Source: Halarchaeum nitratireducens (GTDB taxonomy: Archaea > Halobacteriota > Halobacteria > Halobacteriales > Halobacteriaceae). From it: DNA of 64,000 bases. The stretch spans positions 1 to 64,000 of the forward strand of contig NZ_BMOQ01000004.1 of assembly GCF_014647155.1 (NCBI RefSeq), given 5' to 3'. A program made the translations under genes and the position numbers. The notes under the pieces are model-generated. The model did not search any database and was not told the origin of the DNA. It saw nothing but the letters and a program-made list of their open reading frames with translations. Positions 1 to 64,000 of this stretch are shown piece by piece. Every line of letters starts with the position of its first letter. Positions within the stretch are counted from its first letter, which is position 1.

Positions 1-56
1 AATCTCTCCGCTTCAACTCCTTTGATTTAGCGCCCCATCCCGACGCCGTCTAGTGA

Positions 57-509
57 TTCAACACAGCCATTGAGACGTTCCGGCGCAAACTTGACCGGCA
101 GGGACACAGCGAGCACGATCCAACAGCGTATCTAAATGACGACGAATGCCCAATATGTTCAACAAATCACCGTGTCGTGGACGCACTTCCGGCGCGTCCC
201 TTGTCGCGCTCCGCAATCAACGAACTAAAAGATGCGGACAGGGTTGCATTCGCAAAGGGTGTCTTCATCAGTTTAGATGATTCGGCTGAACAGGATGTCG
301 AAGACACAGGTACGGTTGTGCTGTCAACTTCGGACACAACACAGGTTGTTTCCCTCCTTGATCCAGGCTGGGTTGTCGATCGCGAGATAAATCATGTTGG
401 ACAAACAGACCCCTCTGAGTTTGGTTCTGCGATCTGGGAGTTAGTCAGCGACGAATATTCAGCGTGGATGGAAGAGTACGCCTCTGACCGAGATTTCACT
501 ATCAACTAA
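57..509 (+). CDS. Hypothetical protein, probable 5'-truncated gene (annotatable start GTG 177)
   Basis: I do not recognise the family. From the GTG at 177 the product is 110 residues, acidic, with no membrane segment. The same frame stays open back to position 57 with no ATG, GTG or TTG, and is closed there by two adjacent stops (TAG TGA at 51-56). The upstream extension reads like protein, including a CPIC pair that could be half of a zinc site. This suggests that the gene lost its 5' end, or that the true start lies beyond a mutation. Base composition is clearly more AT-rich than the core genes, as for the next gene, so both probably belong to an acquired segment. The C-terminus is intact. 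A real protein starting at 177 is possible but less natural. Confidence 0.4.
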   Translation, partial: FNTAIETFRRKLDRQGHSEHDPTAYLNDDECPICSTNHRVVDALPARPLSRSAINELKDADRVAFAKGVFISLDDSAEQDVEDTGTVVLSTSDTTQVVSLLDPGWVVDREINHVGQTDPSEFGSAIWELVSDEYSAWMEEYASDRDFTIN

Positions 510-559
510 AACGCATGCAGCTGTTCCAAACAGAGTTTATCATTGGATCCTATATGCTA

Positions 560-1726
560 CTATGAATATCGGTTGTCCCAGCTTCTCGTGAATTCATGAC
601 TTGGACGAACATTGCTAATTATTTGTTTTACCGCTTGTCTATCGGTTTCTGGGCCCCCCGATTCGTGCCAGTACCGCGAGACGATATCATCAAATGAGAT
701 CTTCCTGTCTTTTTGCTGGGCGAAACCCACTACAAACGATACAATCTGTTTCAAGGTGATTTCAGATTTCAGCGACATAGAGATCTCATCTGAGTCTCTC
801 ATTTCAGAATGGATTTGACACAAGTCCCGGATACGTTGTTGATCATCGTCGTTCAGATCCTCGTAATTTTCGTCCATATCAGCCAACCACTCCTTGACGG
901 TCGATAAGTAGTCAACCGGGGTTACGGGTTCAGTTGGATTATGGGGTGGAGTGACCATCTTACTGGGAGGGATATCTTCTGGCCAAACATCTTCCTCCCA
1001 ATTGTGGATGATCTCTCTGTATTCATCCTCAACCCAGAGTAATTCCTCCTCAGTAATAGCAAGATCTGGGTCGGAGAAAACAACATCTTCCTTCTGATGG
1101 AACCGCCAATTCAATGGGAGATATCCCTCTAAAAGGTCCGGGTGTGCGCCATCGATGAACGCTGCACGTTGGCGTTCAATCCGGGATACGTCGCTTGGAG
1201 ATATGAATCTGACTTCACCTAGACGTTTCGGCGTACTAGAGCTGTAGCGATCCATCTCGTATGATTTGAATAAGCAAACTCGACCGACGTCCTCCGGATT
1301 TGAATTATAGCTTGCAAAGAAACAAGCGACAAGCGGTTCTGTTGTAACATCCAGCAGCCATGACCTGACAGCGGTATTCTCCAGCACTCCAGAATAATGC
1401 TTAGCAATGGCTAGTGCATCTTCTTGCGACACTTGAAGCTCAGATTGTAGGTGTCTGACAAGTGAAGATAATTTCCGTATCTCCTGGTCGACATCACCTA
1501 CGTCGTAGCGAAATAGGCTGGGGCGGATGGTCCAATCGGCATCTCTTTGCCCGCGATAATACCATTCATCCCTATCACCCTGAACGGATTTCAGTAATAG
1601 AGCCAGTTCATATACGTCTTCAAGAGGCTCGCTTTTAGAAAACTCAAGACTACGGCGGAAAAAGTGCCGTTCAACGGGGTCGTCGAGATCTTTGTAGTTA
1701 AAATATGCCTCGCGCCATGAGCTCAT
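560..1726 (-). CDS. FRG-domain protein
   Basis: This 388-residue soluble protein carries an FRG domain. The signature is visible as YRGQ at residues 57-60 followed by W and RPSLFR (about 65-73), then HY near 110-111, LLDVTTEPLVACFFA at about 124-138, and an RIxxQRAAF element near residues 182-190. FRG domains occur in many mobile or defence-associated proteins of bacteria, archaea and phages; their activity is not settled. The C-terminal half (200-388) is acidic and not recognised. An insertion between HY and the LLD motif (SGVLENTAVRSW) differs from the common QHYGLPTRLLDW form. A TATA-like AT-rich element lies about 27 nt before the ATG on the minus strand, which suggests a leaderless transcript. 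Low GC and no housekeeping neighbours point to horizontal acquisition. No partner gene is visible inside the window. Confidence 0.75.
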   Translation of the reverse strand: MSSWREAYFNYKDLDDPVERHFFRRSLEFSKSEPLEDVYELALLLKSVQGDRDEWYYRGQRDADWTIRPSLFRYDVGDVDQEIRKLSSLVRHLQSELQVSQEDALAIAKHYSGVLENTAVRSWLLDVTTEPLVACFFASYNSNPEDVGRVCLFKSYEMDRYSSSTPKRLGEVRFISPSDVSRIERQRAAFIDGAHPDLLEGYLPLNWRFHQKEDVVFSDPDLAITEEELLWVEDEYREIIHNWEEDVWPEDIPPSKMVTPPHNPTEPVTPVDYLSTVKEWLADMDENYEDLNDDDQQRIRDLCQIHSEMRDSDEISMSLKSEITLKQIVSFVVGFAQQKDRKISFDDIVSRYWHESGGPETDRQAVKQIISNVRPSHEFTRSWDNRYS

Positions 1727-2168
1727 TTCAATTTGAAGTGTGGAGTGGAAGCCTAATTGATTTACTCTTCCTACACTATCACAGAATGAGCAGCCTCGAT
1801 AGACGCGCTAAACACATTCACTATGGATAGATTGTGAGTCGTGAGTGCCGAGGCCGACCTATTACCGACTCGCGAAGTGAGGCGCACTGTCCCCATAGAG
1901 CGCCGCCTGTTGGTGACCGGATAGGGCGATAGATAGCGTCCCGAGAGCGACAGCGCGCTCCCGGACGCGGTCCGGTTACTCCGTTCGTCCGCTCTGACCG
2001 TCTCGCGCTCCAAGGTAGCTGGGCGATTGTCACGTCTTCAGCGGTGGTTCGGGGACACCGGCGGTGAGCTCCCGGCACGCGGTCGTCGAACGGATACGAC
2101 GACACCAGTTGGCTTCGCCGGGTGGGACTCCCCCGTACGCATTTGTGACGGTCGCCGAAACGACGTAC
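1727..2168. other. Gap at the edge of the AT-rich segment
   Basis: This 440-nt stretch marks the change from the AT-richer left segment to normal high-GC sequence, at about 1800-1850. Open frames in it have the basic, Arg/Ser-rich composition of non-coding GC-rich DNA and are not credible. The left end holds the FRG gene promoter, and the right end should hold the promoter of the HTH-10 regulator. No tRNA or attachment-site duplication was recognised. Confidence 0.5.
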
Positions 2169-2813
2169 ATGGGTATCATTTGCGAGTTCGAGTTGGAGTT
2201 AGCGGATTTGCCGCTGTGTGCCATCGCAGAGGAACTGGACTCCAGGCTGATCGTCGACAACGTCGTCTCCAGGGCGACCGACGAGACGACACTCGTGTTC
2301 TCCGCGACGGGCGTCGAACCGAACGCGCTCGAGTCGGCATTGCTCGGCGACGAATCGGTCGTGGAGTCCGTTGCCATCGACTCGACTGTCGTCGAGTCCC
2401 GGTATCGGGTCGTTCTCGATACGGACTACGTCGAAATATACACTCAACTGGTCGCCCGGCAGACGTACCCGATGGGTGCGATCGTGACCGCGCACGGGTG
2501 GACGGTGAGCACGCAGTTCGCCGACCGAGCGGATCTCGAAGCCTTCCGGGACGCCTGTCAGTCTAGCAATGTCACGTTCCGTCCACATCGGGTCTGCGAG
2601 ACGGAACACGGCGGCGACGACTACGGACTCACCGCCCCCCAGCGGGAGGCACTACTGGTGGCCTACCGACTGGGGTATTTCGCCGTCCCCCGCGAGGCAG
2701 ACCTGACAGATCTTTCGGCGGAACTCGACGCGACCACGTCCGCGATCTCGGAGCGTCTCCGCCGTGGAACGCACCAGTTGATTGATCACACCCTCGCCAG
2801 TTCCGAACGGTGA
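2169..2813 (+). CDS. HTH-10 (Bat-type) DNA-binding regulator
   Basis: This is a haloarchaeal regulator of the bacterio-opsin-activator type. The N-terminal about 150 residues form the unclassified sensor or associated region. The last about 55 residues hold the HTH-10 domain: LTAPQREALLVAYRLGYF, then a PRE element, DLSAEL, and SAISERLRRG as recognition helix. I chose ATG 2169 (214 aa, MGIICEFELEL), because the upstream extension in frame is basic and unlike the family. It sits directly upstream of, and parallel to, the oleate hydratase gene, with a near-palindrome between them, so it may regulate that gene; this is inference. A second member of the family lies at 17242. Confidence 0.82.
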   Translation: MGIICEFELELADLPLCAIAEELDSRLIVDNVVSRATDETTLVFSATGVEPNALESALLGDESVVESVAIDSTVVESRYRVVLDTDYVEIYTQLVARQTYPMGAIVTAHGWTVSTQFADRADLEAFRDACQSSNVTFRPHRVCETEHGGDDYGLTAPQREALLVAYRLGYFAVPREADLTDLSAELDATTSAISERLRRGTHQLIDHTLASSER

Positions 2814-2856
2814 CGGTGGGCTCTCCGGAGCGTAGCTGTACTGTGACCATATCCAA

Positions 2857-2884
2857 CCGCATATGAATTGCTGTACATGTGCGG
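2857..2884. promoter_or_regulatory. Near-palindrome upstream of oleate hydratase (possible operator)
   Basis: The arms CCGCATATG (2857-2865) and CATGTGCGG (2876-2884) pair at 8 of 9 positions around a 10-nt spacer. They lie 50-80 nt before the ATG of the oleate hydratase gene and just after the HTH-10 regulator gene. The position suits an archaeal operator, but no binding protein is proven. Confidence 0.35.
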
Positions 2885-2934
2885 GCAACGGTTAGGGAAC
2901 TGACGCGCGTATCACTCGATAACGGGAACTCAAC

Positions 2935-4524
2935 ATGACTATCCACCAGCCCCCACACGTCACTGACCGCGACGCACACTTCGTCGGCGGCGGCATCGCG
3001 TCCCTCGCCGGCGCGGCGTTCCTCGTCCGGGACGGAAATATGCCCGGCGAGAACATCTCCGTCTACGAAAAGCTCGACGTCGTCGGTGGCGCGTTGGACG
3101 GCGCCGGCGACCCGGACGAGGGCTACCTGATTCGGGGTGGTAGGATGTTCAACTACCCGACGTACGAATGTACGTGGAACCTCTTCGAGTCCATCCCGTC
3201 GCTCGAAGACGACTCGCGCTCGGTCAAAGCCGTGATGGACGAGTTCAACGAAGCGCACCCCTCGTACGCGAAAACACGACTGATGCGCGAGGGCGAACGG
3301 ATCGACGCGGGCGAGTACGGGCTGACGCGCCAGCACCGGCAGTCGATAGCTCGGTTGCTCCTCACGCCCGAACCGCGACTCGGAGACACACGTATCGAGG
3401 AGTGGTTCGACGAGTCGTTCCTGGAGACGAACTTCTGGTACGTCTGGGCGACTATCTTCGCGTTCCAGCCGTGGCACAGCGTCGCCGAAGTCCGGCGATA
3501 CATGTACCGGTTCCTCCACGAGTTCCCCCAGCTACACACCATGGAGGGCATTGATCGGACGAAGTACAACCAGTACGACTCGATGATTCTCCCGCTCCGG
3601 CAGTGGCTTGAGGACCGCGGCGTCAATTTCGAGTACGGTCACGAGGTGACGGACATGGACATCATCCCGTCGCGAACGGGGCGCACCGTCGAGCGCATCT
3701 ACTGTGAGACCGACAGCGGAACCGAGTCAGTCGACGTTGACGCGTCGGATCTCGTGTTCGTGACGAACGGGTCGATGACCGACGGCTCGTCTGTCGGCGG
3801 GATGGACGAGGTCCCCGAACTGAACGAGACCGGCGCGTCCTGGGAGCTGTGGAAGTCCATCGCCGAGGACAACCCGCAGTTCGGGACTCCCTCTGTGTTC
3901 GCGGACAACGTCACGGAGACGAAGTGGGAGTCGTTCACCGTCACCCTGCACAACACCGAACTGTTCGACCACATCGTCGATTTCACCGACGAGGAGCCAG
4001 GTAACGGGCTCGTCACCTACCTCGGATCGAACTGGCTGTTGTCGACGGTCGTCGCCGCGCAGCCCCACTTCGCGAACCAACCGGACGACGTGAAGGTCTT
4101 CTGGGGCTACGCACTGTTCCCGGACCGACAGGGGAACTACGTGGAGAAGCCGATGTCGGAGTGTACCGGCCGGGAGATCCTTCGGGAGCTGTGTTACCAC
4201 CTGCAGTGTGAAGACCGTCTCCCGGAGATACTCGACAGCGTGACCTGCATCCCAGTGATGATGCCGTTCATCACGGCCCACTTCCAGCCTCGGGTACCCG
4301 GTGACCGGCCAGCGATCGTCCCGGACGGGTCGAACAATCTGGCGTTCCTCGGACAGTACGCCGAACAGCCGCGCGACGTCGTGTTCACCGTCGAGTACTC
4401 GGTTCGGTCGGCGATGACTGCTGTCTACGAGATGCTCGACGTCGACGAGACGGTCCCGCCGGTGACGAAACACTACCGGGACCCTTCCGTCCTCGTGGAC
4501 GCCGTTCGCGCGGCGCACCGGTGA
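2935..4524 (+). CDS. ohyA: Oleate hydratase (myosin-cross-reactive antigen family)
   Basis: The enzyme adds water across the cis-9 double bond of oleate and related unsaturated fatty acids, using FAD as a structural cofactor. An N-terminal dinucleotide-binding motif GGGIASLAG (18-26) is followed by a VYEK strand end and VVGGALDGAG (49-58). The family hallmark GGRMFNYPTYECTWNLF spans about 68-84, and the Glu there (residue 78) aligns by memory with the catalytic Glu of bacterial enzymes. At 529 residues it is slightly shorter than typical bacterial homologues. Haloarchaeal lipids are isoprenoid, so the substrate is probably environmental fatty acid, and detoxification or a carbon use role is inferred. 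The gene stands alone behind an HTH-10 regulator. A weak hairpin (ACGGGA/TCCCGT, 4533-4548) follows the stop. Confidence 0.9.
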   Translation: MTIHQPPHVTDRDAHFVGGGIASLAGAAFLVRDGNMPGENISVYEKLDVVGGALDGAGDPDEGYLIRGGRMFNYPTYECTWNLFESIPSLEDDSRSVKAVMDEFNEAHPSYAKTRLMREGERIDAGEYGLTRQHRQSIARLLLTPEPRLGDTRIEEWFDESFLETNFWYVWATIFAFQPWHSVAEVRRYMYRFLHEFPQLHTMEGIDRTKYNQYDSMILPLRQWLEDRGVNFEYGHEVTDMDIIPSRTGRTVERIYCETDSGTESVDVDASDLVFVTNGSMTDGSSVGGMDEVPELNETGASWELWKSIAEDNPQFGTPSVFADNVTETKWESFTVTLHNTELFDHIVDFTDEEPGNGLVTYLGSNWLLSTVVAAQPHFANQPDDVKVFWGYALFPDRQGNYVEKPMSECTGREILRELCYHLQCEDRLPEILDSVTCIPVMMPFITAHFQPRVPGDRPAIVPDGSNNLAFLGQYAEQPRDVVFTVEYSVRSAMTAVYEMLDVDETVPPVTKHYRDPSVLVDAVRAAHR

Positions 4525-4532
4525 GGAGGAAA

Positions 4533-4548
4533 ACGGGAACTCTCCCGT
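4533..4548 (+). terminator. Weak hairpin after oleate hydratase
   Basis: Perfect 6-bp arms ACGGGA and TCCCGT enclose an ACTC loop, 9 nt after the stop codon. There is no clear T-tract, so a termination role is only possible. Confidence 0.3.
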
Positions 4549-4597
4549 CGGTCGAAGGAGGCCGTCGTCCACGTCTACCTCGCCGGCCAGTGAACTA

Positions 4598-4647
4598 CCC
4601 TACCCTACTCGCTCACGGCTGACGCCGTTCGCTCCTTGAGGGTAGGG
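4598..4647 (-). ncRNA. 3' hairpin of the IS1341-type element (candidate omega-RNA 3' end)
   Basis: Outer arms CCCTACCC (4598-4605) and GGGTAGGG (4640-4647) are exact complements. An inner stem ACGGC/GCCGT (4615-4619 and 4624-4628) closes a 4-nt loop. The structure encloses the tnpB stop codon (4605-4607). TnpB proteins use a guide RNA that overlaps the 3' end of their own gene and extends past the element border, so this is the expected place for its scaffold. The guide would begin beyond about position 4597 on the minus strand. The exact element end cannot be fixed here. Confidence 0.45.
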
Positions 4648-5846
4648 CTTCCTGCTTCTAGGACGCGCTTTGCAGACACAACGGTGTCCACAGGGAGCGC
4701 AGTCTCCACAGGCGGTAATTCGGAGTGTCCCACTCCTACATCTTCGAGACCGCGAGAAAGAATGTTCCACGCCGCATTCGCGTCCCTGTCCGCCTCAAAA
4801 CCGCAGGCGGGACAGGAGTGTTTACGAACCCACAACGGCTTCTCCGTTTCGACACCACAGGACGCGCATTCTTTAGTCGTCCCTCTCGAGTTGACCGCTA
4901 CAAAGTGCGTCCCCTCTCGCTCGCACTTGTATTCAAGCAACGAGAGGTACGTCCGCCATGCGGCAGAGGCGGTGTTGCGGCTGTTCGATGGCGACTCCAT
5001 CATTCCTTCGACGTTCAGGTCTTCGACTGCCACGAGGTCGTATTCTCGTGCGTAGTAGTTCGAGAGTTTGTGGAGGAAGTCGCGGCGCTTGCGTCGGAGA
5101 TCGGCGTGACACTCCGCAACCCGCCGCCGTTGTGTCTCCCAGTTGTTCGACCCGTGTTGTTTGCGCGAAAGCTTTCGTTGCTCACGTTCCAAGCGTTCAC
5201 GCTCGTCTGCGAGGTCGAGCGAGCCGACGGCAGTTCCGTCAGTATCGTGGGCGTACTTGAGAATCCCGACGTCGATGCCGACGCAGTTCTCGGGATTCGC
5301 AGGCGGTTCGGGCGGCTCACGGTCCATTTGGACACCGAAGGTGGCGAACCACTCGCCCGTCGGTTCCTTCTTTACCGTGACCTGTTTGAGTTTCGCGTCG
5401 TTGGGGATGGGGCGGTGAAGCCGAATCGGGATGTCCGCGAGTTTCGAGAGTGAGAGGACAGTCTGACCGCTCTTCTTGTCGAGCTTGAAGCCAGACTGAC
5501 TGTACGTGAAACTGCGGAACTCCCGTGGGGGCTTCCACTTGAGGTGCCCGACGCCGTAGCCGTTCTCCTTGAGTGCGGAGAGTCCTTTCAGGTTGTCGAA
5601 CAGCCGTTCCACGACGGTTTGGAGGACCTTTGAGTACACGTCCGAGAGGTCATCCCACCACGTTTTGAGGTCGGGGAGCTCCGACCGCAGGGTGGTCATG
5701 GACGGCAGTTCGCCGTGCTTGTCTTGGTACTCGTTGAGACGGTAGAGCGTATGGTTATACAGTTGCCTACAGATGTCTCGGTGGCGGTCCAACTCTTCGC
5801 GGTGGGCGTCGGACGGTTTGAGACGATACTTGTAGGCGTAGTACAT
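4605..5846 (-). CDS. tnpB: TnpB, RNA-guided nuclease of an IS1341-type (IS200/IS605 family) element
   Basis: Full-length 413-residue TnpB. RuvC-I is GIDVG (catalytic Asp192), RuvC-II is VAVEDLNVEGM (Glu275), a four-Cys zinc finger sits at Cys327/Cys330 and Cys345/Cys348, and RuvC-III is DRDANAAWNIL (Asp353/355). The N-terminal region (about 1-180) matches the usual helical and beta-barrel part. No tnpA (Y1 transposase) is present nearby, so the element is of the TnpB-only IS1341 type and would need TnpA in trans to move. Known TnpB proteins cut DNA at sites specified by an omega-RNA and help to retain the element. All catalytic and zinc residues look intact. The small ORF at 5850-5969 lies immediately upstream on the same strand. 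Confidence 0.93.
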   Translation of the reverse strand: MYYAYKYRLKPSDAHREELDRHRDICRQLYNHTLYRLNEYQDKHGELPSMTTLRSELPDLKTWWDDLSDVYSKVLQTVVERLFDNLKGLSALKENGYGVGHLKWKPPREFRSFTYSQSGFKLDKKSGQTVLSLSKLADIPIRLHRPIPNDAKLKQVTVKKEPTGEWFATFGVQMDREPPEPPANPENCVGIDVGILKYAHDTDGTAVGSLDLADERERLEREQRKLSRKQHGSNNWETQRRRVAECHADLRRKRRDFLHKLSNYYAREYDLVAVEDLNVEGMMESPSNSRNTASAAWRTYLSLLEYKCEREGTHFVAVNSRGTTKECASCGVETEKPLWVRKHSCPACGFEADRDANAAWNILSRGLEDVGVGHSELPPVETALPVDTVVSAKRVLEAGSPTLKERTASAVSE

Positions 5847-5849
5847 CCG

Positions 5850-5969
5850 TTACTTGCGGTCCTCGATAAGTTCGTCCAACTGCTCGCGGATGAACGACGA
5901 GAGGTTGAGGTGGTGGTCCTCAATCCACTCGTCTTGGTCCTCCCTGATGGTGATCGTCTTTCGTTTCAC
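5850..5969 (-). CDS. 39-residue ORF upstream of tnpB (ribbon-helix-helix-like)
   Basis: GTG-started ORF that ends 3 nt before the tnpB start. The product begins KRKTITIREDQDEWIEDH and continues LNLSSFIREQLDEL, the short strand plus amphipathic helices typical of small ribbon-helix-helix or CopG-like DNA-binding peptides. Similar short ORFs accompany haloarchaeal IS1341 elements as far as I recall. It could repress tnpB or the element. Its low-GC, protein-like codons and tight linkage support it as real. It is shorter than most ORF-calling limits. Confidence 0.7.
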   Translation of the reverse strand: MKRKTITIREDQDEWIEDHHLNLSSFIREQLDELIEDRK

Positions 5970-6188
5970 TGTAATGCACGGTATGCACGTCAAACGTATA
6001 ACAGCTTCGGTGAAGCGTTGGCCTGTGGTCCGAGTGTCGAACCTGTATGAACCGTGTCCGGCGCTGTATCCCCTCCCTGCTCGCGCCTTCGGCGCTCGCT
6101 GAGGAAGGGGGATTAGCGCCTGCTTTCAGCTAAGCGATCGGAACTTCGACGTGCGCTACTCACCGACGCGTACCCTTCTCGACGGGAG

Positions 6189-7838
6189 GTGATGCGGGGT
6201 ATCATAACCGTGGAGCGCGTAGTTCGTCGCGGGATGCATCGGATCTCGGCGCGGCTCGGCGGCGCGATCACGGCCTCGCTCGGCGTCGTTCTCACCGCGC
6301 TTCTCACCCACCACGCGTACACGTTTCGACACCTCCCGTTGCACACCGGGTTGGAGGCGGCTCCGCTGGCCGCCTCGCTCAGCGTCGTGGTCGCCGGCGT
6401 CGTGATCGCTCGCGGGGGGATCGTCTCCGAGCCGTTCGTCGGGCGTACCCTCCTGTGGATGGCGGCCGGGATCGTCGCCATCGGCGGGATGAACACGTGG
6501 ATCGTCGCCGAAGTCCATCTCCTCGTGCCCGTCGATGGGTGGTACGACCCGGTGCGGGAGTTCCTCAGCGTCGTCCCCTTCGGCGTGCTGCTCGGCCTGA
6601 TCGTCGGCATCTACGACGCGGGTCGCCTCGATCAACAACGCGACATCCGGCGGCTCAACCGAATCAACGAGACGCTCCGCATCACCACGCAGGAGCTCGT
6701 CGACAAGACCAACAGGGACGCCCTCGAACAGGCGGTCTGCGACCGTCTCACGGAGTCGGCCCCCTACGACGCGGTCTGGATGGGTCGTTACGACCCGGAC
6801 GCGACGGTGGTCACGCCCTCGGCGTCGGCCGGCTTCGACGACGGATACATCGAGTCGTTCGAGGTCACCACCGACGAGACTGAGCTCGGGAAAGGGCCGG
6901 GCGGGCGCGCGATCAAGACCCGCGAACCCCAGTGGGTGTCGAGCGTCTACGCGGACCCGACGATGGAGCCGTGGTGGGACGTCCTCGAAGATCAGGACGT
7001 CGAGTCGCTCGCGGTCATCCCGATCACGCACGGCGAGACCATCTACGGTTTCTTCAGTATCTACGCCGATCGGCCGAACGTCTTCGACGCGCGCGAGCGC
7101 GAGGTGCTCTCGGAACTCGGGGACTCCGTCGGGCACGCGATCGCCTCCATCGAGGCCCGCGAGCGACTCGCGCGACGCGAGCGCGAACTCGCGCGGCAGA
7201 ACGAGCGCTTGGAGGAGTTCGCGGGCGTCGTCTCGCACGACCTCCGGAGTCCGCTGAACGTCGCGGAGGGGTACCTCGACCTCGCGCGCGAGTCCGGCGA
7301 TGACGCCCACTTCGACCGCGTCGAGGCGGCGCTCGTCCGGATGAACGACCTCATCGACGACCTCCTCGCGCTCGCGCGGCAGGGCGAGGCCGTCGACGAG
7401 GTCGAACCCGTCCCCCTCCGCGACGTGGTCGAACGCGCGTGGTCGACGGCCGGCACGCCGGCGGCGACGCTCCGGATCGCCGACGACCTCGGTGTCGTCG
7501 CCTGCGATCGCAGTCGACTGCGCCAACTCCTCGAGAACCTCTTTCGCAACGCGATCACGCACGCGGCGAACGAGGACGACGCGGCCGACCTCACCGTCAC
7601 GGTCGGTCGCCTCGACGAGGGGTTCTACGTCGCCGACGACGGGTCCGGCGTCCCCGCGGGCGAGCGCGAGCGGGTGTTCGACATCGGCTACACCACGGCG
7701 GACGGCGGGACGGGCTTCGGCCTCAATATCGTCCGACAGATCGCGGACGCTCACGGCTGGTCGGTCACCCTGACGACGAGCGAGGGCGGGGGCGCGCGCT
7801 TCGAGTTCGACGGCGTCGAGATGCGCGAGTCGACGTGA
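6189..7838 (+). CDS. Membrane sensor histidine kinase with GAF domain
   Basis: The 549-residue kinase has about four N-terminal membrane segments (roughly 25-45, 58-75, 87-110, 125-143), a GAF domain (about 175-325), a short coiled linker rich in Arg/Glu, then the HisKA dimerisation helix with the phospho-acceptor in VVSHDLRSPLN (His350). The ATPase domain shows an N-box near 446-458, DDGSGVP (483-489) and GTGFGL (507-512). All catalytic boxes are intact. The signal is unknown; GAF may bind a small ligand or sense light or redox. No response regulator is adjacent, which is common in haloarchaea. A GGAGGTGAT sequence overlaps the proposed GTG/ATG start (6189/6192), and starts at 6210 or 6234 are also possible. 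Confidence 0.85.
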   Translation: MMRGIITVERVVRRGMHRISARLGGAITASLGVVLTALLTHHAYTFRHLPLHTGLEAAPLAASLSVVVAGVVIARGGIVSEPFVGRTLLWMAAGIVAIGGMNTWIVAEVHLLVPVDGWYDPVREFLSVVPFGVLLGLIVGIYDAGRLDQQRDIRRLNRINETLRITTQELVDKTNRDALEQAVCDRLTESAPYDAVWMGRYDPDATVVTPSASAGFDDGYIESFEVTTDETELGKGPGGRAIKTREPQWVSSVYADPTMEPWWDVLEDQDVESLAVIPITHGETIYGFFSIYADRPNVFDAREREVLSELGDSVGHAIASIEARERLARRERELARQNERLEEFAGVVSHDLRSPLNVAEGYLDLARESGDDAHFDRVEAALVRMNDLIDDLLALARQGEAVDEVEPVPLRDVVERAWSTAGTPAATLRIADDLGVVACDRSRLRQLLENLFRNAITHAANEDDAADLTVTVGRLDEGFYVADDGSGVPAGERERVFDIGYTTADGGTGFGLNIVRQIADAHGWSVTLTTSEGGGARFEFDGVEMREST

Positions 7839-7886
7839 TGTGACGGCCGGCCAAACCCTATACCGCCCCGACCCCTCTCCCGTCGT

Positions 7887-9272
7887 ATGCGGCTCTTCTG
7901 GCACCGTCGTGATCGCCGCCTCCACGACAACCGCGGCCTCGCCGCGGCCGCGAGCGACGACACCGTCCTCCCCGTCGCGGTTCGTGACGCCACCGTCGGG
8001 CCGCCGCCCGACTCCCGAGCGCGCGCCTACCGGGCCGCGACCGACGCGGCGCTCCGCGACGCGTACCGCGAACGCGACAGCGACCTCCTCGTCCGCTCGG
8101 GCGACCCCGCGGCGATCCTCCCGTCGCTGGCGGACGAGTACGGCGCGGACGCCGTGTACTGGAACGCCGCGTACGGCCGCGAGCGTCGCACGCGTGCCCA
8201 GCGAGTCGCCGACGCCTGCGCGGCCGCGGGGATCGACGTCGGCGTCCACGCGGATTCGGTGCTCGTCGCGCCGGACGCGCTCGGTGACGATCATCGCTCC
8301 CATCGGGCGTTCCTCGACGAGTGGGAGCCCATCGAGAAACCCGATCCCGCACCCGCGCCCGACGCGGACGCGCTCGCCGGCGTCGCCGGCGACGCGCCGA
8401 TCCCGGACGCGGCGGCCGACGTCGACCTCCCCGAAGCGGGCCATGGTGCGGCGCGCGAGCGCCTCGACGCGTTCGTCGCCGCGGGCATCGAGACGTACGC
8501 CGACACCCGCGACGACCTCGCGGCGGCGGTCGAGCGTCCCACGAGCGCGGTCTCTCGCATCTCGCCGTACCTCGCCGCGGGCGCGCTCGGGATCCGCGAG
8601 GCGTGGGCGGCCGCGGGCGACGCTCTCGACGCCGCCGACGGCGACGCCGTGCGAAACGTCGAGAAGTACCGGTACGAGCTCACGTGGCGCGAACGCCACT
8701 ACCACCTCTTCGCGGCGAACCCGGGTCTCCGAACCGAGAGTTACCGCTCCTTCGCCGCTCCGATCGCGTGGCGCGACGACGCGGACGACTTCTCGGCGTG
8801 GACGGCGGGCGAGACGGGCTACCCGCTCGTCGACGCCGGGATGCGCCAACTGGAGCGAGAGGGGTACGTCCACAACCGCCCGCGGCAGGTCGTCGCCTCC
8901 TTCCTCACGAAACACCTCCTCCACGACTGGCGCGACGGCGAACGTCACTTCGCGCGTCGTCTCGTCGACTACGACCCAGCGAGCAACGCCGCGATGTGGC
9001 AGTGGTGCGCCTCGACGGGCACCGACACCGTCGACGTCCGCGTCTTCGATCCCGTCGCGCAGATGGACAAGTACGACGACGGCGCGGCGTTCGTGACCGA
9101 GTACGTCCCCGAGCTACGGGGCGTCCCCCCGGACGCGATCGTCGAGTGGCCGACGCTCGACGCCGCGACGCGCCGCGAGCTCGCACCGGCGTACCCGGCC
9201 CCGATCGTCGAGCGCGACGCCGCCTACGAGCGCGCCCAGCGCGTCTTCGAGACGGCGCTCGGGAAACGCTAG
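7887..9272 (+). CDS. phr: Deoxyribodipyrimidine photolyase (class I, cryptochrome/photolyase family)
   Basis: This light-driven enzyme splits UV pyrimidine dimers using FADH-. The N-terminal alpha/beta antenna domain starts MRLFWHRRDRRLHDN. The C-terminal FAD domain holds the family signature TGYPLVDAGMRQL (310-322) with HNRPRQVVASFLTKHLL and the following SNAAMWQWCASTG (about 366-378). The length (461) is normal for class I enzymes. The protein is rich in Ala and Asp, as expected for a halophile. It follows the sensor kinase by 48 nt with no obvious functional link. DNA repair photolyases are routine in sun-exposed haloarchaea. Confidence 0.93.
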   Translation: MRLFWHRRDRRLHDNRGLAAAASDDTVLPVAVRDATVGPPPDSRARAYRAATDAALRDAYRERDSDLLVRSGDPAAILPSLADEYGADAVYWNAAYGRERRTRAQRVADACAAAGIDVGVHADSVLVAPDALGDDHRSHRAFLDEWEPIEKPDPAPAPDADALAGVAGDAPIPDAAADVDLPEAGHGAARERLDAFVAAGIETYADTRDDLAAAVERPTSAVSRISPYLAAGALGIREAWAAAGDALDAADGDAVRNVEKYRYELTWRERHYHLFAANPGLRTESYRSFAAPIAWRDDADDFSAWTAGETGYPLVDAGMRQLEREGYVHNRPRQVVASFLTKHLLHDWRDGERHFARRLVDYDPASNAAMWQWCASTGTDTVDVRVFDPVAQMDKYDDGAAFVTEYVPELRGVPPDAIVEWPTLDAATRRELAPAYPAPIVERDAAYERAQRVFETALGKR

Positions 9273-9319
9273 TACTCCGGTTCGCCGCCGATATCCCGGC
9301 GCCCGATCGTCCGCTAGCG

Positions 9320-9760
9320 CTACGACATCCGCTCGGTGTAGTCCCAGCTGTAGATCTCGTCCGGGTCGATCTCGATGCGCACCTCCTCGCGGTCGGCGTC
9401 GAGGAGGTGTCTGGCGAGGTCGGAGTCCGTCCCGCCGAGGTAGCGGGTGATGAGCGAGCGCAACAGGGTCTTCTCCGCGTCCGCCTCGACCGTCGCCGTC
9501 CCCGTCCCCCGAACGCCGTAGTAGGGCGGATCGTTCACCGAGACGTCGAAGGCGACGGCGTCGTCCGCCCGGAGGAAGTCGACGACGGCCGCGCTGGCAC
9601 CCGTCGCGCACGCGAAGACGCCGTCCTCGTAGGCGAACCAGAGCGTCACGGTCCACATCGTGCCGTCCGGCCGGTGCGTCGTCAGTCTGATCGGGACCGT
9701 CGCGTCCCGGAGGAAGTCGGCGACGCCGGCGTCGTCCCACGCGCCGCGGAACTCTGTCAT
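9320..9760 (-). CDS. Pyridoxamine 5'-phosphate oxidase-like flavin-binding protein
   Basis: The 146-residue protein has the split-barrel fold of the pyridoxamine phosphate oxidase/F420-binding superfamily. The strand pattern is clear: [52 protein letters not shown]. Members bind FMN or F420, and the exact substrate is unknown; it is not assigned to vitamin B6 synthesis. A T-rich TATA-like element about 27 nt upstream of the ATG (TTTTTCG, near 9783-9789) suggests a leaderless transcript. The gene diverges from the phosphoribosyltransferase gene at 9961. Confidence 0.75.
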
Positions 9761-9960
9761 ACCGGGGATTCACACGCGGGGATCGAAAAACCACCCGCCG
9801 GCACCGCGCGTCCACCGCGGGCACACGCGTCTCCTTTTGGCACACGTTCTACGGTCCGCGGCACTCGCCTCTCGGGAGTCGTCGCCGCCCGCTCCCGGGC
9901 GAGCTGACGGCCGCGCTCGCGGAGCGAACGGCTTTTCCCGCCTTTGGCCGAACGGACGAC

Positions 9961-10509
9961 ATGGAACGGCTCCGCGAATCCCTCCACGAGGCCCCGATCG
10001 TCGACAAGGATGGCTATCACTACCTCGTCCACCCGATCAGCAACGGCGTGCCGATGCTCGAACCCGCGCTGCTGCGCGAGGTCGTCGTCGGCGTGACGCG
10101 CGCCGCGGACCTCGACGTCGACAAGATCGTCGCCCCGGAGGCGATGGGGATCCACATCGCCACCGCCGTCTCGCTCCAGACCGACGTTCCGCTCGTCGTC
10201 ATCCGCAAGCGCGAGTACGGTCTGGAGGGCGAGGTCGCGCTCCACCAGCAGACGGGCTACTCGGAGTCCGAGATGTTCATCAACGACGTCGAGGCGGGCG
10301 ATCGCGTCCTGATCCTCGACGACCTGCTCTCGACCGGCGGGACGCTCGCCGCGATCTGCGGCGCGCTCGACGACATCGGCGCCGAGATCACGGACATCGT
10401 CGTCGCGCTCCGGAAGGTCGGCCCCTCCGCGCTTGACGACACCGACTACGAGGCCACCAGCCTCCTCGACATCACCGTCGACGAGACGGGCGTCACCGTC
10501 CACGAGTGA
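9961..10509 (+). CDS. hpt: Hypoxanthine/guanine-type phosphoribosyltransferase
   Basis: This cytosolic purine-salvage type I phosphoribosyltransferase has 182 residues. The PRPP loop [14 protein letters not shown] (116-129) is complete, and the N-terminal region ends with [16 protein letters not shown]. Haloarchaeal members of this family are usually annotated as HGPRTase-like or adenine-type enzymes, so the base used is uncertain. The next gene downstream on the same strand encodes an NCS2 nucleobase permease, which fits uptake followed by salvage. The permease has its own TATA-like element, so co-transcription is not required. Confidence 0.85.
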
Positions 10510-10602
10510 GCACGCCCGTGCATACATATCGCGTCGCGTAGCGCACAAGTAGGGACGGACACGCAACACTTATCGGTGCGAGCGGGGACGGACGTGACAC
10601 GA

Positions 10603-11952
10603 ATGGCGTCCGAGACGGACACCGAGATCCACGTCCAGTACGGCCTCGACGACCGGCCGCCGTGGCCGCGTTCGCTCCTCCTCGCCCTCCAGCACGTCGC
10701 GGTGATGATCGTGCCCGCGACCGCCGTCGCGTACATCGTCGGCGGCGCGGTCGGCGTGGGGGACGCGACCGCGTACATCGTCCAGATGGTCCTGCTCTTC
10801 TCCGGACTCGCCACGGTCGTTCAGGCCTACACCGTCGGGCCGGTCGGCGCGAAACTCCCCGTGGTCATGGGGACGAGCTTCACCTTCGTCGGCGCGGCCT
10901 CCACGATCGGGATCAACTACGGCCTCGCCGCGGTCTTCGGCGCGATCCTCGTCACCGGCTGGCTCGTCGAGGGGCTCATCGGCTGGCAGTTCGAGCGCAT
11001 CCGCCCCTTCTTCCCGCCGCTCGTCACCGGCCTCGTCGTCGTCATCATCGGCCTCTACCTCGTTCCCGCGGCGATGGACAACGCCGCCGGCGGTGCGGGA
11101 AGCGCTCACTACGGCGCGGCGTACAACGTCGGCCTCGCCGCGCTCGTCCTCGGCATCGCCGTCGTCCTCAACCTCTTCACGCGCGGCGTCACGCGCCTCC
11201 TCAGCACGCTCGTCGCCATCGCCGTCGGCTACGTCGCCGCCGGCGTCCTCACCGTCATCGGAGTCGCCCCCGGCCTGCTCAGTTTCGACGCCGTCGCCGC
11301 CCAACCGTGGCTCGCCGTCCCGAACCCCGGACGCTTCGGCTTCGCCTTCGAACCCGTCCCGATCCTGACCTTCGCCTTCCTCTTCCTCGTCTCCGCGATG
11401 GAGACCGTCGGTGACCTGTCCAGCGTCACGTCGGCGGAGGGGCGCACGCCCGCCGACGAGGAGTTCCGCGGGGGCCTCTTCACCGACGGTCTCATGAGCT
11501 CCCTCGGCGCCGTCTTCGGCGCCTTTCCCGTCACCTCCTTCTCGCAGAATGCCGGCATCATCAACTTCACGGGCGTGATGAGCCGTCATGTCGTCGGGAT
11601 CGCGGGCGTGATCCTCGCCGTGCTCGGGCTCAGCCCGAAGATCGGCGCGCTCGTCACCACCATCCCGAGCGCCGTCTTCGGCGGCGCCGTCCTCCTCATG
11701 GCGGGGATGGTCGCCGCGAGCGGCGCGCGTCTCATCACCCTCGACGTCACGCTCAACCGACGGAACATGGTCATCCTCGCCGTCGCGCTCGGTCTCGGAC
11801 TCGGCGTCGCCACCACGCCCGAGGCCCTCGGCGGCCTCCCCGTTGCCGCCCGGACGTTCTTCGGCGAGCCGGTCATCGTCACCGCGCTCTCCGCGCTGTC
11901 GCTCAACACCTTCGTCCCCGGCGAGCAGAGCCCGCTCTTCGACGCTCACTGA
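10603..11952 (+). CDS. NCS2 family xanthine/uracil permease
   Basis: A polytopic membrane protein of 449 residues (about 12-14 membrane segments) of the nucleobase:cation symporter-2 family, UraA/UapA branch. Family elements include ALQHVAVMIVPATAV near the N-terminus, GTSFTFVGAAS, and the SAMETVGDLSSVTSAEGR segment in the centre. ATG 10603 (MASETDTEIHVQYGLDDRPPW) is chosen; a TATA-like CACTTATC about 30 nt upstream agrees. The substrate is probably xanthine, hypoxanthine or uracil and cannot be resolved from motifs. Location behind the phosphoribosyltransferase suggests purine salvage. Confidence 0.9.
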   Translation: MASETDTEIHVQYGLDDRPPWPRSLLLALQHVAVMIVPATAVAYIVGGAVGVGDATAYIVQMVLLFSGLATVVQAYTVGPVGAKLPVVMGTSFTFVGAASTIGINYGLAAVFGAILVTGWLVEGLIGWQFERIRPFFPPLVTGLVVVIIGLYLVPAAMDNAAGGAGSAHYGAAYNVGLAALVLGIAVVLNLFTRGVTRLLSTLVAIAVGYVAAGVLTVIGVAPGLLSFDAVAAQPWLAVPNPGRFGFAFEPVPILTFAFLFLVSAMETVGDLSSVTSAEGRTPADEEFRGGLFTDGLMSSLGAVFGAFPVTSFSQNAGIINFTGVMSRHVVGIAGVILAVLGLSPKIGALVTTIPSAVFGGAVLLMAGMVAASGARLITLDVTLNRRNMVILAVALGLGLGVATTPEALGGLPVAARTFFGEPVIVTALSALSLNTFVPGEQSPLFDAH

Positions 11953-12004
11953 GTGTTACCACGTCACTCGGAGGTGCTTTACGCGCCGGCCGTCTCACTG
12001 TCGT

Positions 12005-12613
12005 ATGGACTACCAGATCGCGCTGGACCGGGCGTTCGACGCCCTCCCCGAGCGCCCCGCCGAAGCCGACGCCCGCCTCCAGATCCCCGCCCCCGAGGGC
12101 GAGACGGACGGCGCGTTCACCCGCCTGACGAACGTCCGCGCGATCGCCGACGCCGTCTCGCGCGATCCCACTCACCTCTTCCGAAACGTCCAGCGCGAGC
12201 TCGGCACGAACGGCCAGTTCGACGGCCAGCGCGCCCGCTATAACGGCTCGTTCTCCGTCGCGGACTTCGACGCCGCGATCGACGCCTACGTCGCGGAGTT
12301 CGTCACCTGCACGGAGTGCGAGCGCCCGGACACGCGCCTCGTCACCGAGGACGGCGTTGAGATGCTCCGCTGTACGGCCTGCGGTGCGTTCCGCCCCGTC
12401 CAGAAGAAGACGGCGACGACCCGAACCACCCGCGAGACCGTCGACTCGGGCAAGACCTACGAACTGGAGATCACCGGCACGGGCCGCAAGGGCGACGGCG
12501 TCGCCGAGCGCGGGCGCTACACGGTATTCGTCTCCGGCGCGCGCGAGGGGCAGACCGTCCGCGCGTACGTCGAGAGCACGAGCGGCGACCTCGCGTTCGC
12601 CCGCCTCGCGTAG
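12005..12613 (+). CDS. eif2b: Translation initiation factor aIF2 beta subunit with C-terminal TRAM domain
   Basis: A subunit of the archaeal initiator-tRNA carrier aIF2. Residues 1-100 form the helical and alpha/beta core (including RLTNVRAIADAVSRDP). A four-Cys zinc ribbon follows (Cys102, 105, 123, 126). Residues about 142-202 add a TRAM-like RNA-binding barrel (ITGTGRKGDGVAERGRYTVFV). Ordinary aIF2-beta is about 135-140 residues, so the TRAM part is an extension known from haloarchaea. ATG 12005 is chosen because the upstream in-frame extension is antisense-like. Confidence 0.9.
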   Translation: MDYQIALDRAFDALPERPAEADARLQIPAPEGETDGAFTRLTNVRAIADAVSRDPTHLFRNVQRELGTNGQFDGQRARYNGSFSVADFDAAIDAYVAEFVTCTECERPDTRLVTEDGVEMLRCTACGAFRPVQKKTATTRTTRETVDSGKTYELEITGTGRKGDGVAERGRYTVFVSGAREGQTVRAYVESTSGDLAFARLA

Positions 12614-12673
12614 GTACCGCTCCGCCGCCCCCGCCCCCACACCCACCTCCGCTCGCCCCGCCGGTCGCGACCG

Positions 12674-12713
12674 ACAGTGGTTCTCACAGCGATTCGAGAC
12701 CGAAACCCACTGT
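12674..12713. repeat. Inverted repeat in the gap after aIF2-beta
   Basis: The 7-nt arms ACAGTGG (12674-12680) and CCACTGT (12707-12713) are exact complements around a 26-nt loop. It lies 60 nt after the aIF2-beta stop and 40 nt before the TATA-like element of the next gene. It could be a terminator stem or an operator. Confidence 0.3.
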
Positions 12714-12780
12714 TTCCCTCGCGGGCGACTGACGGCTCCGGATAGTCACGATTATATCTCCGCATCGGTCACCGGTTGGT

Positions 12781-13095
12781 ATGGCTTCCCGTGATGCGAG
12801 CGGCACGCCGCACCTCACGCTCCCCTTCGACGCGGCGACCGCGACGCGACTGGGATGGACGCTCGGTGACGCGATCACCGACGACAGCACGCGAACGGCG
12901 CGCCTGCGACACGTCGGTGGGACCGTCCGCGGCGCCGTCCACGACGTCGGCGGCGCGACCGTCGTCCTCGTCCGGACGCCCGCGGGCCGCGAGCGTTACT
13001 ACGAACTCCCGACGCACGACGTCGACAGCGCGCTCACGGCGGCGGTCGAACGCGGCTTCCGCCGCCTCGACGACCCCGACGCCGCGCACGCCTGA
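12781..13095 (+). CDS. Conserved small haloarchaeal protein, unknown function
   Basis: A 104-residue soluble protein, not recognised. Residues 40-80 have an alternating strand pattern (RHVGGTVRGAVHDVGGATVVLV) followed by ERYYELPTHDVDSAL. A strong TATA-like GATTATATC lies about 27 nt before the ATG, which supports both expression and the start. There is no membrane segment or metal motif. Confidence 0.65.
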   Translation: MASRDASGTPHLTLPFDAATATRLGWTLGDAITDDSTRTARLRHVGGTVRGAVHDVGGATVVLVRTPAGRERYYELPTHDVDSALTAAVERGFRRLDDPDAAHA

Positions 13096-13206
13096 GTCCG
13101 CGGGGGACTGACGCCGCGGCGCTCGACGCCATCCGACGTCGGGACGGGCCGACCCGATTCTCCCTTCAGGCCTAGTATTGTCAAAGGACATCTCAGGAAC
13201 ACGCCT

Positions 13207-13701
13207 ATGAGTACCCACGTCCGGAGTATGCGTATGAGTGACACAGACGTGACGTACGTCGGGAAGGCCTGCGCGTACGTGACGCGCGGCGGCTCGGAGC
13301 TGCTGGTGTTCGAGGGTCCCGGCCACGACGGTCTCCAGATCCCGAAGGGGACCGTCGAGCCCGGCGAGGAGACCCGCGAGGCGCTCTACCGCGAGGTGAT
13401 CGAGGAGAGCGGCGTCTCCACCTTCCACGGCGTCCACCACCTCAGCACGGACGTCTGGGTCCGCCGGGACGCCCGGCGATACGTTCGGCACTTCTACCAC
13501 GCCCCCGTCCACGAGCCCCGGGACGCGTGGACGCACGTCGTCACGGGCGACGGCGAGGAGGTCGGTGCCGAGTTCGACTTCTCGTGGATCGACCTCTCGA
13601 CGGCCGCCGACGCGACCTTCGCGCTCGACCTCGACGATTACCTGCACGCGCTCGCGCCCGCGAGCGGATCGCGCGCCCCGACGGTTCTCGCGGACGACTG
13701 A
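13207..13701 (+). CDS. Nudix hydrolase
   Basis: A 164-residue pyrophosphohydrolase of the Nudix family. The full Nudix box GX5EX7REUXEEXGU is at residues 48-70 (GTVEPGEE, then REVIEESGV), with the preceding LQIPKG. The N-terminal strand ACAYVTRGGSELLVFEG is also typical. The substrate is unknown; family members cleave nucleoside diphosphates linked to another moiety. A TATA-like TAGTATTG near 13172 fits a leaderless start at ATG 13207, although internal ATGs at 13228 and 13234 are possible. It converges with ychF, the two stops being 4 nt apart. Confidence 0.88.
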   Translation: MSTHVRSMRMSDTDVTYVGKACAYVTRGGSELLVFEGPGHDGLQIPKGTVEPGEETREALYREVIEESGVSTFHGVHHLSTDVWVRRDARRYVRHFYHAPVHEPRDAWTHVVTGDGEEVGAEFDFSWIDLSTAADATFALDLDDYLHALAPASGSRAPTVLADD

Positions 13702-13705
13702 GCGT

Positions 13706-14890
13706 TCAGTTCGTCGTGACGACCTCGACGACGGCGTTGTGTTCGAGCACCGTGTCCTTGCCGAGCTGGCGCTTCGAGCGACAATCGATCCCGTGCAGGA
13801 AGCCCTCGCCGATGTCCGAGTGGATGTGGTAGGCGAAGTCCTCCGCCGTCGCGTCCTCCGGGAGGAGGAAGACGTCCGGGAACGGCCCCTGCGTCCAGTT
13901 GAGCCCGGCGTCGCCCGTGAAGACCGCCTTCAGTCCGAGCTCCTCGAACAGCGCGGTCTCCAGGGCCTCCTGGACGCCCGTCCCGCCGAACTCGGTCACG
14001 AACTCGCGGATCTCCTCCAAGCCCGCCTCCTGCCCCTCGCTGAGGTCGGCGACGATCTCGAAGTCGCCGTCGCCGGGCACGTAGTCGACGACGCCCTGCT
14101 CGGCCGCGTTCTTCAGCGCCTTCTCGGCGTGCACGCTACACGGGACGATGGTGACGTCCTCGTACTCGGGATCGTTCGTGATCTCCTCGTAGTTCGCCTG
14201 CCCCTCGGGCGTGTCGAGTTTGTTCGCGGCGACGACCATCGGCTTCGTCCGCTCGCGGATCGCCCGCGCGAGTTCGAGTTCGTCGTCGTCGTCCCACGTC
14301 TCGGGATCGAGTTCGAGGCCCTCGCTCAGGATGATCTGTTTGATCTCGTCCTTGTTGGTGCCGAAGGCGCTCATCTGTTCGGCGAGTTCGACCTCCAGTT
14401 CGACCTCCGTGGTGTGGGCCGTCTCGAAGCGCTCGATTCCCTTTCGGAGGATACCGAGGTACCACTGATCGAGCTCCGCTTCGAGGAAGTCGATGTCCTC
14501 GCGGGGGTCGTGACCCTCGGTGGGCTCGCCCTCGGGGTCGGTCTTCCCGGAGAAGTCGACGATGTGGACGAGGACGTCCGCCTCGTTGAGGTCCGTGAGG
14601 AACTGGTTGCCGAGGCCCTTCCCCTCGTGTGCGCCCGGGATGAGGCCGGCGACGTCGACGAGCTTCGTCGGGACGAAGCGCTTCCCGTCTTCGCAGTAGC
14701 CCGTGTTCGGCGCACAGGACTCGTCGAACTCGGGGGCCGCGCAGTCCGTGCGGACGTATGCCTCGCCGACCGCGGGGTCGATCGTCGTGAACGGGTACGC
14801 CCCCTCGGGCACGTCGTTCATCGTCGCCGCGTTGAAGAACGAGGACTTCCCCACGGAGGGTTTCCCCACCAGTCCGATCTTGTAGCTCAT
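13706..14890 (-). CDS. ychF: YchF/OLA1-type GTP/ATP-binding protein
   Basis: A universally conserved Obg-family P-loop NTPase of 394 residues. G1 is GLVGKPSVGKSS (6-17), G3 is DVAGL (79-83), and G4 is NKLD (223-226, where most bacterial YchF have NxxE). A coiled-coil insertion follows, and a TGS-like domain closes the protein (VFLLPEDATAEDFAYHIHSDIGEGF). The family interacts with ribosomes and is linked to stress and translation. Its function in archaea is poorly defined. The length matches archaeal homologues. Confidence 0.93.
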   Translation of the reverse strand: MSYKIGLVGKPSVGKSSFFNAATMNDVPEGAYPFTTIDPAVGEAYVRTDCAAPEFDESCAPNTGYCEDGKRFVPTKLVDVAGLIPGAHEGKGLGNQFLTDLNEADVLVHIVDFSGKTDPEGEPTEGHDPREDIDFLEAELDQWYLGILRKGIERFETAHTTEVELEVELAEQMSAFGTNKDEIKQIILSEGLELDPETWDDDDELELARAIRERTKPMVVAANKLDTPEGQANYEEITNDPEYEDVTIVPCSVHAEKALKNAAEQGVVDYVPGDGDFEIVADLSEGQEAGLEEIREFVTEFGGTGVQEALETALFEELGLKAVFTGDAGLNWTQGPFPDVFLLPEDATAEDFAYHIHSDIGEGFLHGIDCRSKRQLGKDTVLEHNAVVEVVTTN

Positions 14891-15003
14891 TAGGCACTCG
14901 AAGACTACCGCGGCCTAAATGGTCTTCTGAAGGGCGGTAGCGTGCCACGCTGTCGCACGTGCGGTCCCGAAACTTTTCGGTTCCGTCCTTCCTGAGCCGA
15001 CGT

Positions 15004-15624
15004 ATGGACCGACGCGACTACCTCGCCGCCCTGGGCGTCGCCGGTCTCGCCGGTCTCGCCGGCTGCAGCGCGCTCTCCGGACGCGACGGCCTCAGCGACG
15101 ACCCGCCAGCGGACTGCGGGGTCCCCGAGAGCTTCGCCGCGAACCGCGGCGCCCTCCCCGCCGATGAGACGCCCGCGGACGGCATCCCGCCCGCCGTCGA
15201 CGGCGACCCGCCCTCTCACGAGGTCGACCCCGACGTGTTCCCCACCGCGACCGTCGACGGCGTCGACGTTCGCCTCGCCCCCGTCGGCGTCGCGCACTAC
15301 TGGTGGCGCCGCGGTGCCGCCCGGTTCGCCGACGCTCGCAGGCGCGACGCCTACGACGGCGCGCACGTCTACGGCGCCGTGTGGAGCCCCGCCGACACGA
15401 CCGACGCGAGCGCCGCGTGCGACCCCATCGACTACTGGCCGGACGGCGATCGAATCGTCTGCTACGGCGGTGGAACGGACGGGTACGGGCGCCAACGCGC
15501 CGCCGCGCTCGCCGCCGCCGACTACGACGAGGTGTACGCGATCCGCCACGGCTTCCCGACGTGGCGCCGCGCCGGCCATCCGGTCGCGGGTCGCGACGTC
15601 GATCCGGCCGACACTACCGGGTGA
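15004..15624 (+). CDS. Secreted lipoprotein with rhodanese-like domain
   Basis: The N-terminus MDRRDYLAALGVAGLAG ends in a lipobox LAGC (Cys21) behind twin arginines (3-4), so it is probably exported by Tat and lipid-anchored outside the cell. The rest (206 aa in all) resembles a rhodanese domain: VYGAVW, then IVCYGGGTDGYGRQRAAALAAADYDEVYAIRHGFPTW with the putative catalytic Cys at 153. The loop after the Cys is longer and more glycine-rich than in thiosulfate sulfurtransferases. Sulfur or selenium transfer is therefore uncertain, and the domain might bind phosphate or sulfane ligands. ATG 15004 is chosen for the signal peptide. Confidence 0.75.
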   Translation: MDRRDYLAALGVAGLAGLAGCSALSGRDGLSDDPPADCGVPESFAANRGALPADETPADGIPPAVDGDPPSHEVDPDVFPTATVDGVDVRLAPVGVAHYWWRRGAARFADARRRDAYDGAHVYGAVWSPADTTDASAACDPIDYWPDGDRIVCYGGGTDGYGRQRAAALAAADYDEVYAIRHGFPTWRRAGHPVAGRDVDPADTTG

Positions 15625-15663
15625 GCCCGCGGACTTTTTGCCGTTCCCCGCGCACCTCGGACC

Positions 15664-15842
15664 GTGAGCGATCACCCGATACCGAAGGGCGTGAGCCGGG
15701 AGACCCTCTGTACTGTCGTCGCCGGCTGGTACGCCGCCGGCGCGAGCGAGGGGGCGACGCGATCGCGGCCGAGCAGGCCGGCGATACGGTGACGGTCCGA
15801 CGGTGCAGCGACGCGGCGGACACGCTTTTGCGCGGTGCGTGA
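15664..15842 (+). pseudogene. Small haloarchaeal gene with an apparent single-base frameshift
   Basis: Frame 1 from GTG 15664 reads MSDHPIPKGVSRETLCTVVA and continues GWYAAGASEG. It then degenerates into Arg/Ser-rich sequence at the G-run 15750-15754. A frame offset by one reads GDAIAAEQAGDTVTVRRCSD plus AADTLLRGA and stops at 15842, just before the next gene. Adding one G to the five-G run would join them into a 59-residue acidic protein. A TATA-like CTTTTTG about 28 nt before GTG 15664 supports a leaderless gene. It is a pseudogene, a programmed shift or a homopolymer sequencing error. The family is not recognised. Confidence 0.5.
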
Positions 15843-15854
15843 CAATCCCGACGC

Positions 15855-17192
15855 ATGAGCGAACGCATCGTCGTGATGGGTGCGGCCGGCCGCGACTTCC
15901 ACGACTACGTCGCCGCCCTCCGGGACGACCCCGACCGGCGCGTCGTCGCGTTCACGCGCGCCCCGGGGCAGAACTTCGGCGAGACCGACGCGGGCGGATA
16001 CGAGGCCTTCCCCGCCGAACTCACGCCCGACGGCCGCGGCTCGATCCCGATCGTCTCCGAGGCCGATCTCGAAGACGCGATCGCCGAGCACGACGCCGGA
16101 ACGGTCCTGTTCGCGTACTCGGACGTCGCCCACGAGGACGTGATGCACGCGGCCTCGCGCGCGCTCGCCGCCGGCGCGGACTTCGGGATGCTCGGCCCCG
16201 ACAGCGTCCAACTCGACGTCGATGTCCCCGTCGTCGCCGTGAACGCCGTCCGCACGGGCTGCGGGAAGTCCGCCGTCGCGCGGGCGTTCGCGGACGAGCT
16301 CGACGCCCGGGGGTTCGACGTCGCCGTCGTCCGCGAGCCGATGCCGTACGGCGACCTCGCTGAAAAGCGCGTCGAGCGGTTCGCGGACGCGAGCGATCTC
16401 GACGGACTCACCGTCGAGGAACGCGAGGAGTACGCGGACCACGTCGCGGCGGGCCACGCCGTCTACGCGGGCGTCGACTACCGGGCGGTGTTCGACCGGG
16501 CGAGCGACGAGGCGGACGTGCTCGTCTGGGACGGCGGGAACAACGAACTCGCGTTCGCCCGCCCGGATCACCACCTCGTGCTCGTCGACGCGCTCCGACC
16601 CGAGCACGGCGAGCGCTACCACCCGGGCGAGGCGAACCTCCGGCGCGCCGACGCGGTCCTCGTGACGAAGGAGAACGCGGCGAGCGACGCCCAGATCGAG
16701 GCGGCGACCGACTCGGCGGCGCGCCTCGCGCCGACCGACGCGCCGATCCACCACGCCGACTCGGTCGTGCGCGCGGACGACCCGGACGCGATCGCCGGCC
16801 GTGACGCCCTCGTCGTCGAGGACGGCCCGACGCTCACGCACGGCGGCACCTCGCACGGTGCGGGCTACGCCGCCGCCCGGGACGCCGGCGCGGCGTCGAT
16901 ACTCGACCCCGAACCGCACGCCGTCGGTCAGATCGCGGACGTCTTCGCGTCGTACGATCACCTCGATCGGGTGCTCCCGGCGATGGGGTATAGCGAGGCC
17001 CAACTCGCGGACCTCGAGGCGACGATCGACGCCGTCGATCCGGACGTCGTCGTCGCGGGGACGCCCGTCGACCTCGACGCGGTCGTGGACGTCGACGCGC
17101 CCGTCGTCCGCGCGCGCTACGAGATCGAGTGCCGCGACGCGACGCCCGCGTCGCTCCTCGACGCGGGACTCGGCGGCGCTCTCGATTTCTGA
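15855..17192 (+). CDS. Predicted GTPase, cyclic 2,3-diphosphoglycerate synthetase-like
   Basis: A 445-residue protein of the COG2403-type family. Residues 1-120 form a Rossmann-like domain (IVVMGAAGRDFHDYVAAL). A P-loop follows in NAVRTGCGKSAVA (about 130-142), then VLVWDGGNNELAF and the VTKEN segment. The family includes the methanogen enzyme that makes cyclic 2,3-diphosphoglycerate, an osmolyte. Haloarchaeal members are widely annotated that way, but the activity is unproven here. The gene begins 12 nt after the frameshifted small ORF. Confidence 0.75.
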   Translation: MSERIVVMGAAGRDFHDYVAALRDDPDRRVVAFTRAPGQNFGETDAGGYEAFPAELTPDGRGSIPIVSEADLEDAIAEHDAGTVLFAYSDVAHEDVMHAASRALAAGADFGMLGPDSVQLDVDVPVVAVNAVRTGCGKSAVARAFADELDARGFDVAVVREPMPYGDLAEKRVERFADASDLDGLTVEEREEYADHVAAGHAVYAGVDYRAVFDRASDEADVLVWDGGNNELAFARPDHHLVLVDALRPEHGERYHPGEANLRRADAVLVTKENAASDAQIEAATDSAARLAPTDAPIHHADSVVRADDPDAIAGRDALVVEDGPTLTHGGTSHGAGYAAARDAGAASILDPEPHAVGQIADVFASYDHLDRVLPAMGYSEAQLADLEATIDAVDPDVVVAGTPVDLDAVVDVDAPVVRARYEIECRDATPASLLDAGLGGALDF

Positions 17193-17241
17193 CCGAGTCG
17201 CGGGTAGGTTTATAGCGCATCGCCGGCTAGGTCCGGACAGG

Positions 17242-17880
17242 ATGAGCGTCGTTCTGACGTTCACCATTCCGGGGAGCCAGTTCGCGCTCGGCCGCGCGAT
17301 GCCGGAAGGGGGGATACGAGCAGAGCTCGACCGCGTCGTACCGCTAGCCGCAGACACGCCGCCGTTCCTCTGGGCGCACGCCGGCGGAGACGCGCTCGAC
17401 GACTTCCAGACGCGTCTCGCCGGGGACCCGGACGTCGCCAGCGTGGAGACCGTCGACGCCTTCGACGACCAGCGCCTCTACCGCGTCGACTGGGCCGCCT
17501 CGGGGACCGGGGTCCTCTCGCACCTCCGCCGGACGTCGGCGAGCCTGAGCGGTGCGACCGGTACCCGCGACGCGTGGGAGTTCACCGCCCGGTTCCCCTC
17601 GCGGGAGGCCCTCTCGGAGTTCCACGACGCCTGCCGCGAGGCCGAGTTCGACCTGACGGTGACCGGCGTCGCACCCCTCGACCCGCTCGACGAGCCCGAC
17701 GACGGCCTCACGGCGAACCAGCGCGAGACCCTCCGCCGCGCCCACGAGGCCGGTTTCTACGACATCCCCCGGGGGACGACGACGGTCGACCTCGCGGCCG
17801 ATCTGGGCATCTCCGATCAGTCCCTCTCCGAGCGCCTCCGCCGCGCGCACGCCGCGCTCGTCGAACGGACGCTCCTGTAG
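17242..17880 (+). CDS. HTH-10 (Bat-type) DNA-binding regulator
   Basis: A 212-residue regulator. The C-terminal HTH-10 domain (about 155-212) reads LTANQRETLRRAHEAGFYDIP, then DLAADLGISDQSLSERLRRAH. The first 150 residues are the family's variable sensor-associated part. A TATA-like TTTATAG about 27 nt before ATG 17242 supports a leaderless start. The longer upstream frame overlaps the preceding gene and is basic, so it was rejected. It converges with the DUF2071 gene. The target is unknown. Confidence 0.85.
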   Translation: MSVVLTFTIPGSQFALGRAMPEGGIRAELDRVVPLAADTPPFLWAHAGGDALDDFQTRLAGDPDVASVETVDAFDDQRLYRVDWAASGTGVLSHLRRTSASLSGATGTRDAWEFTARFPSREALSEFHDACREAEFDLTVTGVAPLDPLDEPDDGLTANQRETLRRAHEAGFYDIPRGTTTVDLAADLGISDQSLSERLRRAHAALVERTLL

Positions 17881-17910
17881 CGGTGTGGCGTCCCCGCCGG
17901 CGCTGGGCGC

Positions 17911-18594
17911 TCAGACGCGCTTCGGGGCGTGCGCGGCCACTTCGACGCCGGGGCTGTACGCGACGTGGGGATCGCGGTCCGGCGTCTCGAAGCCGTTGAC
18001 GGTGAAGAGGTCGTTCTCGCGGACGTCGTACGTCGCCTCCTGCACCCGCCACGGCTCGTGCTCGATCTCGCCGCGGAGCAGGGTCCCGCGCCCCTCGACG
18101 TAGAAGCGATAGCGTTCGAGGAGGAACTCCGTGAGCGATCCCGGCTCCGCGGGCTCGGGATCGCCAATCGGGGTGTAGTCGGCGTCGAACTCGCAGGGCG
18201 GGACGCCGGTGTGGGTGCGCTCGCTCTCGAACTCGACGGTATCGCCGCGTTTGACGATCCGCTGACTGGCGTCGTAGTACGGGAGTCGGAAGGTCGCGCG
18301 CGCGATGGCGACGCCGAGGCGGTCGGTGGCGTCGAGGTTGTAGAAGTAGATGCCGGGCCCGGCGTCGCCCGTGACGTACGTCCGGAGGTTCAGCTCGCCG
18401 AAGGTGGGACCGACGAACCGAGGGAACTTGTAGGGGCGGACGTCGCCCATCACGAAGGGGACGACGGAGAGGTAGGCGTCCCCGTCGTAGGTGTCGACGG
18501 CGACGCCGTCGGGAAGCGTCGCGGCGACGACGTCGGGATCGACGGCGTACGAGGCGACACACACGTCGCGCCAGTCCATCGAGATGACTCGCAT
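17911..18594 (-). CDS. DUF2071 (YqjF-like) family protein
   Basis: A 227-residue soluble protein of the DUF2071/YqjF family. The N-terminal pattern is WRDVCVASYAVDPDVVAATLP and DGDAYLSVVPFVMGDVRP, then GELNLRTYV and GIYFYNLDATDRLGV, all typical of the family; it has an acetoacetate-decarboxylase-like fold. Enzymatic function is not established. The start ATG at 18594 (MRVISMDWRDV) is chosen because the longer frame is Arg/Thr-rich and crosses the divergent promoter of the ZIP transporter. Confidence 0.78.
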   Translation of the reverse strand: MRVISMDWRDVCVASYAVDPDVVAATLPDGVAVDTYDGDAYLSVVPFVMGDVRPYKFPRFVGPTFGELNLRTYVTGDAGPGIYFYNLDATDRLGVAIARATFRLPYYDASQRIVKRGDTVEFESERTHTGVPPCEFDADYTPIGDPEPAEPGSLTEFLLERYRFYVEGRGTLLRGEIEHEPWRVQEATYDVRENDLFTVNGFETPDRDPHVAYSPGVEVAAHAPKRV

Positions 18595-18685
18595 ACGCGC
18601 GTTTCGACCCGGTGCTCCTTCGTCGTGCCGGCCGTTACCGCGGCCACCGACAGCGTTATTAACTCTATGGGTGGATTTAGTAATC

Positions 18686-19552
18686 GTGCCGAGTACCCTC
18701 TCCGTTCGTTCCGTCCGCCGCCCCGCAGTCGCCCTCGGGGCCGTCGCCGTCGTCCTCCTGTGCGTGCTCTCCGCCGTCGCGCTCGCGGCCGGCCGCGGCG
18801 GCAAGGTCGTCGGGATCGGCTGGGTCGCGTTCGCCGCGATGTCCGGCGGGGCGCTCCTCGGTGAGCGCGCGCACGACGGAAGCGCCCGCGGCCTCGTCTG
18901 GGGCTACGGGCTCGCCAGCGGCGCGATGGTGACGAGCGCCGCGGTCTTCCTCGTTCCGCAGGCCGTCGGCTACCAGCCGAAGCTCGCCGGCTTCGGGCTC
19001 GCGGCCGGCGTCGTCGCCGGCTTCGGCGCTCACACCATCGGCCACCGGCTCTCCCACCGACGGCTTCCGATCGACCGCACGGCGGCGCAGCTCACCGCGC
19101 ACGCGCTCGCGGCCGGCGTCATCATCGGCGCCGTCTACGCCACGATGCCGGAGCTGGGCGCCGTTCTCGGGCTCGCCATCGTTTCGCACAAGGGCCCCGC
19201 GGGCTACGCGGCCGCGCGTCGCCTCCGCCTCGACGGCCGCCCGGTCACTCCCATGTTACTGCCGGCGGCGGCCGTCGGAATCGCCGCCGTCGCCGTCTCG
19301 CTCCTCCACGTCCCGCCGAACCCCGGCGTCGACGCCGTCGTCTTCGGCTTCGCCGCGGGGGTCTTCCTCCACATCGCCATGGACTTCCTCCCGGACTGCG
19401 AGGTCGGCGGTGAGATCCACGACGCGGTCACCCACGACCACGACGGTCACGACCACGCGCTCCTCGACGCCCTCCGGACGCACGCCGTCGTCAGCACGGT
19501 CATCGGCGGGGCCTGCGTCCTCGTGGCGAGCGTCGGACTCGGCGTCGTTTGA
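18686..19552 (+). CDS. ZIP family divalent metal transporter
   Basis: A 288-residue membrane protein with about eight membrane segments. Metal-binding signatures of ZIP transporters are present in GFGAHTIGHRLSHR (TM4 region) and GVFLHIAMDFLPD, plus a His-rich loop THDHDGHDHAL. It probably imports zinc, iron or manganese into the cytosol. I place the start at GTG 18686 because TTATTAA near 18656 is 27 nt upstream, the usual spacing for a leaderless transcript; GTG 18671 is an alternative. It diverges from the DUF2071 gene. Confidence 0.82.
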   Translation: MPSTLSVRSVRRPAVALGAVAVVLLCVLSAVALAAGRGGKVVGIGWVAFAAMSGGALLGERAHDGSARGLVWGYGLASGAMVTSAAVFLVPQAVGYQPKLAGFGLAAGVVAGFGAHTIGHRLSHRRLPIDRTAAQLTAHALAAGVIIGAVYATMPELGAVLGLAIVSHKGPAGYAAARRLRLDGRPVTPMLLPAAAVGIAAVAVSLLHVPPNPGVDAVVFGFAAGVFLHIAMDFLPDCEVGGEIHDAVTHDHDGHDHALLDALRTHAVVSTVIGGACVLVASVGLGVV

Positions 19553-19590
19553 GTCGTGCCGCGGCCGGCGACGAGACGAGAGGGATATCC

Positions 19591-19597
19591 TTATATG
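19591..19597 (+). promoter_or_regulatory. TATA box of leuA
   Basis: TTATATG lies about 27 nt before the expected transcript start at about 19620. That start coincides with the ATG of the small overlapping ORF (19625) rather than with leuA itself. Confidence 0.6.
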
Positions 19598-19624
19598 GTT
19601 GGCCGAATTTGACACACGTACACG

Positions 19625-19696
19625 ATGTCATCTAACGACATTCCCGGTGCGAGTCCGGGGGAACGGGTTCTTCCAGGGCACATTAGCCCACAATAA
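19625..19696 (+). CDS. 23-codon leader ORF overlapping the leuA start, out of frame
   Basis: ATG 19625 lies at about the predicted +5 of the leuA transcript and starts MSSNDIPGASPGERV, ending before the stop at 19694-19696. It runs through the leuA GTG (19647) in another frame. A hairpin CCCGG/CCGGG (19643-19647 and 19655-19659) covers that GTG, so translation of the small ORF would open it. The peptide is not Leu-rich. It may be a translational leader, or a chance ORF. Confidence 0.35.
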   Translation: MSSNDIPGASPGERVLPGHISPQ

Positions 19697-20849
19697 CGAC
19701 GAGATCGACGACGCACGGATTTTCGACACGACACTCCGCGACGGCGAGCAGACGCCACGCACGTCGTTCGACTACGACGACAAGCGCGAGATAGCGGCGC
19801 TGCTCGACGGGATGGGAGTCCACGTCATCGAGGCCGGCTTCCCCGCGAACTCCGAGGCGGAGTTCGAGGCCGTCCGCGATGTCGCCGAGGCGACCGACGC
19901 CACGACCTGCGGGCTGGCGCGCGTCGTCGAGTCCGACGTCGAGGCCGCCATCGACGCGGGTGTCGACATGGTGCACGTCTTCGCGTCCACCAGCGACATC
20001 CAGATCGAGGACTCGATGCACACCACCCGCGAGGAGGTCATCACTCGCTCGGTCGCCGCGGTCGAGCAGGTCGCAGACGCCGGTGTCGAAGTCATGTACT
20101 CCCCGATGGACGTCACCCGGACCGACCCCGAGTACCTCGCCGAGGTATTGGAGGCGGTCGATTCGGCGGGCGTCGATTGGGTGAACCTCCCCGACACCGT
20201 CGGGATCGCCACCCCGAGTCGGTTCGCCGACCTCGTCCAGTACGTGCGCAAGCACACGGACGCCCGGATCGACGTGCACTGTCACGACGACTTCGGGATG
20301 GCGACCGCGAACGCCGTCGAGGGGATCGTCGCCGGGGCCGATCAGGCGCAGGTGAGCGTCAACGGCATCGGCGAGCGAGCCGGGAACGCCTCCTTGGAGG
20401 AGGTCGTCATGGCCATCGAGAGCCTCTACGGCGTCGACACCGGTATCGACACGACCGGGATCGCCGAGCTCTCCGAGGTGGTCGCCGAGAAGTCCGGCGT
20501 TCCGATCCCCGACAACAAGCCCGTCGTGGGGAAGAACGCCTTCAGCCACGAGTCCGGCATCCACGCCGCGGGCGTCATCGAGAACTCGGAGACGTTCGAG
20601 CCCGGCGTGATGACCCCCGAGATGATCGGCGCGGAGCGTTCGATCGTCCTCGGGAAACACACGGGGACGAACGCGGTCCGCCAACACCTGGAGGAGGCCG
20701 GCTACGCGCCGACCGACGACGAGGTCGTGGCGGTCACCAAGCGTGTGAAGGAGCACGCCGCCGGCAAACGCCGCGTCACCACGGACGACCTCCACGAGTT
20801 CGCGGCGGACGTCGGCATCGAGCGCGAATCGGCCGAAGTGAGGGCCTGA
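19647..20849 (+). CDS. leuA: 2-isopropylmalate synthase family enzyme (LeuA), or citramalate synthase
   Basis: It condenses acetyl-CoA with a 2-oxo acid, the first step of leucine (or, for citramalate synthase, isoleucine) synthesis. The HMGL-like TIM barrel carries FDTTLRDGEQTP (26-37), HCHDDFGMA (211-219) and GIGERAGNA (240-248), with KNAFSHESGIHAAGV near 296-310. At 400 residues it ends after the second subdomain and lacks the C-terminal LeuA allosteric domain of about 520-residue enzymes, so classical leucine feedback through that domain is not expected. GTG 19647 gives MRVRGNGFFQGT, like other haloarchaeal LeuA starts. It heads the ilv-leu block, but ilvB has its own promoter 236 nt downstream. 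Confidence 0.85.
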   Translation: MRVRGNGFFQGTLAHNNDEIDDARIFDTTLRDGEQTPRTSFDYDDKREIAALLDGMGVHVIEAGFPANSEAEFEAVRDVAEATDATTCGLARVVESDVEAAIDAGVDMVHVFASTSDIQIEDSMHTTREEVITRSVAAVEQVADAGVEVMYSPMDVTRTDPEYLAEVLEAVDSAGVDWVNLPDTVGIATPSRFADLVQYVRKHTDARIDVHCHDDFGMATANAVEGIVAGADQAQVSVNGIGERAGNASLEEVVMAIESLYGVDTGIDTTGIAELSEVVAEKSGVPIPDNKPVVGKNAFSHESGIHAAGVIENSETFEPGVMTPEMIGAERSIVLGKHTGTNAVRQHLEEAGYAPTDDEVVAVTKRVKEHAAGKRRVTTDDLHEFAADVGIERESAEVRA

Positions 20850-20892
20850 GACGTCATGCCCTCGTTCGGCAACGCTTGCGCGGCCGGGAAGG

Positions 20893-20900
20893 TTCAAATA
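20893..20900 (+). promoter_or_regulatory. TATA-like element of the ilvB operon
   Basis: TTCAAATA sits 26-33 nt before ATG 20926, which places the transcript start at or next to the leader ORF and not at ilvB (21086). The ilvB mRNA thus appears to carry a 160-nt 5' region, unusual in a genome dominated by leaderless transcripts. Confidence 0.55.
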
Positions 20901-20925
20901 GGAGCGACGCCTACGTCCGATAACC

Positions 20926-21006
20926 ATGCGACGACCGACCGCGCAGACCGGCCGACCCCGTGGCAGCGTCGTCGCCGCCGTCCCGACGTTCATCGTAGGG
21001 GCGTAA
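20926..21006 (+). CDS. ilvB leader peptide ORF (26 codons)
   Basis: This leaderless-type ORF begins MRRPTAQTGRPRG and ends SVVAAVPTFIVGA. Its last 13 codons include four Val and one Ile, the end products of the enzymes encoded downstream. The TAA stop (21004-21006) lies in the 4-nt loop of hairpin 20998-21011. Short upstream ORFs rich in product codons are the hallmark of attenuation leaders in bacteria. Such a device is not established for haloarchaeal ilv genes as far as I know. The ORF sits alone in the 236-nt gap between leuA and ilvB. Confidence 0.5.
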   Translation: MRRPTAQTGRPRGSVVAAVPTFIVGA

Positions 21007-21011
21007 GCCCC
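20998..21011 (+). promoter_or_regulatory. Hairpin enclosing the leader-peptide stop codon (candidate attenuator)
   Basis: The arms GGGGC (20998-21002) and GCCCC (21007-21011) close a GTAA loop of GNRA type. The loop contains the TAA stop of the leader ORF. A pyrimidine-only run CTCTCTCCTC follows directly. A ribosome reaching the stop would melt the hairpin, whereas one stalled at the Val/Ile codons upstream would affect it differently. The tract is mixed C/T, not a pure T-run, so termination is less certain than for a bacterial terminator. Confidence 0.45.
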
Positions 21012-21085
21012 CTCTCTCCTCATCCTCCCCGACCGTCAGTACCGGCCGATCGACCGACCAGCGACCGCACTACACACACCACACA

Positions 21086-22816
21086 ATGAGCGAGAGCGAA
21101 CCAGAACGAACCACTGAGCGCGAGGCGGAGACGCTACCGACGGGTGCGTCGTCCGTCGTGACCGCACTAGAGGACGCCGGCGTGACGGCCGCCTTCGGCG
21201 TGCAGGGCGGGGCGATCATGCCCATCTACGACGCGCTCTACCAGAGCGACATCCACCACGTCACGATGGCGCACGAACAGGGCGCGGCCCACGCCGCCGA
21301 CGCGTACGGCGCCGTCACGGGCGAGCCGGGCGTCTGCCTGGCGACGTCCGGCCCCGGCGCCACCAACCTCGTCACCGGCATCGCCGACGCCGACATGGAC
21401 TCGGAGCCGATGCTGGCCCTGACGGGGCAGGTGGCGACCGACATGGTCGGCAACGACGCCTTCCAGGAGGCGGACACGACGGGGATCACCCGTCCGGTGA
21501 CGAAATCGAGCTACTTCGCGAGCGATCCGGACACCGTCGGCGACACCGTCGGTGAGGCGTTCGCGCTCGCCCGCGACGGCCGACAGGGGCCGACGCTCGT
21601 CGACCTCCCGAAGGACGTCTCGAACGCCGAGGACGTCGCGCGCCCCGGTCCCGCGGAGGGGCCGGAGACGCACGTCGTCCCCGACGAGGCTGACGCTGAG
21701 GAGGTGAGCCGCGCCGCGCACGCGCTCGCCGACGCGGAGCGACCCGCGATCCTCGCCGGCGGCGGCGTCATCAAGGGCGAGGCGACCGACGAGCTGCGGC
21801 AGTTCGCCATCGACCACGGCATCCCGGTCATCACGACGATGCCGGGCGTCGGCGCCTTCGACGAGACCCACGACCTCGCCATGGAGATGGCGGGCATGCA
21901 CGGCACCGGCTACGCGAACATGGCGATCACGCACTGCGACGTGCTACTCGGCGTCGGCACGCGCTTCGACGATCGCCTCACCGGCGGCGTCGACACGTTC
22001 GCGCCCGAGGCCGAGGTCATCCACGTCGACATCGACGCCTCGGAGATCTCGAAGAACGTCCACGCGGACTACCCGCTCGTCGGCGACGCGAGCACGGTGT
22101 TGCGCCAGCTCGACGACGCGCTGCCGCGCGCCCCGGACGCTGAGGGGTGGCGCGACCAGTGTCGTCACTGGAAAGAGGAGTACCCCATGGACTACGACGC
22201 CCCCGAGGACGAACCGCTCAAGCCCCAGTTCGTCGTCGAGGCCTTCGACGAGGCGACGGACGCCGACGCCATCGTCACGACGGGCGTCGGCCAACACCAG
22301 ATGTGGGCCGTCCAGTACTGGACGTTCACCGAGCCCCGGACGTGGATCTCCAGTCACGGCCTCGGGACGATGGGGTACGGCCTCCCCGCCGCCATCGGCG
22401 CGAAGGTCGCCGCCCCCGACCAAGAGGTCGTCTGCTTCGACGGCGACGGCTCCTTCCTGATGACCGTCCAAGGGCTCTCCGTCGCGGTCCGCGAGAACCT
22501 CGACCTGACGGTCTGCGTGCTGAACAACGAGGCAGTCGGGATGGTCCGACAGTGGCAGGACGCCTTCTTCGAGGGCCGCCGGATGGCCTCCGAGTACCCG
22601 TGGGGGCCGGACTTCGCTACGCTCGCCGAAGCGTTCGGCGCGGAGGGCTTCACGCTCGACGACTACGACGACGTCGCGGACACGATCGCGGCCGCGCGCG
22701 ACTACGACGGCCCGAGCGTCATCGACTGTCACATCGACCCCCGAGAGGACGTCTACCCGATGGTCGCGAGCGGCGGCGCGAACGGTCGCTTCGCCCTGCA
22801 GGAGGAGCACCTATGA
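21086..22816 (+). CDS. ilvB: Acetolactate synthase large (catalytic) subunit
   Basis: A thiamine diphosphate and FAD enzyme that makes 2-acetolactate or 2-aceto-2-hydroxybutyrate, the first common step of valine and isoleucine synthesis. It has 576 residues. The catalytic Glu64 is in MAHEQGAAHAADAYG, the FAD-region segment follows in the middle domain, and the ThDP motif GDGSF (453) ends with NN (480-481). The VRQWQ segment fits anabolic enzymes. It has a small-subunit partner downstream. The stop overlaps the ATG of a 14-codon mini-ORF (ATGA at 22813). Confidence 0.96.
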   Translation: MSESEPERTTEREAETLPTGASSVVTALEDAGVTAAFGVQGGAIMPIYDALYQSDIHHVTMAHEQGAAHAADAYGAVTGEPGVCLATSGPGATNLVTGIADADMDSEPMLALTGQVATDMVGNDAFQEADTTGITRPVTKSSYFASDPDTVGDTVGEAFALARDGRQGPTLVDLPKDVSNAEDVARPGPAEGPETHVVPDEADAEEVSRAAHALADAERPAILAGGGVIKGEATDELRQFAIDHGIPVITTMPGVGAFDETHDLAMEMAGMHGTGYANMAITHCDVLLGVGTRFDDRLTGGVDTFAPEAEVIHVDIDASEISKNVHADYPLVGDASTVLRQLDDALPRAPDAEGWRDQCRHWKEEYPMDYDAPEDEPLKPQFVVEAFDEATDADAIVTTGVGQHQMWAVQYWTFTEPRTWISSHGLGTMGYGLPAAIGAKVAAPDQEVVCFDGDGSFLMTVQGLSVAVRENLDLTVCVLNNEAVGMVRQWQDAFFEGRRMASEYPWGPDFATLAEAFGAEGFTLDDYDDVADTIAAARDYDGPSVIDCHIDPREDVYPMVASGGANGRFALQEEHL

Positions 22817-22857
22817 GCACGACGTACACCGACTCGACCGGAGGTAAGCGGCGATGA
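22813..22857 (+). CDS. 14-codon mini-ORF bridging ilvB and ilvN
   Basis: It encodes [14 protein letters not shown]. Its ATG overlaps the ilvB stop (ATGA, 22813-22816) and its stop overlaps the ilvN ATG (ATGA, 22854-22857). A GGAGGA (22801-22806) precedes its start and GGAGGT (22840-22845) inside it is spaced 8 nt from the ilvN ATG. Both arrangements are typical for reinitiation. Its role is probably to carry ribosomes across the gap; the peptide itself may be dispensable. Confidence 0.55.
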   Translation: MSTTYTDSTGGKRR

Positions 22858-23457
22858 CCGGTGAACTCCCCGGGCCCGCGCCCGAGGAGCGCCCGCACCC
22901 GTCGGGCCGCCGGAACAAACAGGGCATCCGCATCGACCCGCAGGCGGAGGCCGAACCCGAGGTCAGACGCGAGGTGCTGTCGGCGCTCGTCGATCACGAG
23001 CCCGGCGTCCTCGCCGAGGTCTCCGGGCTGTTCGCGCGCCGCCAGTTCAACATCGAGAGCCTCACGGTCGGCCCGACGGCCGCCGAGGGGCTCGCGCGCA
23101 TGACTATCGTCGTCGAGGAGACCGACCCCGGCGTCGAGCAGGTCAAGCGCCAGCTGCGAAAGCTCGTCCCCGTCCACGCGGTTCGCGAGCTCGATGCCGC
23201 GACCGAGCGCGAGCTCGCGCTCATCAAGGTCGGCGACGACGACCCGGCGGGCGTCGCGGCCGTCGCGGAGATGTACGGCGGCGAGGCCGTCGAGGCCGGC
23301 CCCGAGGTCGTGACGGTCGAGCTGACCGGCACGGAAGCAGAGATCGACGCCGCGGTCGAGGCGTTCGAACGATTCGGCGTGCGCGAGGTCGCCCGCACGG
23401 GCACCGCCGCGCTCGCCGGCGGCACCGAGTTCACCGCATACGACGACACTACTACCG

Positions 23458-23465
<8 letters not shown>
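22854..23465 (+). CDS. ilvN: Acetolactate synthase small (regulatory) subunit
   Basis: A 203-residue regulatory partner of IlvB. After a Pro/Arg-rich leader (about 1-35), an ACT domain spans about 38-110 ([33 protein letters not shown]), and a C-terminal ferredoxin-like domain follows. In the family the ACT dimer binds valine and mediates feedback inhibition. Glycine and Asn positions of the valine site (HEPGVL, FNIESL) look intact. The last eight bases (ATGACTGA) overlap the ilvC start. Confidence 0.92.
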
Positions 23466-24505
<1,040 letters not shown>

Positions 24506-24513
<8 letters not shown>

Positions 24514-24550
24514 GGCCACGACGGCCGTCCCGACGGAGGGGCGCGTATGA
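24506..24550 (+). CDS. 14-codon mini-ORF bridging ilvC and leuC
   Basis: It encodes [14 protein letters not shown]. Its start overlaps the ilvC stop through ATGACTGA (24506-24513) and its stop overlaps the leuC ATG through ATGA (24547-24550). GGAGGG (24535-24540) lies 6 nt before the leuC ATG. Length, junction type and internal ribosome-binding site match the mini-ORF between ilvB and ilvN, although the peptides are unrelated. This suggests a ribosome relay rather than a functional peptide. Confidence 0.55.
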
Positions 24551-25968
24551 GCGAGGGCACGCTCTACGACAAGGTCTGGGACGAGCACACCGTCACGACG
24601 CTCCCGACGGGCCAGACCCAGCTCTTCGTCGGCCTCCACCTCATCCACGAGGTGACGAGCCCGCAGGCGTTCGGGATGCTGCGCGAGCGCGACATCGACG
24701 TCGCCTACCCCGAGTTGACGCACGCGACCGTCGACCACATCGTCCCGACGGACGACCGCTCGCGGCCGTTCAAGAACGACGCCGCCGAGCGGATGATGGA
24801 GGAACTCGAGGAGAACGTCCGGGACGCCGGCATCGAGTTCGACGACCCGACGACGGGCAACCAGGGGATCGTCCACGTCATCGGGCCGGAGCAGGGCATC
24901 ACGACGCCCGGCAAGACCATCGTCTGTGGCGACTCGCACACGGCGACGCACGGCGCGTTCGGCGCCGTCGCGTTCGGCATCGGCACCTCGCAGATTCGGG
25001 ACGTCCTCGCGACGCAGTGTATCGCGATGGAGAAGCAGAAGGTCCGACGCATCGAGGTCGAGGGCGAACTCGGCCCCGGCGTCGAGGCGAAGGACATCAT
25101 CCTCGAGATCATCCGCCGACTCGGAACCGACGGCGGTGTCGGCTACGTCTACGAGTACGGCGGCGAGGCCATCGAGAACCTCGGGATGGAGGGCCGCATG
25201 TCCATCTGCAACATGTCCATCGAGGGCGGCGCGCGCGCCGGCTACGTCAACCCCGACGAGACCACCTACGAGTGGCTCGCGGAGACCGACGAGTACGCCG
25301 ACGACCCCGAGAAGTTCGAGCGCCACAAGGAGTACTGGGAGTCCATCCGCACGGACGAGACGGCGGAGTACGACGACGTCGTCACCATCGACGCCTCCGA
25401 CCTCGAACCGGTCGTCACGTGGGGGACCACGCCCGGACAGGGGATCGGTATCACCGACCCCATCCCGGACCCCGAGGAGATGGAGTCCGGCGACGCGGAC
25501 GTCGCGCGACGCGCGCAGGAGCACATGCGCGTCGAACCCGGCGAGACGATGGCGGGCTACGACATCGACGTTGCCTTCCTCGGCTCGTGTACGAACGCCC
25601 GCCTCCCGGACCTCCGCGCGGCCGCGAAGGTCGTCGAGGGCCGCGAGGTCGACGACGACGTGCGCGCGTTCGTCGTCCCCGGCAGCCAGCGCGTGAAGGC
25701 TGCCGCGGAGGCCGAGGGCCTCGACGAGATCTTCACGGAGGCCGGCTTCGACTGGCGCGACGCCGGCTGTTCGATGTGTCTCGGGATGAACGACGACCAA
25801 CTGCAGGGCGATGAGGCCTGCGCGTCGTCGTCGAACCGGAACTTCATCGGCCGGCAGGGCTCGAAGGACGGCCGTACCGTCCTGATGAACCCGCGCATGG
25901 TCGCCGCCGCCGCCGTCACCGGGGAAGTGACTGACGTCCGCGAGATGGCGGGGGTGACCCTGGCGTGA
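24547..25968 (+). CDS. leuC: 3-isopropylmalate dehydratase large subunit
   Basis: The Fe-S isomerase subunit that, with LeuD, converts 2- to 3-isopropylmalate. It belongs to the aconitase family, 473 residues. [20 protein letters not shown] contributes active-site residues, and the [4Fe-4S] ligands are the Cys of GSCTNAR and the pair in CSMCLGMN near the C-terminus. All are present. Its last bases overlap the leuD GTG (GTGA). Citramalate-derived substrates are possible if the upstream synthase makes citramalate. Confidence 0.95.
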
Positions 25969-26615
25969 GCGACGTCGAGGAGGGGCCCGCCGACACCGTC
26001 GAGGAAGTGACGGGGACCGGCATTCCGATCCGCGGGAACGACATCGACACGGACCAGATCATCCCGGCGCGCTTCATGAAGGTCGTCACGTTCGACGGCC
26101 TCGGCGAGTACGCCTTCTTCGATCAGCGCTTCGACGACGAGGACAACCAGAAGAACCACCCGTTCAACGAGGAGCGCTTCCAGGGCGCGAACGTCCTCGT
26201 GGTGAACTCGAACTTCGGCTGTGGATCCTCGCGCGAGCACGCCCCGCAGGCGCTGATGCGCTGGGGGATCGACGCGATCGTCGGGGAGTCCTTCGCGGAG
26301 ATCTTCGCCGGCAACTGCCTCGCGCTCGGGATCCCGACGCTGACCGCGGATCACGAGTCGATCAACGCCCTCCAGCAGTGGGTGGACGATCACCCGGACG
26401 AGGAGCTCCACGTCGACGTCGTGCGCGAAACGGTCGAGTACGGCAGCAACGAGCTGAACGCGACCGTCGATAAGGCCCAGCACAAGGCGCTCGTCGAAGG
26501 CGTCTGGGACACGACGGCGCTGATGGAGGCGAACGCGGCCGCGACGCGTGACGTCGCGGAGTCCCTCCCGTACATCGAGTCCGAATCGCTCCCCCGGGTG
26601 GAGTCGGATGACTGA
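25965..26615 (+). CDS. leuD: 3-isopropylmalate dehydratase small subunit
   Basis: The swivelling-domain partner of LeuC, 216 residues. Family elements are [14 protein letters not shown] near the N-terminus and [15 protein letters not shown], which shapes the substrate pocket. The start is GTG 25965, inside the leuC stop region. It ends in ATGACTGA, shared with the leuB start. The slightly longer C-terminal helix is acidic. Confidence 0.94.
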
Positions 26616-27576
26616 GGAGATCGTCGTCATCCCCGGCGACGGCATCGGCCAGGAGGTCGTTCCCGCCGCGGTCGACGTCCTGCAGGCCACGGGCGTCGAC
26701 TTCGAGTTCGTCGAGGCCACCGCGGGCGATCACGTCGCCGAGGAGGGCGGCGATCCGCTTCCCGAGGAGACGCGCGACCTCGCCGCGAACGCCGACGCGA
26801 CGCTGTTCGGCGCGGCCGGCGAGAGCGCCGCGGACGTCATCCTCCCGCTGCGCGACGCCGTCGACTCCTTCGTGAACGTCCGGCCCGCGCGCACCTACCC
26901 GGGCGTCGACGCGCTCAAACCCGGGATGGACGTCGTCTTCCTCCGCGAGAACACGGAGGGCGTCTACGCCGGTCACGAGGCCCGACTCACGGACGACGTC
27001 TCGACGCTGACGCGCGTCGTCTCGCAGTCCGCGAGCGAGCGCCTCGCCGAGTACGCCTGCGAGTTCGCCCCCGAGGGCTTCACGGTCGCACACAAGGCGA
27101 ACGTGATGCGCGAGACGGACGGCCTCTTCCGCGATACGGTCCAGCGCGTCGCCGAGGAGAACGGCGTCGAGACGGACGCGGCGCTGATGGACGCGCTCGC
27201 CATGCACCTCTGTCTGCGCCCCGAGGAGTACGAGGTCGTCGTCTGCCCGAACCTCGCGGGCGACGTCCTCTCCGACCTCTCCGCCGGCCTCGTCGGCGGC
27301 CTCGGCCTCCTCCCCTCCGCCAATATCGGCGAGGAGCGCGGGCTCTTCGAGCCCGTCCACGGCACCGCACCGGACATCGCCGGGCAGGGCGTCGCCAACC
27401 CCTGCGCGACCGTCCTCTCGGCCGCGATGCTCCTCGAATACCTCGACTACGGGGACGAAGCCGACGACGTCCGGGACGCCGTCGAGGGCGTGCTCGCGCA
27501 CGGGCCGCGGACGCCCGACCTCGGCGGCGACGCCGCGACGGCGGACGTGACGAACGCCATCGTCGAGCGCCTCTAA
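26608..27576 (+). CDS. leuB: 3-isopropylmalate dehydrogenase (beta-decarboxylating dehydrogenase family)
   Basis: The last operon enzyme; it oxidises and decarboxylates 3-isopropylmalate with NAD+. It has 322 residues. [16 protein letters not shown] (8-23) opens the fold. [12 protein letters not shown] contains substrate residues, [14 protein letters not shown] the catalytic Lys, and [16 protein letters not shown] the NAD site. The family also contains isocitrate and homoisocitrate dehydrogenases, but operon context fixes the assignment. The start ATG 26608 overlaps leuD by 8 nt. It converges with thrB, 16 nt apart. Confidence 0.93.
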
Positions 27577-27592
27577 ACGCGCTTTCCGACTC

Positions 27593-28474
27593 TCAGCGCT
27601 CGATTATCTCCGCGCCGCGCCCCACCGAGGAGCGATAGGCGCGCGCGTCGACGCCGGCCTCTTCGAAGGCTTCGACCATCGCGGAGGCGACGGCGCGCTG
27701 ACGCGAGGGGTGACACGCCGCGAGGATCGCCGGCCCCGCGCCGCTGACCGTGACGCCGGTCGCGCCCGCGTCCGCCGCGGCCGCGCAGACGTCGTCGTAG
27801 CCGTCGATGAGTCTCGCGCGCGCGGGCGTCACGACGCGCTCGTCCATCCCGCGTCCGACGAGCGCCGGGTCGTCGCGTTGCATCCCCGCCGTGAGCGTCG
27901 CGGCGCTCCCGACCGTGTGAACGACGTCCGCCATCTCGGCCGAGCGCGGGACGACGCCGCGCGCGTCGCGCGTCGACACCACGATCTCCGGGAGGCACGC
28001 CACCAGGGGGACCGTCGCGTCGATACTGAGCACGCCGTCGTCGCGGACGATCGTGAACCCGCCGAGGATCGACGGCGCGACGTTGTCCGCGTGCGCCTCC
28101 CCCGAGACCGCGGCCTCGCCCTCCGCGGCGACGCGGACGAGGTCTTCCGCCGTGTGCCCGCGTTCGTAGAGCGCGTCGAGCGCGACCGCGGCCGCCGCCG
28201 CCGACGCCGCGCTGGACCCCAGTCCCGAGGAGGGACGGACGCCCTTGTCGATGTGGATGTGCGCCGGCGCGTCGAGCTCGCGGGCGACGACGCCCGCCGT
28301 GTTCTTCGCCGGATCCTCCGGGATGTACTGCGCGCCGGCCCCCGAGACCTCGATGGTCGTCTCCTCGGCCCGTTCGACCGTGACGACGTCCGCGGGGCGG
28401 TCGAGCGCGACGCCGAACACGTCGAACCCGCTCCCGAGGTTCGCACTCGTCGCAGGCGCACGGACCGTAAGCAT
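27593..28474 (-). CDS. thrB: Homoserine kinase
   Basis: A GHMP-family kinase that phosphorylates homoserine on the way to threonine. It has 293 residues. MLTVRAPATSANLGSGFDVF opens the protein, the ATP motif GVRPSSGLGSSAASAAAAAV lies near residues 80-100, and GVTVSGAGPAILA is the third GHMP motif. The ATG at 28474 is chosen over the longer Ser/Arg-rich extension, which crosses a repeat-bearing gap. A TTTTC-type TATA-like element lies about 27 nt upstream. Threonine supplies 2-oxobutyrate for isoleucine, which fits the convergent ilv-leu neighbours. Confidence 0.92.
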   Translation of the reverse strand: MLTVRAPATSANLGSGFDVFGVALDRPADVVTVERAEETTIEVSGAGAQYIPEDPAKNTAGVVARELDAPAHIHIDKGVRPSSGLGSSAASAAAAAVALDALYERGHTAEDLVRVAAEGEAAVSGEAHADNVAPSILGGFTIVRDDGVLSIDATVPLVACLPEIVVSTRDARGVVPRSAEMADVVHTVGSAATLTAGMQRDDPALVGRGMDERVVTPARARLIDGYDDVCAAAADAGATGVTVSGAGPAILAACHPSRQRAVASAMVEAFEEAGVDARAYRSSVGRGAEIIER

Positions 28475-28854
28475 GCCGTGGCGTACCGTGTGGGGGCTGA
28501 AAAGCGTAGCGAACCATCTCTTTCCCGCTCGGGACGGCGAAGCCGACCGCTCGCGGCAAAAACACGGGTGAAAAAGAGCCGTCGGCCTCGCCGACGGTGA
28601 ACCGCTCGCTTCGCTCGCGGACGCTAAACTCGCACGTGGACCAACCGAACCACGGAGGCTAGCGTCCGCGAGCGAGCGGCTTGGAAAGCCCGAGCGAAGC
28701 GGTTCACTCGCCGTAGGCGAGGTCAAGAGCCGACCATCGGGAGGCTCGCGGACTTTTGGCCGAGCTTTTGCAAGCGCAGGCGCGGCGAAGCCGCGCCAAG
28801 CGCTGCAAAAGGTCGTTCCGAAACCCTAACCCCGGCTCTCCCTGAATCGGTGGT
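28475..28854. other. Intergenic gap filled with hairpin repeats
   Basis: This 380-nt divergent gap between thrB and a FAD enzyme has no credible gene. It contains CCGTCGGC/GCCGACGG (8-bp stem, near 28581-28599), a 15-bp inverted repeat with arms CGCTCGCGGACGCTA and its complement, and one copy of the dispersed repeat described separately. Confidence 0.6.
28637..28817 (+). repeat. Dispersed hairpin element, copy A
   Basis: Composite repeat also found at 38464-38701 (inverted) and 39191-39344 (direct). The 65-nt right part (28753-28817) matches copy B at 63 of 65 positions by eye. It starts CTTTTGGCCGAGCTTTTGC and folds as two nested stems, the inner GGCGCGGC/GCCGCGCC with GAA loop. The left part (28641-28681) matches copy C at 37 of 41 positions. 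The middle holds CTCGCC/GGCGAG and GAGCC/GGCTC hairpins. Confidence 0.7.
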
Positions 28855-30168
28855 ATGATCGGGATCGTTGGCGGCGGGATCGCGGGGCTGGCGGCGGCGC
28901 GACGACTCCAGGCCGCGGGCCGCGAGGTGACGGTGTTCGAGGCGTCCGAGGAGGTCGGCGGGCTCGCGGCGACGTACGAGACGGGCGGAGATCGCTTGGA
29001 GAAGTTCTACCACCACCTCTCGGGCTCCGAGGAGACGATCGTCGAACTGATCGAGGAGCTGGGCCTCGGCGACGACCTGACGTGGCCGATCGGGAAGAAC
29101 GCCTACTACATCGACGGAACGATCCACCCGATGGACAAGCCGTGGGAGATCCTCTCCTTTCCCTACTGGAGTCTCTACGACACGTTCCGGCTGGGGATGC
29201 TCGTCCTCGACGTCGACGTGCGCGGGGGGATCCCGACGTTCGACTCCTACGAGGACCTCCGCGAGTACGAGGACGTTCCGGTGAAGGAGTTCTGCATCGA
29301 GCACACGACGCGGAACGTCTACGAGACGTTCTTCGAGCCGCTCTTGGAGGCGAAGTTCGGCGAGCGCGCGGAGGACGTCTCGGCGGCGTGGCTGCTCGGT
29401 CGCATCAAGTTCCGCGGGGAGCGCGACCTGCTGAAGGGCGAACCCCTCGGGTATCTCCGCGGGGGATTCGGCCGCCTGCTGGACGCGCTCCTCCGGGACG
29501 TCGGGAGCGACACCGTGGAGACGAACACCCGGGTGACCGACCTCTCGTTCGGCGAAGCGGGCGTGGAGACGCTCACCGCCGAATCCGGGGACGGGACGAC
29601 CGAGACGCACGAGGTCGAGTCGGTCGTCGTCGCGGCGATGCCGAACGTCCTCGAAGGACTCACGGGCTACGAGTGCGACATCGAGTTCCAGGGGACGGTC
29701 TGCTCCGTGATCTCCATGTCGGAGTCGCTCACGGACACGTACTGGCTGAACGTCGCGGACGACGCGCCCTTCGGCGCGCTGATCGAGCACACGAACTTCA
29801 TCGACGAATCGCACTACGGCGGCGAACACCTCCTCTACGTCCCGAAGTACGTCCAGAGCCCCGAGGATCCCGTGTGGGCGATGGACGACGACGAGGTGGC
29901 CGACACGTGGATCGAGGGGATCGAGGCGCTGTTCCCCGACTTCGATCGCGAGTCGGTCAACTGGGTACAGACGGCGCGCAACCCCCGGACTGCGCCGATC
30001 TACGAGCGCGGCTACCTCGACATGGTGGTGCCCTACGACCTCGCAGACGACGGCGCACCGGGCGTCTACTACGCGGGGATGGCGAGCGAGGCGCAGTATC
30101 CCGAGCGCTCGCTGAACGGTGGGATCGTCGCCGGCTACGAGGTCGCCGACCGAATCACGGAGCGCTGA
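28855..30168 (+). CDS. FAD-dependent amine-oxidase/protoporphyrinogen-oxidase-like oxidoreductase
   Basis: A 437-residue flavoenzyme. The N-terminal GIVGGGIAGLAAARRLQAAG is the dinucleotide-binding motif, with EVGGLAATYETGGDRLEKFYHHL following, and the C-terminus has GVYYAGMASEAQYPERSLNGGIVAG, the second FAD contact. Homologues are annotated as protoporphyrinogen oxidase-like or NAD(P)-binding desaturases, and several sit in polysaccharide clusters. No heme or glycan genes are adjacent, so the substrate is unknown. It does not look like a true HemG or HemY. It starts 38 nt after dispersed repeat copy A. Confidence 0.75.
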   Translation: MIGIVGGGIAGLAAARRLQAAGREVTVFEASEEVGGLAATYETGGDRLEKFYHHLSGSEETIVELIEELGLGDDLTWPIGKNAYYIDGTIHPMDKPWEILSFPYWSLYDTFRLGMLVLDVDVRGGIPTFDSYEDLREYEDVPVKEFCIEHTTRNVYETFFEPLLEAKFGERAEDVSAAWLLGRIKFRGERDLLKGEPLGYLRGGFGRLLDALLRDVGSDTVETNTRVTDLSFGEAGVETLTAESGDGTTETHEVESVVVAAMPNVLEGLTGYECDIEFQGTVCSVISMSESLTDTYWLNVADDAPFGALIEHTNFIDESHYGGEHLLYVPKYVQSPEDPVWAMDDDEVADTWIEGIEALFPDFDRESVNWVQTARNPRTAPIYERGYLDMVVPYDLADDGAPGVYYAGMASEAQYPERSLNGGIVAGYEVADRITER

Positions 30169-30210
30169 CGGGTACCGTCGGTGGGCGCTCGGGCGCCAGT
30201 GCCGGGCCGC

Positions 30211-30792
30211 TCAGCGCTCGCCCGCACCGGGCGCGTCGTCGACGTCGACGCCCTCGGGTACCGCTTGGCTCCCGCGTTTCGTCTCGCCGTCGCCGTCTTC
30301 GACGTAGACGTCGTCGGCGAATCCGGCTTCGGCGTGCGGGAACTCCCCCTCCTCCAGGCGGTCGGGCGTGGCGGTGGCCTCGGGGAGTCCGCCTTCGGGG
30401 GCGAACTCACCCAGTGGGTCCTCAACGGTGATCCCGTGCGCCTCGAAGAAGTCGCGGTGGCGCTCGTAGTGGGCGTCGATCTCCTCCGGGGGGTACTCCA
30501 TCATCTCCGCCCAGCCGTGGTTGTAGAAGTCGAAGGTGGCGACGACGTGCGTCATCTCGCGGGCCGTCGCCTCGTCGAACCCGTCCTGCAGGGCGGTGAG
30601 GTACATCTCGGTGCTGGCGTCGAAGAACGCTTCGAGGTGGGGGATCCGCTCCTCGCGGTACTCGGGGTCGGCCCACCCGCCGAAGACGGAGACGTGGATG
30701 TCGACGAGCTTCTCGTGGACGACGTCGCCGACGCCGGGCATCTCTAAGGCCTTCTGCGCCGCGAAGTGCGTGACGTTCTGCCGCAGCTTCAT
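30211..30792 (-). CDS. Conserved haloarchaeal protein (tentatively DUF6149)
   Basis: A 193-residue soluble acidic protein starting MKLRQNVTHFAAQKALEMPG. It is mainly helical in pattern (HLEAFFDASTEMYLTALQDGFDEATAREMTHVVATFDFYNHGWAEMMEYPP) with a disordered acidic tail. I believe it to be the haloarchaeal DUF6149 family, but this is from memory. The ATG at 30792 is preferred, because the much longer frame runs antisense to the next gene. It diverges from the oxidoreductase at 30922. Confidence 0.7.
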   Translation of the reverse strand: MKLRQNVTHFAAQKALEMPGVGDVVHEKLVDIHVSVFGGWADPEYREERIPHLEAFFDASTEMYLTALQDGFDEATAREMTHVVATFDFYNHGWAEMMEYPPEEIDAHYERHRDFFEAHGITVEDPLGEFAPEGGLPEATATPDRLEEGEFPHAEAGFADDVYVEDGDGETKRGSQAVPEGVDVDDAPGAGER

Positions 30793-30921
30793 ACGCGGAC
30801 TATGGGATGCGACGTACAAAGACCCACCCATCGCGGTGATTCCGTGACACACAGCGGTAACGAGTGCCGGAACCGACAACGGATAGCAATCGACTTTAAC
30901 CCGGAACGCACAGTGCCAGTT

Positions 30922-32166
30922 ATGAGTCAGTCGTTCGTGATCATCGGTGACGGGGTCGCGGGGAGTTCCGCGGCGGAAACGATCCGCGAGCGCGAACCCG
31001 ACGCCGACGTCACCATCCTCACCGACGAGGGCGAGGCCCTCTACAACCGCATCCTCATCAAGGAGTTCGCCAAGGGGAAACTCCCCGAGGCGCCGATCTC
31101 CATCCACGACGAGTCGTGGTACGACGAGCGCGACATCGACCTGCGGCTCAACACGCTCGTCACGGACATCGACACCGACGCTCACGTCGTCCACACGCAC
31201 GAGGGCGACGACTTGGCGTACGACGCGGTGCTCGTCGCGACCGGCGGGACACCCACACAGCTCCCCGTCGAGAACAGCGACGCCGACGGCATCCACCACT
31301 TCTGGACGTTCGAGGACGCCCGTCGCATCCGGGAGCACACCGAGAAGGCGGACTCGGGCGTTATTGTCGGCGCGGGCCTCCTTGGGATCGACCTCGCGGC
31401 CATCTGTGCCGGGCAGGACATCGACGCGAAATACCTGATGCGCGGCAACCGCTGGTGGCGCTATGCCCTCAGCGAGGACGGCGCGGAGATCATCCACGAC
31501 GCGCTCGCCGAGAAGGGCATCGAGCCGGTCTTCGAGTCCGGCGCGTCGGGCTTCGAGACGGACGACGACGGGCACGTCGTCGCGACGCTCGGCGGCGACG
31601 GCGGGCGCTACGAATCGGACTTCGTCGGCATCGCCATCGGCCTCAACTTCAACGTCGAGTTCCTCCAGGACACGGGCGTGACGATCGATAACGGCATCGT
31701 CGTCGACGAGTACATGCGCACCGACGCCGAGGACGTCTACGCGGCCGGCGACATCACGCGCTTCTACGACACGATCCGCGACACGCACGCGCAGAACGGC
31801 TCGTGGGGCTCCGCGAAACAGCAGGGGTCCGTCGCGGGGCACGCGATGACCGCCGACGACGTCGAGGACGACGTCGAGGCGTTCCGCTGGGTCTCCTCCT
31901 ACTCCATCACGCACTTCGACTTCCCGTTCCTCTCCTTTGGCTTCCCGACGGACGGCGACGAGCACGCAGAACGGCGCTACTCGGAGACGGAGTGGCGGCG
32001 TCTCGCCTTCGAGGACGGGAAGCTCATCGGCGGCGTCCTCATCGGCGACCTCGCCCCGCAGTCGAAGTACAAACAGCTCATCCGCGCCGAGGCGGACGTC
32101 GCCGACCAATCCGACGTCCTCCTCCAGCAGAACTTCGAGCTCGAAGAGCTCGACGTCGATCTGTAG
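30922..32166 (+). CDS. NAD(P)/FAD-dependent oxidoreductase, rubredoxin/nitrite-reductase-like
   Basis: A 414-residue pyridine nucleotide-disulfide oxidoreductase of the ferredoxin/rubredoxin reductase type. FAD motif GDGVAGSSAAETI near residues 9-21, ATGG segment near 108, NAD motif GVIVGAGLLGIDLA near 145-160, and EDVYAAGDITRF before the C-terminal domain. No redox-active Cys pair is present. The electron acceptor is unknown. A TTTAA-type TATA-like element about 27 nt before ATG 30922 supports the start. It is typical of haloarchaeal electron-transfer enzymes without an adjacent partner. Confidence 0.85.
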   Translation: MSQSFVIIGDGVAGSSAAETIREREPDADVTILTDEGEALYNRILIKEFAKGKLPEAPISIHDESWYDERDIDLRLNTLVTDIDTDAHVVHTHEGDDLAYDAVLVATGGTPTQLPVENSDADGIHHFWTFEDARRIREHTEKADSGVIVGAGLLGIDLAAICAGQDIDAKYLMRGNRWWRYALSEDGAEIIHDALAEKGIEPVFESGASGFETDDDGHVVATLGGDGGRYESDFVGIAIGLNFNVEFLQDTGVTIDNGIVVDEYMRTDAEDVYAAGDITRFYDTIRDTHAQNGSWGSAKQQGSVAGHAMTADDVEDDVEAFRWVSSYSITHFDFPFLSFGFPTDGDEHAERRYSETEWRRLAFEDGKLIGGVLIGDLAPQSKYKQLIRAEADVADQSDVLLQQNFELEELDVDL

Positions 32167-32339
32167 GGAGTCACGGCGAAACGCGCTTTTTTCGCGTACG
32201 CCGCCGCGCGGACGGCGCCGATGCGATCGGTGAGAGGACGCGCGACGGGATCGCCACACCGCGCGGTGTCGGCCCCGCGTGCGTGGGCGCTATCGCCCCG
32301 ACCGAAGCCGTTTTCCACGCGAGCGGCCCTTTCGTACCT

Positions 32340-32759
32340 ATGAGCATGAGCGGCGGGAGCACGGACATGACGCTCGCCTTCGAGCTGGCCGCGCTCAAGC
32401 GACTCGTGAAGCCCGGGACCGCGTTCGCCGACGCCCGACAGTGGACGGAGTACGTCGGCGTCGTGAGCGACGAACCGACGTACGTCGTCACGAACTTCAC
32501 GCGCAAGCGCCGGATCAGACAGGACTTCTTCTCCGGCCCGAAGGACAAACGCGAGAGCTTGGAGAACGTAAAGAGCCAGTTCGAGACCGATCGGCACGTC
32601 TTCGTCGGCACGAGCGAGGCCGACGAGGCGCTCGCCGCCGAGACGGGATGGGAGTATCTCGCCGTCGAGGACGCCGCCGAGGCCGCCGGGTGGGAGCTCG
32701 GCGACCCCGCGGAGGCCGAGGCAGAGGGCGGCGAACCCGAACGCGACGACTGGCCGTAG
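32340..32759 (+). CDS. Conserved haloarchaeal protein (tentatively DUF7124)
   Basis: A 139-residue acidic protein beginning MSMSGGSTDMTLAFELAALK. Distinctive conserved-looking stretches are ARQWTEYVGVVSDEPTYVV and NFTRKRRIRQDFFSGP, the latter basic and therefore possibly nucleic-acid-binding. From memory this resembles haloarchaeal DUF7124; no function is known. Its stop (TAG) abuts the ATG of the next gene, so both are probably translated from one mRNA. Confidence 0.68.
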   Translation: MSMSGGSTDMTLAFELAALKRLVKPGTAFADARQWTEYVGVVSDEPTYVVTNFTRKRRIRQDFFSGPKDKRESLENVKSQFETDRHVFVGTSEADEALAAETGWEYLAVEDAAEAAGWELGDPAEAEAEGGEPERDDWP

Positions 32760-33350
32760 ATGACCGATACGGGACCGCGCGTGCCGGACGCCGGCGGCGA
32801 CGGCGACCGCGGTGGATCGGGAGACGACGCCGCCCCGGACGACGGGACCGTGGCGCTCCCCTGCGGTGAGACGGTCCACCGCTCGGCGTTCGACCTCGGG
32901 ATGCGCGAGTACGAGTGCGCCTGCGGCGAGCGCCACGCCGTCGTGATGGACATGCATCCGCCCTCGCGTTTCGTGCCGGAGGCCGTCGTCGACGTCCTGC
33001 GCGAGACGGTGAGCGTGGGGGAGGACGACGCCTTCGAGGCGTTCGGCACCCCCCACCTGATGGGGAGCGTGCTGGAGGAGTTCCCGGACGACGTGACCGT
33101 CGTCGACGCGACCGACGACGGGCGGGTCGGCTACGCGATGCTGTGGGCGACGGCCTTCGACGCGCGGACGCTCCACGAGCACGTCGTCGAGCTCGTCGTC
33201 GAGCTGATGGAGCACGCGGTGAGCCACGCGCGCGACGACGCCGCGCGGGGCGACTTCGAGGAGCAGATGCTCGATTTCGACGTGGCGGAGTTCGTCGAGC
33301 GCTACCGGCGAAACCGCGACTGGCGGGACGAGTACGACGCGCCCGCGTGA
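32760..33350 (+). CDS. Conserved haloarchaeal protein with CxC-type motif (tentatively DUF5815)
   Basis: A 196-residue protein. The disordered acidic N-terminus (1-35) is followed by LPCGETVHRSAFDLGMREYECACGERHAVVMDMH, with three Cys and several His that could bind zinc. A long helical part follows. It starts immediately after the preceding stop. The family is tentatively DUF5815; its function is unknown. Pairing with the upstream gene suggests a shared role. Confidence 0.68.
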   Translation: MTDTGPRVPDAGGDGDRGGSGDDAAPDDGTVALPCGETVHRSAFDLGMREYECACGERHAVVMDMHPPSRFVPEAVVDVLRETVSVGEDDAFEAFGTPHLMGSVLEEFPDDVTVVDATDDGRVGYAMLWATAFDARTLHEHVVELVVELMEHAVSHARDDAARGDFEEQMLDFDVAEFVERYRRNRDWRDEYDAPA

Positions 33351-33409
33351 GGCGCACAGGGGGAAGCGCGAACGGGCGTCACGCGCGGCCCCGCCGCCGT
33401 CGCCGCTGA

Positions 33410-33467
33410 TTACGATTTTCGAAATCCGGTTACGAGATTTGCACCGTTTCGGTTCGCTTATTACGAT
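33410..33467. promoter_or_regulatory. carB upstream region with three TTACGA half-sites
   Basis: TTACGATTTTCG (33410-33421), TTACGAG (33430-33436) and TTACGATGTACG (33461-33472) lie before carB. The last overlaps the TATA-like TTATTACG, 26-33 nt before the ATG. The same half-site forms the palindrome between carA and the Lrp gene, so one regulator may control both car genes although they are not in one operon. Confidence 0.45.
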
Positions 33468-33490
33468 GTACGCACTCGTCTCCGATAGAC

Positions 33491-36400
33491 ATGAGTGACG
33501 ACCGGACCGTCCTCCTCATCGGAAGCGGCCCGATACAGATCGGTCAGGCGGCAGAGTTCGACTACTCCGGCGCGCAGGCGTGTCGCGCCCTGCAGGAGGA
33601 AGGGGCCCGAGTCGTCCTCGTCAACTCCAACCCCGCCACGATCATGACGGACCCCGAGATGGCGGACGAGGTGTACATCGAACCCATCACCACCGACGCC
33701 ATCGCGGAGGTCATCGCCGAAGAGGAACCCGACGGCGTGATCGCCGGCCTCGGCGGGCAGACGGGGCTGAACGTCACCGCCGAACTGGCCGAAGAGGGGG
33801 TCCTCGACGAGTACGATGTCGAGATCATGGGGACGCCCCTCGACACCATCTACGCGACGGAGGACCGCGAGCTCTTCCGCCAGCGGATGCACGACCTCGG
33901 CCAGCCGGTCGCGCGCTCGACCACCATCAGCCTCGACGAGGGCGAGAGCGTCCAGGACCTCGACGCGGACGCGCTCGGCGAGCGCGTCGAGGACGCCGTC
34001 GAATCGGTCGGCGGACTGCCGGTCATCATGCGGACCACGTACACGCTGGGCGGCTCCGGTTCCGGCGTCGTCGAGGACATGGAGGTCCTCAAAGAGCGCG
34101 TTCGCAAGGGCCTGCGCCTCTCCCGGAACGACGAGGTGCTCATCACCGAATCCATCGCCGGCTGGGTCGAACTCGAGTACGAGGTGATGCGCGACGCCGG
34201 CGACTCCACGGTCATCATCTGCAACATGGAGAACATCGACCCGATGGGCATCCACACCGGGGAGTCCACGGTCGTCACGCCGTCGCAGGTCATCCCGGAC
34301 GACGGTCACCAGGAGATGCGCGACGCGGCCCTGGAGGTCATCCGCGATCTCGGTATCGAGGGCGGCTGTAACATCCAGTTCGCGTGGCGCGACGACGGCA
34401 CGCCGGGCGGCGAGTATCGCGTGGTGGAGGTGAACCCGCGCGTCTCGCGCTCCTCCGCGCTCGCCTCGAAGGCGACCGGCTACCCCATCGCGCGCGTCAC
34501 CGCGAAGGTCGCGCTCGGCAAGCGCCTCCACGAGATCACGAACGAGATCACGGGCGAGACGACGGCCGCCTTCGAGCCCGCGATCGACTACGTCGTCACG
34601 AAGGTGCCGCGCTGGCCCAAGGACAAGTTCGACAACGTGGACTTCACGCTCGGCACCGCGATGAAGAGCACGGGCGAGGCGATGGCGATCGGACGCACCT
34701 TCGAGGAGTCGCTGTTGAAGGCGATGCGTTCGAGCGAGTACGAACCCGATGTCGACTGGGCGAGCCTCTCGGACGACGAGCTCGCCGAGACGTACGTCGC
34801 GCGCCCGAGCCCCGATCGCCCCTACGCGATTTTCGAGGCGTTCGACCGCGGCTTCACGATCGACGAAGTCGTCGATCTCACCGGCATCGAGGAGTGGTAC
34901 GTCGAGCGCTTCGCGCGGATCGCCGACGCCGCCGACGGCGCGAAAGACGGCGCGTTCACCGACGCCGCCATCGAGGGCTTCACGAACCACGAGATCACGG
35001 CGCTCGCCGGCGGGGCGTTCGACGACACGCACCCGTCGTGGTTGCCCGCGGACGTCGAGGCCGAGGCCTCCGCCGACGGGCCCGAAGCGCGCCCCGACGG
35101 CGCGGGCGTGAGCGTCGCGGACGTCGAGGCCGACGTCCCCGGGCGCACCTACAAGCAGGTCGACACCTGCGCGGGCGAGTTCGAAGCTCAGACGCCGTAC
35201 TACTACTCCTCGCGCAAGCCCGAGTGGTTCAGCGGACCCTTCGAGGGCGAGTCCGCGGGCGGCGAGCTCCGCGTCGATCACGACACCGACTCGGTCGTCG
35301 TCGTCGGCGGCGGCCCCATCCGCATCGGACAGGGCGTCGAGTTCGATTACTGCTCCGTCCACGCCGTCCGCGCGCTGCGCGAGGAGGGCGTCGAGGCCCA
35401 CGTCGTCAACAACAACCCGGAGACGGTCTCGACCGACTACGACACCAGCGACGGCCTGTTCTTCGAGCCGATCACCGCCGAGGAGGTCGCGGACGTCGTC
35501 GAGGCAACCGGCGCCGACGGCGTGATGGTCCAGTTCGGCGGCCAGACGTCCGTGAACGTCGCGGACGAGCTCGAAGCCGAGATCGACCGGCGCGGGCTAA
35601 GTGCAAAAATCCTCGGGACGAGCGTCGAGGCGATGGACTTAGCGGAGGACCGCGATCGCTTCAACGTCCTGATGGACGGCCTCGGAATCAGCCAGCCGGA
35701 CGGCGGCACGGCGACGAGCAAAGCGGAGGCCCTCGACCTCGCGCACGATCTGGGCTACCCCGTGCTCGTCCGGCCGTCCTACGTCCTCGGCGGGCGCGCG
35801 ATGGACGTCGTCCACAGCGACGCGGAGCTCGAGGGGTACATCGAGGAGGCCGTCCGGGTCGCCCCCGACAAGCCGATCCTCGTCGACGAGTTCCTCGCGG
35901 ACGCCGTCGAGCTCGACGTTGACGCCGTCTCGGACGGCGAGGACGTCCTCATCGGCGGCGTAATGGAGCACGTCGAGGCCGCCGGCGTCCACAGCGGTGA
36001 CTCGGCCTGCGTCATCCCGCCGCGCAACCTCGACGACGAGACGCTCGGTCGCGTCCGCGAGGTCGTCGAGGAGATCGCGCGCGCGCTCGAAACCGTCGGC
36101 CTGCTCAACGTCCAGCTCGCCGTGAAGGACGGCGAAGTCTACGTGCTGGAGGCGAACCCCCGCTCATCGCGCACCGTTCCGTTCGTCTCGAAGGCGACCG
36201 GCGTCCCCATCGCCAAGCTCGCCGCGAAGGTCATGGCGGGCGACTCGCTCGCCGACCTCGGCGTCGAGGAGGGCGTCCCCGAGCAGTTCAGCGTCAAGGA
36301 GGTCGTCCTCCCGTTCGATCGCTTCGAGGGCGCGGACCCGCGTCTCGGTCCCGAGATGAAGTCCACGGGCGAGGTCATGGGGACCGCCCGGAGCTTCGGG

Positions 36401-36733
36401 AAGGCCTACGAGAAGGCCCAATCCGCGGCCGGCAACCCGCTTCCCGAGGGCGGCGTCGCCGTCGTGGACTTCGACCTCGACGGCTTCGACGACTACTACG
36501 ACGTCCGCGCGTTCGACGACGTTCCCGAGGCGATCCGGCAGAATGAACTCGACCTCTACGTGGGCGACGACGTCCACGCGCTCCAGACCGCCATCGAGGA
36601 GGAACTCCCCTACATCTCCACGATCGCCAGCGCCGAGGCGAGCCTCGAAGCCCTCGCCCACCGCGAGGACGACCTCGACGTCGCCTCCGTCAGCTCCCGC
36701 CCCATCACGAACACCACGTGGGGCGGCGACTGA
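33491..36733 (+). CDS. carB: Carbamoyl-phosphate synthase large subunit
   Basis: It makes carbamoyl phosphate for arginine and pyrimidines from bicarbonate, ATP and ammonia delivered by CarA. It has 1080 residues with the duplicated architecture: first ATP-grasp half (about 1-400, with IGSGPIQIGQAAEFDYSG and AGLGGQTGLN), oligomerisation domain (about 400-550), second half (about 570-930, with VVGGGPIRIGQGVEFDYCSVH) and an allosteric MGS-like end that looks shorter than in E. coli. The ATG at 33491 is 26 nt after a TATA-like element. carA is 3' and convergent, not cotranscribed. Confidence 0.96.
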   Translation: MSDDRTVLLIGSGPIQIGQAAEFDYSGAQACRALQEEGARVVLVNSNPATIMTDPEMADEVYIEPITTDAIAEVIAEEEPDGVIAGLGGQTGLNVTAELAEEGVLDEYDVEIMGTPLDTIYATEDRELFRQRMHDLGQPVARSTTISLDEGESVQDLDADALGERVEDAVESVGGLPVIMRTTYTLGGSGSGVVEDMEVLKERVRKGLRLSRNDEVLITESIAGWVELEYEVMRDAGDSTVIICNMENIDPMGIHTGESTVVTPSQVIPDDGHQEMRDAALEVIRDLGIEGGCNIQFAWRDDGTPGGEYRVVEVNPRVSRSSALASKATGYPIARVTAKVALGKRLHEITNEITGETTAAFEPAIDYVVTKVPRWPKDKFDNVDFTLGTAMKSTGEAMAIGRTFEESLLKAMRSSEYEPDVDWASLSDDELAETYVARPSPDRPYAIFEAFDRGFTIDEVVDLTGIEEWYVERFARIADAADGAKDGAFTDAAIEGFTNHEITALAGGAFDDTHPSWLPADVEAEASADGPEARPDGAGVSVADVEADVPGRTYKQVDTCAGEFEAQTPYYYSSRKPEWFSGPFEGESAGGELRVDHDTDSVVVVGGGPIRIGQGVEFDYCSVHAVRALREEGVEAHVVNNNPETVSTDYDTSDGLFFEPITAEEVADVVEATGADGVMVQFGGQTSVNVADELEAEIDRRGLSAKILGTSVEAMDLAEDRDRFNVLMDGLGISQPDGGTATSKAEALDLAHDLGYPVLVRPSYVLGGRAMDVVHSDAELEGYIEEAVRVAPDKPILVDEFLADAVELDVDAVSDGEDVLIGGVMEHVEAAGVHSGDSACVIPPRNLDDETLGRVREVVEEIARALETVGLLNVQLAVKDGEVYVLEANPRSSRTVPFVSKATGVPIAKLAAKVMAGDSLADLGVEEGVPEQFSVKEVVLPFDRFEGADPRLGPEMKSTGEVMGTARSFGKAYEKAQSAAGNPLPEGGVAVVDFDLDGFDDYYDVRAFDDVPEAIRQNELDLYVGDDVHALQTAIEEELPYISTIASAEASLEALAHREDDLDVASVSSRPITNTTWGGD

Positions 36734-36904
36734 CGCCTCGCGGGCGGTACCTCGTCTCCTCCCACGACGGCTCTTTTCGCGGATCGTCCCCAGACGGCTA
36801 GCGCGACTCGCGCGGCGTCATCGAGCGCCGTCGCTCGCCGCGCGAGTCGGGACAGGAAACTTCGGAGGACCGCCGGAATCCGAGAGAGCCGCGCGTTCGA
36901 GCGC

Positions 36905-37957
36905 TTACGCGGTGACTTGCCGGCTCTCCGCGAGTTCGAGAACTTCGTCGAAGAAGTCGAGGGTGTCGTGCGGGCCGGGGTTCGCCTCGGGGTGGTACTG
37001 GCGGGTGAGGATGCCGTACTCGGTGCTGTCGAGGCCTTCGGGGGTGTCGTCGTTGACGTTCACCTGCGTGACGGTGAGGTCGCCGGGCTCGGCGACCGTG
37101 TAGCCGTGGTTCTGCGTCGTCATGACGACCCGTCCCGTATCGTGGTCGAGGACGGGCTGGTTGACCCCGCGGTGACCGAAGTCCATCTTCTCCGTCGTCC
37201 CGCCGAGGGCGCGCGCGACGACCTGCTGGCCGAGGCAGATGCCCGCGATGGGGAGCTCGCCGGTGAAGTGCTCGACGAGGGTCCGGGCCGCCTCGAAGTT
37301 CGCGGGATCGCCGGGGCCGTTCGAGATGAAGAGGACGTCCGGATCGAGCGCCTCGACGTCCTCGGGCGTGGTGTCGTAGGGGAGGACGTGCACGTCGGCG
37401 TTCCGCGCGGTGAGCGAGTCGACGATGGAGCCCTTCGCGCCACAGTCGATCAGCGCGACGCGTGCACCGGATCCCTCGTGGTGGATCGGCTCGTCGACGC
37501 TGACGTCCGCGCCGATGTCCGTGATGTCGCTCATGTGCGGGCACGTGTCGAGTTGCGCCTTCGCCTCCTCGGGCGAGGCGTCGGGGCCGGCGGAGACGCC
37601 AACCTTCATCGCGCCGCGGTCGCGGATGTCCGTGACGAGATCGCGCGTGTCGACGTGGTCGACGGCGGGAACGCCCTCCGACTCGAGCCATTCGGCGACG
37701 TCGTCGGTCATCTCGCGCGCGACGACGGCGTAGGGGTGGACGCGATCAGACTCGAAGCGCTCCTCTCGGACGCCGTAGTTCCCGATGAGGGGGTAGGAGA
37801 AGGTGAGCACCTGGGCCTCGTAGGAGGGGTCGGTGAGACTCTCCTCGTACCCGGTGTAGGCGGTCGTGAACACGAGTTCGCCCTGGGCCGCACCCGGGGC
37901 GCGTGCACGCGCTTCGACTACGTCCCCCGTTTCGAGGGCGAGGTAGGCGTCCGACAT
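36905..37957 (-). CDS. carA: Carbamoyl-phosphate synthase small (glutaminase) subunit
   Basis: A glutamine amidotransferase that feeds ammonia to CarB. It has 350 residues. The N-terminal CPSase domain starts MSDAYLALETGDVVEARA. The class I glutaminase has the nucleophile in AGICLGQQ (Cys241) and the His/Glu of QYHPEANPGP (322 and 324). All are present. I take the ATG at 37957, because GGCTTATTGTC, a TATA-like box, is about 28 nt upstream on the minus strand. It diverges from the Lrp/AsnC gene across a strong palindrome. Confidence 0.95.
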   Translation of the reverse strand: MSDAYLALETGDVVEARARAPGAAQGELVFTTAYTGYEESLTDPSYEAQVLTFSYPLIGNYGVREERFESDRVHPYAVVAREMTDDVAEWLESEGVPAVDHVDTRDLVTDIRDRGAMKVGVSAGPDASPEEAKAQLDTCPHMSDITDIGADVSVDEPIHHEGSGARVALIDCGAKGSIVDSLTARNADVHVLPYDTTPEDVEALDPDVLFISNGPGDPANFEAARTLVEHFTGELPIAGICLGQQVVARALGGTTEKMDFGHRGVNQPVLDHDTGRVVMTTQNHGYTVAEPGDLTVTQVNVNDDTPEGLDSTEYGILTRQYHPEANPGPHDTLDFFDEVLELAESRQVTA

Positions 37958-37995
37958 TACGAGAAGCGAACGCACCTCCCGACAATAAGCCTTGC

Positions 37996-38024
37996 TTTCG
38001 TAGCGTCGTTACGAAATTCGTAAC
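37996..38024. promoter_or_regulatory. Palindromic operator between carA and the Lrp/AsnC gene
   Basis: GTTACGAAATTCGTAAC (38008-38024) is an 8-bp inverted repeat around one base. An overlapping pair TTTCGTA (37996-38002) and TACGAAA (38010-38016) is inverted around a 7-nt spacer. The site abuts the carA TATA element and overlaps the BRE/TATA region of the regulator gene, so a bound protein could repress both. The adjacent Lrp is the obvious candidate. Confidence 0.6.
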
Positions 38025-38054
38025 TCCTTTCGCACGCCACGCCGTCCGTCCCGT

Positions 38055-38465
38055 ATGGACGACCTCGACCGGCAGATCCTGGACGTCCTCCGACGCGACG
38101 CCAGGACCCCCTACACCGAGATCGGTGACGAACTCGGCGTCAGCGAGGGTACCATCCGCAACCGCGTCGAGCGCTTGCAGGAGGACGGCGTCATCGAGCG
38201 CTTCACCATCTCGACCAGCACGGGGAACGTCAAGGCGATGATCGAAGTCGACGTCGCCGTCGACGTCGACACTCACCGCGTCGGCGATCAGATCGCCGAG
38301 TGGCCCGAAGTCGATTTCGTCTGGCAGGTCTCCGGCGAACTCGACATCGTCGTCGTCGTCGACGCAGACGACACCGGCCGCGTCAACGAACTCATCACCA
38401 AGACGCGCGAACTCGACGACGTTACGACGACGAAGACGCGACTCATACTGGACGAAACCCTGTAA
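38055..38465 (+). CDS. Lrp/AsnC family transcriptional regulator
   Basis: A 136-residue archaeal Lrp-type regulator. The AsnC-type winged HTH (1-55) reads DLDRQILDVLRRDARTPYTEIGDELGVSEGTIRNRVERLQ, followed by the RAM ligand-binding domain (about 60-136). Such proteins form dimers and octamers and sense amino acids. Divergence from carA across a palindrome suggests control of carbamoyl phosphate synthesis and of itself, perhaps in response to glutamine or arginine. The dispersed repeat copy C starts immediately at its stop codon. Confidence 0.92.
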   Translation: MDDLDRQILDVLRRDARTPYTEIGDELGVSEGTIRNRVERLQEDGVIERFTISTSTGNVKAMIEVDVAVDVDTHRVGDQIAEWPEVDFVWQVSGELDIVVVVDADDTGRVNELITKTRELDDVTTTKTRLILDETL

Positions 38466-38701
38466 ATCGACCTTTTGCCGCGCTCGTGGTTCGAGAGACG
38501 GTGTCGCCGTCTCTCATCATCATGAAAGCGCGAAGCGCCTTTCGAATGACTTCGCTCGCTGGCAAAAGCTCGGCCAAAAGCGGCGTCGGCCACCTTCGGT
38601 GGTCTCGCCGCCTCGCGCCTCCGGCGCGAGTGAACCGGCGACCTACCGGGTCCTAACGACCGCTCGCTCGCGGATGCTATCCTCCGTGGTTCGTTCGGTC
38701 T
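38464..38701 (-). repeat. Dispersed hairpin element, copy C (inverted)
   Basis: Read on the minus strand it has the same order as copy A: left module (38701-38661), middle hairpins, then the right module. That module starts with an exact 19-nt match to copy A (38580-38562) and ends GCGGCAAAAGGTCGATTT. Its interior differs, with a 9-bp stem GAGAGACGG/CCGTCTCTC (38492-38514) and a GAAAGCGC/GCGC stem. So the ends are conserved while stem sequences vary. Confidence 0.65.
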
Positions 38702-38790
38702 ATGTGTGTATCGGACGATACCAGTATCATCGTATTGTAAGGCCCGTATGCGGACGAACTGACTATATGCTGGGATACTAGACAAACCGT
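38466..38790. other. Gap between the Lrp gene and a membrane-protein gene
   Basis: This 325-nt gap consists mainly of repeat copy C (to about 38701), followed by about 90 nt of AT-richer sequence that should hold the promoter of the membrane-protein gene. There is no credible ORF. Confidence 0.6.
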
Positions 38791-39147
38791 ATGAACCGCG
38801 CCCTCCCTGTCGCACTCGGTGTCGGCGTCCTCGTCGCTGCCGCCGTCTACGCTTTGCTCGTCTCTGATTGGTACGTTGCGGGCTGTCTCGGTGGAACATA
38901 CGCAGGAGTAGCGTACTTCGCGTCTGCCTACTCTAGTACCGTCTTCCGGTATCGAACGAGATTCACCGAGCGCACGGACAAGGTCGGTGATTTCATTGGT
39001 CTCATGGGGGTCAACCTTGGCATTCTTGCGTTCATCGCTTACCTCAACACGTCCACTCGCGTGACAGCCGCCCTCGTCATCTGGTACACTGGAGCCGTGG
39101 CATTCATCCTCTTTGCAACGCACGTCCGCCACGAAGTCGGCGCGTAA
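38791..39147 (+). CDS. Small membrane protein of foreign-looking composition
   Basis: A 118-residue protein with four likely membrane segments (about 5-24, 30-47, 68-86, 90-110), joined by a basic loop (RYRTRFTERTDK). I do not recognise the family. GC content is visibly lower than in neighbours, and codons such as GGT, GCA and TCT are frequent. The gene lies between the Lrp gene and rfcL, enclosed by two inverted copies of the dispersed hairpin repeat that end exactly at the stop codons of both neighbours. It therefore looks like cargo inserted between two core genes. Confidence 0.65.
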   Translation: MNRALPVALGVGVLVAAAVYALLVSDWYVAGCLGGTYAGVAYFASAYSSTVFRYRTRFTERTDKVGDFIGLMGVNLGILAFIAYLNTSTRVTAALVIWYTGAVAFILFATHVRHEVGA

Positions 39148-39190
39148 GACCGAGGGTCTACATCGAACCCTCCACGCGGTAGTGTTCGGC

Positions 39191-39344
39191 GACCGAGCGG
39201 GTCGATAGACCCCGGTAGGTCGCCGATTCCCTCGCGCGTTAGCGCGAGGCCGAGGAGGGACCGGAGATCCCGACGTTGGCTTTTGGTCGAGCTTTTGCAA
39301 GCGCAGGCGCGGCGAAGCCGCGCCGAGCGCTGCAAAAGGTCGTT
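39191..39344 (+). repeat. Dispersed hairpin element, copy B
   Basis: It shares CGGTAGGTCGCCG with copy C and the 65-nt right module (39280-39344) with copy A. The middle hairpin CCTCGCGC/GCGCGAGG differs in sequence from the equivalent stems of A (CTCGCC/GGCGAG) and C (CTCGCGCC/GGCGCGAG), yet all three pair perfectly. Its last base touches the rfcL stop codon (39344-39346). Confidence 0.68.
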
Positions 39345-40813
39345 TAGAAGAATTCGTCGAGGCCGCTCTGCATGTCGTCGTCCTCGGCGTCGTCGCTCTT
39401 CGTGTCCGTCTCCTGTTCGTCGACGAAGACGTCGGCCTCGTCGCCCGTTTCGTCGGTTTCCGCTGTATCCTCTTTCGCCTCGACGTCGGCGTCGACGTCC
39501 GTCTGCCCGGCGAACGCGCCCCCGGAGTGTTCGACGGCGGCTTCGGCCTTCGACGCCTCGGCGTCGGCGACGATGTCCGCCACCTTGTTCGTGTCCTTCC
39601 CGCTGCCGGTGACGAACGCGACGTGCTCTGCCTCCAGGTCGTAGGCGGCGGCCATCGCCACGGTGAGCTCGCGGGGCTTGCAGTGATGCGTCATTGCGGC
39701 GAGGAACGGCATGACCTCGCGGCGGGCGCTCGCCATCGAGCACCCCGATTTCTCGGCGATCTTGCGGGCGACGTAGTCGCGGGTGTTCCGCGTGCCTTTC
39801 GTCCGGCCGAGCTTCGACCAGTAGGACGGGGGGCCGTAGCGCGTCCACCCGCCTTTGGGCTCGCGGCGGGCGGCGGCGACGCCGGCGGCGACGTTGTCGG
39901 TCGCGTAGCGCCAGTAGGAGTAGTCCTGCGTGGCGCGCACGCGCCCGAGCCACTTATCGGCGTTCGCGAGGAAACCGTAGGCGTCCGCGAGCTCGGCCCT
40001 GCCGTAGTCCTTCGGGACGTTGTCCTCCACCCAGTTGAGGAGGTCGTCCGGCGTCTCGTCGACGTCGTAGGCGGCGTAGAGCGACTCCTGTGCGCCCTTC
40101 TCTTTGATGACGTCGTCGAGGAAGTCGAAGATGCCCTCGGTGGTGTCTCGATCACCGGTGACGATGTCGTCCTCGGTGAGGACTTCGCGTTCCTCGGCGA
40201 GCGCCTGGAGGTCGTTGATCGCCGACCGGAGGTCTCCCGCGTTCTTCTGGGCGAGCGCCGAGAGCGCGGCGTCCTCGTACTCGACGCCCTCGCGTCGACA
40301 GACGTCGCGGAGGACGGGGACGATGGAGCGCTTGCCGACGTCGCGGAACTCGATCTCCTGACAGGCGTTCCGGAGGGCGTTCGACATGTCGTAGTACTCG
40401 TTGGCGATGAGCACCATCGGCTGGGTCGCTTCCTTGACGAGGCGCGTGACGGCGCGCGCGCCCCCGCGATCGGCGTTCCCGTGGATGTTGTCCGCTTCGT
40501 CCATGATGACGAGCTTTCGACCGCCGGTGCCACCGCCGAGCGTGCCGGATTTCGCGGCCTCGCCAGCGACGCGCTCGATGACGTCCTTCGTGCGCGTGTC
40601 GCTCGCGTTCAACTCGATCGCGTCCCACCCCATGTCGTTGGCGAGCGCGTGCGCCGCGGAGGTCTTCCCCACGCCGGGGCTCCCGTGGACGACGACGGCT
40701 TCCCGGTGATCGTCCCACGTCTCCGCCCACTGCTTGAGGTCGTCGCGGGCCGAGTCGTTCCCGCGGACCTCCGAGAGCGTCGTCGGGCGGTACTTCTCCG
40801 TCCAGTCTACCAT
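39344..40813 (-). CDS. rfcL: Replication factor C large subunit
   Basis: The large subunit of the archaeal clamp loader that opens PCNA around DNA. It has 489 residues. AAA+ motifs are Walker A HGSPGVGKTSAAHAL (near 43-57), Walker B VIMDEAD (102-108), and sensor regions with NEYYDMSNALRN. The acidic low-complexity C-terminal region (about 420-480) ends in QSGLDEFF (482-489), a complete PCNA-interacting box (QxxLxxFF) that anchors it to the clamp. Length is normal for haloarchaea. Confidence 0.96.
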   Translation of the reverse strand: MVDWTEKYRPTTLSEVRGNDSARDDLKQWAETWDDHREAVVVHGSPGVGKTSAAHALANDMGWDAIELNASDTRTKDVIERVAGEAAKSGTLGGGTGGRKLVIMDEADNIHGNADRGGARAVTRLVKEATQPMVLIANEYYDMSNALRNACQEIEFRDVGKRSIVPVLRDVCRREGVEYEDAALSALAQKNAGDLRSAINDLQALAEEREVLTEDDIVTGDRDTTEGIFDFLDDVIKEKGAQESLYAAYDVDETPDDLLNWVEDNVPKDYGRAELADAYGFLANADKWLGRVRATQDYSYWRYATDNVAAGVAAARREPKGGWTRYGPPSYWSKLGRTKGTRNTRDYVARKIAEKSGCSMASARREVMPFLAAMTHHCKPRELTVAMAAAYDLEAEHVAFVTGSGKDTNKVADIVADAEASKAEAAVEHSGGAFAGQTDVDADVEAKEDTAETDETGDEADVFVDEQETDTKSDDAEDDDMQSGLDEFF

Positions 40814-40876
40814 TACGCGAGAAGAGACGCGAACCGCGGTTAGGTGTTCCGGGACGGGCCGGATCGAACGCGCCGG

Positions 40877-41341
40877 CTACTCGGAGTGCGCGGCGACGTA
40901 CGTCACCGGGCACGGCGAGTCGAGGATGATGTCTTGGGCGGTGCTGCCGAAGACGGCTTTCCCCGTCGGCGAGCGCGGCCGCCCGCAGACGAAGACCTGA
41001 TCCGCGCCGACTTCGCCGGCGGCCGCGACGACCTCCTCCGCGACCTTGCCGACCGCGCCGCGGACCTCGTAGTCGATCCCGTGCTCGTCGAGCGTCGCGC
41101 CGAGGCGCTCGATCGTCTCGTGGTCCGCCAAGACGTCGTCGGCGTCGTCTCGGCTCGCCCCCTCGTGGCCGAGGCGCTCGGCGGCGTCGAGGAACTCCTC
41201 GCCCGTGACGACGTAGGTCAGCACGACCGTCGCCTCGGCCGGTCCGGCGACCCGCATCGCGGCGTCGAGCAGCCGATCCGCGTTCTCGTCGGTTATCGCC
41301 GGACTGAGCGCGACCAGTACCGTGTCGAGCGTCGGTTCCAT
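40877..41341 (-). CDS. Universal stress protein, UspA family
   Basis: A 154-residue single-domain UspA protein. It starts MEPTLDTVLVALSPAITDENADRLLDAA. The ATP-binding type loop GADQVFVCGRPRSPTGKAVFGSTAQDIIL is near the C-terminus (G-2x-G-9x-G(S/T) pattern). The ATG at 41341 has a TATA-like TATTATG about 27 nt upstream, while an ATG at 41368 would lie within that element and is rejected. The role in stress is unspecific. Confidence 0.88.
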   Translation of the reverse strand: MEPTLDTVLVALSPAITDENADRLLDAAMRVAGPAEATVVLTYVVTGEEFLDAAERLGHEGASRDDADDVLADHETIERLGATLDEHGIDYEVRGAVGKVAEEVVAAAGEVGADQVFVCGRPRSPTGKAVFGSTAQDIILDSPCPVTYVAAHSE

Positions 41342-41694
41342 GTCACTCCGTCGATCACGGATCGACATAATACTACGCCCCCGGGAGCGGTCGTGCGTGA
41401 CGACGCGCGTTTCGCCCGACTGCGACGGATCGAGACCGCGTTCGCTGCCCGTCGATCGACGCGACCGGAGCTCCCGCGACGGAACACCGCGGCGCTTCGG
41501 AACCGCCTCGACCTGTCGCTTCGACCGGTGCCCGTCCGGAGGAGGGGCCGACTCGAACGGCCGAGAAAACCCTCTTCGCACACAAAACCCTCTGTTCGTA
41601 CGCGAGAGACGGTATCCAGCGATTCGACCAAGCGGCGCGCCACCACGTCGAGCGTGACAACAGTTATTACCCATGCGCACAAATATCGTGATAG
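41342..41694. other. Divergent gap without a recognised gene
   Basis: This 353-nt stretch between a stress-protein gene and a small conserved gene has only basic, Arg/Ser-rich frames. Its right end holds a TATA-like GTTATTACC about 27 nt before ATG 41695, and its left end the TATTATG box of the stress protein. Nothing else was recognised. Confidence 0.5.
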
Positions 41695-42006
41695 ATGGTA
41701 TCGAGTGCCATACCACCGTCGGACGAAGCGCGCGAGATATTCACCGACCTCGGGTACGAGGTGACCGGCGACGCGGAGAACAGCTTCCGCGCCGCACGCG
41801 AGTGGAAGGAGATCGACGTGCTCGCCGTGACCGACGAGGTGCGAACCGACGGGGACGATCGGATGCGCTGTTTCGTCACGTGGAACGATCACGTCGAGCG
41901 CCTCGAACGCGCGCTCTCGACCGAGGAGCACGACGCCGAGTGGGCGATCATCGGCGTCGCCGAGGACGGCGACTACGAGGTCGCGCGCGCTCCGCCGACG
42001 GCGTAA
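41695..42006 (+). CDS. Conserved small haloarchaeal protein, unknown function
   Basis: A 103-residue acidic soluble protein. Its sequence (SDEAREIFTDLGYEVTGDAENSFRAAREWKEIDVLAV) suggests an alpha/beta fold with a strand-rich middle, and WNDHVERLERALSTE a helix. I think similar genes are widespread in haloarchaea, but no function is known. TATA-like GTTATTACC about 27 nt upstream supports the start. Confidence 0.65.
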   Translation: MVSSAIPPSDEAREIFTDLGYEVTGDAENSFRAAREWKEIDVLAVTDEVRTDGDDRMRCFVTWNDHVERLERALSTEEHDAEWAIIGVAEDGDYEVARAPPTA

Positions 42007-42066
42007 CGCACCGATACCACCACACCGGGCCGTAGCTATTTGTCCGGTCCACCCGACGATCCGTGC

Positions 42067-42600
42067 GTGCTATCGCTCACGACTATCGTCACGGACACCC
42101 TCTCGCGGTTCATCGATGGGATCGTCGCCGCGCTCCCGAAGCTCATCACGGGGATCGTCTTCCTCCTCCTCGCCGCCGTCGGCATCCGAATCGCGGTGTG
42201 GGCGGCCGCGAGCGTCGTCTCGCGAACGACCGACCAGCCGATCTACGTCCAGTTCGTCCGCACGATCGTCGGCGTCTTCCTCTGGTTCGGCGCGCTCCTC
42301 GCGTTCCTCACGCTCGTCGGGCTCCCCGGGATCGCGGCCGCGCTCGGCACCGCCTCGGGCTTCCTCGCGCTCGGCGTCTCTTACGCCCTCAGCGGGATGC
42401 TCGCGGACGCCGTCGCCGGCGTCTACCTCCTGCGCGATCCCGACTTCAACCCCGGCGACCGCGTCGTGGCCGGCGACACCGACGGGACGGTGACGGAGAT
42501 CGAACTCCGGAAGACCCGCTTCGCGGTCGACGACGGTGTCGTCGTGCGCGCGAACGCCGAGGTCGAGAAGAAGTGGACGAAGAAGACGGAATCGGAGTGA
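42067..42600 (+). CDS. Small MscS-type mechanosensitive channel protein
   Basis: A 177-residue membrane protein. Three membrane segments (about 20-40, 55-80, 85-110) end in GTASGFLALGVSYALSGMLADAVAGVYLL, the pore-lining TM3 region of MscS channels, followed by a short beta domain (FNPGDRVVAGDTDGTVTEIELRKTRFAV). It lacks the large cytoplasmic vestibule of E. coli MscS, which is common in small archaeal members. GTG 42067 fits a TATA-like TATTTG 27 nt upstream; a TTG at 42040 is the longer alternative. It may release osmolytes on hypo-osmotic shock. Confidence 0.82.
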   Translation: MLSLTTIVTDTLSRFIDGIVAALPKLITGIVFLLLAAVGIRIAVWAAASVVSRTTDQPIYVQFVRTIVGVFLWFGALLAFLTLVGLPGIAAALGTASGFLALGVSYALSGMLADAVAGVYLLRDPDFNPGDRVVAGDTDGTVTEIELRKTRFAVDDGVVVRANAEVEKKWTKKTESE

Positions 42601-42652
42601 GCCGTGTCACACCGGCGGGGAGCATATACCCGCTCGACGCCTTTCGGGAGCT

Positions 42653-43576
42653 ATGTTCGTCGGACACGAGACGATCGCGTTCGCCCTCGTCGCGCTCGCC
42701 GCCGTCCGCTACGGTCTCGGACGCAAGCGCGCGCTCGCGCTCGGCGTCGCCGCCGGCTGTTTCGCCGCCGTCCCCGACGTCGACATGGCCTACGCCCCGC
42801 TCGGCCTCCTCACCGTCCAGAGCGCCGACGCGCTCGCCGCCGCCAACGCCTTCTGGGGCGCGAGCACCGAGGTCCACCGCGCCGTCACGCACTCGCTCGT
42901 CGTCGCGCCGTTCGCCGCCGCCGTCTTCGCGCTCACCGCCGCTCGGCGGCGCCGCGAGCGAGCGCTCGCCGGGCTGGGCGCGCTCGCGCTGTCCGTGGGC
43001 GCGCTCGCCGTCTCCGGCGTCCTCGCCGGCGCCGTGATGGCGCTCTACGTCCTCGCGGGCATCGCCGTCGCGCTCGTCGCCGCCAGCCGCCTCGAACTCG
43101 GATCGCGCGCGCTCGCGGCGACCGCGCTCGTCGGCCTCCTCACGCACCCCTTCGGCGACCTCCTGACGGGGACGCCGCCGGACTTCCTCTACCCGCTCCC
43201 GTGGCACCTGCTCGCCGCGCGCCCCGCGCCGTTCGCCGACCCGACGCTCGACCTGCTCGCGGCGTTCGCGCTCGAACTCGCCTGCCTCTGGGCGGGCGTC
43301 TACGCCTATCACCGCGTCTCGGGGGCGCCGATCCGCGAGCACTTACACGGCCGGGCCGCCGCCGGCGCCGCGTACGCGCTCGCCGCGCTCGTCATCACGC
43401 CGCCGACGCTCGACGTCTCGTATCACTTCGTCTTCAGCGTCGTCGCCGTCGGCACCGTCGGTGTCGTCGAACCCACGAACCGTCGCCTCCCCGACCTCCC
43501 GAGCGCCGCCGTCACCGGTCTCGCGGCCGTCACCGTCGCCGGCGTCGGCTACACGCTCGCCTACCTGCTCCTCTGA
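42653..43576 (+). CDS. Membrane-bound metal-dependent hydrolase (YdjM/DUF457 family)
   Basis: A 307-residue protein with several membrane segments. The N-terminal MFVGHETIAFALVALAAV is followed by ALGVAAGCFAAVPDVDMAYAPLG and EVHRAVTHSLVVAPFAAA; the Asp and His residues in these two segments are the family's presumed metal ligands, and HPFGDLLTG the next. The family is annotated as LexA-binding or metal-dependent inner-membrane hydrolase, without proven activity. It lies in a run of membrane-protein genes (42067-44917) on one strand. Confidence 0.8.
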   Translation: MFVGHETIAFALVALAAVRYGLGRKRALALGVAAGCFAAVPDVDMAYAPLGLLTVQSADALAAANAFWGASTEVHRAVTHSLVVAPFAAAVFALTAARRRRERALAGLGALALSVGALAVSGVLAGAVMALYVLAGIAVALVAASRLELGSRALAATALVGLLTHPFGDLLTGTPPDFLYPLPWHLLAARPAPFADPTLDLLAAFALELACLWAGVYAYHRVSGAPIREHLHGRAAAGAAYALAALVITPPTLDVSYHFVFSVVAVGTVGVVEPTNRRLPDLPSAAVTGLAAVTVAGVGYTLAYLLL

Positions 43577-43628
43577 GCGGGCCCGCCCGACACTTTTGTA
43601 ACACGGCCCTGCGAAGCGTCGTAGAACG

Positions 43629-44261
43629 ATGGACGGCACGCGACTCGGTCGGGTACTCGAGACCGAGCGGACGAACGCCGCGCTCTCGTGGGCGCTCGTC
43701 GCGCTCGTCGTCGCCGTCGCGGGCGCGAGTCTCTGGGAGGGAGACCTCGCGTGGAGCGCGTTCTGCGCGGGCGTCGCGGCGCTCGCCGTCGTCCCCCCGG
43801 CCGCGTATCGGAATCACCGCGTGATGCTCCCCTGGGAGGTGCTCGTCGTCGCGTTCCTCCCCGTCCTCGGGCACGCGCTCGCCACGTGGTGGCTGACGAG
43901 CGCTATCGCCACCTACCTCTCCGTGGCGGCGCTCGCGCTCGTCCTCGTCGTCGAACTCGACGTCTTCACGGCCGTTCGGATGACGGATCACGTCGCCGCG
44001 TTCGCCGTCGTCGTCGCTACGATGGCCATCGCGGGCCTCTGGGCGGTCGTCCAGTGGCTCAGCGACGTCTATCTCGGGACGACGCTCGTCTACGTTTCCC
44101 GCCCCGTTACGCCCGCCGTCGACGCCGCGTCCCTCGACGCGCTCATGTGGGACTTCGTCGCCGCGACCGCCTGCGGCGTCGTCGGCGCCGGGCTCTTCGT
44201 CCTCTACTTCCAGCGCCGCGTCCGCGCCGACGCGCGCTTCGCGGCGGAGGTGCGCGAATGA
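43629..44261 (+). CDS. Membrane protein, unknown function
   Basis: A 210-residue protein with about six membrane segments; no family recognised. Its final ATGA overlaps the start of the next membrane-protein gene, so the pair is translationally coupled and likely forms or serves one complex. A charged C-terminal tail (QRRVRADARFAAEVRE) should face the cytosol. Confidence 0.7.
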   Translation: MDGTRLGRVLETERTNAALSWALVALVVAVAGASLWEGDLAWSAFCAGVAALAVVPPAAYRNHRVMLPWEVLVVAFLPVLGHALATWWLTSAIATYLSVAALALVLVVELDVFTAVRMTDHVAAFAVVVATMAIAGLWAVVQWLSDVYLGTTLVYVSRPVTPAVDAASLDALMWDFVAATACGVVGAGLFVLYFQRRVRADARFAAEVRE

Positions 44262-44917
44262 GGATCCGCGATCGCCTCGGGATCTCGAAGCACCGGCAGG
44301 CGCAACTCGCGCACGTCCTCCAGCTCTGTCTCGTCGGCTTCGTCTTCGTCGGCCTCTACGAGGGGCAACTCGGCGTCGTTGTCAACGCCGCCGTCGGCCT
44401 CGGCGTCTCCACACTCCCGGCCGTCCTCGAACGCGACTACGGCGTCCCGATGGACCCCGCCCTCGTCCTCTGGGTGACGCTCGCCGTCTTCCTCCACGCC
44501 CTCGGCACCGTCGGCGTCCCGGGGACGGGCTCGTTCTACGGGAACGTCTGGTGGTGGGACCACCTCACGCACACCCTCTCGTCGTCTGTCGTGGCCGCGG
44601 CCGGCTACGCCGCCGTCCGCGCCATCGACGAGCACACCGACGCCGTCTACTTCCCGCCCGCGTTCCTCTTCGTCCTCCTCTTCGTCATCACGCTCGCCTT
44701 CGGCGTCTTCTGGGAGATCGTCGAGTTCGCCATCTCCGAGGTCGCGGCCCTCGCCGGGGTCACGAGCGTCCTCACGCAGTACGGCGTCACCGACACGATG
44801 CTCGATCTCCTCTTCGACACCGCCGGCGCGCTCGTCGTCGCCGTCGGCGGGACGACGTATCTCTCCGGCGTCGTCGATACCCTCGCCGCGCGTCTCGACG
44901 CCCGCAGCGAGGAGTGA
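44258..44917 (+). CDS. Membrane protein, coupled to the preceding gene
   Basis: A 219-residue membrane protein with about five or six segments. WWWDHLTHTLSSSVVAAAGY and VFWEIVEFAISEVAA resemble the conserved core of DUF2238/YjdF-like proteins, where W, D, H and E lie in membrane segments; this is a weak match by eye. ATG 44258 overlaps the preceding stop (ATGA). It ends 45 nt before the dodecin gene. Confidence 0.68.
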   Translation: MRIRDRLGISKHRQAQLAHVLQLCLVGFVFVGLYEGQLGVVVNAAVGLGVSTLPAVLERDYGVPMDPALVLWVTLAVFLHALGTVGVPGTGSFYGNVWWWDHLTHTLSSSVVAAAGYAAVRAIDEHTDAVYFPPAFLFVLLFVITLAFGVFWEIVEFAISEVAALAGVTSVLTQYGVTDTMLDLLFDTAGALVVAVGGTTYLSGVVDTLAARLDARSEE

Positions 44918-44962
44918 TCCGTCGGCGGCCACGTTTAAGACGACGGCGGATGAAAGATCGGT

Positions 44963-45163
44963 ATGGTCTACAAGAAGATCGACCTCGTCGGGACCAGCAC
45001 CGAGAGCTTCGACGACGCCGTCGACGACGCGCTCGACCGAGCCGAGGAGACGCTCGACAACGTCTCGTGGGCCGAAGTCGTCGAACAACGCGTCGGCATC
45101 GAGGGGCACGACGACCGCCAGTATCAGGTCGAAGTCGAAGTCGCGTTCGGCCTCGACGACTGA
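44963..45163 (+). CDS. Dodecin, flavin-binding storage protein
   Basis: A 66-residue dodecin that forms hollow dodecamers and binds riboflavin or lumichrome between stacked tryptophans, with photoprotective and storage roles described in Halobacterium. Hallmarks: [19 protein letters not shown], then [12 protein letters not shown], with Trp at about residue 37 that stacks on flavin, and a YQVEVEVAF strand end. The length is typical. T-rich sequence follows the stop (45194-45214). Confidence 0.93.
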
Positions 45164-45193
45164 CTCGGCTGACGCGACGCGCATCCTTCCCCG

Positions 45194-45214
45194 ATTTTTC
45201 CTTCTCCCTTTTCG
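45194..45214 (+). terminator. T-rich tract after dodecin
   Basis: Two T-runs (TTTTTC and CTTTTC) within 21 nt, about 30 nt after the dodecin stop, fit the T-tract type of archaeal transcription termination. No hairpin is needed. Confidence 0.45.
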
Positions 45215-45380
45215 GTGCTCACGGCTCCGCGCTACCCCGTCTAAATCACGCCACTCACGCTTCGCCCATGCTCTGTGTCCGTCGTTCCGCGAGCCCGCGC
45301 TATGTTCGTCCTCGCGCTACTCACGGGTCGTGCCCCCGCTCGTCCTTCCGCGGTTTCTCGCTATCCCTCGGAACCGCGCG

Positions 45381-46019
45381 CTACTCGAACCCCCGACCCC
45401 CGCTCACGTAGTCGGGACGCGTCGGCGGCTCCGCCTCGCTTCTCCCTTCGAGCACCGGGAGGTCGAGGATGCAGTAGTAGGCGCGGTACGCCCGCGCGAC
45501 CGTCGTCGTGACGGCGCGAACGGCGTCGTCGAAGTCCTCGGCCGCGAAACGCCCGCCGGGGAAGAGTCGCCGGTGGACGTAGAAGTCCGCCAGCGCACCG
45601 TTGCGCGTGTAGTGGGGTTCGTAGATCGCGTCTGTCGTCTCGCACTCCGCCTCGATCGTCTCGACGGCCTCACGCATCCCGTCGGCCTCGTCGACGACGG
45701 CGCGCGCGGCGACGTGACGCTCCGGTTCGTCGCCGTCCTCGTACGCGACGTCCCGCGACGCGTACTCCTCGACGTCGGCGTCGCCGAGTTCGAAGGCGAG
45801 CGCTTGGACGGGCGAGTGGTGGGAGGTGACGTAGAGGTACTCAGCGTTCGCCGGGCCGTACACCAAGAAGGGCTCGTCGTCGACCGTGGTGAAGCGATAG
45901 CCGCGACAGTCGGCACCGTGGCGATCCGTGAACGATTCGAGCGTCCCCTCGTGGGTGTGGCGGGCGGCCTCGGCGTAGCCCGCGACGACTCCGAGGGCGT
46001 CCGCGCGCGTGCTGGGCAT
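45381..46019 (-). CDS. Conserved haloarchaeal protein, unknown function
   Basis: A 212-residue soluble protein, strongly acidic. Segments FTTVDDEPFLVYGPANAEYLYVTS and VQALAFELGDADVEEY look like conserved strands, and RNGALADFYVHRRLFPGGRF contains conserved-looking aromatic residues. No enzyme motif is seen. It lies 27 nt downstream of the HesB/IscA gene on the same strand, so co-transcription is likely and a link to Fe-S metabolism is possible but unproven. Confidence 0.68.
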   Translation of the reverse strand: MPSTRADALGVVAGYAEAARHTHEGTLESFTDRHGADCRGYRFTTVDDEPFLVYGPANAEYLYVTSHHSPVQALAFELGDADVEEYASRDVAYEDGDEPERHVAARAVVDEADGMREAVETIEAECETTDAIYEPHYTRNGALADFYVHRRLFPGGRFAAEDFDDAVRAVTTTVARAYRAYYCILDLPVLEGRSEAEPPTRPDYVSGGRGFE

Positions 46020-46046
46020 ACCCGCGAAAGGGGGAGCGCGCCTAAA

Positions 46047-46412
46047 TCAGGTCCGGAAGGACTCGCCGCACCCGCACTCGGCCTCGACGTTCGGGTTCTC
46101 GACGTTGAAGCCGGCGGCCTGCAGGCCGCTCTCGTAGTCGAGTCGGCTGCCCGCGATGTACTGCTCGCTCGCCGGGTCGACGAAGACGCGCAGGCCGTGG
46201 GCCTCGACGATGGTGTCGTCCTCCTCGGGCGCGTCGTCGAACCGCATCCCGTAGGAGAGCCCGGCGCAGCCGCCCTGCTGGACGAAGAGGCGCAGGCCCG
46301 CGACGTCCGTGTCCAGCCCCTCGCCGTCGAGCAGCGAGAGCGCCTGCTCGGCGGCGTCCTCCGTCACGCGGACCGTCTCGGCCGGTGATCCGCTGTCGGC
46401 AGTCGTACTCAT
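46047..46412 (-). CDS. HesB/IscA-type iron-sulfur cluster assembly protein
   Basis: A 121-residue A-type carrier that hands Fe-S clusters to target proteins. The three conserved cysteines are Cys49 (QQGGCAGLSY) and Cys113 and Cys115 (ECGCGESF) near the C-terminus. The ATG at 46412 (MSTTADSGSPAET) is chosen over an upstream basic extension. It heads a small operon with the conserved gene downstream. Confidence 0.92.
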   Translation of the reverse strand: MSTTADSGSPAETVRVTEDAAEQALSLLDGEGLDTDVAGLRLFVQQGGCAGLSYGMRFDDAPEEDDTIVEAHGLRVFVDPASEQYIAGSRLDYESGLQAAGFNVENPNVEAECGCGESFRT

Positions 46413-46543
46413 ACACGTGGCAACGTCGCCCAGATGGTTAACTGTGGCGTCGGATGGGCCATCCGCCGGTACCCCGGACGGAGCGGCCGGACGACGCCGC
46501 GCGGGAGGCGCGCGCGTCTGATCGGCGACCCGCCGCGGCGGCT

Positions 46544-48260
46544 TCACGATCGTCCGACTCGCTCAGCGCCGCGGTCGTCGACCGGCGTCGTCTCCGGGAG
46601 CCAGAGTCTGACCGTCGTCCCGTCGTCGGTCCGCTCGAAGGTGACGTCGCCGCCGAGGCGACGCAGACACCAGACGACCGTCCACAGCCCGAGCCCGCTC
46701 CCGTGTTCGAGGTCGCTCTCCGTCCCGTTCGTCAGCACCTCGACCTCGGCCGCCGGGATCCCGGGTCCGTCGTCGTGCACCGCGAGGACGACCGCGTACT
46801 CGTCGCCGTCGGCGGTCGACGGACGGCGTCGAGTCGATCGCGTGCTCGATGGCGTTCTCGACGACGTTCTCCAACGCGAAGGCGAGATGTCGCCGGTCGG
46901 TGGCGACGACGAGGTCGTCGGGTCCGCGCCCCGTGATCGCCGCCCGTTCGTCGAACTCCCCGACGACTTCCGCGACGACGTCCGTGACGGCGACGTCCGC
47001 GATAGCGAGGTCGCGATGTCGGAGCCGATCGAAGCGGCGCGCCTTCTCGCCGATGGCGGCCAGCGCCGCCCCGCTCTCGTGTGCGGTGGCGGCGAGCGTC
47101 CGTATCTTCGGGTCGTCGGCCTCCTCCTCGATGACCGCGGTCGACCCGAGAACGGTCGTCAGCTTGTTCCGGAGGTTGTGCCGGAGGACGCGGTTGAACA
47201 CCTCCAGTCGCTGTTCGTTCTCGCGCTCGGCGGTGACGTCGCGGAACAACAGCGTGTGACCGACAACGGCGTCCCCCGAGACGAGCGGCGAGCGGTGGAC
47301 CGCGAACACGTACCGTCCGTCGTCGGTCGTGACGGTGATCGAGTGGTCGTCCCCGTCCCGGACCGCGTCGAGGTCGACGGTGAGGACGGCCGCGGCGTCG
47401 CGGCCGATCGTCGCCGCTTCGTCCCCGTCGACGAGGACGTCGAGCGCGGCGGCGTTGACGTCGACGATCCGGCCGGCGTCGTCGACGACCACGACGGGGT
47501 CCGGGAGCGCGTCGATCGCCTGTTCGTCCGCGACCCGGCCGGCTTTCGGACTGGCGTCGAACAGCTGCTTGCCGGCGAACGCGTACGCGTCGAGGCCCGC
47601 GTGGACCACCGAGAGGGGGACCGCCCAGATGAGCGTCGAGGCCGGCCCGAGATCGAGGACCCACACCGCGACGCCGACGCCGGGCGGGACCGTGCTGAGC
47701 GCGACGGCGACGGCCTCGCTCCGGTAGAGCGGGCCGTAGCTGAGTATCGTCTCGACGAGCAGGTAGACGCCGACGGCCACGTACGCCATGTCGACCGCGA
47801 GGGTGGCGAGCGCGCCCGACCGGAAGGTGTAGTCGAGCGTGACGACGCCGAGGACGCGGACGGGGGTGGGATCGGTCCAGAAGAGGCCGTGGAACGACGA
47901 CGTGAGGAGGAGGAGGCTCCCGAGCGCCGGGACGACGGCGAGGGCGGCGAACGCCATCCACCCCCGCGAGCCGACGCGCCCCGTGTATTCGAGCGCGAAC
48001 CCGAGGAAGAGATAGCCGAGCCACACGAGCGCGAGGACGCACACCACCTCGAAGGCGACGCGCCACGTCGGCGCGGTGACGAACAGCCCCACGCTGTACG
48101 CGAGACACCCAACCGCTTGCGTGGCGATCGTTGCGAGGAGCCAGTCGACGCTCGGCCGACCGCGGCGGGGGAGGAGGTACGCGGTGAGCGCCGCCAGCGA
48201 GACCGCCGCGGCGACCGACGCGACGGCGACCGGCGGGACCGGCTGCGAGAGCGCGTTCAT
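46544..48260 (-). pseudogene. Histidine kinase (7TM-PAS-HisKA-ATPase) broken by a 4-bp duplication
   Basis: Residues 1-230 form a seven-segment membrane sensor region, 245-345 a PAS domain (VVVVDDAGRIVDVNAAAL), and the HisKA helix has the acceptor in VLRHNLRNKLTTV (His361). The ATPase N-box NVVENAIEHAIDSTPS (465-480) is then lost. The remaining G-boxes (DDGPGIPAAEVE, GSGLGLWTVVW) continue to the stop at 46544 in another frame. The direct tandem repeat GACGGACG (46818-46825) marks the shift. Removing one copy restores STPSTADGDEYAVVL in frame. The product would lack ATP binding unless translation shifts. Confidence 0.78.
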
Positions 48261-48441
48261 CGGGGGGACCCCTCCTGATCGCCGGCGCGACGCGGACGCG
48301 TCCCCACGTCAGACGTGTGTGGTCCCGCTGACGGGGCGCACGGACGCGCTCGGACGCGGCGCGGGCGTCGGCGGCGAGAACGGCGATCGAACGGCGCGGC
48401 GTCGGCCGGCGCGCCCGCCCGTGACCGACGCGCGTCTCGCG

Positions 48442-49725
48442 TCACTCCGTGTCCGCGAAGCGCGCGTCGACGCTGTTCGCGTGTCCCTCCAGTCCCTCCG
48501 CGTTCGCGAGGGTCGTCACGGTGTCGCGCAGGTCCGCGAGCGCGTCCCGATCGAGGCGCTGGACGGTGCTCGCGCGGAGGAACGTATCGACGCTCAGCCC
48601 GCCCTTCACGCGCGCGCCGGCGTTCGTCGGGAGGACGTGGTTCGTCCCCGTCGCGTAATCGCCCGCCGCGACGGGCGTGTACGGCCCGAGGAAGACGCTC
48701 CCCGCGTCGTCGATCCGATCCAGGATCCCCTCGTCGTCGGCCGCTTGGATCGAGAGGTGCTCGGCGGCGTACTCCTCCGCGAACAGCACGGCCTCGCTCA
48801 TCGAGCGCGCGTGGAAGACGCCGCTGGCGTCGGCGTCGAGCGCCGACTCGATGACGTCCGCTCGCTCCCGGTCGGCGATCCCGTCCGCGACGGCCTCGCT
48901 GATCGCCTCCGCGGTCGCCTCGTCGTCCGTCACGGCGACCACGGACGCCTCGGGGTCGTGCTCGGCCTGCGCGAGCAGGTCGGCGGCGACGTACTCGGGC
49001 TCACAGGTCTCGTCCGCCACGACGCAGACCTCCGAGGGGCCCGCGAGGAAGTCGATCTCGACGTCCCCGCGAACCTCGGCCTTCCCCGCGGTCACCCACT
49101 TGTTGCCGGGCCCGACGATCAGCTGCGTGCGGTCGACGGTCTCCGTCCCGTAGGCGAGCGCGGCGATGGCCTGCGCCCCGCCCGCGGCGTACACGCGATC
49201 CGCGCCCGCCGCGTGGCAGGCCGCGAGCGTCACGGGGTGCATCTCCTCCGCGGGCGGGGTCGCGACCGCGACCTGCTCGACGCCCGCGACCTTGGCGGGC
49301 ACCACGGTCATGATGACGCTGGACGGGTACGTCGCCGCCCCGCCGGGGGCGTACGCGCCGACGCGCTCGATCGGGCGGAACCGACGGCCGAGTTCGCGTC
49401 CGTCGACCGTCTCCGTCCAGTCCTCGGGGAGCTGGCGCTCGTGGAACGCCCGGACGTTCCCGATCGCCGTCTCGATCGCCTCGCGGACGTCGTCGTCGAT
49501 GTCGTCGTACGCGCGCGCCGCTTGATCCGTGACGTCGACGTTTCCGACCTCGACGCCGTCGAACTCGCTGGAGAACTCGCGGAGCGCGGCGTCGCCCTCC
49601 GCGCGGACGCGCGAGACGATGTCGCGGACGTCGTCGCGCACCGCGTCGATGCCGGCGTCGCGCTCGAACAGCGCGCGCCGTCGCGCCGGCCCGAGAGCCG
49701 CGAGCGCCTCGGCTTCGATGGTCAT
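48442..49725 (-). CDS. hisD: Histidinol dehydrogenase
   Basis: The final enzyme of histidine synthesis; it oxidises histidinol twice with NAD+ and Zn2+. It has 427 residues. Family blocks include RFRPIERVGAYAPGG, YPSSVIMTVVPAKVAGV, IVGPGNKWVTAGKAEV, DFLAGPSEV, and the C-terminal GGLSVDTFLRASTVQRL with metal and substrate residues (His near the end in EGLEGHANSVDAR). No other his genes are adjacent, as is common in haloarchaea. Confidence 0.95.
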   Translation of the reverse strand: MTIEAEALAALGPARRRALFERDAGIDAVRDDVRDIVSRVRAEGDAALREFSSEFDGVEVGNVDVTDQAARAYDDIDDDVREAIETAIGNVRAFHERQLPEDWTETVDGRELGRRFRPIERVGAYAPGGAATYPSSVIMTVVPAKVAGVEQVAVATPPAEEMHPVTLAACHAAGADRVYAAGGAQAIAALAYGTETVDRTQLIVGPGNKWVTAGKAEVRGDVEIDFLAGPSEVCVVADETCEPEYVAADLLAQAEHDPEASVVAVTDDEATAEAISEAVADGIADRERADVIESALDADASGVFHARSMSEAVLFAEEYAAEHLSIQAADDEGILDRIDDAGSVFLGPYTPVAAGDYATGTNHVLPTNAGARVKGGLSVDTFLRASTVQRLDRDALADLRDTVTTLANAEGLEGHANSVDARFADTE

Positions 49726-49837
49726 ATCGGATCTCTCGGGCGGGCGGCGGTAAACCGTTACGCTACCGCGGAACGCGGACGGCGGAGGCGCGCACCCGCC
49801 GAGGCCACCACCTTCTTCCGAGCGGCAACCGCGTCAG

Positions 49838-51286
49838 TTGATCATGGGCACGTCTCGCGGGAACGGGGGATCGAACGCCAATCGGGCTGGGGAGACGCCG
49901 GTGGGGACGGGTCACCCCGAGACAGTCACGGACGAGACGACGGTGACGGAGGAGGGGACGGAGCTCGAACGCTCCATCGGCCTCGCCGGCGGGCTCTCGA
50001 TCGGCGTCGGGACGATGATCGGTGCGGGCATCTTCGTCTTCCCGGGGCTCGCCGCGGGCCGCGCCGGGCCGGCGGCGGCCGGGTCGTTCACCATCGGCGC
50101 CGTCATCGCCCTGCTGGTCGCCCTCCCCGCCTCCGAGCTGGCGACCGCGATGCCGAAATCCGGCGGGGGGTACTACTTCATCTCGCGGGCGCTCGGCGCG
50201 CTTCCGGGCGCGGTCGTCGGCATCAGCATCTGGCTCGGGCTCGTCTTCGCCACCGCGTTCTACCTCGTCGGCTTCGGCAACTACGCGGCGGAGATGCTCC
50301 AGCAGGCCGGGCTCGGCACCTCGATCGGCGGTATCGGCGTCATCACGCCGCTCGCGCTCGTCTTCGGCGTGCTCCTCACCGCCCTCAACCTCGTCGGGAC
50401 GGAGAACGCCGCGAAGCTGCAGAACTACGTCGTCGGCCTCCTGCTCTCCATCCTCGTCGCCTTCCTCGGATACGGCGGCCTCGACGCGATCGGCGTCTTC
50501 GGGACGCAGACGACGCCCGAGGCGTTCGCGCCGTTCGGCGTCGCCCCCGTGTTCACCACCGCGGCGCTCGTCTTCACCTCCTACCTCGGCTTCGCGCAGG
50601 TCGCGACCGTCGCCGGCGACATCAAGAAACCGGGGCGGAACCTCCCGCTGGCGATGGTCGGTAGCGTCCTCGCCGTCGGCGTGCTCTACGTCGCAACCAT
50701 CTTCGTGGCGACCAGCGCGATGGGCTCCGCGGCGCTCCGTGACGCCGGTGAGACCGCCATCGTCAGCGTCGCGGATCAGTTCCTCGGGACGGCCGGCGTC
50801 GTCGCCATCCTCCTCGCGGGCCTCCTCGCTACCGTCTCCTCCGCGAACGCCTCCATCCTCTCGACGTCGCGCGCCGTCTTCGCCGTCAGCAAGGACGCGC
50901 TCATCCCGGCGTTCGCCAGCCGCATGAACCTCCGGTACGGGACGCCACACGTCGCGCTGGCGATGGCGGGCGGGCCTGTGCTCGTCCTCGTCGCGCTCGG
51001 GGAGACCGAGGTGCTCGCCGAGGTCGCGTCGTTCCTCCACCTCGTCATGTACGGGCTGATGTGCGTCGCGCTCGTCGCGATGCGTCGGAACGAACCCGAG
51101 TGGTACGACCCGGACTTCCGCGTGCCCGCCTACCCGCTCGTCGCGGGCCTCGGTGCGCTCGCGAGCTTCGGCCTCATCTTCTTCATGCAACTCGCCTCCC
51201 AGGTCATCGGCGTCGTCATCATGATCGCGGCCGCCGGGTGGTACAAGTACTACGCGAGCGACGTGACGCTCAAGGGGGTGCTGTAA
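49838..51286 (+). CDS. APC family amino acid permease
   Basis: A 482-residue transporter with about 12 membrane segments. The first segment signature [20 protein letters not shown] (about 51-70) is the substrate-binding helix of APC carriers, followed by [15 protein letters not shown] disordered Thr/Glu-rich N-terminal tail precedes it. The substrate is unknown; cationic amino acid carriers are the closest by feel. The next gene starts 2 nt downstream and encodes a universal stress protein, a pairing common in haloarchaea, where a stress-type domain may regulate transport. Confidence 0.9.
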
Positions 51287-51287
51287 C

Positions 51288-52016
51288 ATGTCAGATCTCT
51301 CGATCCGCGAACCGCCGACGGTGCTCGTTCCCGTCGAGGTGCTGGAGGGGGAGTCGATCAGCGACTCGCTCGCGGCGTTCCTCGCGCCCGCGAACGTCGT
51401 CGTCCTCGGTTACCACGTCCTCCCGGAGCAAACGCCGACCGAACAGGCGAGCCTGCAGTTCGAGGACCGCGCGCGAGCGGCCGTCTCGGACCTCGCCGCC
51501 GTCTTTCGGGCGGCCGACGGCGCGGACGTCGAGACGCGCGTCGCGTTCACCCACGACCGGGAGCAGACCGTCGAGCGCGTCGCCACCGAGGTCGGCGCGA
51601 CCGCCGTCCTCCTCCCGAACCCCGTGGGGGCGGTCTCGGACGTCGTCGTCCCGTTCCGCGGCGCGATCGACGCCGACCGCCTCGCGGATCTCGTTGCCAC
51701 GCTCCTCGCCGACGGCGAGGGCACCGTGACGCTCTGGGGGATCGAGAGCGACGGCTTCGACGCCGCGGCGACCGTCGAACGCGCCCGTTCGAGCCTCCGA
51801 GAGCGCGGTCTCGATGCCGCGCGGATCACGACCGAGACCACCGCCGCCGAGTCGCCCATCCGCGACATCGTGGTGCGCTCCGCCGACTTCGACGTCATCG
51901 TGATGGGCGAGGGCGACGACTCGCTCTGGTCCGCGCTCTTCGGCGGGGAGAACGAGCGCGTGGCGGACGGTGCCGTCGCGCCCGTCCTCGTCGTCCGCGA
52001 CCGCGAGACGGAGTAA
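51288..52016 (+). CDS. Universal stress protein-like partner of the permease
   Basis: A 242-residue protein; residues 1-130 resemble an UspA fold (TVLVPVEVLEGESISDSLAAF, GATAVLLPNPVGA), and the second half is another Usp-like unit (VIVMGEGDDSLWSALFGGENERVADGAVAPVLVV). The ATG is 2 nt after the permease stop, so the two are translationally coupled. It probably binds a nucleotide and modulates the transporter; this is inference from genomic pairing. Confidence 0.82.
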   Translation: MSDLSIREPPTVLVPVEVLEGESISDSLAAFLAPANVVVLGYHVLPEQTPTEQASLQFEDRARAAVSDLAAVFRAADGADVETRVAFTHDREQTVERVATEVGATAVLLPNPVGAVSDVVVPFRGAIDADRLADLVATLLADGEGTVTLWGIESDGFDAAATVERARSSLRERGLDAARITTETTAAESPIRDIVVRSADFDVIVMGEGDDSLWSALFGGENERVADGAVAPVLVVRDRETE

Positions 52017-52427
52017 GACCGCGACCCGTCCGCTGGCGCCGACGTTCGTGCGACCGATCGGAATCGGTCGCCGCGCGATTCCCGCCCGTCCCGTACGCGA
52101 GGCCGACTTCCGGGACCCGTAGCCAGTGCGCGGAGCGGACGCTATACGAGACGTAATGTGCTGCCCGGAACACTAACGACCGGCCTCATCCCGGGGCGGC
52201 GTGCCGCGTCGGCCGGGAAACCCTCGTGCCGGGCAGGATCGCCGCGAGGTCAGTTGGGCCCCGCGGGGGGCGTGACGTGCCCTACGCGCGCGGTCCCTCT
52301 CGGGAGCCGCGTGTATGCCGCGCGCCCGGGTTCTCCACGCGTCATCGCGCCCGGAGCGGGCGGGCTCGGGTGGGGACTTGAGGCGCGCGAGAGAGCCTAC
52401 GCGGGGCGCGCGTTTGAGGCCTCCGCC
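52017..52427. other. Structured gap with a possible ncRNA
   Basis: This 411-nt gap between a plus-strand stress-protein gene and a minus-strand regulator contains a TATA-like CTATACG (52142-52148) and then about 250 nt of very GC-rich, hairpin-prone sequence. One example is a stem GCGGTCCC/GGGAGCCGC with loop TCTC (near 52288-52308). Frames are basic and unlike proteins. I compared it from memory with RNase P and SRP RNA and saw neither signature. Confidence 0.35.
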
Positions 52428-52670
52428 TTACGCCCGCGCGTCGACGTCGCGTGCGTCCTCGTCGAGCTGATAGACCTGCTCGCGGGTCTCGCAGACGCCG
52501 CAGACGCACTCCGCGTAGCCGGCCTCGGCGAGCTCGGCCAGCGCGTCGTGCGCTTCGTCCTCGTCGATACGGGCCTCGCTCGCCACCTCGGCGGGCGAGA
52601 GGGGCCCACGGTTGTCGAGGACCACGCGGGCGAGCTTCGCGTGGCACGAGAGTTGGACGGTGCCGCTCAT
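52428..52670 (-). CDS. Small winged-helix protein
   Basis: An 80-residue protein with a helix-turn-helix pattern: AKLARVVLDNRGPLSPAEVASEARIDEDEAHDALAELAEAGY is a typical MarR/ArsR-like winged helix with a short wing. Three Cys in ECVCGVCETRE could bind a metal. The ATG at 52670 is taken (MSGTVQLSCHAKLARVVL). It may act as a small transcription regulator; the target is unknown. Confidence 0.72.
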   Translation of the reverse strand: MSGTVQLSCHAKLARVVLDNRGPLSPAEVASEARIDEDEAHDALAELAEAGYAECVCGVCETREQVYQLDEDARDVDARA

Positions 52671-52857
52671 ACCGCGACGTTGCCGATGCCCGCCAAAAAC
52701 CCTTGCCTTACCGGCGAGGACGGTGTCAGCCGTGGGTACGGGCGAGGCTCGTGGCGCTCTCACTCACGCGACAGGCGGGTGCACCGTCGGTAGACGTTCG
52801 TCCACCGATCCCGTCCCGACGCAAAGCTTGATAACGTATGCCACGGTACTAGTGCGT

Positions 52858-53100
52858 ATGGAACAGAAAGTCCTCGACGTTGATCGGTACGTACCGAGCG
52901 ACTACCTCAAGCGCAAGCTCCTCTCCGGGGAGATCGAGACGCTGACGCTCCACGAGCGCGTCGCGGACCCCGGCGACACCTTCGAGGTACAGGGTGCGAC
53001 GTTCGAGATAACGGCCGTCGAAGTACGCGACGCGGCCGACCTCGACGTCCCCGACGAGGACGGGAACGCCGTCGTCCACTTCTTCGAGCGCGTGGCGTAG
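52858..53100 (+). CDS. Small conserved haloarchaeal protein (ASCH/PUA-like?)
   Basis: An 80-residue protein reading LKRKLLSGEIETLTLHERVADPGDTFEVQGATFEITAVEVRD. The pattern of a helix and strands resembles ASCH/PUA-type RNA-binding domains, but the match is only by eye. A TATA-like TTGATAAC about 27 nt before ATG 52858 supports expression and the start. It converges with asd (stops 3 nt apart). Confidence 0.65.
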   Translation: MEQKVLDVDRYVPSDYLKRKLLSGEIETLTLHERVADPGDTFEVQGATFEITAVEVRDAADLDVPDEDGNAVVHFFERVA

Positions 53101-53103
53101 GGC

Positions 53104-54135
53104 CTAAAGCCAGCCCTCGCGGTCGAGCAGTTCGCCGTTGAGGACGGAGGCGCCCGCGGCTCCGCGGAGCGTGTTGTGCGCGAGCGTGTTGTACTGGACG
53201 CCCGCGGGCGTCTCCTGCACGCCGCCGGCCGCGACCGCCATGCCGTTCCCGAGGAACCGATCGAGGCGCGGCTGCGGGCGATCCGGTTCGTCGAAGGACT
53301 CGATCAGCGGATCGGGCGCGCTCGGGAGGTCCTGCGTCGCCGCGTCGTCGAAGGCATCGTAGACGTCCGCCACCGTCGGATCGTCGCCGAGTTCGGCCCA
53401 GACGTTCTCCAGGTGGCCGTCGAGCGTCGCCACGCGGTTACACGAGGCCGACACCTCGACGTCGTGCCACTGGACCCGGCTCCCGTCGAACTCTCCGAGG
53501 AGCTTGCGCGATTCGGTCTCCATCTTCTCCTCCTCGCCGCCGATGTACGGGATGACGTTGTCGAGGATCTCCATGGACGTCACGCCGGAGTAGCCCGCGC
53601 CGGAGACGGCCTGGAGGGTGGAGACGTGCACGCGCTCCAGCCCGAAGGCGTCGAGCGCGGCGAGCGTCGGGACCATCGTGATCGTCGAGCAGTTCGGGTT
53701 CTTCACGAGCGCGCCGTCCCACCCTCGCTCGTCGCGCTGGACGTCGATGAGGTCGAGGTGGTCGGGGTTGACCTCGGGGATGACGAGCGGGACGTCGTCG
53801 GCGGCGCGCTCGTTCGAGGAGTTCGAGGAGACGACGTATCCCGCCTCGCAGAAGTCCGACTCGACGCGCTCGGCGACCGACGAGGGCAGCGAGGAGAAGA
53901 TCAGATCGACGTCGTCGGGGACGGCCGCGGGCGTCGTCTCGACGACCTCGACGTCCGCGACCGCGTCCGGGATCGGCGTGTCGACGCGCCACTTCGCGGC
54001 CTCGTGGTAGGGGCTCCCGGCCGACTCGGCCGAGGCGGTCAGGGCGGCGATCTCGAACGTCGGGTGCTCGGAGAGCAACTGGATGAACCGCTGTCCGACG
54101 GCACCGGTCGCTCCGAGTACGGCAACGCGTGTCAT
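53104..54135 (-). CDS. asd: Aspartate-semialdehyde dehydrogenase
   Basis: It reduces aspartyl phosphate to the semialdehyde, the branch point to threonine, methionine and lysine. It has 343 residues. NADP motif VLGATGAVGQRF (6-17), catalytic Cys149 in KNPNCSTITMVP, and the archaeal type SGAGYSGVTSMEI segment. It lies in a minus-strand run downstream of rps17e. Functionally it feeds the homoserine kinase gene at 27593. Confidence 0.94.
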   Translation of the reverse strand: MTRVAVLGATGAVGQRFIQLLSEHPTFEIAALTASAESAGSPYHEAAKWRVDTPIPDAVADVEVVETTPAAVPDDVDLIFSSLPSSVAERVESDFCEAGYVVSSNSSNERAADDVPLVIPEVNPDHLDLIDVQRDERGWDGALVKNPNCSTITMVPTLAALDAFGLERVHVSTLQAVSGAGYSGVTSMEILDNVIPYIGGEEEKMETESRKLLGEFDGSRVQWHDVEVSASCNRVATLDGHLENVWAELGDDPTVADVYDAFDDAATQDLPSAPDPLIESFDEPDRPQPRLDRFLGNGMAVAAGGVQETPAGVQYNTLAHNTLRGAAGASVLNGELLDREGWL

Positions 54136-54183
54136 TACCTCACAGAAGACGTGAGGACGACAAAGTGGCTTCGGTTTGGACGC

Positions 54184-54363
54184 TCAGTTCCGCTTGTGCG
54201 TGATGTAGCCCGCGATCCGGTTGCGGACCTCCTTGGACTCGATGTTCGTGAGTTCGGAGACCGCGTCCTTGTTGTGCTCGAAGTCCTGACGGCTGAACGC
54301 GTCCGGGTATCGTTCGAGGAGGATGTTCCCCGTCTTCTTGACGTAGTCGGGCTTGATGGCCAT
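54184..54363 (-). CDS. rps17e: 30S ribosomal protein S17e
   Basis: A 59-residue archaeal/eukaryotic ribosomal protein. It starts [23 protein letters not shown], continues [14 protein letters not shown] and ends [12 protein letters not shown], all typical of S17e. The start at ATG 54363 gives the usual archaeal length. It sits between the dihydrouridine synthase-like gene and asd on the same strand, with short gaps. Confidence 0.95.
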
Positions 54364-54386
54364 GGTCGCAGTTCGACCGGGGAGCG

Positions 54387-55229
54387 TTAAAACGTTCTGT
54401 CTTCGACTCTCCCGCCGACTCCCGCCGACCGCCCCCGCGCGTCCGCGAACCACTCGGTGACGGCGTTGCGTACCCGCGCGCGCACCATCGAGTCGTCGCT
54501 CGGCCGACCGATCGAGACCGCGTCCGCGCCGTACGCGAGGTACTCGCGCACCGTCTCACGGTCCCGCACGCCGTTGTTGGCGATCAGGACCCCGTCGAAG
54601 GCCGCGCGGACGCTCGCCACGACGCCCTCCGCGTCCATCGCGTCGACGTGCAGGACGGTCGCGCCCGCCTCGTCGAGGGCGCCCGCGAGCGCCGGCAGAT
54701 CGACGCCCGACACCGCCGCGCGGACCTTCACGCTCGTCGTCGCGCCTTCGTCGCTCGCCGCCGCGACGATGTCACACAGCCGATCGGTGTCCGCGAGCAG
54801 CGTCTCGCCCGCGCCCGCCGCGCACATCTCGGATTGGCGACAGTGCGCGTTCACCTCCAGGAGCGCGTCGCGCGCCGCGCAGACGCGGGCGACGGGGCGG
54901 ATCGCCTCCGGCGTCGTCGCACGGACGTTCACCCCCGCGTCGATCGGTGCGTCCGCGAGGCGTTCGAGCTCGTCGGCGACGAACGCCACGGGATCGTCCG
55001 GCAGGAACTCCTCTCGGTTCCGGTCGGCGACCATGCGCTCCGCCGCCGCTCTGGTGGGGTCGTCGACCGCGATCCCGCCGAGGAACGCGAGGCCGGCCTC
55101 GCCGCTCGCGTCGCGCGCCCACTCGGCGTCCGCCTCCCCGGAGAGGCTGGCGAGCGCGACCTGCGGGCGGAAGTCCGCGCCGGTATCTCGGTCCGCGTTC
55201 GCGTCCGTCTCCGCGTCCGACTCACCCAT
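54387..55229 (-). CDS. tRNA-dihydrouridine synthase-like flavoprotein
   Basis: A 280-residue TIM-barrel protein. The active-site equivalent of the Dus NxGCP motif appears as [18 protein letters not shown] (about 134-151), with Cys in a shifted position. SVKVRAAV precedes a segment ending VDAMD, where Dus enzymes have the K and H flavin ligands, and [27 protein letters not shown] closes the barrel. It diverges from canonical Dus, so activity on tRNA is uncertain. It overlaps cofD by 8 nt, and the same pairing occurs in other haloarchaea as I recall. Confidence 0.72.
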
Positions 55230-56343
55230 CGACGGCCTCCAGCGCGTCCGCGCAGGCGCGAGCGACGCGCGCCGCGTCCGCGTCGTCGTCCATGCGCGTG
55301 TCCGTGCGGACGACCGGCCGATCGAGCGCCGTCCCGTCCTCGGTATCGAGCACGAACGCGTCCGCGAAGTCGTAGGCCTCGGCGACGCCCGCCGTGCTGG
55401 GCTCGCGGCCCGTCGCGCGCATGAGGTCGTCCGCCGGTCCGCTGAACACCTCGTCCTCCACGAACGGCGAGACGGCGACCACGGGCGTCTCGCGGAGCGC
55501 CTCGCGCACGCCGTCGAGGGCGAGCAGCGGTCCGAGGCTCGTCACGGGGTTCGACGGCCCGACGATCACGGGCTCGCGGAGCGCCTCGCGCACCGCGTCG
55601 GTCGGTTCGGCCTCGTCAGCGCCGCGGAACTCCACGGCCGCGACGTCGACGTCGGCGCGCCGGTCCACCCAGAACTCCTGGAAGTGCATGACCTCATCGC
55701 CGGTCCCCCGCGCGTCGCCGTGCGACGCGTCGCTCGCGGTGTCACCGCTCGCGCTGTGTGCAGCCTCGCTTCGGTCGGCCGCGTGGCTCACGGCGTCGCC
55801 GTTCGCGCGGTCCGCGTCGCTGCGCGACGCGTGGATCAGCGTCGCCACCGGGTCGTCGCTCATCGGGAGGAGGGTGAGATCGAGGTCGAAGGCGTCCGCG
55901 AGCGTCCGCGTGACCTCCGTGAGGCTCTTGCCCTCGTCGAGGAGGCTCGTCCGTAAGAGGTGGACGGCGCGGTCCCGATCGCCGATCGTCATGAACTCGC
56001 GCGCCCCGGAGAAGCGCCGCCAGCGCGCGACGTCGCGGCCCGCGGTCTGCGCCTCGGCGTCGAGGTAGCGCGGCCCCGAATCGAGGCCCGCGCGCTCCGC
56101 GAGCGAGTCGAGCTCGTCGTGCGTCTCGTGGGTGTCGCCCTCGATCCCCCACCAGAACTCCCGGTCGAGGACGCCGCCGCGATCGAAGAGCACCGTGTCG
56201 AGGTCCGGCGAGACGAGGACGCCACCGAGTTCGACGTCGTCGCCCGTGTTGGCGACCACCGTCGTCTCCGCCGGGTCGAAGATCTCGGCCGCGCCGGCGA
56301 GGAGCTTGGGGGTCCCGGTCCCCCCGGAGAGGAACGTCGGCAT
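55222..56343 (-). CDS. cofD: 2-phospho-L-lactate transferase (coenzyme F420 biosynthesis)
   Basis: It transfers the lactyl- or enolpyruvyl-phosphate moiety onto Fo to form F420-0. It has 373 residues. The signature [19 protein letters not shown] opens the protein, followed by [26 protein letters not shown], and ITSDGVR-like segments are replaced by [18 protein letters not shown] later. An unusual acidic Ala/Ser insertion (about 190-220) is probably a haloarchaeal loop. It is co-transcribed with the dihydrouridine-synthase-like gene downstream. Confidence 0.93.
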
Positions 56344-56417
56344 GGATCCCGAGAGGAACGGCGAGCGGTAAACGCTTGCGTCAGCGGTGGGCGACGAGCG
56401 CGGTGACTACTCCGCGA

Positions 56418-57254
56418 TCACGCGGTCGTCGTCGTGGTCGTCGTATCGCTGCTCGTCGACGTCTCGGTCGCAGTCGCGGACGTCGAAGTCGTCGTTTCGT
56501 TGCTCGCCGTCTCGTTGGCGAAGCGCTGTTCGGCCTGACTCAGCCACGCGGGCGTCGGATCGGTCGAGCCGATCGCGGTGTAGGTCCGCGTCGAGTCGAG
56601 CGTGGCCTGTTCGGTCGACACGTGGAACTGCTGGCGCTTCACGACCCCGTCGCTCGTGATGCCGAGCTGGACGGTGACGTTCGCCTCGCTGGCGTTCCCG
56701 AAGGCGGAGGTGTTCGCGATCGGCAGCGTCTCGGGGTGCGCGACGTACGTGTGGAGCGTCGATCCGTCGAACGTCGTCGTCCCGTCGTACGTGAAGTTCG
56801 TGCGCTCCGTGACCGAGGCCACACCGGGCGACGCGTACGCGCTCGCGTTCGCCGAGCGCAACGCGCCCTGCGCGAACGCCGTGCGGTTGCCGGTGGCGAT
56901 GCGGGTGTAGGCGGTCCCGTTCGGTCCCTGATACACCTGACTGTCCCGCGCTCCCTGCATGATTCGCAGGGAGTACGCGTTCGTGTCGAGGTCCGCGCGC
57001 ACCGCGGTCAGACGCGAGGCGGACTGGCCGCTCGCGTAGCTGGCGTTCGACTGAACGCGGTAGGTGAAGCTCCCCGCGTCGCGGACCGCGTCGGCGTGTA
57101 CCCGGTCGATCTGCGTTCCGTTCAGCGGCGTCTGGTAGGGCTGGGCGGTCGTCGCGTCGCCGCTCGTCCCTTGCGGACCGGAGATCGCGCTACAGCCCGC
57201 GAGGGCCACTAGCGCGACGAGACAGAGAGCGGCAAACACTTTCCTGTGGCGCAC
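56418..57254 (-). CDS. Secreted lipoprotein, unknown function
   Basis: A 278-residue lipoprotein. The signal MRHRKVFAALCLVALVALAG is followed by the lipobox Cys21 (LAGCS). The body has Asn/Thr-rich strands with many N-glycosylation sequons, and the C-terminus is a run of Thr/Ser (about 250-278), typical for surface-anchored, glycosylated haloarchaeal proteins. The middle resembles LolA/LppX-like beta folds by pattern only. GTG 57254 is chosen for the positively charged signal start. Confidence 0.78.
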   Translation of the reverse strand: MRHRKVFAALCLVALVALAGCSAISGPQGTSGDATTAQPYQTPLNGTQIDRVHADAVRDAGSFTYRVQSNASYASGQSASRLTAVRADLDTNAYSLRIMQGARDSQVYQGPNGTAYTRIATGNRTAFAQGALRSANASAYASPGVASVTERTNFTYDGTTTFDGSTLHTYVAHPETLPIANTSAFGNASEANVTVQLGITSDGVVKRQQFHVSTEQATLDSTRTYTAIGSTDPTPAWLSQAEQRFANETASNETTTSTSATATETSTSSDTTTTTTTA

Positions 57255-57344
57255 GCCCGGAAGTCGGGACGCCCTCCGGTATAAGCTGTCGATCCGTCGC
57301 ACGCCCCCGGCCGTTTTTGTAGGGCGGCGCGCGAACCACCGACC

Positions 57345-58589
57345 GTGACGACGATCAAGGACAGCGTCCACGACCACATCGAGGTGCGCGGCGTCGCGGC
57401 CGCCCTCCTCGATACGCCGCCCGTCCAGCGCCTCCGGCGCGTCCACCAGCTCGGCACCGCGAGCCTCGTCTACCCCGCCGCGAACCACACCCGCTTCGAG
57501 CACAGCCTCGGGGTCTACCACCTCGCCCGCGAGGCGCTCGACAGCCTCGACGTGGACGGCGCCCGGGCGAAACGCGTTCGCGCCGCCGCGATCCTCCACG
57601 ATGCCGGCCACGGCCCGTTCAGCCACGCGATCGAGGACCTGATCCACGACCGGACCGGGAAGTACCACGACGACGTCGACGACCTGCTCGGCTCGGGGGA
57701 CGTCGCCCGCGTCCTCGATGAGCACGGCCTCGATCCCGCGCGCGTCGCGGCGATGGTGCGCGGCGAGGGCGACCTCGCGGGGATCGTCGCGGGCGAACTC
57801 GACGTGGACCGCATGGACTACCTCGTGCGCGACGCCCACCACACCGGCGTCCCGTACGGGACGATCGACCACGGGCGTCTCGTGCGCGCGCTCACCCGCC
57901 ACGACGGCGCACTCGTGCTCGACGAGGGGAACGTTCAGAGCGCCGAATCGCTCCTGCTCGCGCGCGCCCTGATGAACCCGACCGTCTACAACCACCACGT
58001 CGCGCGGATCTCGACGGCGATGCTCCGCCGCGCCGCCGAGCGCCTGCTGGCGACCACGGAGACGACGCCCGAGACCCTCCGCCGGATGGACGATCCCGCG
58101 CTCCGGACGGCGCTCCGCGACCGCGACGCGAGCGCCGCCTTCGCCCGACGCCTCGATCGACGCGACCTCTACAAGCGCGCCGTCTGGGCGGAGATGGCCG
58201 ACGTCGCGGACGATCCGTTCGCGGACGACCCCGTCCTCGACGCCGACGGGGGCGAGGTCCGCGGGTACGAGCGCGAGATCGCCGCCCGGGCCGGCGTGGA
58301 CCGCGACGCGGTCCTCCTCGACGTCCGCGAGCGCCCGACGATGCGCGAATCCGACTCGCGCGTCCTCGTCAACGGGGAGGTCCGGCGGCTCGACGAGCAG
58401 TCGACGCTCGTGCGCGCGCTCCAGATGGCCCAGCGCGAACAGTGGCGCCTCGGCGTCTACGCGCCCCCCGACGAGGTGGACGCCGTCGGCCGCGCCGCCG
58501 TCGACGTCCTCGGTCTCGACATCGACGGCGCGCTCGTCAACGAGACGACGCGCGGCCAGTACAACCTCGGTGACTTCGGGGAGAACTAA
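57345..58589 (+). CDS. HD-domain phosphohydrolase (dNTPase/SAMHD1-like)
   Basis: A 414-residue HD-family phosphohydrolase. The metal-binding residues are in NHTRFEHSLGVYHLA (His), ILHDAGHGPFSHAIED (HD), and the later Asp in DRMDYLVRDAHHTG. SAMHD1/dGTPase-like members cleave dNTPs, but many archaeal ones have unknown substrates. The start is GTG 57345. It leads a pair with the amidohydrolase gene 24 nt downstream. Confidence 0.88.
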   Translation: MTTIKDSVHDHIEVRGVAAALLDTPPVQRLRRVHQLGTASLVYPAANHTRFEHSLGVYHLAREALDSLDVDGARAKRVRAAAILHDAGHGPFSHAIEDLIHDRTGKYHDDVDDLLGSGDVARVLDEHGLDPARVAAMVRGEGDLAGIVAGELDVDRMDYLVRDAHHTGVPYGTIDHGRLVRALTRHDGALVLDEGNVQSAESLLLARALMNPTVYNHHVARISTAMLRRAAERLLATTETTPETLRRMDDPALRTALRDRDASAAFARRLDRRDLYKRAVWAEMADVADDPFADDPVLDADGGEVRGYEREIAARAGVDRDAVLLDVRERPTMRESDSRVLVNGEVRRLDEQSTLVRALQMAQREQWRLGVYAPPDEVDAVGRAAVDVLGLDIDGALVNETTRGQYNLGDFGEN

Positions 58590-58613
58590 ACCGATGTACC
58601 ACGCAGACGACCC

Positions 58614-59630
58614 ATGGAGCTAGAGGGAACGATCCTCGCGGGCCGCGACTTCGCGGCCGTCGAGGGGCGCGTCGTCGTCGAGGACGGAGAGATCGTCGCC
58701 GTCGAGGAGGCGAGCGTGGACAGCGACGACATCGTCCTCCCGGCGTTCGTGAACGCGCACACGCACATCGGGGACTCGATCGCGAAGGACGCCGGGCGCG
58801 GGCTCTCCCTCGAAGAGCTCGTCGCGCCGCCCGACGGACTGAAACACCGCCTCCTGCGCGAGGCGGACCGCACGGCCCTCGTCGAGGGGATGCGCCGCTC
58901 GCTGTCCTTCATGGCGGAGTCGGGGACCGCGGCGACGCTGGAGTTCCGCGAGGGCGGCGTGCCGGGCGTGGAAGCGCTGCGCGACGCGAGCGACGGGATC
59001 GAGATCGACGCGCTCGCGTTCGGGCGCGACGACCCCGACGTCCTCGACGTTTCCGATGGGTACGGCGCGAGCGGCGCGAACGACGCCGACTTCGCGGTCG
59101 AGCGCGGCCGGGCGCGCGACGCCGGCAAACCCTTCGCCATCCACGCCGGCGAGGTCGACGCGACCGACATCCACCCCGCGATCGACCTCGACCCCGACCT
59201 GCTCGTCCACATGGTCCACGCCGACGACGAGCACCTCGCGCGCGTCGCGGACGACGGGATCCCGATCGCCGTCTGCCCGCGATCCAACCTCGTGACCGAC
59301 GTCGGCCTCCCGGACGTCCCCGATCTCCTCGCGCACACGACGGTCGCGCTCGGGACGGACAACGTGATGTTGAACTCGCCGTCAATGTTCCGCGAGATGG
59401 CCTATACGGCCAAACGCTACGACGCGACGGCCGTCGAGGTCCTGCGGATGGCGACGACCGCCGGCGCGGAGATCGCCGGGCGAAACGACGGCCTGATCGA
59501 GGCGGGACGGGACGCGAACCTCCTCGTCCTCGACGGCGACACGCACAACCTCGCCGGCTACCGCGATCCCGTGCGCGCGGCGGTGCGGCGCGCGGGCGCG
59601 AGCGACGTGAAGCGCGTCCTCCACGCCTGA
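58614..59630 (+). CDS. Amidohydrolase superfamily metal-dependent hydrolase
   Basis: A 338-residue TIM-barrel hydrolase. Metal ligands: FVNAHTHIGD (His-x-His), FAIHAGEVD, MVHADDEH, and ALGTDNVMLNSPSMF for the distal Asp. It belongs near the SsnA/cytosine-deaminase/guanine-deaminase-like group. The substrate is unknown; the HD phosphohydrolase upstream could imply a nucleotide-salvage role. Length is slightly short for deaminases. Confidence 0.83.
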   Translation: MELEGTILAGRDFAAVEGRVVVEDGEIVAVEEASVDSDDIVLPAFVNAHTHIGDSIAKDAGRGLSLEELVAPPDGLKHRLLREADRTALVEGMRRSLSFMAESGTAATLEFREGGVPGVEALRDASDGIEIDALAFGRDDPDVLDVSDGYGASGANDADFAVERGRARDAGKPFAIHAGEVDATDIHPAIDLDPDLLVHMVHADDEHLARVADDGIPIAVCPRSNLVTDVGLPDVPDLLAHTTVALGTDNVMLNSPSMFREMAYTAKRYDATAVEVLRMATTAGAEIAGRNDGLIEAGRDANLLVLDGDTHNLAGYRDPVRAAVRRAGASDVKRVLHA

Positions 59631-59642
59631 CTCGCACTCGCA

Positions 59643-60593
59643 CTACTCCGCGGGGCGGAGGTGTTCGCAGTCGCCGGCGTGGACGATCCGGCGCTCGGCT
59701 CCGGTGTCGACGACGAGCGCGCCGGTGTCCGTCACGTCGACGGCCTCGCCGACGATCGTCTCCGAGGGGAGCGTGACGCGCACGCGACGGCCGAGCGTCG
59801 CCGCGTGCTCGCGCCACGCCGCACGGGCCGCGTCCGGATCGTCGCGCAGGTCGTCGAAGCGTTCCAACACGCGCTGGACGAGCACGCGGCGATCGACGGG
59901 GTCGCCGCCGCGCTCGACGAGGAGGCTCGTCGCGTCCGCCGGCAGCGCGTCGCCCGCCACGTTCGCGTTCAGCCCGAGGCCGGAGATCACCCACGACACC
60001 CGCTCGGCCTCGCCCTCCATCTCGGTGAGGATCCCCGCGAGCTTCCGCCCGCCGCGCTCGGCGTCGGGGTCGAGGACGAGGAGGTCGTTCGGCCACTTGA
60101 TCCGCGCGTCGACGCCCGCCTCGCGGACGGCCCCGCAGGCGGCGGCGCCGGCGGCGATCGTGAGCAGCGAGACGCGCGAGGGGGCGAGCGCCGGCCGGCA
60201 GACGACGCTCAGCCAGACGCCGCCCGACGGTGACGACCACGCGCGATCGAGACGGCCGCGACCGCCCGTCTGCTCGTCGGCGAGGACGACGACGTCCGTC
60301 GCGCCGTCGGCCGCGAGCTCGCGCGCACGATCGTTCGTGCTCGGGATGCTGTCGTGATACTCGACCTCGAAGGGCGCTTCACAGCCGTACTCGACGGCGA
60401 GCCCGCCGAACTCCGGGATCGCGTCGAGGACGTATCCCTCGTCGGTGCTCTCGATGGCGAAGCCGGCCTCGCGCAGCGACTCGACGTGCTTCCACACCGC
60501 GGCCCGCGAGACGCCGAGGCGGTCGGCGAGCGCGGGGCCGGCGACGGGACCGGCCGCGAGCGCGTCGAGGATCGCGCGGCGCGTGTCGTTCAT
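59643..60593 (-). CDS. birA: Biotin-protein ligase with N-terminal HTH (BirA type)
   Basis: It attaches biotin to carboxylase carrier proteins. It has 316 residues. The N-terminal winged helix (1-60: ILDALAAGPVAGPALADRLGVSRAAVWKHVESL) makes it a potential biotin-dependent repressor. Catalytic loop ADEQTGGRGRLDRAWSSP and IKWPNDLLV are typical, with a C-terminal SH3-like domain. It lies 175 nt downstream of the biotin carboxylase/BCCP gene, its substrate, on the same strand. Confidence 0.95.
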   Translation of the reverse strand: MNDTRRAILDALAAGPVAGPALADRLGVSRAAVWKHVESLREAGFAIESTDEGYVLDAIPEFGGLAVEYGCEAPFEVEYHDSIPSTNDRARELAADGATDVVVLADEQTGGRGRLDRAWSSPSGGVWLSVVCRPALAPSRVSLLTIAAGAAACGAVREAGVDARIKWPNDLLVLDPDAERGGRKLAGILTEMEGEAERVSWVISGLGLNANVAGDALPADATSLLVERGGDPVDRRVLVQRVLERFDDLRDDPDAARAAWREHAATLGRRVRVTLPSETIVGEAVDVTDTGALVVDTGAERRIVHAGDCEHLRPAE

Positions 60594-60768
60594 GCTCGCG
60601 GGTAGGTGATCCGGCGATAAGAACGCCTCCCCTCGCGGTCGGTCCGCCCGACCGACCGCGAGACTCCGCGGCGTGCGTCCAGTACGCTCGGCGCCGCTCG
60701 CTCACGCATCGCTCGCTCAGCGCCCGCTTGTTCCCGTTCGGCCACGCCCTCGCTCGTTCGGCTGTGCC

Positions 60769-62568
60769 TCAGTCGATGACGACGAGCGTATCGCCCATGT
60801 CGACGCTCTCCCCCTCCGCGACGGGGACCTGCGAGACGGTCCCGCCGTGGGACGCGACGACGTCGTTCTCCATCTTCATCGCCTCCAAGACGACGAGGAC
60901 GTCGCCGGGTTCGACGACGTCGCCGGGTTCGACGTCGACGGAGAGGATCGTCCCCTGCATCTCCGCCGCGACGGTCTCGCCGCCGCCCTCGACGACCGTC
61001 TCTCCCTCGTCGTCCGCCACGTACGCGGGCGGCTCGGCGCCGTCGTCGTCGCCGATCCCGTCGAGGTCGACGTCGCCGAGCGCGGGTGCGTCGTGGGATT
61101 CGAGGGACACCTCGAAGCGCTTGCCGTTCACCTCGACGGTGAACTCGCGCTCGTTCGTCTCCGCGTCGTCCGCCGGGGCGCTCGCTTCGCTCCCCCAGCG
61201 CTCTTGGGCTTCGAGGAGACGCGTCTCGTCGAAGCGCTCGTCGAGGTACGTCGTCGTGTGTTCGCCGGCGACGAAGCGCTCGTCGTCGAGCATCAGCCGG
61301 TGGAAGGGGACGACGGTGACGATGCCCTCGATCTCGTACTCGGCGAGCGTACGCCTCGCTCGCGCGATGCACTCGGCGCGATCGCTCCCCGAGACGATCA
61401 GCTTCGCCACCATCGAATCGTAGTCGGTGACGAGGTCGTCGCCCTGCCGGAGCGCGTCGTCGACGCGGACGCCCGGCCCGCCCGGCGGGTCGTACGTCTC
61501 CAGCGTGCCGCCGGTCGCGGGCGCGAAGTCGTCCGCGGCGTTCTCGGCGTTGATCCGGAACTCAATCGCGTGGCCCTCGACGTCCACGTCGTCCTGCGCG
61601 AAGTCGATCTCCTCACCCGCGGCGACGCGGAGTTGCCACTTCACGATGTCGATGCCGGTGATCTCCTCGGTGACGGTGTGCTCGACCTGGATGCGGGTGT
61701 TCACTTCGAGGAAGTAGAACTCGCCGTCGGCGACGAGGAACTCGACCGTCCCGGCGTTCACGTAGTCGGCGGCCGCGACGCCGCGGCGGGCGGCCGCGTG
61801 GATCTCCTCGCGGAGGTCGCCCTCAAGGGTGGGGCTCGGCCCCTCCTCGATGATCTTCTGGTGGCGTCGCTGCAGGGAGCAGTCGCGCTCGCCGAGGTGC
61901 CGGACGGTCCCGTGCTCGTCCGCGAGGACCTGTACCTCGATGTGTTTCGGGTCCGCGAGGTAGCGTTCGAGGTAGACGGCGTCGTTCCCGAAGTAGGCCT
62001 CGCCCTCGCGTCTCGCGGCGTCGAGTTGCGCCTCGATCTCGCTCGCCGCCTCGACGACCTTCATGCCGCGTCCGCCGCCACCCCCCTCGGCCTTGATGGC
62101 GATCGGGTAGCCGTGGCGATCGCCGAACGCCCGGACCTCGTCGGGGTCCGTGACGGGCTCCGTGGTGCCGGGGACGATCGGGACGTCCGCGTCGTCCATC
62201 ACCTCGCGCGCGCCGGTCTTCTCGCCGAGTCGGCGCATCGACTCGGACGATGGGCCGACCCACGTCACGCCGTCGGTGTCCTCGACGCGCGCCGCGAAGT
62301 CGGCGTTCTCCGCGAGGAAGCCGTATCCCGGGTGGATCGCGTCGGCGCCCGACTCCTTCGCGGCCGCGACGATGGCCTCGCCGTCGAGGTACGACTCGGC
62401 GGCGCGGGCCGGTCCGACGCGGTAGGCCTCGTCCGCGTACCGGACGTGGCCGGCGTGCTTGTCGGCCTCCGAGTAGACCGCGACCGTCTCGACACCGAGG
62501 TCCGCGCACGCCCGCATCACGCGCACGGCTATCTCCCCCCGGTTCGCGACGAGCACCTTCTCGAACAT
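60769..62568 (-). CDS. accC: Biotin carboxylase fused to biotin carrier (acetyl/propionyl-CoA carboxylase alpha)
   Basis: It carboxylates biotin with ATP and bicarbonate and carries it to a carboxyltransferase. It has 599 residues. The biotin carboxylase part (1-450) starts [18 protein letters not shown] and has [11 protein letters not shown] and [20 protein letters not shown]. The C-terminal BCCP carries EAMKMEND with the biotinylated Lys565. It is followed on the same strand by birA. The carboxyltransferase subunit is not in the window. I prefer ATG 62568 to a slightly longer start. Confidence 0.94.
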
Positions 62569-62679
62569 ACGACCACTTCCGACAGCGATCACGTTAGCGT
62601 GTCGATTCGTGTTATCGACGATCGTCGGGACGGCGAGGCGACACCCCTATGTCCCCGAGGGCGCTCCCGGCGGAGGGAC

Positions 62680-64000
62680 ATGGCTCTCAGCGACCGACTC
62701 GCCGACGCCTTCGACCTGGACGCGCACGACACCGACCTCCGCACCGAGGTCCTCGCCGGACTCACGACGTTCCTCACGATGTCCTACATCGTCGTCGTCA
62801 ACCCGGCGATCCTCGTCGCCGCCATCGACACGGGCGCGGGAGAAGCCGCGACGATGCAGATGCTCGCCGTCGTCACCGCCCTCTCCGCCGGCGTCGCCAC
62901 GCTCGTGATGGCGCTCTACGCGAACCGGCCGTTCGGGCTCGCGCCCGGGATGGGTCTCAACGCCTTCTTCGCGTTCACCGTCGTCGGCGCGATGGGTATC
63001 CCCTGGGAGACGGCGCTCGCCGCCATCGTCGTCGAGGGCGTGTTGTTCGTCCTCCTCACGCTCGTCGGCGCGCGCGAGTACGTCATCCGGCTCTTCCCCG
63101 AGCCCGTGAAGTTCGCCGTCGGCGCGGCGCTCGGGCTCTTCCTCGCCATCATCGGCCTCGAAAAGACCTTCATCGTCGTCGCTGACCCCTCCACGCTCCT
63201 CACGCTCGGACGCATCGCCGCCGATCCCGTGGCGCTCATCAGCGTCCTCGGGCTCTTTCTCACCTTCGGCCTCTACGTTCGCGGCGTCACGGGCAGCATC
63301 GTCGTCGGCGTCGCCGTGACGAGCCTCCTCGGGTGGGGCGCGGCCGCCCTCGGCGTCGTCAGCCCGCACGAGTCGGTCCCGCTCGCGCCGAGCCTCCCCG
63401 CGCCCACGTGGGACGTCTCGCCGCTCGTCGGCGCGTTCCTCCGCGGCCTCGCGGACGTCGACGCCCTCGCGTTCACGCTCGTCGTCCTCACCTTCTTCTT
63501 CGTCGACTTCCTCGAAACCGCGGGGACGCTCGTCGGCGTCGGACAGGCCGGCGGCTTCCTCGACGAGGACGGCGACCTCCCCGAGATGGAAAAGCCCCTG
63601 ATGGCGGACGCGATCGGCACGACGGTCGGCGGGATGCTCGGTACCTCGACCGTCACGACGTACGTCGAGTCTGCGACCGGCATCGAGGAGGGCGGCCGGA
63701 CGGGGCTGACCGCGCTCGTCGTCGCGCTCTGCTTCTTCGCCGCCGTCGCGTTCGTTCCGTTCGCCGCCGCGATCCCGCAGTACGCGAGCCACATCGCCCT
63801 CGTCGTCGTCGCCGTCCTCATGCTCGGCAACGTCGCCGAGGTCGACTGGCACGACCCGACGCACGCCGTCCCGGCCGGACTGACGGTCATCGTCATGCCC
63901 TTCACCTACTCCATCGCGTACGGAATCGCCGCCGGCGTCATCGCCTACCCCGTGATGAAGGCGTTCGCGGGCGAGCGCGGCGACGTCCACCGCGGTCAGT
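62680..64000 (+). CDS. NCS2 family guanine/hypoxanthine permease (AzgA type), partial
   Basis: The frame is open to the right edge (440 codons, no stop), so the C-terminus is missing. The start ATG 62680 gives [63 protein letters not shown] and the DFLETAGTLVGVGQAGGF plus GTSTVTTYVESATGIEEGGRTGLT segments are hallmarks of the purine-specific AzgA/GhxP branch, distinct from the UraA-type permease at 10603. About 12 segments are expected. The ends suggest that little is missing. Confidence 0.93.
   Translation, partial: MALSDRLADAFDLDAHDTDLRTEVLAGLTTFLTMSYIVVVNPAILVAAIDTGAGEAATMQMLAVVTALSAGVATLVMALYANRPFGLAPGMGLNAFFAFTVVGAMGIPWETALAAIVVEGVLFVLLTLVGAREYVIRLFPEPVKFAVGAALGLFLAIIGLEKTFIVVADPSTLLTLGRIAADPVALISVLGLFLTFGLYVRGVTGSIVVGVAVTSLLGWGAAALGVVSPHESVPLAPSLPAPTWDVSPLVGAFLRGLADVDALAFTLVVLTFFFVDFLETAGTLVGVGQAGGFLDEDGDLPEMEKPLMADAIGTTVGGMLGTSTVTTYVESATGIEEGGRTGLTALVVALCFFAAVAFVPFAAAIPQYASHIALVVVAVLMLGNVAEVDWHDPTHAVPAGLTVIVMPFTYSIAYGIAAGVIAYPVMKAFAGERGDVHRGQ

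Follow-up and report, generated by a model that had tools for sequence, protein, structure and literature searches.

Within the 64-kb stretch of Halarchaeum nitratireducens DNA analyzed here (the window; genome G000), two core genes converge on a short, AT-richer interval. The left neighbor, lrp (38055 to 38465, forward strand), encodes an Lrp/AsnC-family regulator (Pfam HTH_AsnC-type, 1.9e-17; AsnC_trans_reg, 4.6e-13) and ends in a TAA stop codon at 38463 to 38465. The right neighbor, rfcL (39344 to 40813, reverse strand, with its stop codon at 39344), encodes the replication factor C large subunit (AAA, 9.9e-12; RFC lid, 8e-8), and the corresponding protein of Halarchaeum rubridurum (G003) is 93% identical. 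Between them lie two facing copies of one composite repeat, here called arms. The left arm (copy C; 38468 to 38685, forward strand), in which the first hairpin is enlarged, scores 115.1 bits with the covariance model R1 (E = 6.3e-30), and its outer end, CGACCTTTTGC, begins at 38468, 2 nt past the lrp stop codon. The right arm (copy B; 39174 to 39342, reverse strand), which has a positional counterpart in Halarchaeum acidiphilum (G001), scores 146.3 bits (E = 2.1e-38), and its outer end, the inverted copy GCAAAAGGTCG, finishes at 39342, 1 nt past the rfcL stop codon. The two arms match in inverted orientation over stretches of 38 nt (87% identity), 25 nt (92%), and 22 nt (91%).

The arms enclose an AT-richer spacer (38686 to 38790, forward strand) and a cargo gene for a hydrophobic (membrane) protein of 118 amino acids (38791 to 39147, forward strand). 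The spacer carries a TATA-like sequence, CTATATGC, about 26 nt 5' of the ATG, which we presume to be the promoter of a leaderless transcript of the cargo gene. The GC content of the gene is 0.588, compared with 0.688 for the window, and its GC3 is 0.68, compared with 0.87 for lrp and 0.92 for rfcL. A preliminary description of this DNA had reported the facing repeats around a membrane protein gene, the abutment of their outer ends on the two stop codons, and the lower GC content of the enclosed gene, and the analysis bears out all three. Profile searches of the protein against Pfam, NCBIfam, and PADLOC gave no match; homologs with 29 to 35% identity occur in other haloarchaea, and a paralog with 76% identity lies elsewhere in the same genome (G000:C8:6866-7219), on a contig with a GC content of 0.53 to 0.67 where sampled. 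The gene was not found in the other three Halarchaeum genomes, and none of its relatives elsewhere, the contig C8 paralog included, is flanked by arms. Near that paralog there is a probable toxin-antitoxin-like gene pair (L139 10515-11422, on G000:C8), the second gene of which has an 89% identical copy at C8:140571-141137 and an 87% identical copy in H. rubridurum.

The 10-mer CAAAAGGTCG occurs three times in the 64 kb, against 0.01 expected copies, and the third copy belongs to a sister element at 28.5 to 28.8 kb. This element (28515 to 28815) lies between a FAD-type gene and thrB and carries no cargo. Its main arm (28654 to 28815, reverse strand) scores 132.3 bits with the covariance model, and a second, divergent arm (28515 to 28632, forward strand) scores 23.3 bits.

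Structure and distribution of the arm family

Alignment of 35 arms showed that an arm is about 160 to 220 nt long (about 170 to 220 nt at the lrp/rfcL site) and consists of at least four hairpins in series: H1 (CTTTTGC..GCAAAAG), the sequence CTCGRCCAAAAGC, H2, H3 (CTCGCC..GGCGAG), and H4, which contains an inner hairpin. The terminal repeats are inverted, as first described, but they are not the simple 11-bp ends originally envisaged. Double compensatory changes were found in 27 of the 37 arm base pairs. Pairing was retained in 93.5% of alignment cells, compared with 79% after shuffling (0 of 500 shuffles reached the observed value) and 35 to 44% in slid controls; the covariation score was 0.378, compared with 0.142 for shuffled (again 0 of 500) and 0.05 to 0.08 for slid alignments. 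G-T/G-U combinations occupied just 35 of 1,274 cells, and Watson-Crick pairing therefore appears to be kept, a pattern that would be no less expected of a DNA palindrome than of an RNA structure. Searches of Rfam 15 gave no significant match on the element, and among ten loci that carry arms none had a match at the gathering level. A second, divergent kind of arm end, of the form GGCTTTTTCACCCRTGTTTTTGC..hairpin..GGAAAAAGATGG, pairs with the main type; it is found in the sister element (window 28515-28632) and at L125 4099-4244, L132 ~8056, L137 ~4155, and L150 ~3819, and it forms the far end of the elements in L132, L137, and the H. rubridurum lrp site.

DNA searches of the H. nitratireducens genome (3.14 Mb in 27 contigs) revealed about 20 further degenerate copies. 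A pattern search for the inner module returned 12 to 19 occurrences in each of the four Halarchaeum genomes examined (G000, G001, G002, and G003), compared with 0 to 2 for a reversed control, and across 84,980 prokaryote species the module occurred in more than 12 haloarchaeal genera, with 59 of the 61 matches being haloarchaeal. With the covariance model, we found 38 arms in the H. nitratireducens genome (E ≤ 0.001) and 32 to 43 in each of four more fully searched relatives; 24 of the 26 genomes searched in its own family had arms, as did 38 of the 59 searched in all. Since the repeat is genome-wide and crosses genera, the simple idea that the arms are the private ends of one transposon is rejected.

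All 38 H. nitratireducens arms lie on contigs C1, C3, C4, and C5, which make up about half of the assembly, and contig C2, whose GC content and sampled genes gave no decisive sign for or against a plasmid, is free of arms; in two relatives, G017 (39 arms) and G018 (32 arms), every arm is on contig C1, which accounts for most of each genome. This contig distribution suggests that the arms may be confined to the chromosome. Searches of plasmid, phage, and viral collections found no arm copies. We found no description of the family in the open-access literature on haloarchaeal intergenic and palindromic repeats, and within that coverage it may be previously undescribed.

Arms at gene boundaries

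Arms begin 0 to 4 nt behind stop codons or about 40 nt ahead of start codons. The four Halarchaeum genomes provided 62 arms for comparison with called genes. Of these, 23 begin no more than 5 nt from a stop codon (null expectation, 1.4%), and 11 end 36 to 50 nt from a start codon (null expectation, 3.1%). The counts of stop-abutting arms are lower bounds, because the simple gene caller used sometimes chose antisense frames, as for carA, and most of the other arms are visibly behind a stop codon that it missed. Two further arms follow an apparent tRNA 3' end (L128 3557 and L142 3860). At about 40 nt ahead of a start codon, an arm end falls just outside the position expected for a haloarchaeal BRE/TATA promoter. 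With ends at stop codons, at tRNA 3' ends, and about 40 nt before start codons, the arms therefore fill the space between functional boundaries.

The arms are rich in tracts of four or more T residues. On average, 160 nt of arm contain 0.96 such tracts in the inward and 1.89 in the outward reading direction, compared with 0.06 for the window. Work on a methanogen reports that archaeal termination efficiency is set by T-tracts together with aCPSF1 (PMC8716108), and the same may hold, by analogy, for the arms of haloarchaea. Together with their position behind stop codons, the T-tracts suggest that the arms may terminate transcription.

In five whole genomes, neighboring arms within 2 kb of each other faced inward in 22 cases, were in tandem in 7, and faced outward in none; a first count over Halarchaeum loci had given 18, 3, and 2, respectively. 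The inward-facing arrangement follows in part from the fact that arms point away from gene ends. Two arms around a center of about 15 nt are the unit seen most often in the Halobacteriaceae relatives, and many arms are single or paired without cargo. The preliminary description had raised the prospect of other genes enclosed by the same ends, and further gene-bearing pairs were indeed found. Their pockets contain a 143-amino-acid lipoprotein-like gene with a GC content of 0.43 (L129), genes for a 133-amino-acid membrane protein (L132) and a 65-amino-acid protein (L137), an AT-rich two-ORF stretch in H. acidiphilum (L158), the H. acidiphilum and H. rubridurum lrp-site genes described below, and, in another genus, a 300-amino-acid gene with a GC content of 0.42 in a locus of 0.65 (L243 1777-2679, reverse strand). 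None of the pocket proteins inspected has a convincing family match in Pfam, NCBIfam, or PADLOC, and for the L243 protein likewise no convincing Pfam or PADLOC match was found. At the hisG site, a 143-amino-acid lipoprotein is 89.5% identical between H. nitratireducens and G002, and this cargo looks vertically inherited. Some pairs of inward-facing arms enclose core genes, namely a nifU/iscU-like gene or a crcB-like pair (L244 and L246, in two Halobacteriaceae genomes, and L245), and the interiors are therefore not all accessory cargo. None of the arm pairs inspected has a transposase between its arms.

These data bear on a plainer reading of the lrp/rfcL site, that the arms are plain 3'-end terminators of lrp and rfcL, which face each other since the two genes converge, and that the 118-amino-acid gene is an accessory gene that landed between them. 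The distance of 0 to 4 nt from stop codons, the T-tracts, and the existence of single arms all agree with it. Yet about one-sixth of the arms instead end some 40 nt ahead of start codons, the relatives have compact two-arm units, four covarying hairpins over 160 nt exceed what a T-tract terminator needs, and inversions break at the elements (see below). We regard this reading as unlikely.

Cargo and gene order in Halarchaeum species

Comparison of four Halarchaeum species showed that in three of them unrelated small membrane genes lie beside arms at the lrp/rfcL site. In H. acidiphilum, an arm pair directly behind lrp encloses an unrelated 64-amino-acid membrane ORF. On the rfcL side, its arm shares 82.7% identity with the window arm over 173 aligned columns and is followed by a 43-bp stretch that is 88% identical to rfcL, and the adjacency therefore seems older than the split between the species. 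In H. rubridurum, a third ORF, of 100 amino acids, comes after the arm behind lrp; it is related to cargo in a different element of that genome (54% identity over 50 amino acids) and may have come with the thrB-side half of a recombined element. In G002, a histidine-kinase-like gene stands between the convergent lrp and rfcL, with no arms. With cargo of 118, 64, and 100 amino acids at one place, it is therefore the cargo that differs, while the arms and flanks persist. This pattern in four species suggests cargo exchange, with the proviso that independent gain and loss would leave the same picture. Over its first 63 to 66 nt, the rfcL-side arm of the window matches arms at two other H. nitratireducens loci at 97% and 95% identity, compared with 92% for the positional counterpart in H. 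acidiphilum, and this difference hints at within-genome exchange between arms.

The elements also coincide with breaks in gene order. A 10-kb segment reaching from the FAD-type gene to lrp and including carA and carB has the opposite orientation in H. rubridurum with respect to its flanks (window 28724-38486, compared with L140 3559-13666), with breakpoints inside the sister element (28515-28815) and the lrp/rfcL element; H. acidiphilum is colinear with the window across this segment. A second inversion, also bounded by elements, involves the single gene aRF1, encoding a peptide chain release factor, relative to argS (L125 2446-3773, compared with L144 3551-4878). A third element-bounded rearrangement concerns a geranylgeranyl-reductase-like gene (MTDHFDVVIAGAGPAGAQCARDLA..), which is at another element in H. 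rubridurum (L137/L138, compared with L153). A single filled/empty pair was found, in which the H. nitratireducens sequence L134 3443-3901 corresponds to a 30-nt spacer in H. rubridurum (L149); the spacer is replaced, not split, and there is no target duplication. Arm-bearing places are often common to several species. At L133, a sulfhydrylase-like gene (MAEDGADGERGLRTTSVHAGAKPDPVTGARATPIYQTTSYEF..; 2010-3314 in G000) lies between an element and its flank in H. nitratireducens only, and the flanks are much closer together in H. rubridurum and H. acidiphilum.

The preliminary description had raised the possibility of a nonautonomous mobile unit or cassette inserted without damage, and in its fuller form this would be a nonautonomous transposon of the MITE or mobile insertion cassette kind, with the whole 880-bp unit inserted by a transposase acting in trans. 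Part of this stands: a gene lies between terminal inverted repeats, it is absent from three relatives, and the cargo differs between species. The inverted ends, the AT-rich passenger gene, the filled and empty states of L134 and L149, and the many copies would all fit such a transposon. Insertion of the 880-bp unit as one piece, however, is not supported, given that there is no target duplication at lrp/rfcL or at L134, no transposase between the arm pairs inspected, and no arm beside relatives of the cargo gene elsewhere. Nor did the relatives provide the clean empty lrp-rfcL site that had been sought, G002 having its histidine-kinase-like gene there and H. rubridurum an inversion breakpoint. 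Also against a transposon are the lack of matches in plasmids, phages, and viral contigs, the restriction of all the H. nitratireducens copies to four contigs, the divergence of the arms, the occurrence of the same arm-bearing places in different species, and the exact fit of arms to stop codons, which is no known transposase target. We consider such a transposon improbable. The comparison does not, on the other hand, show vertically inherited cargo beside repeats that are always single, the outcome that the preliminary description had set against its proposal. The gene-boundary repeat family to which the arms belong is the older component, and the gene is the changeable part.

The observed anatomy, covariation, placement, and pairing of the arms, the different cargo at one place, and the inversions that break inside elements lead us to favor, as the probable explanation, chromosomal boundary or terminator foldback elements whose center tolerates accessory genes and which are reshuffled by recombination between arms. 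In such a model, the basic unit would be two inverted arms of about 160 to 220 nt around a short center, often of about 15 nt in the Halobacteriaceae relatives, each arm being a string of hairpins whose stem sequences may change as long as complementarity stays. The outer end would follow immediately on a stop codon or the 3' end of a tRNA, or else lie about 40 nt before a start codon, and the T-tracts would end transcription in both directions, from the neighboring gene and from the contents of the pocket. With termination from both sides, the insulated center could form a pocket that tolerates small genes; those for membrane proteins or lipoproteins, often AT-rich and with a promoter of their own, might persist there. 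Because similar arm sequences occur at many places, recombination or gene conversion between arms could exchange pocket genes and invert the segments between elements. A bolder version, which we think doubtful, would have the paired multi-hairpin arms as a chromosome-wide set of structured docking sites at haloarchaeal gene boundaries, with folding at the DNA level under selection and a recombination activity that swaps small genes and drives inversions, in effect a scattered, integrase-free cassette system.

Comparison with known systems

The arm family is widespread in several haloarchaeal genera; its structure is strongly constrained, and its position at gene boundaries is precise almost to the single base. 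If the arms are both terminators and recombination substrates, this would explain how small accessory membrane genes can harmlessly arrive and be replaced between core genes, and also where gene order breaks. Several known systems share some of these properties. Integron gene cassettes likewise combine small, promiscuous genes with structured recombination sites (attC), but the arms are inverted pairs at scattered places, and no attC core motifs were seen in them by eye. Archaeal T-tract terminators resemble the arms in having T-tracts just past the stop codon, and in the arms these read in both directions; unlike such terminators, an arm is long, covarying, and multi-hairpin and is also found upstream of promoters. 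The mobile insertion cassettes of the Bacillus cereus group carry a passenger gene between inverted repeats and no transposase. The ends of those cassettes are the ends of a known insertion sequence, whereas the terminal inverted repeats here showed no such parent among the arm pairs inspected and no target-site duplication at lrp/rfcL or at L134.

Nearer in lineage are the SMR, MITE, and PATE families of Haloquadratum, which are haloarchaeal, free of transposase, and either palindromic or bounded by inverted ends (PMC3119063). One Haloquadratum MITE, of the ISH2 type (HqIRS32), holds a nontransposase ORF, and the ends of these MITEs match known transposons; SMR-A is about 110 bp and mostly targets PATE and IS605 elements; and PATEs have no terminal inverted repeats and instead carry near-terminal palindromes related to IS605 (PMC3119063). 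Going by these descriptions, the arms would differ from all three families.

Both PATEs and the REP, BIME, and REPIN elements of bacteria raise the possibility that the hairpin pairs were spread as single-strand elements by a Y1/HUH transposase of the RAYT or IS605 type, which would leave no target duplication. The intergenic, inverted hairpin pairs, the lack of duplication, and the precedent of PATEs in Haloquadratum (PMC3119063) would agree with this. Against it, the H. nitratireducens genome (98% complete) has 38 arms and no match to the Y1 transposase profile (PF01797), no arms lie near the PF01797 genes of the other three Halarchaeum genomes, the arms are several times the length of a REP, and they are inverted repeats, as PATE ends are not. 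We therefore hold it to be very improbable that a Y1 transposase, such as the resident one tied to the repeats in REPIN/RAYT systems, spread the arms. The boundary elements favored here are archaeal, with arms of 160 to 220 nt and at least four hairpins, a distance of 0 to 4 nt to stop codons, and genes in their pockets, and in these respects they differ from REP, BIME, and REPIN elements. They share with them an intergenic, hairpin-forming, and noncoding nature, a frequent position behind genes, inverted pairing, and many copies, and it is these elements that, by analogy, seem most alike in their working.
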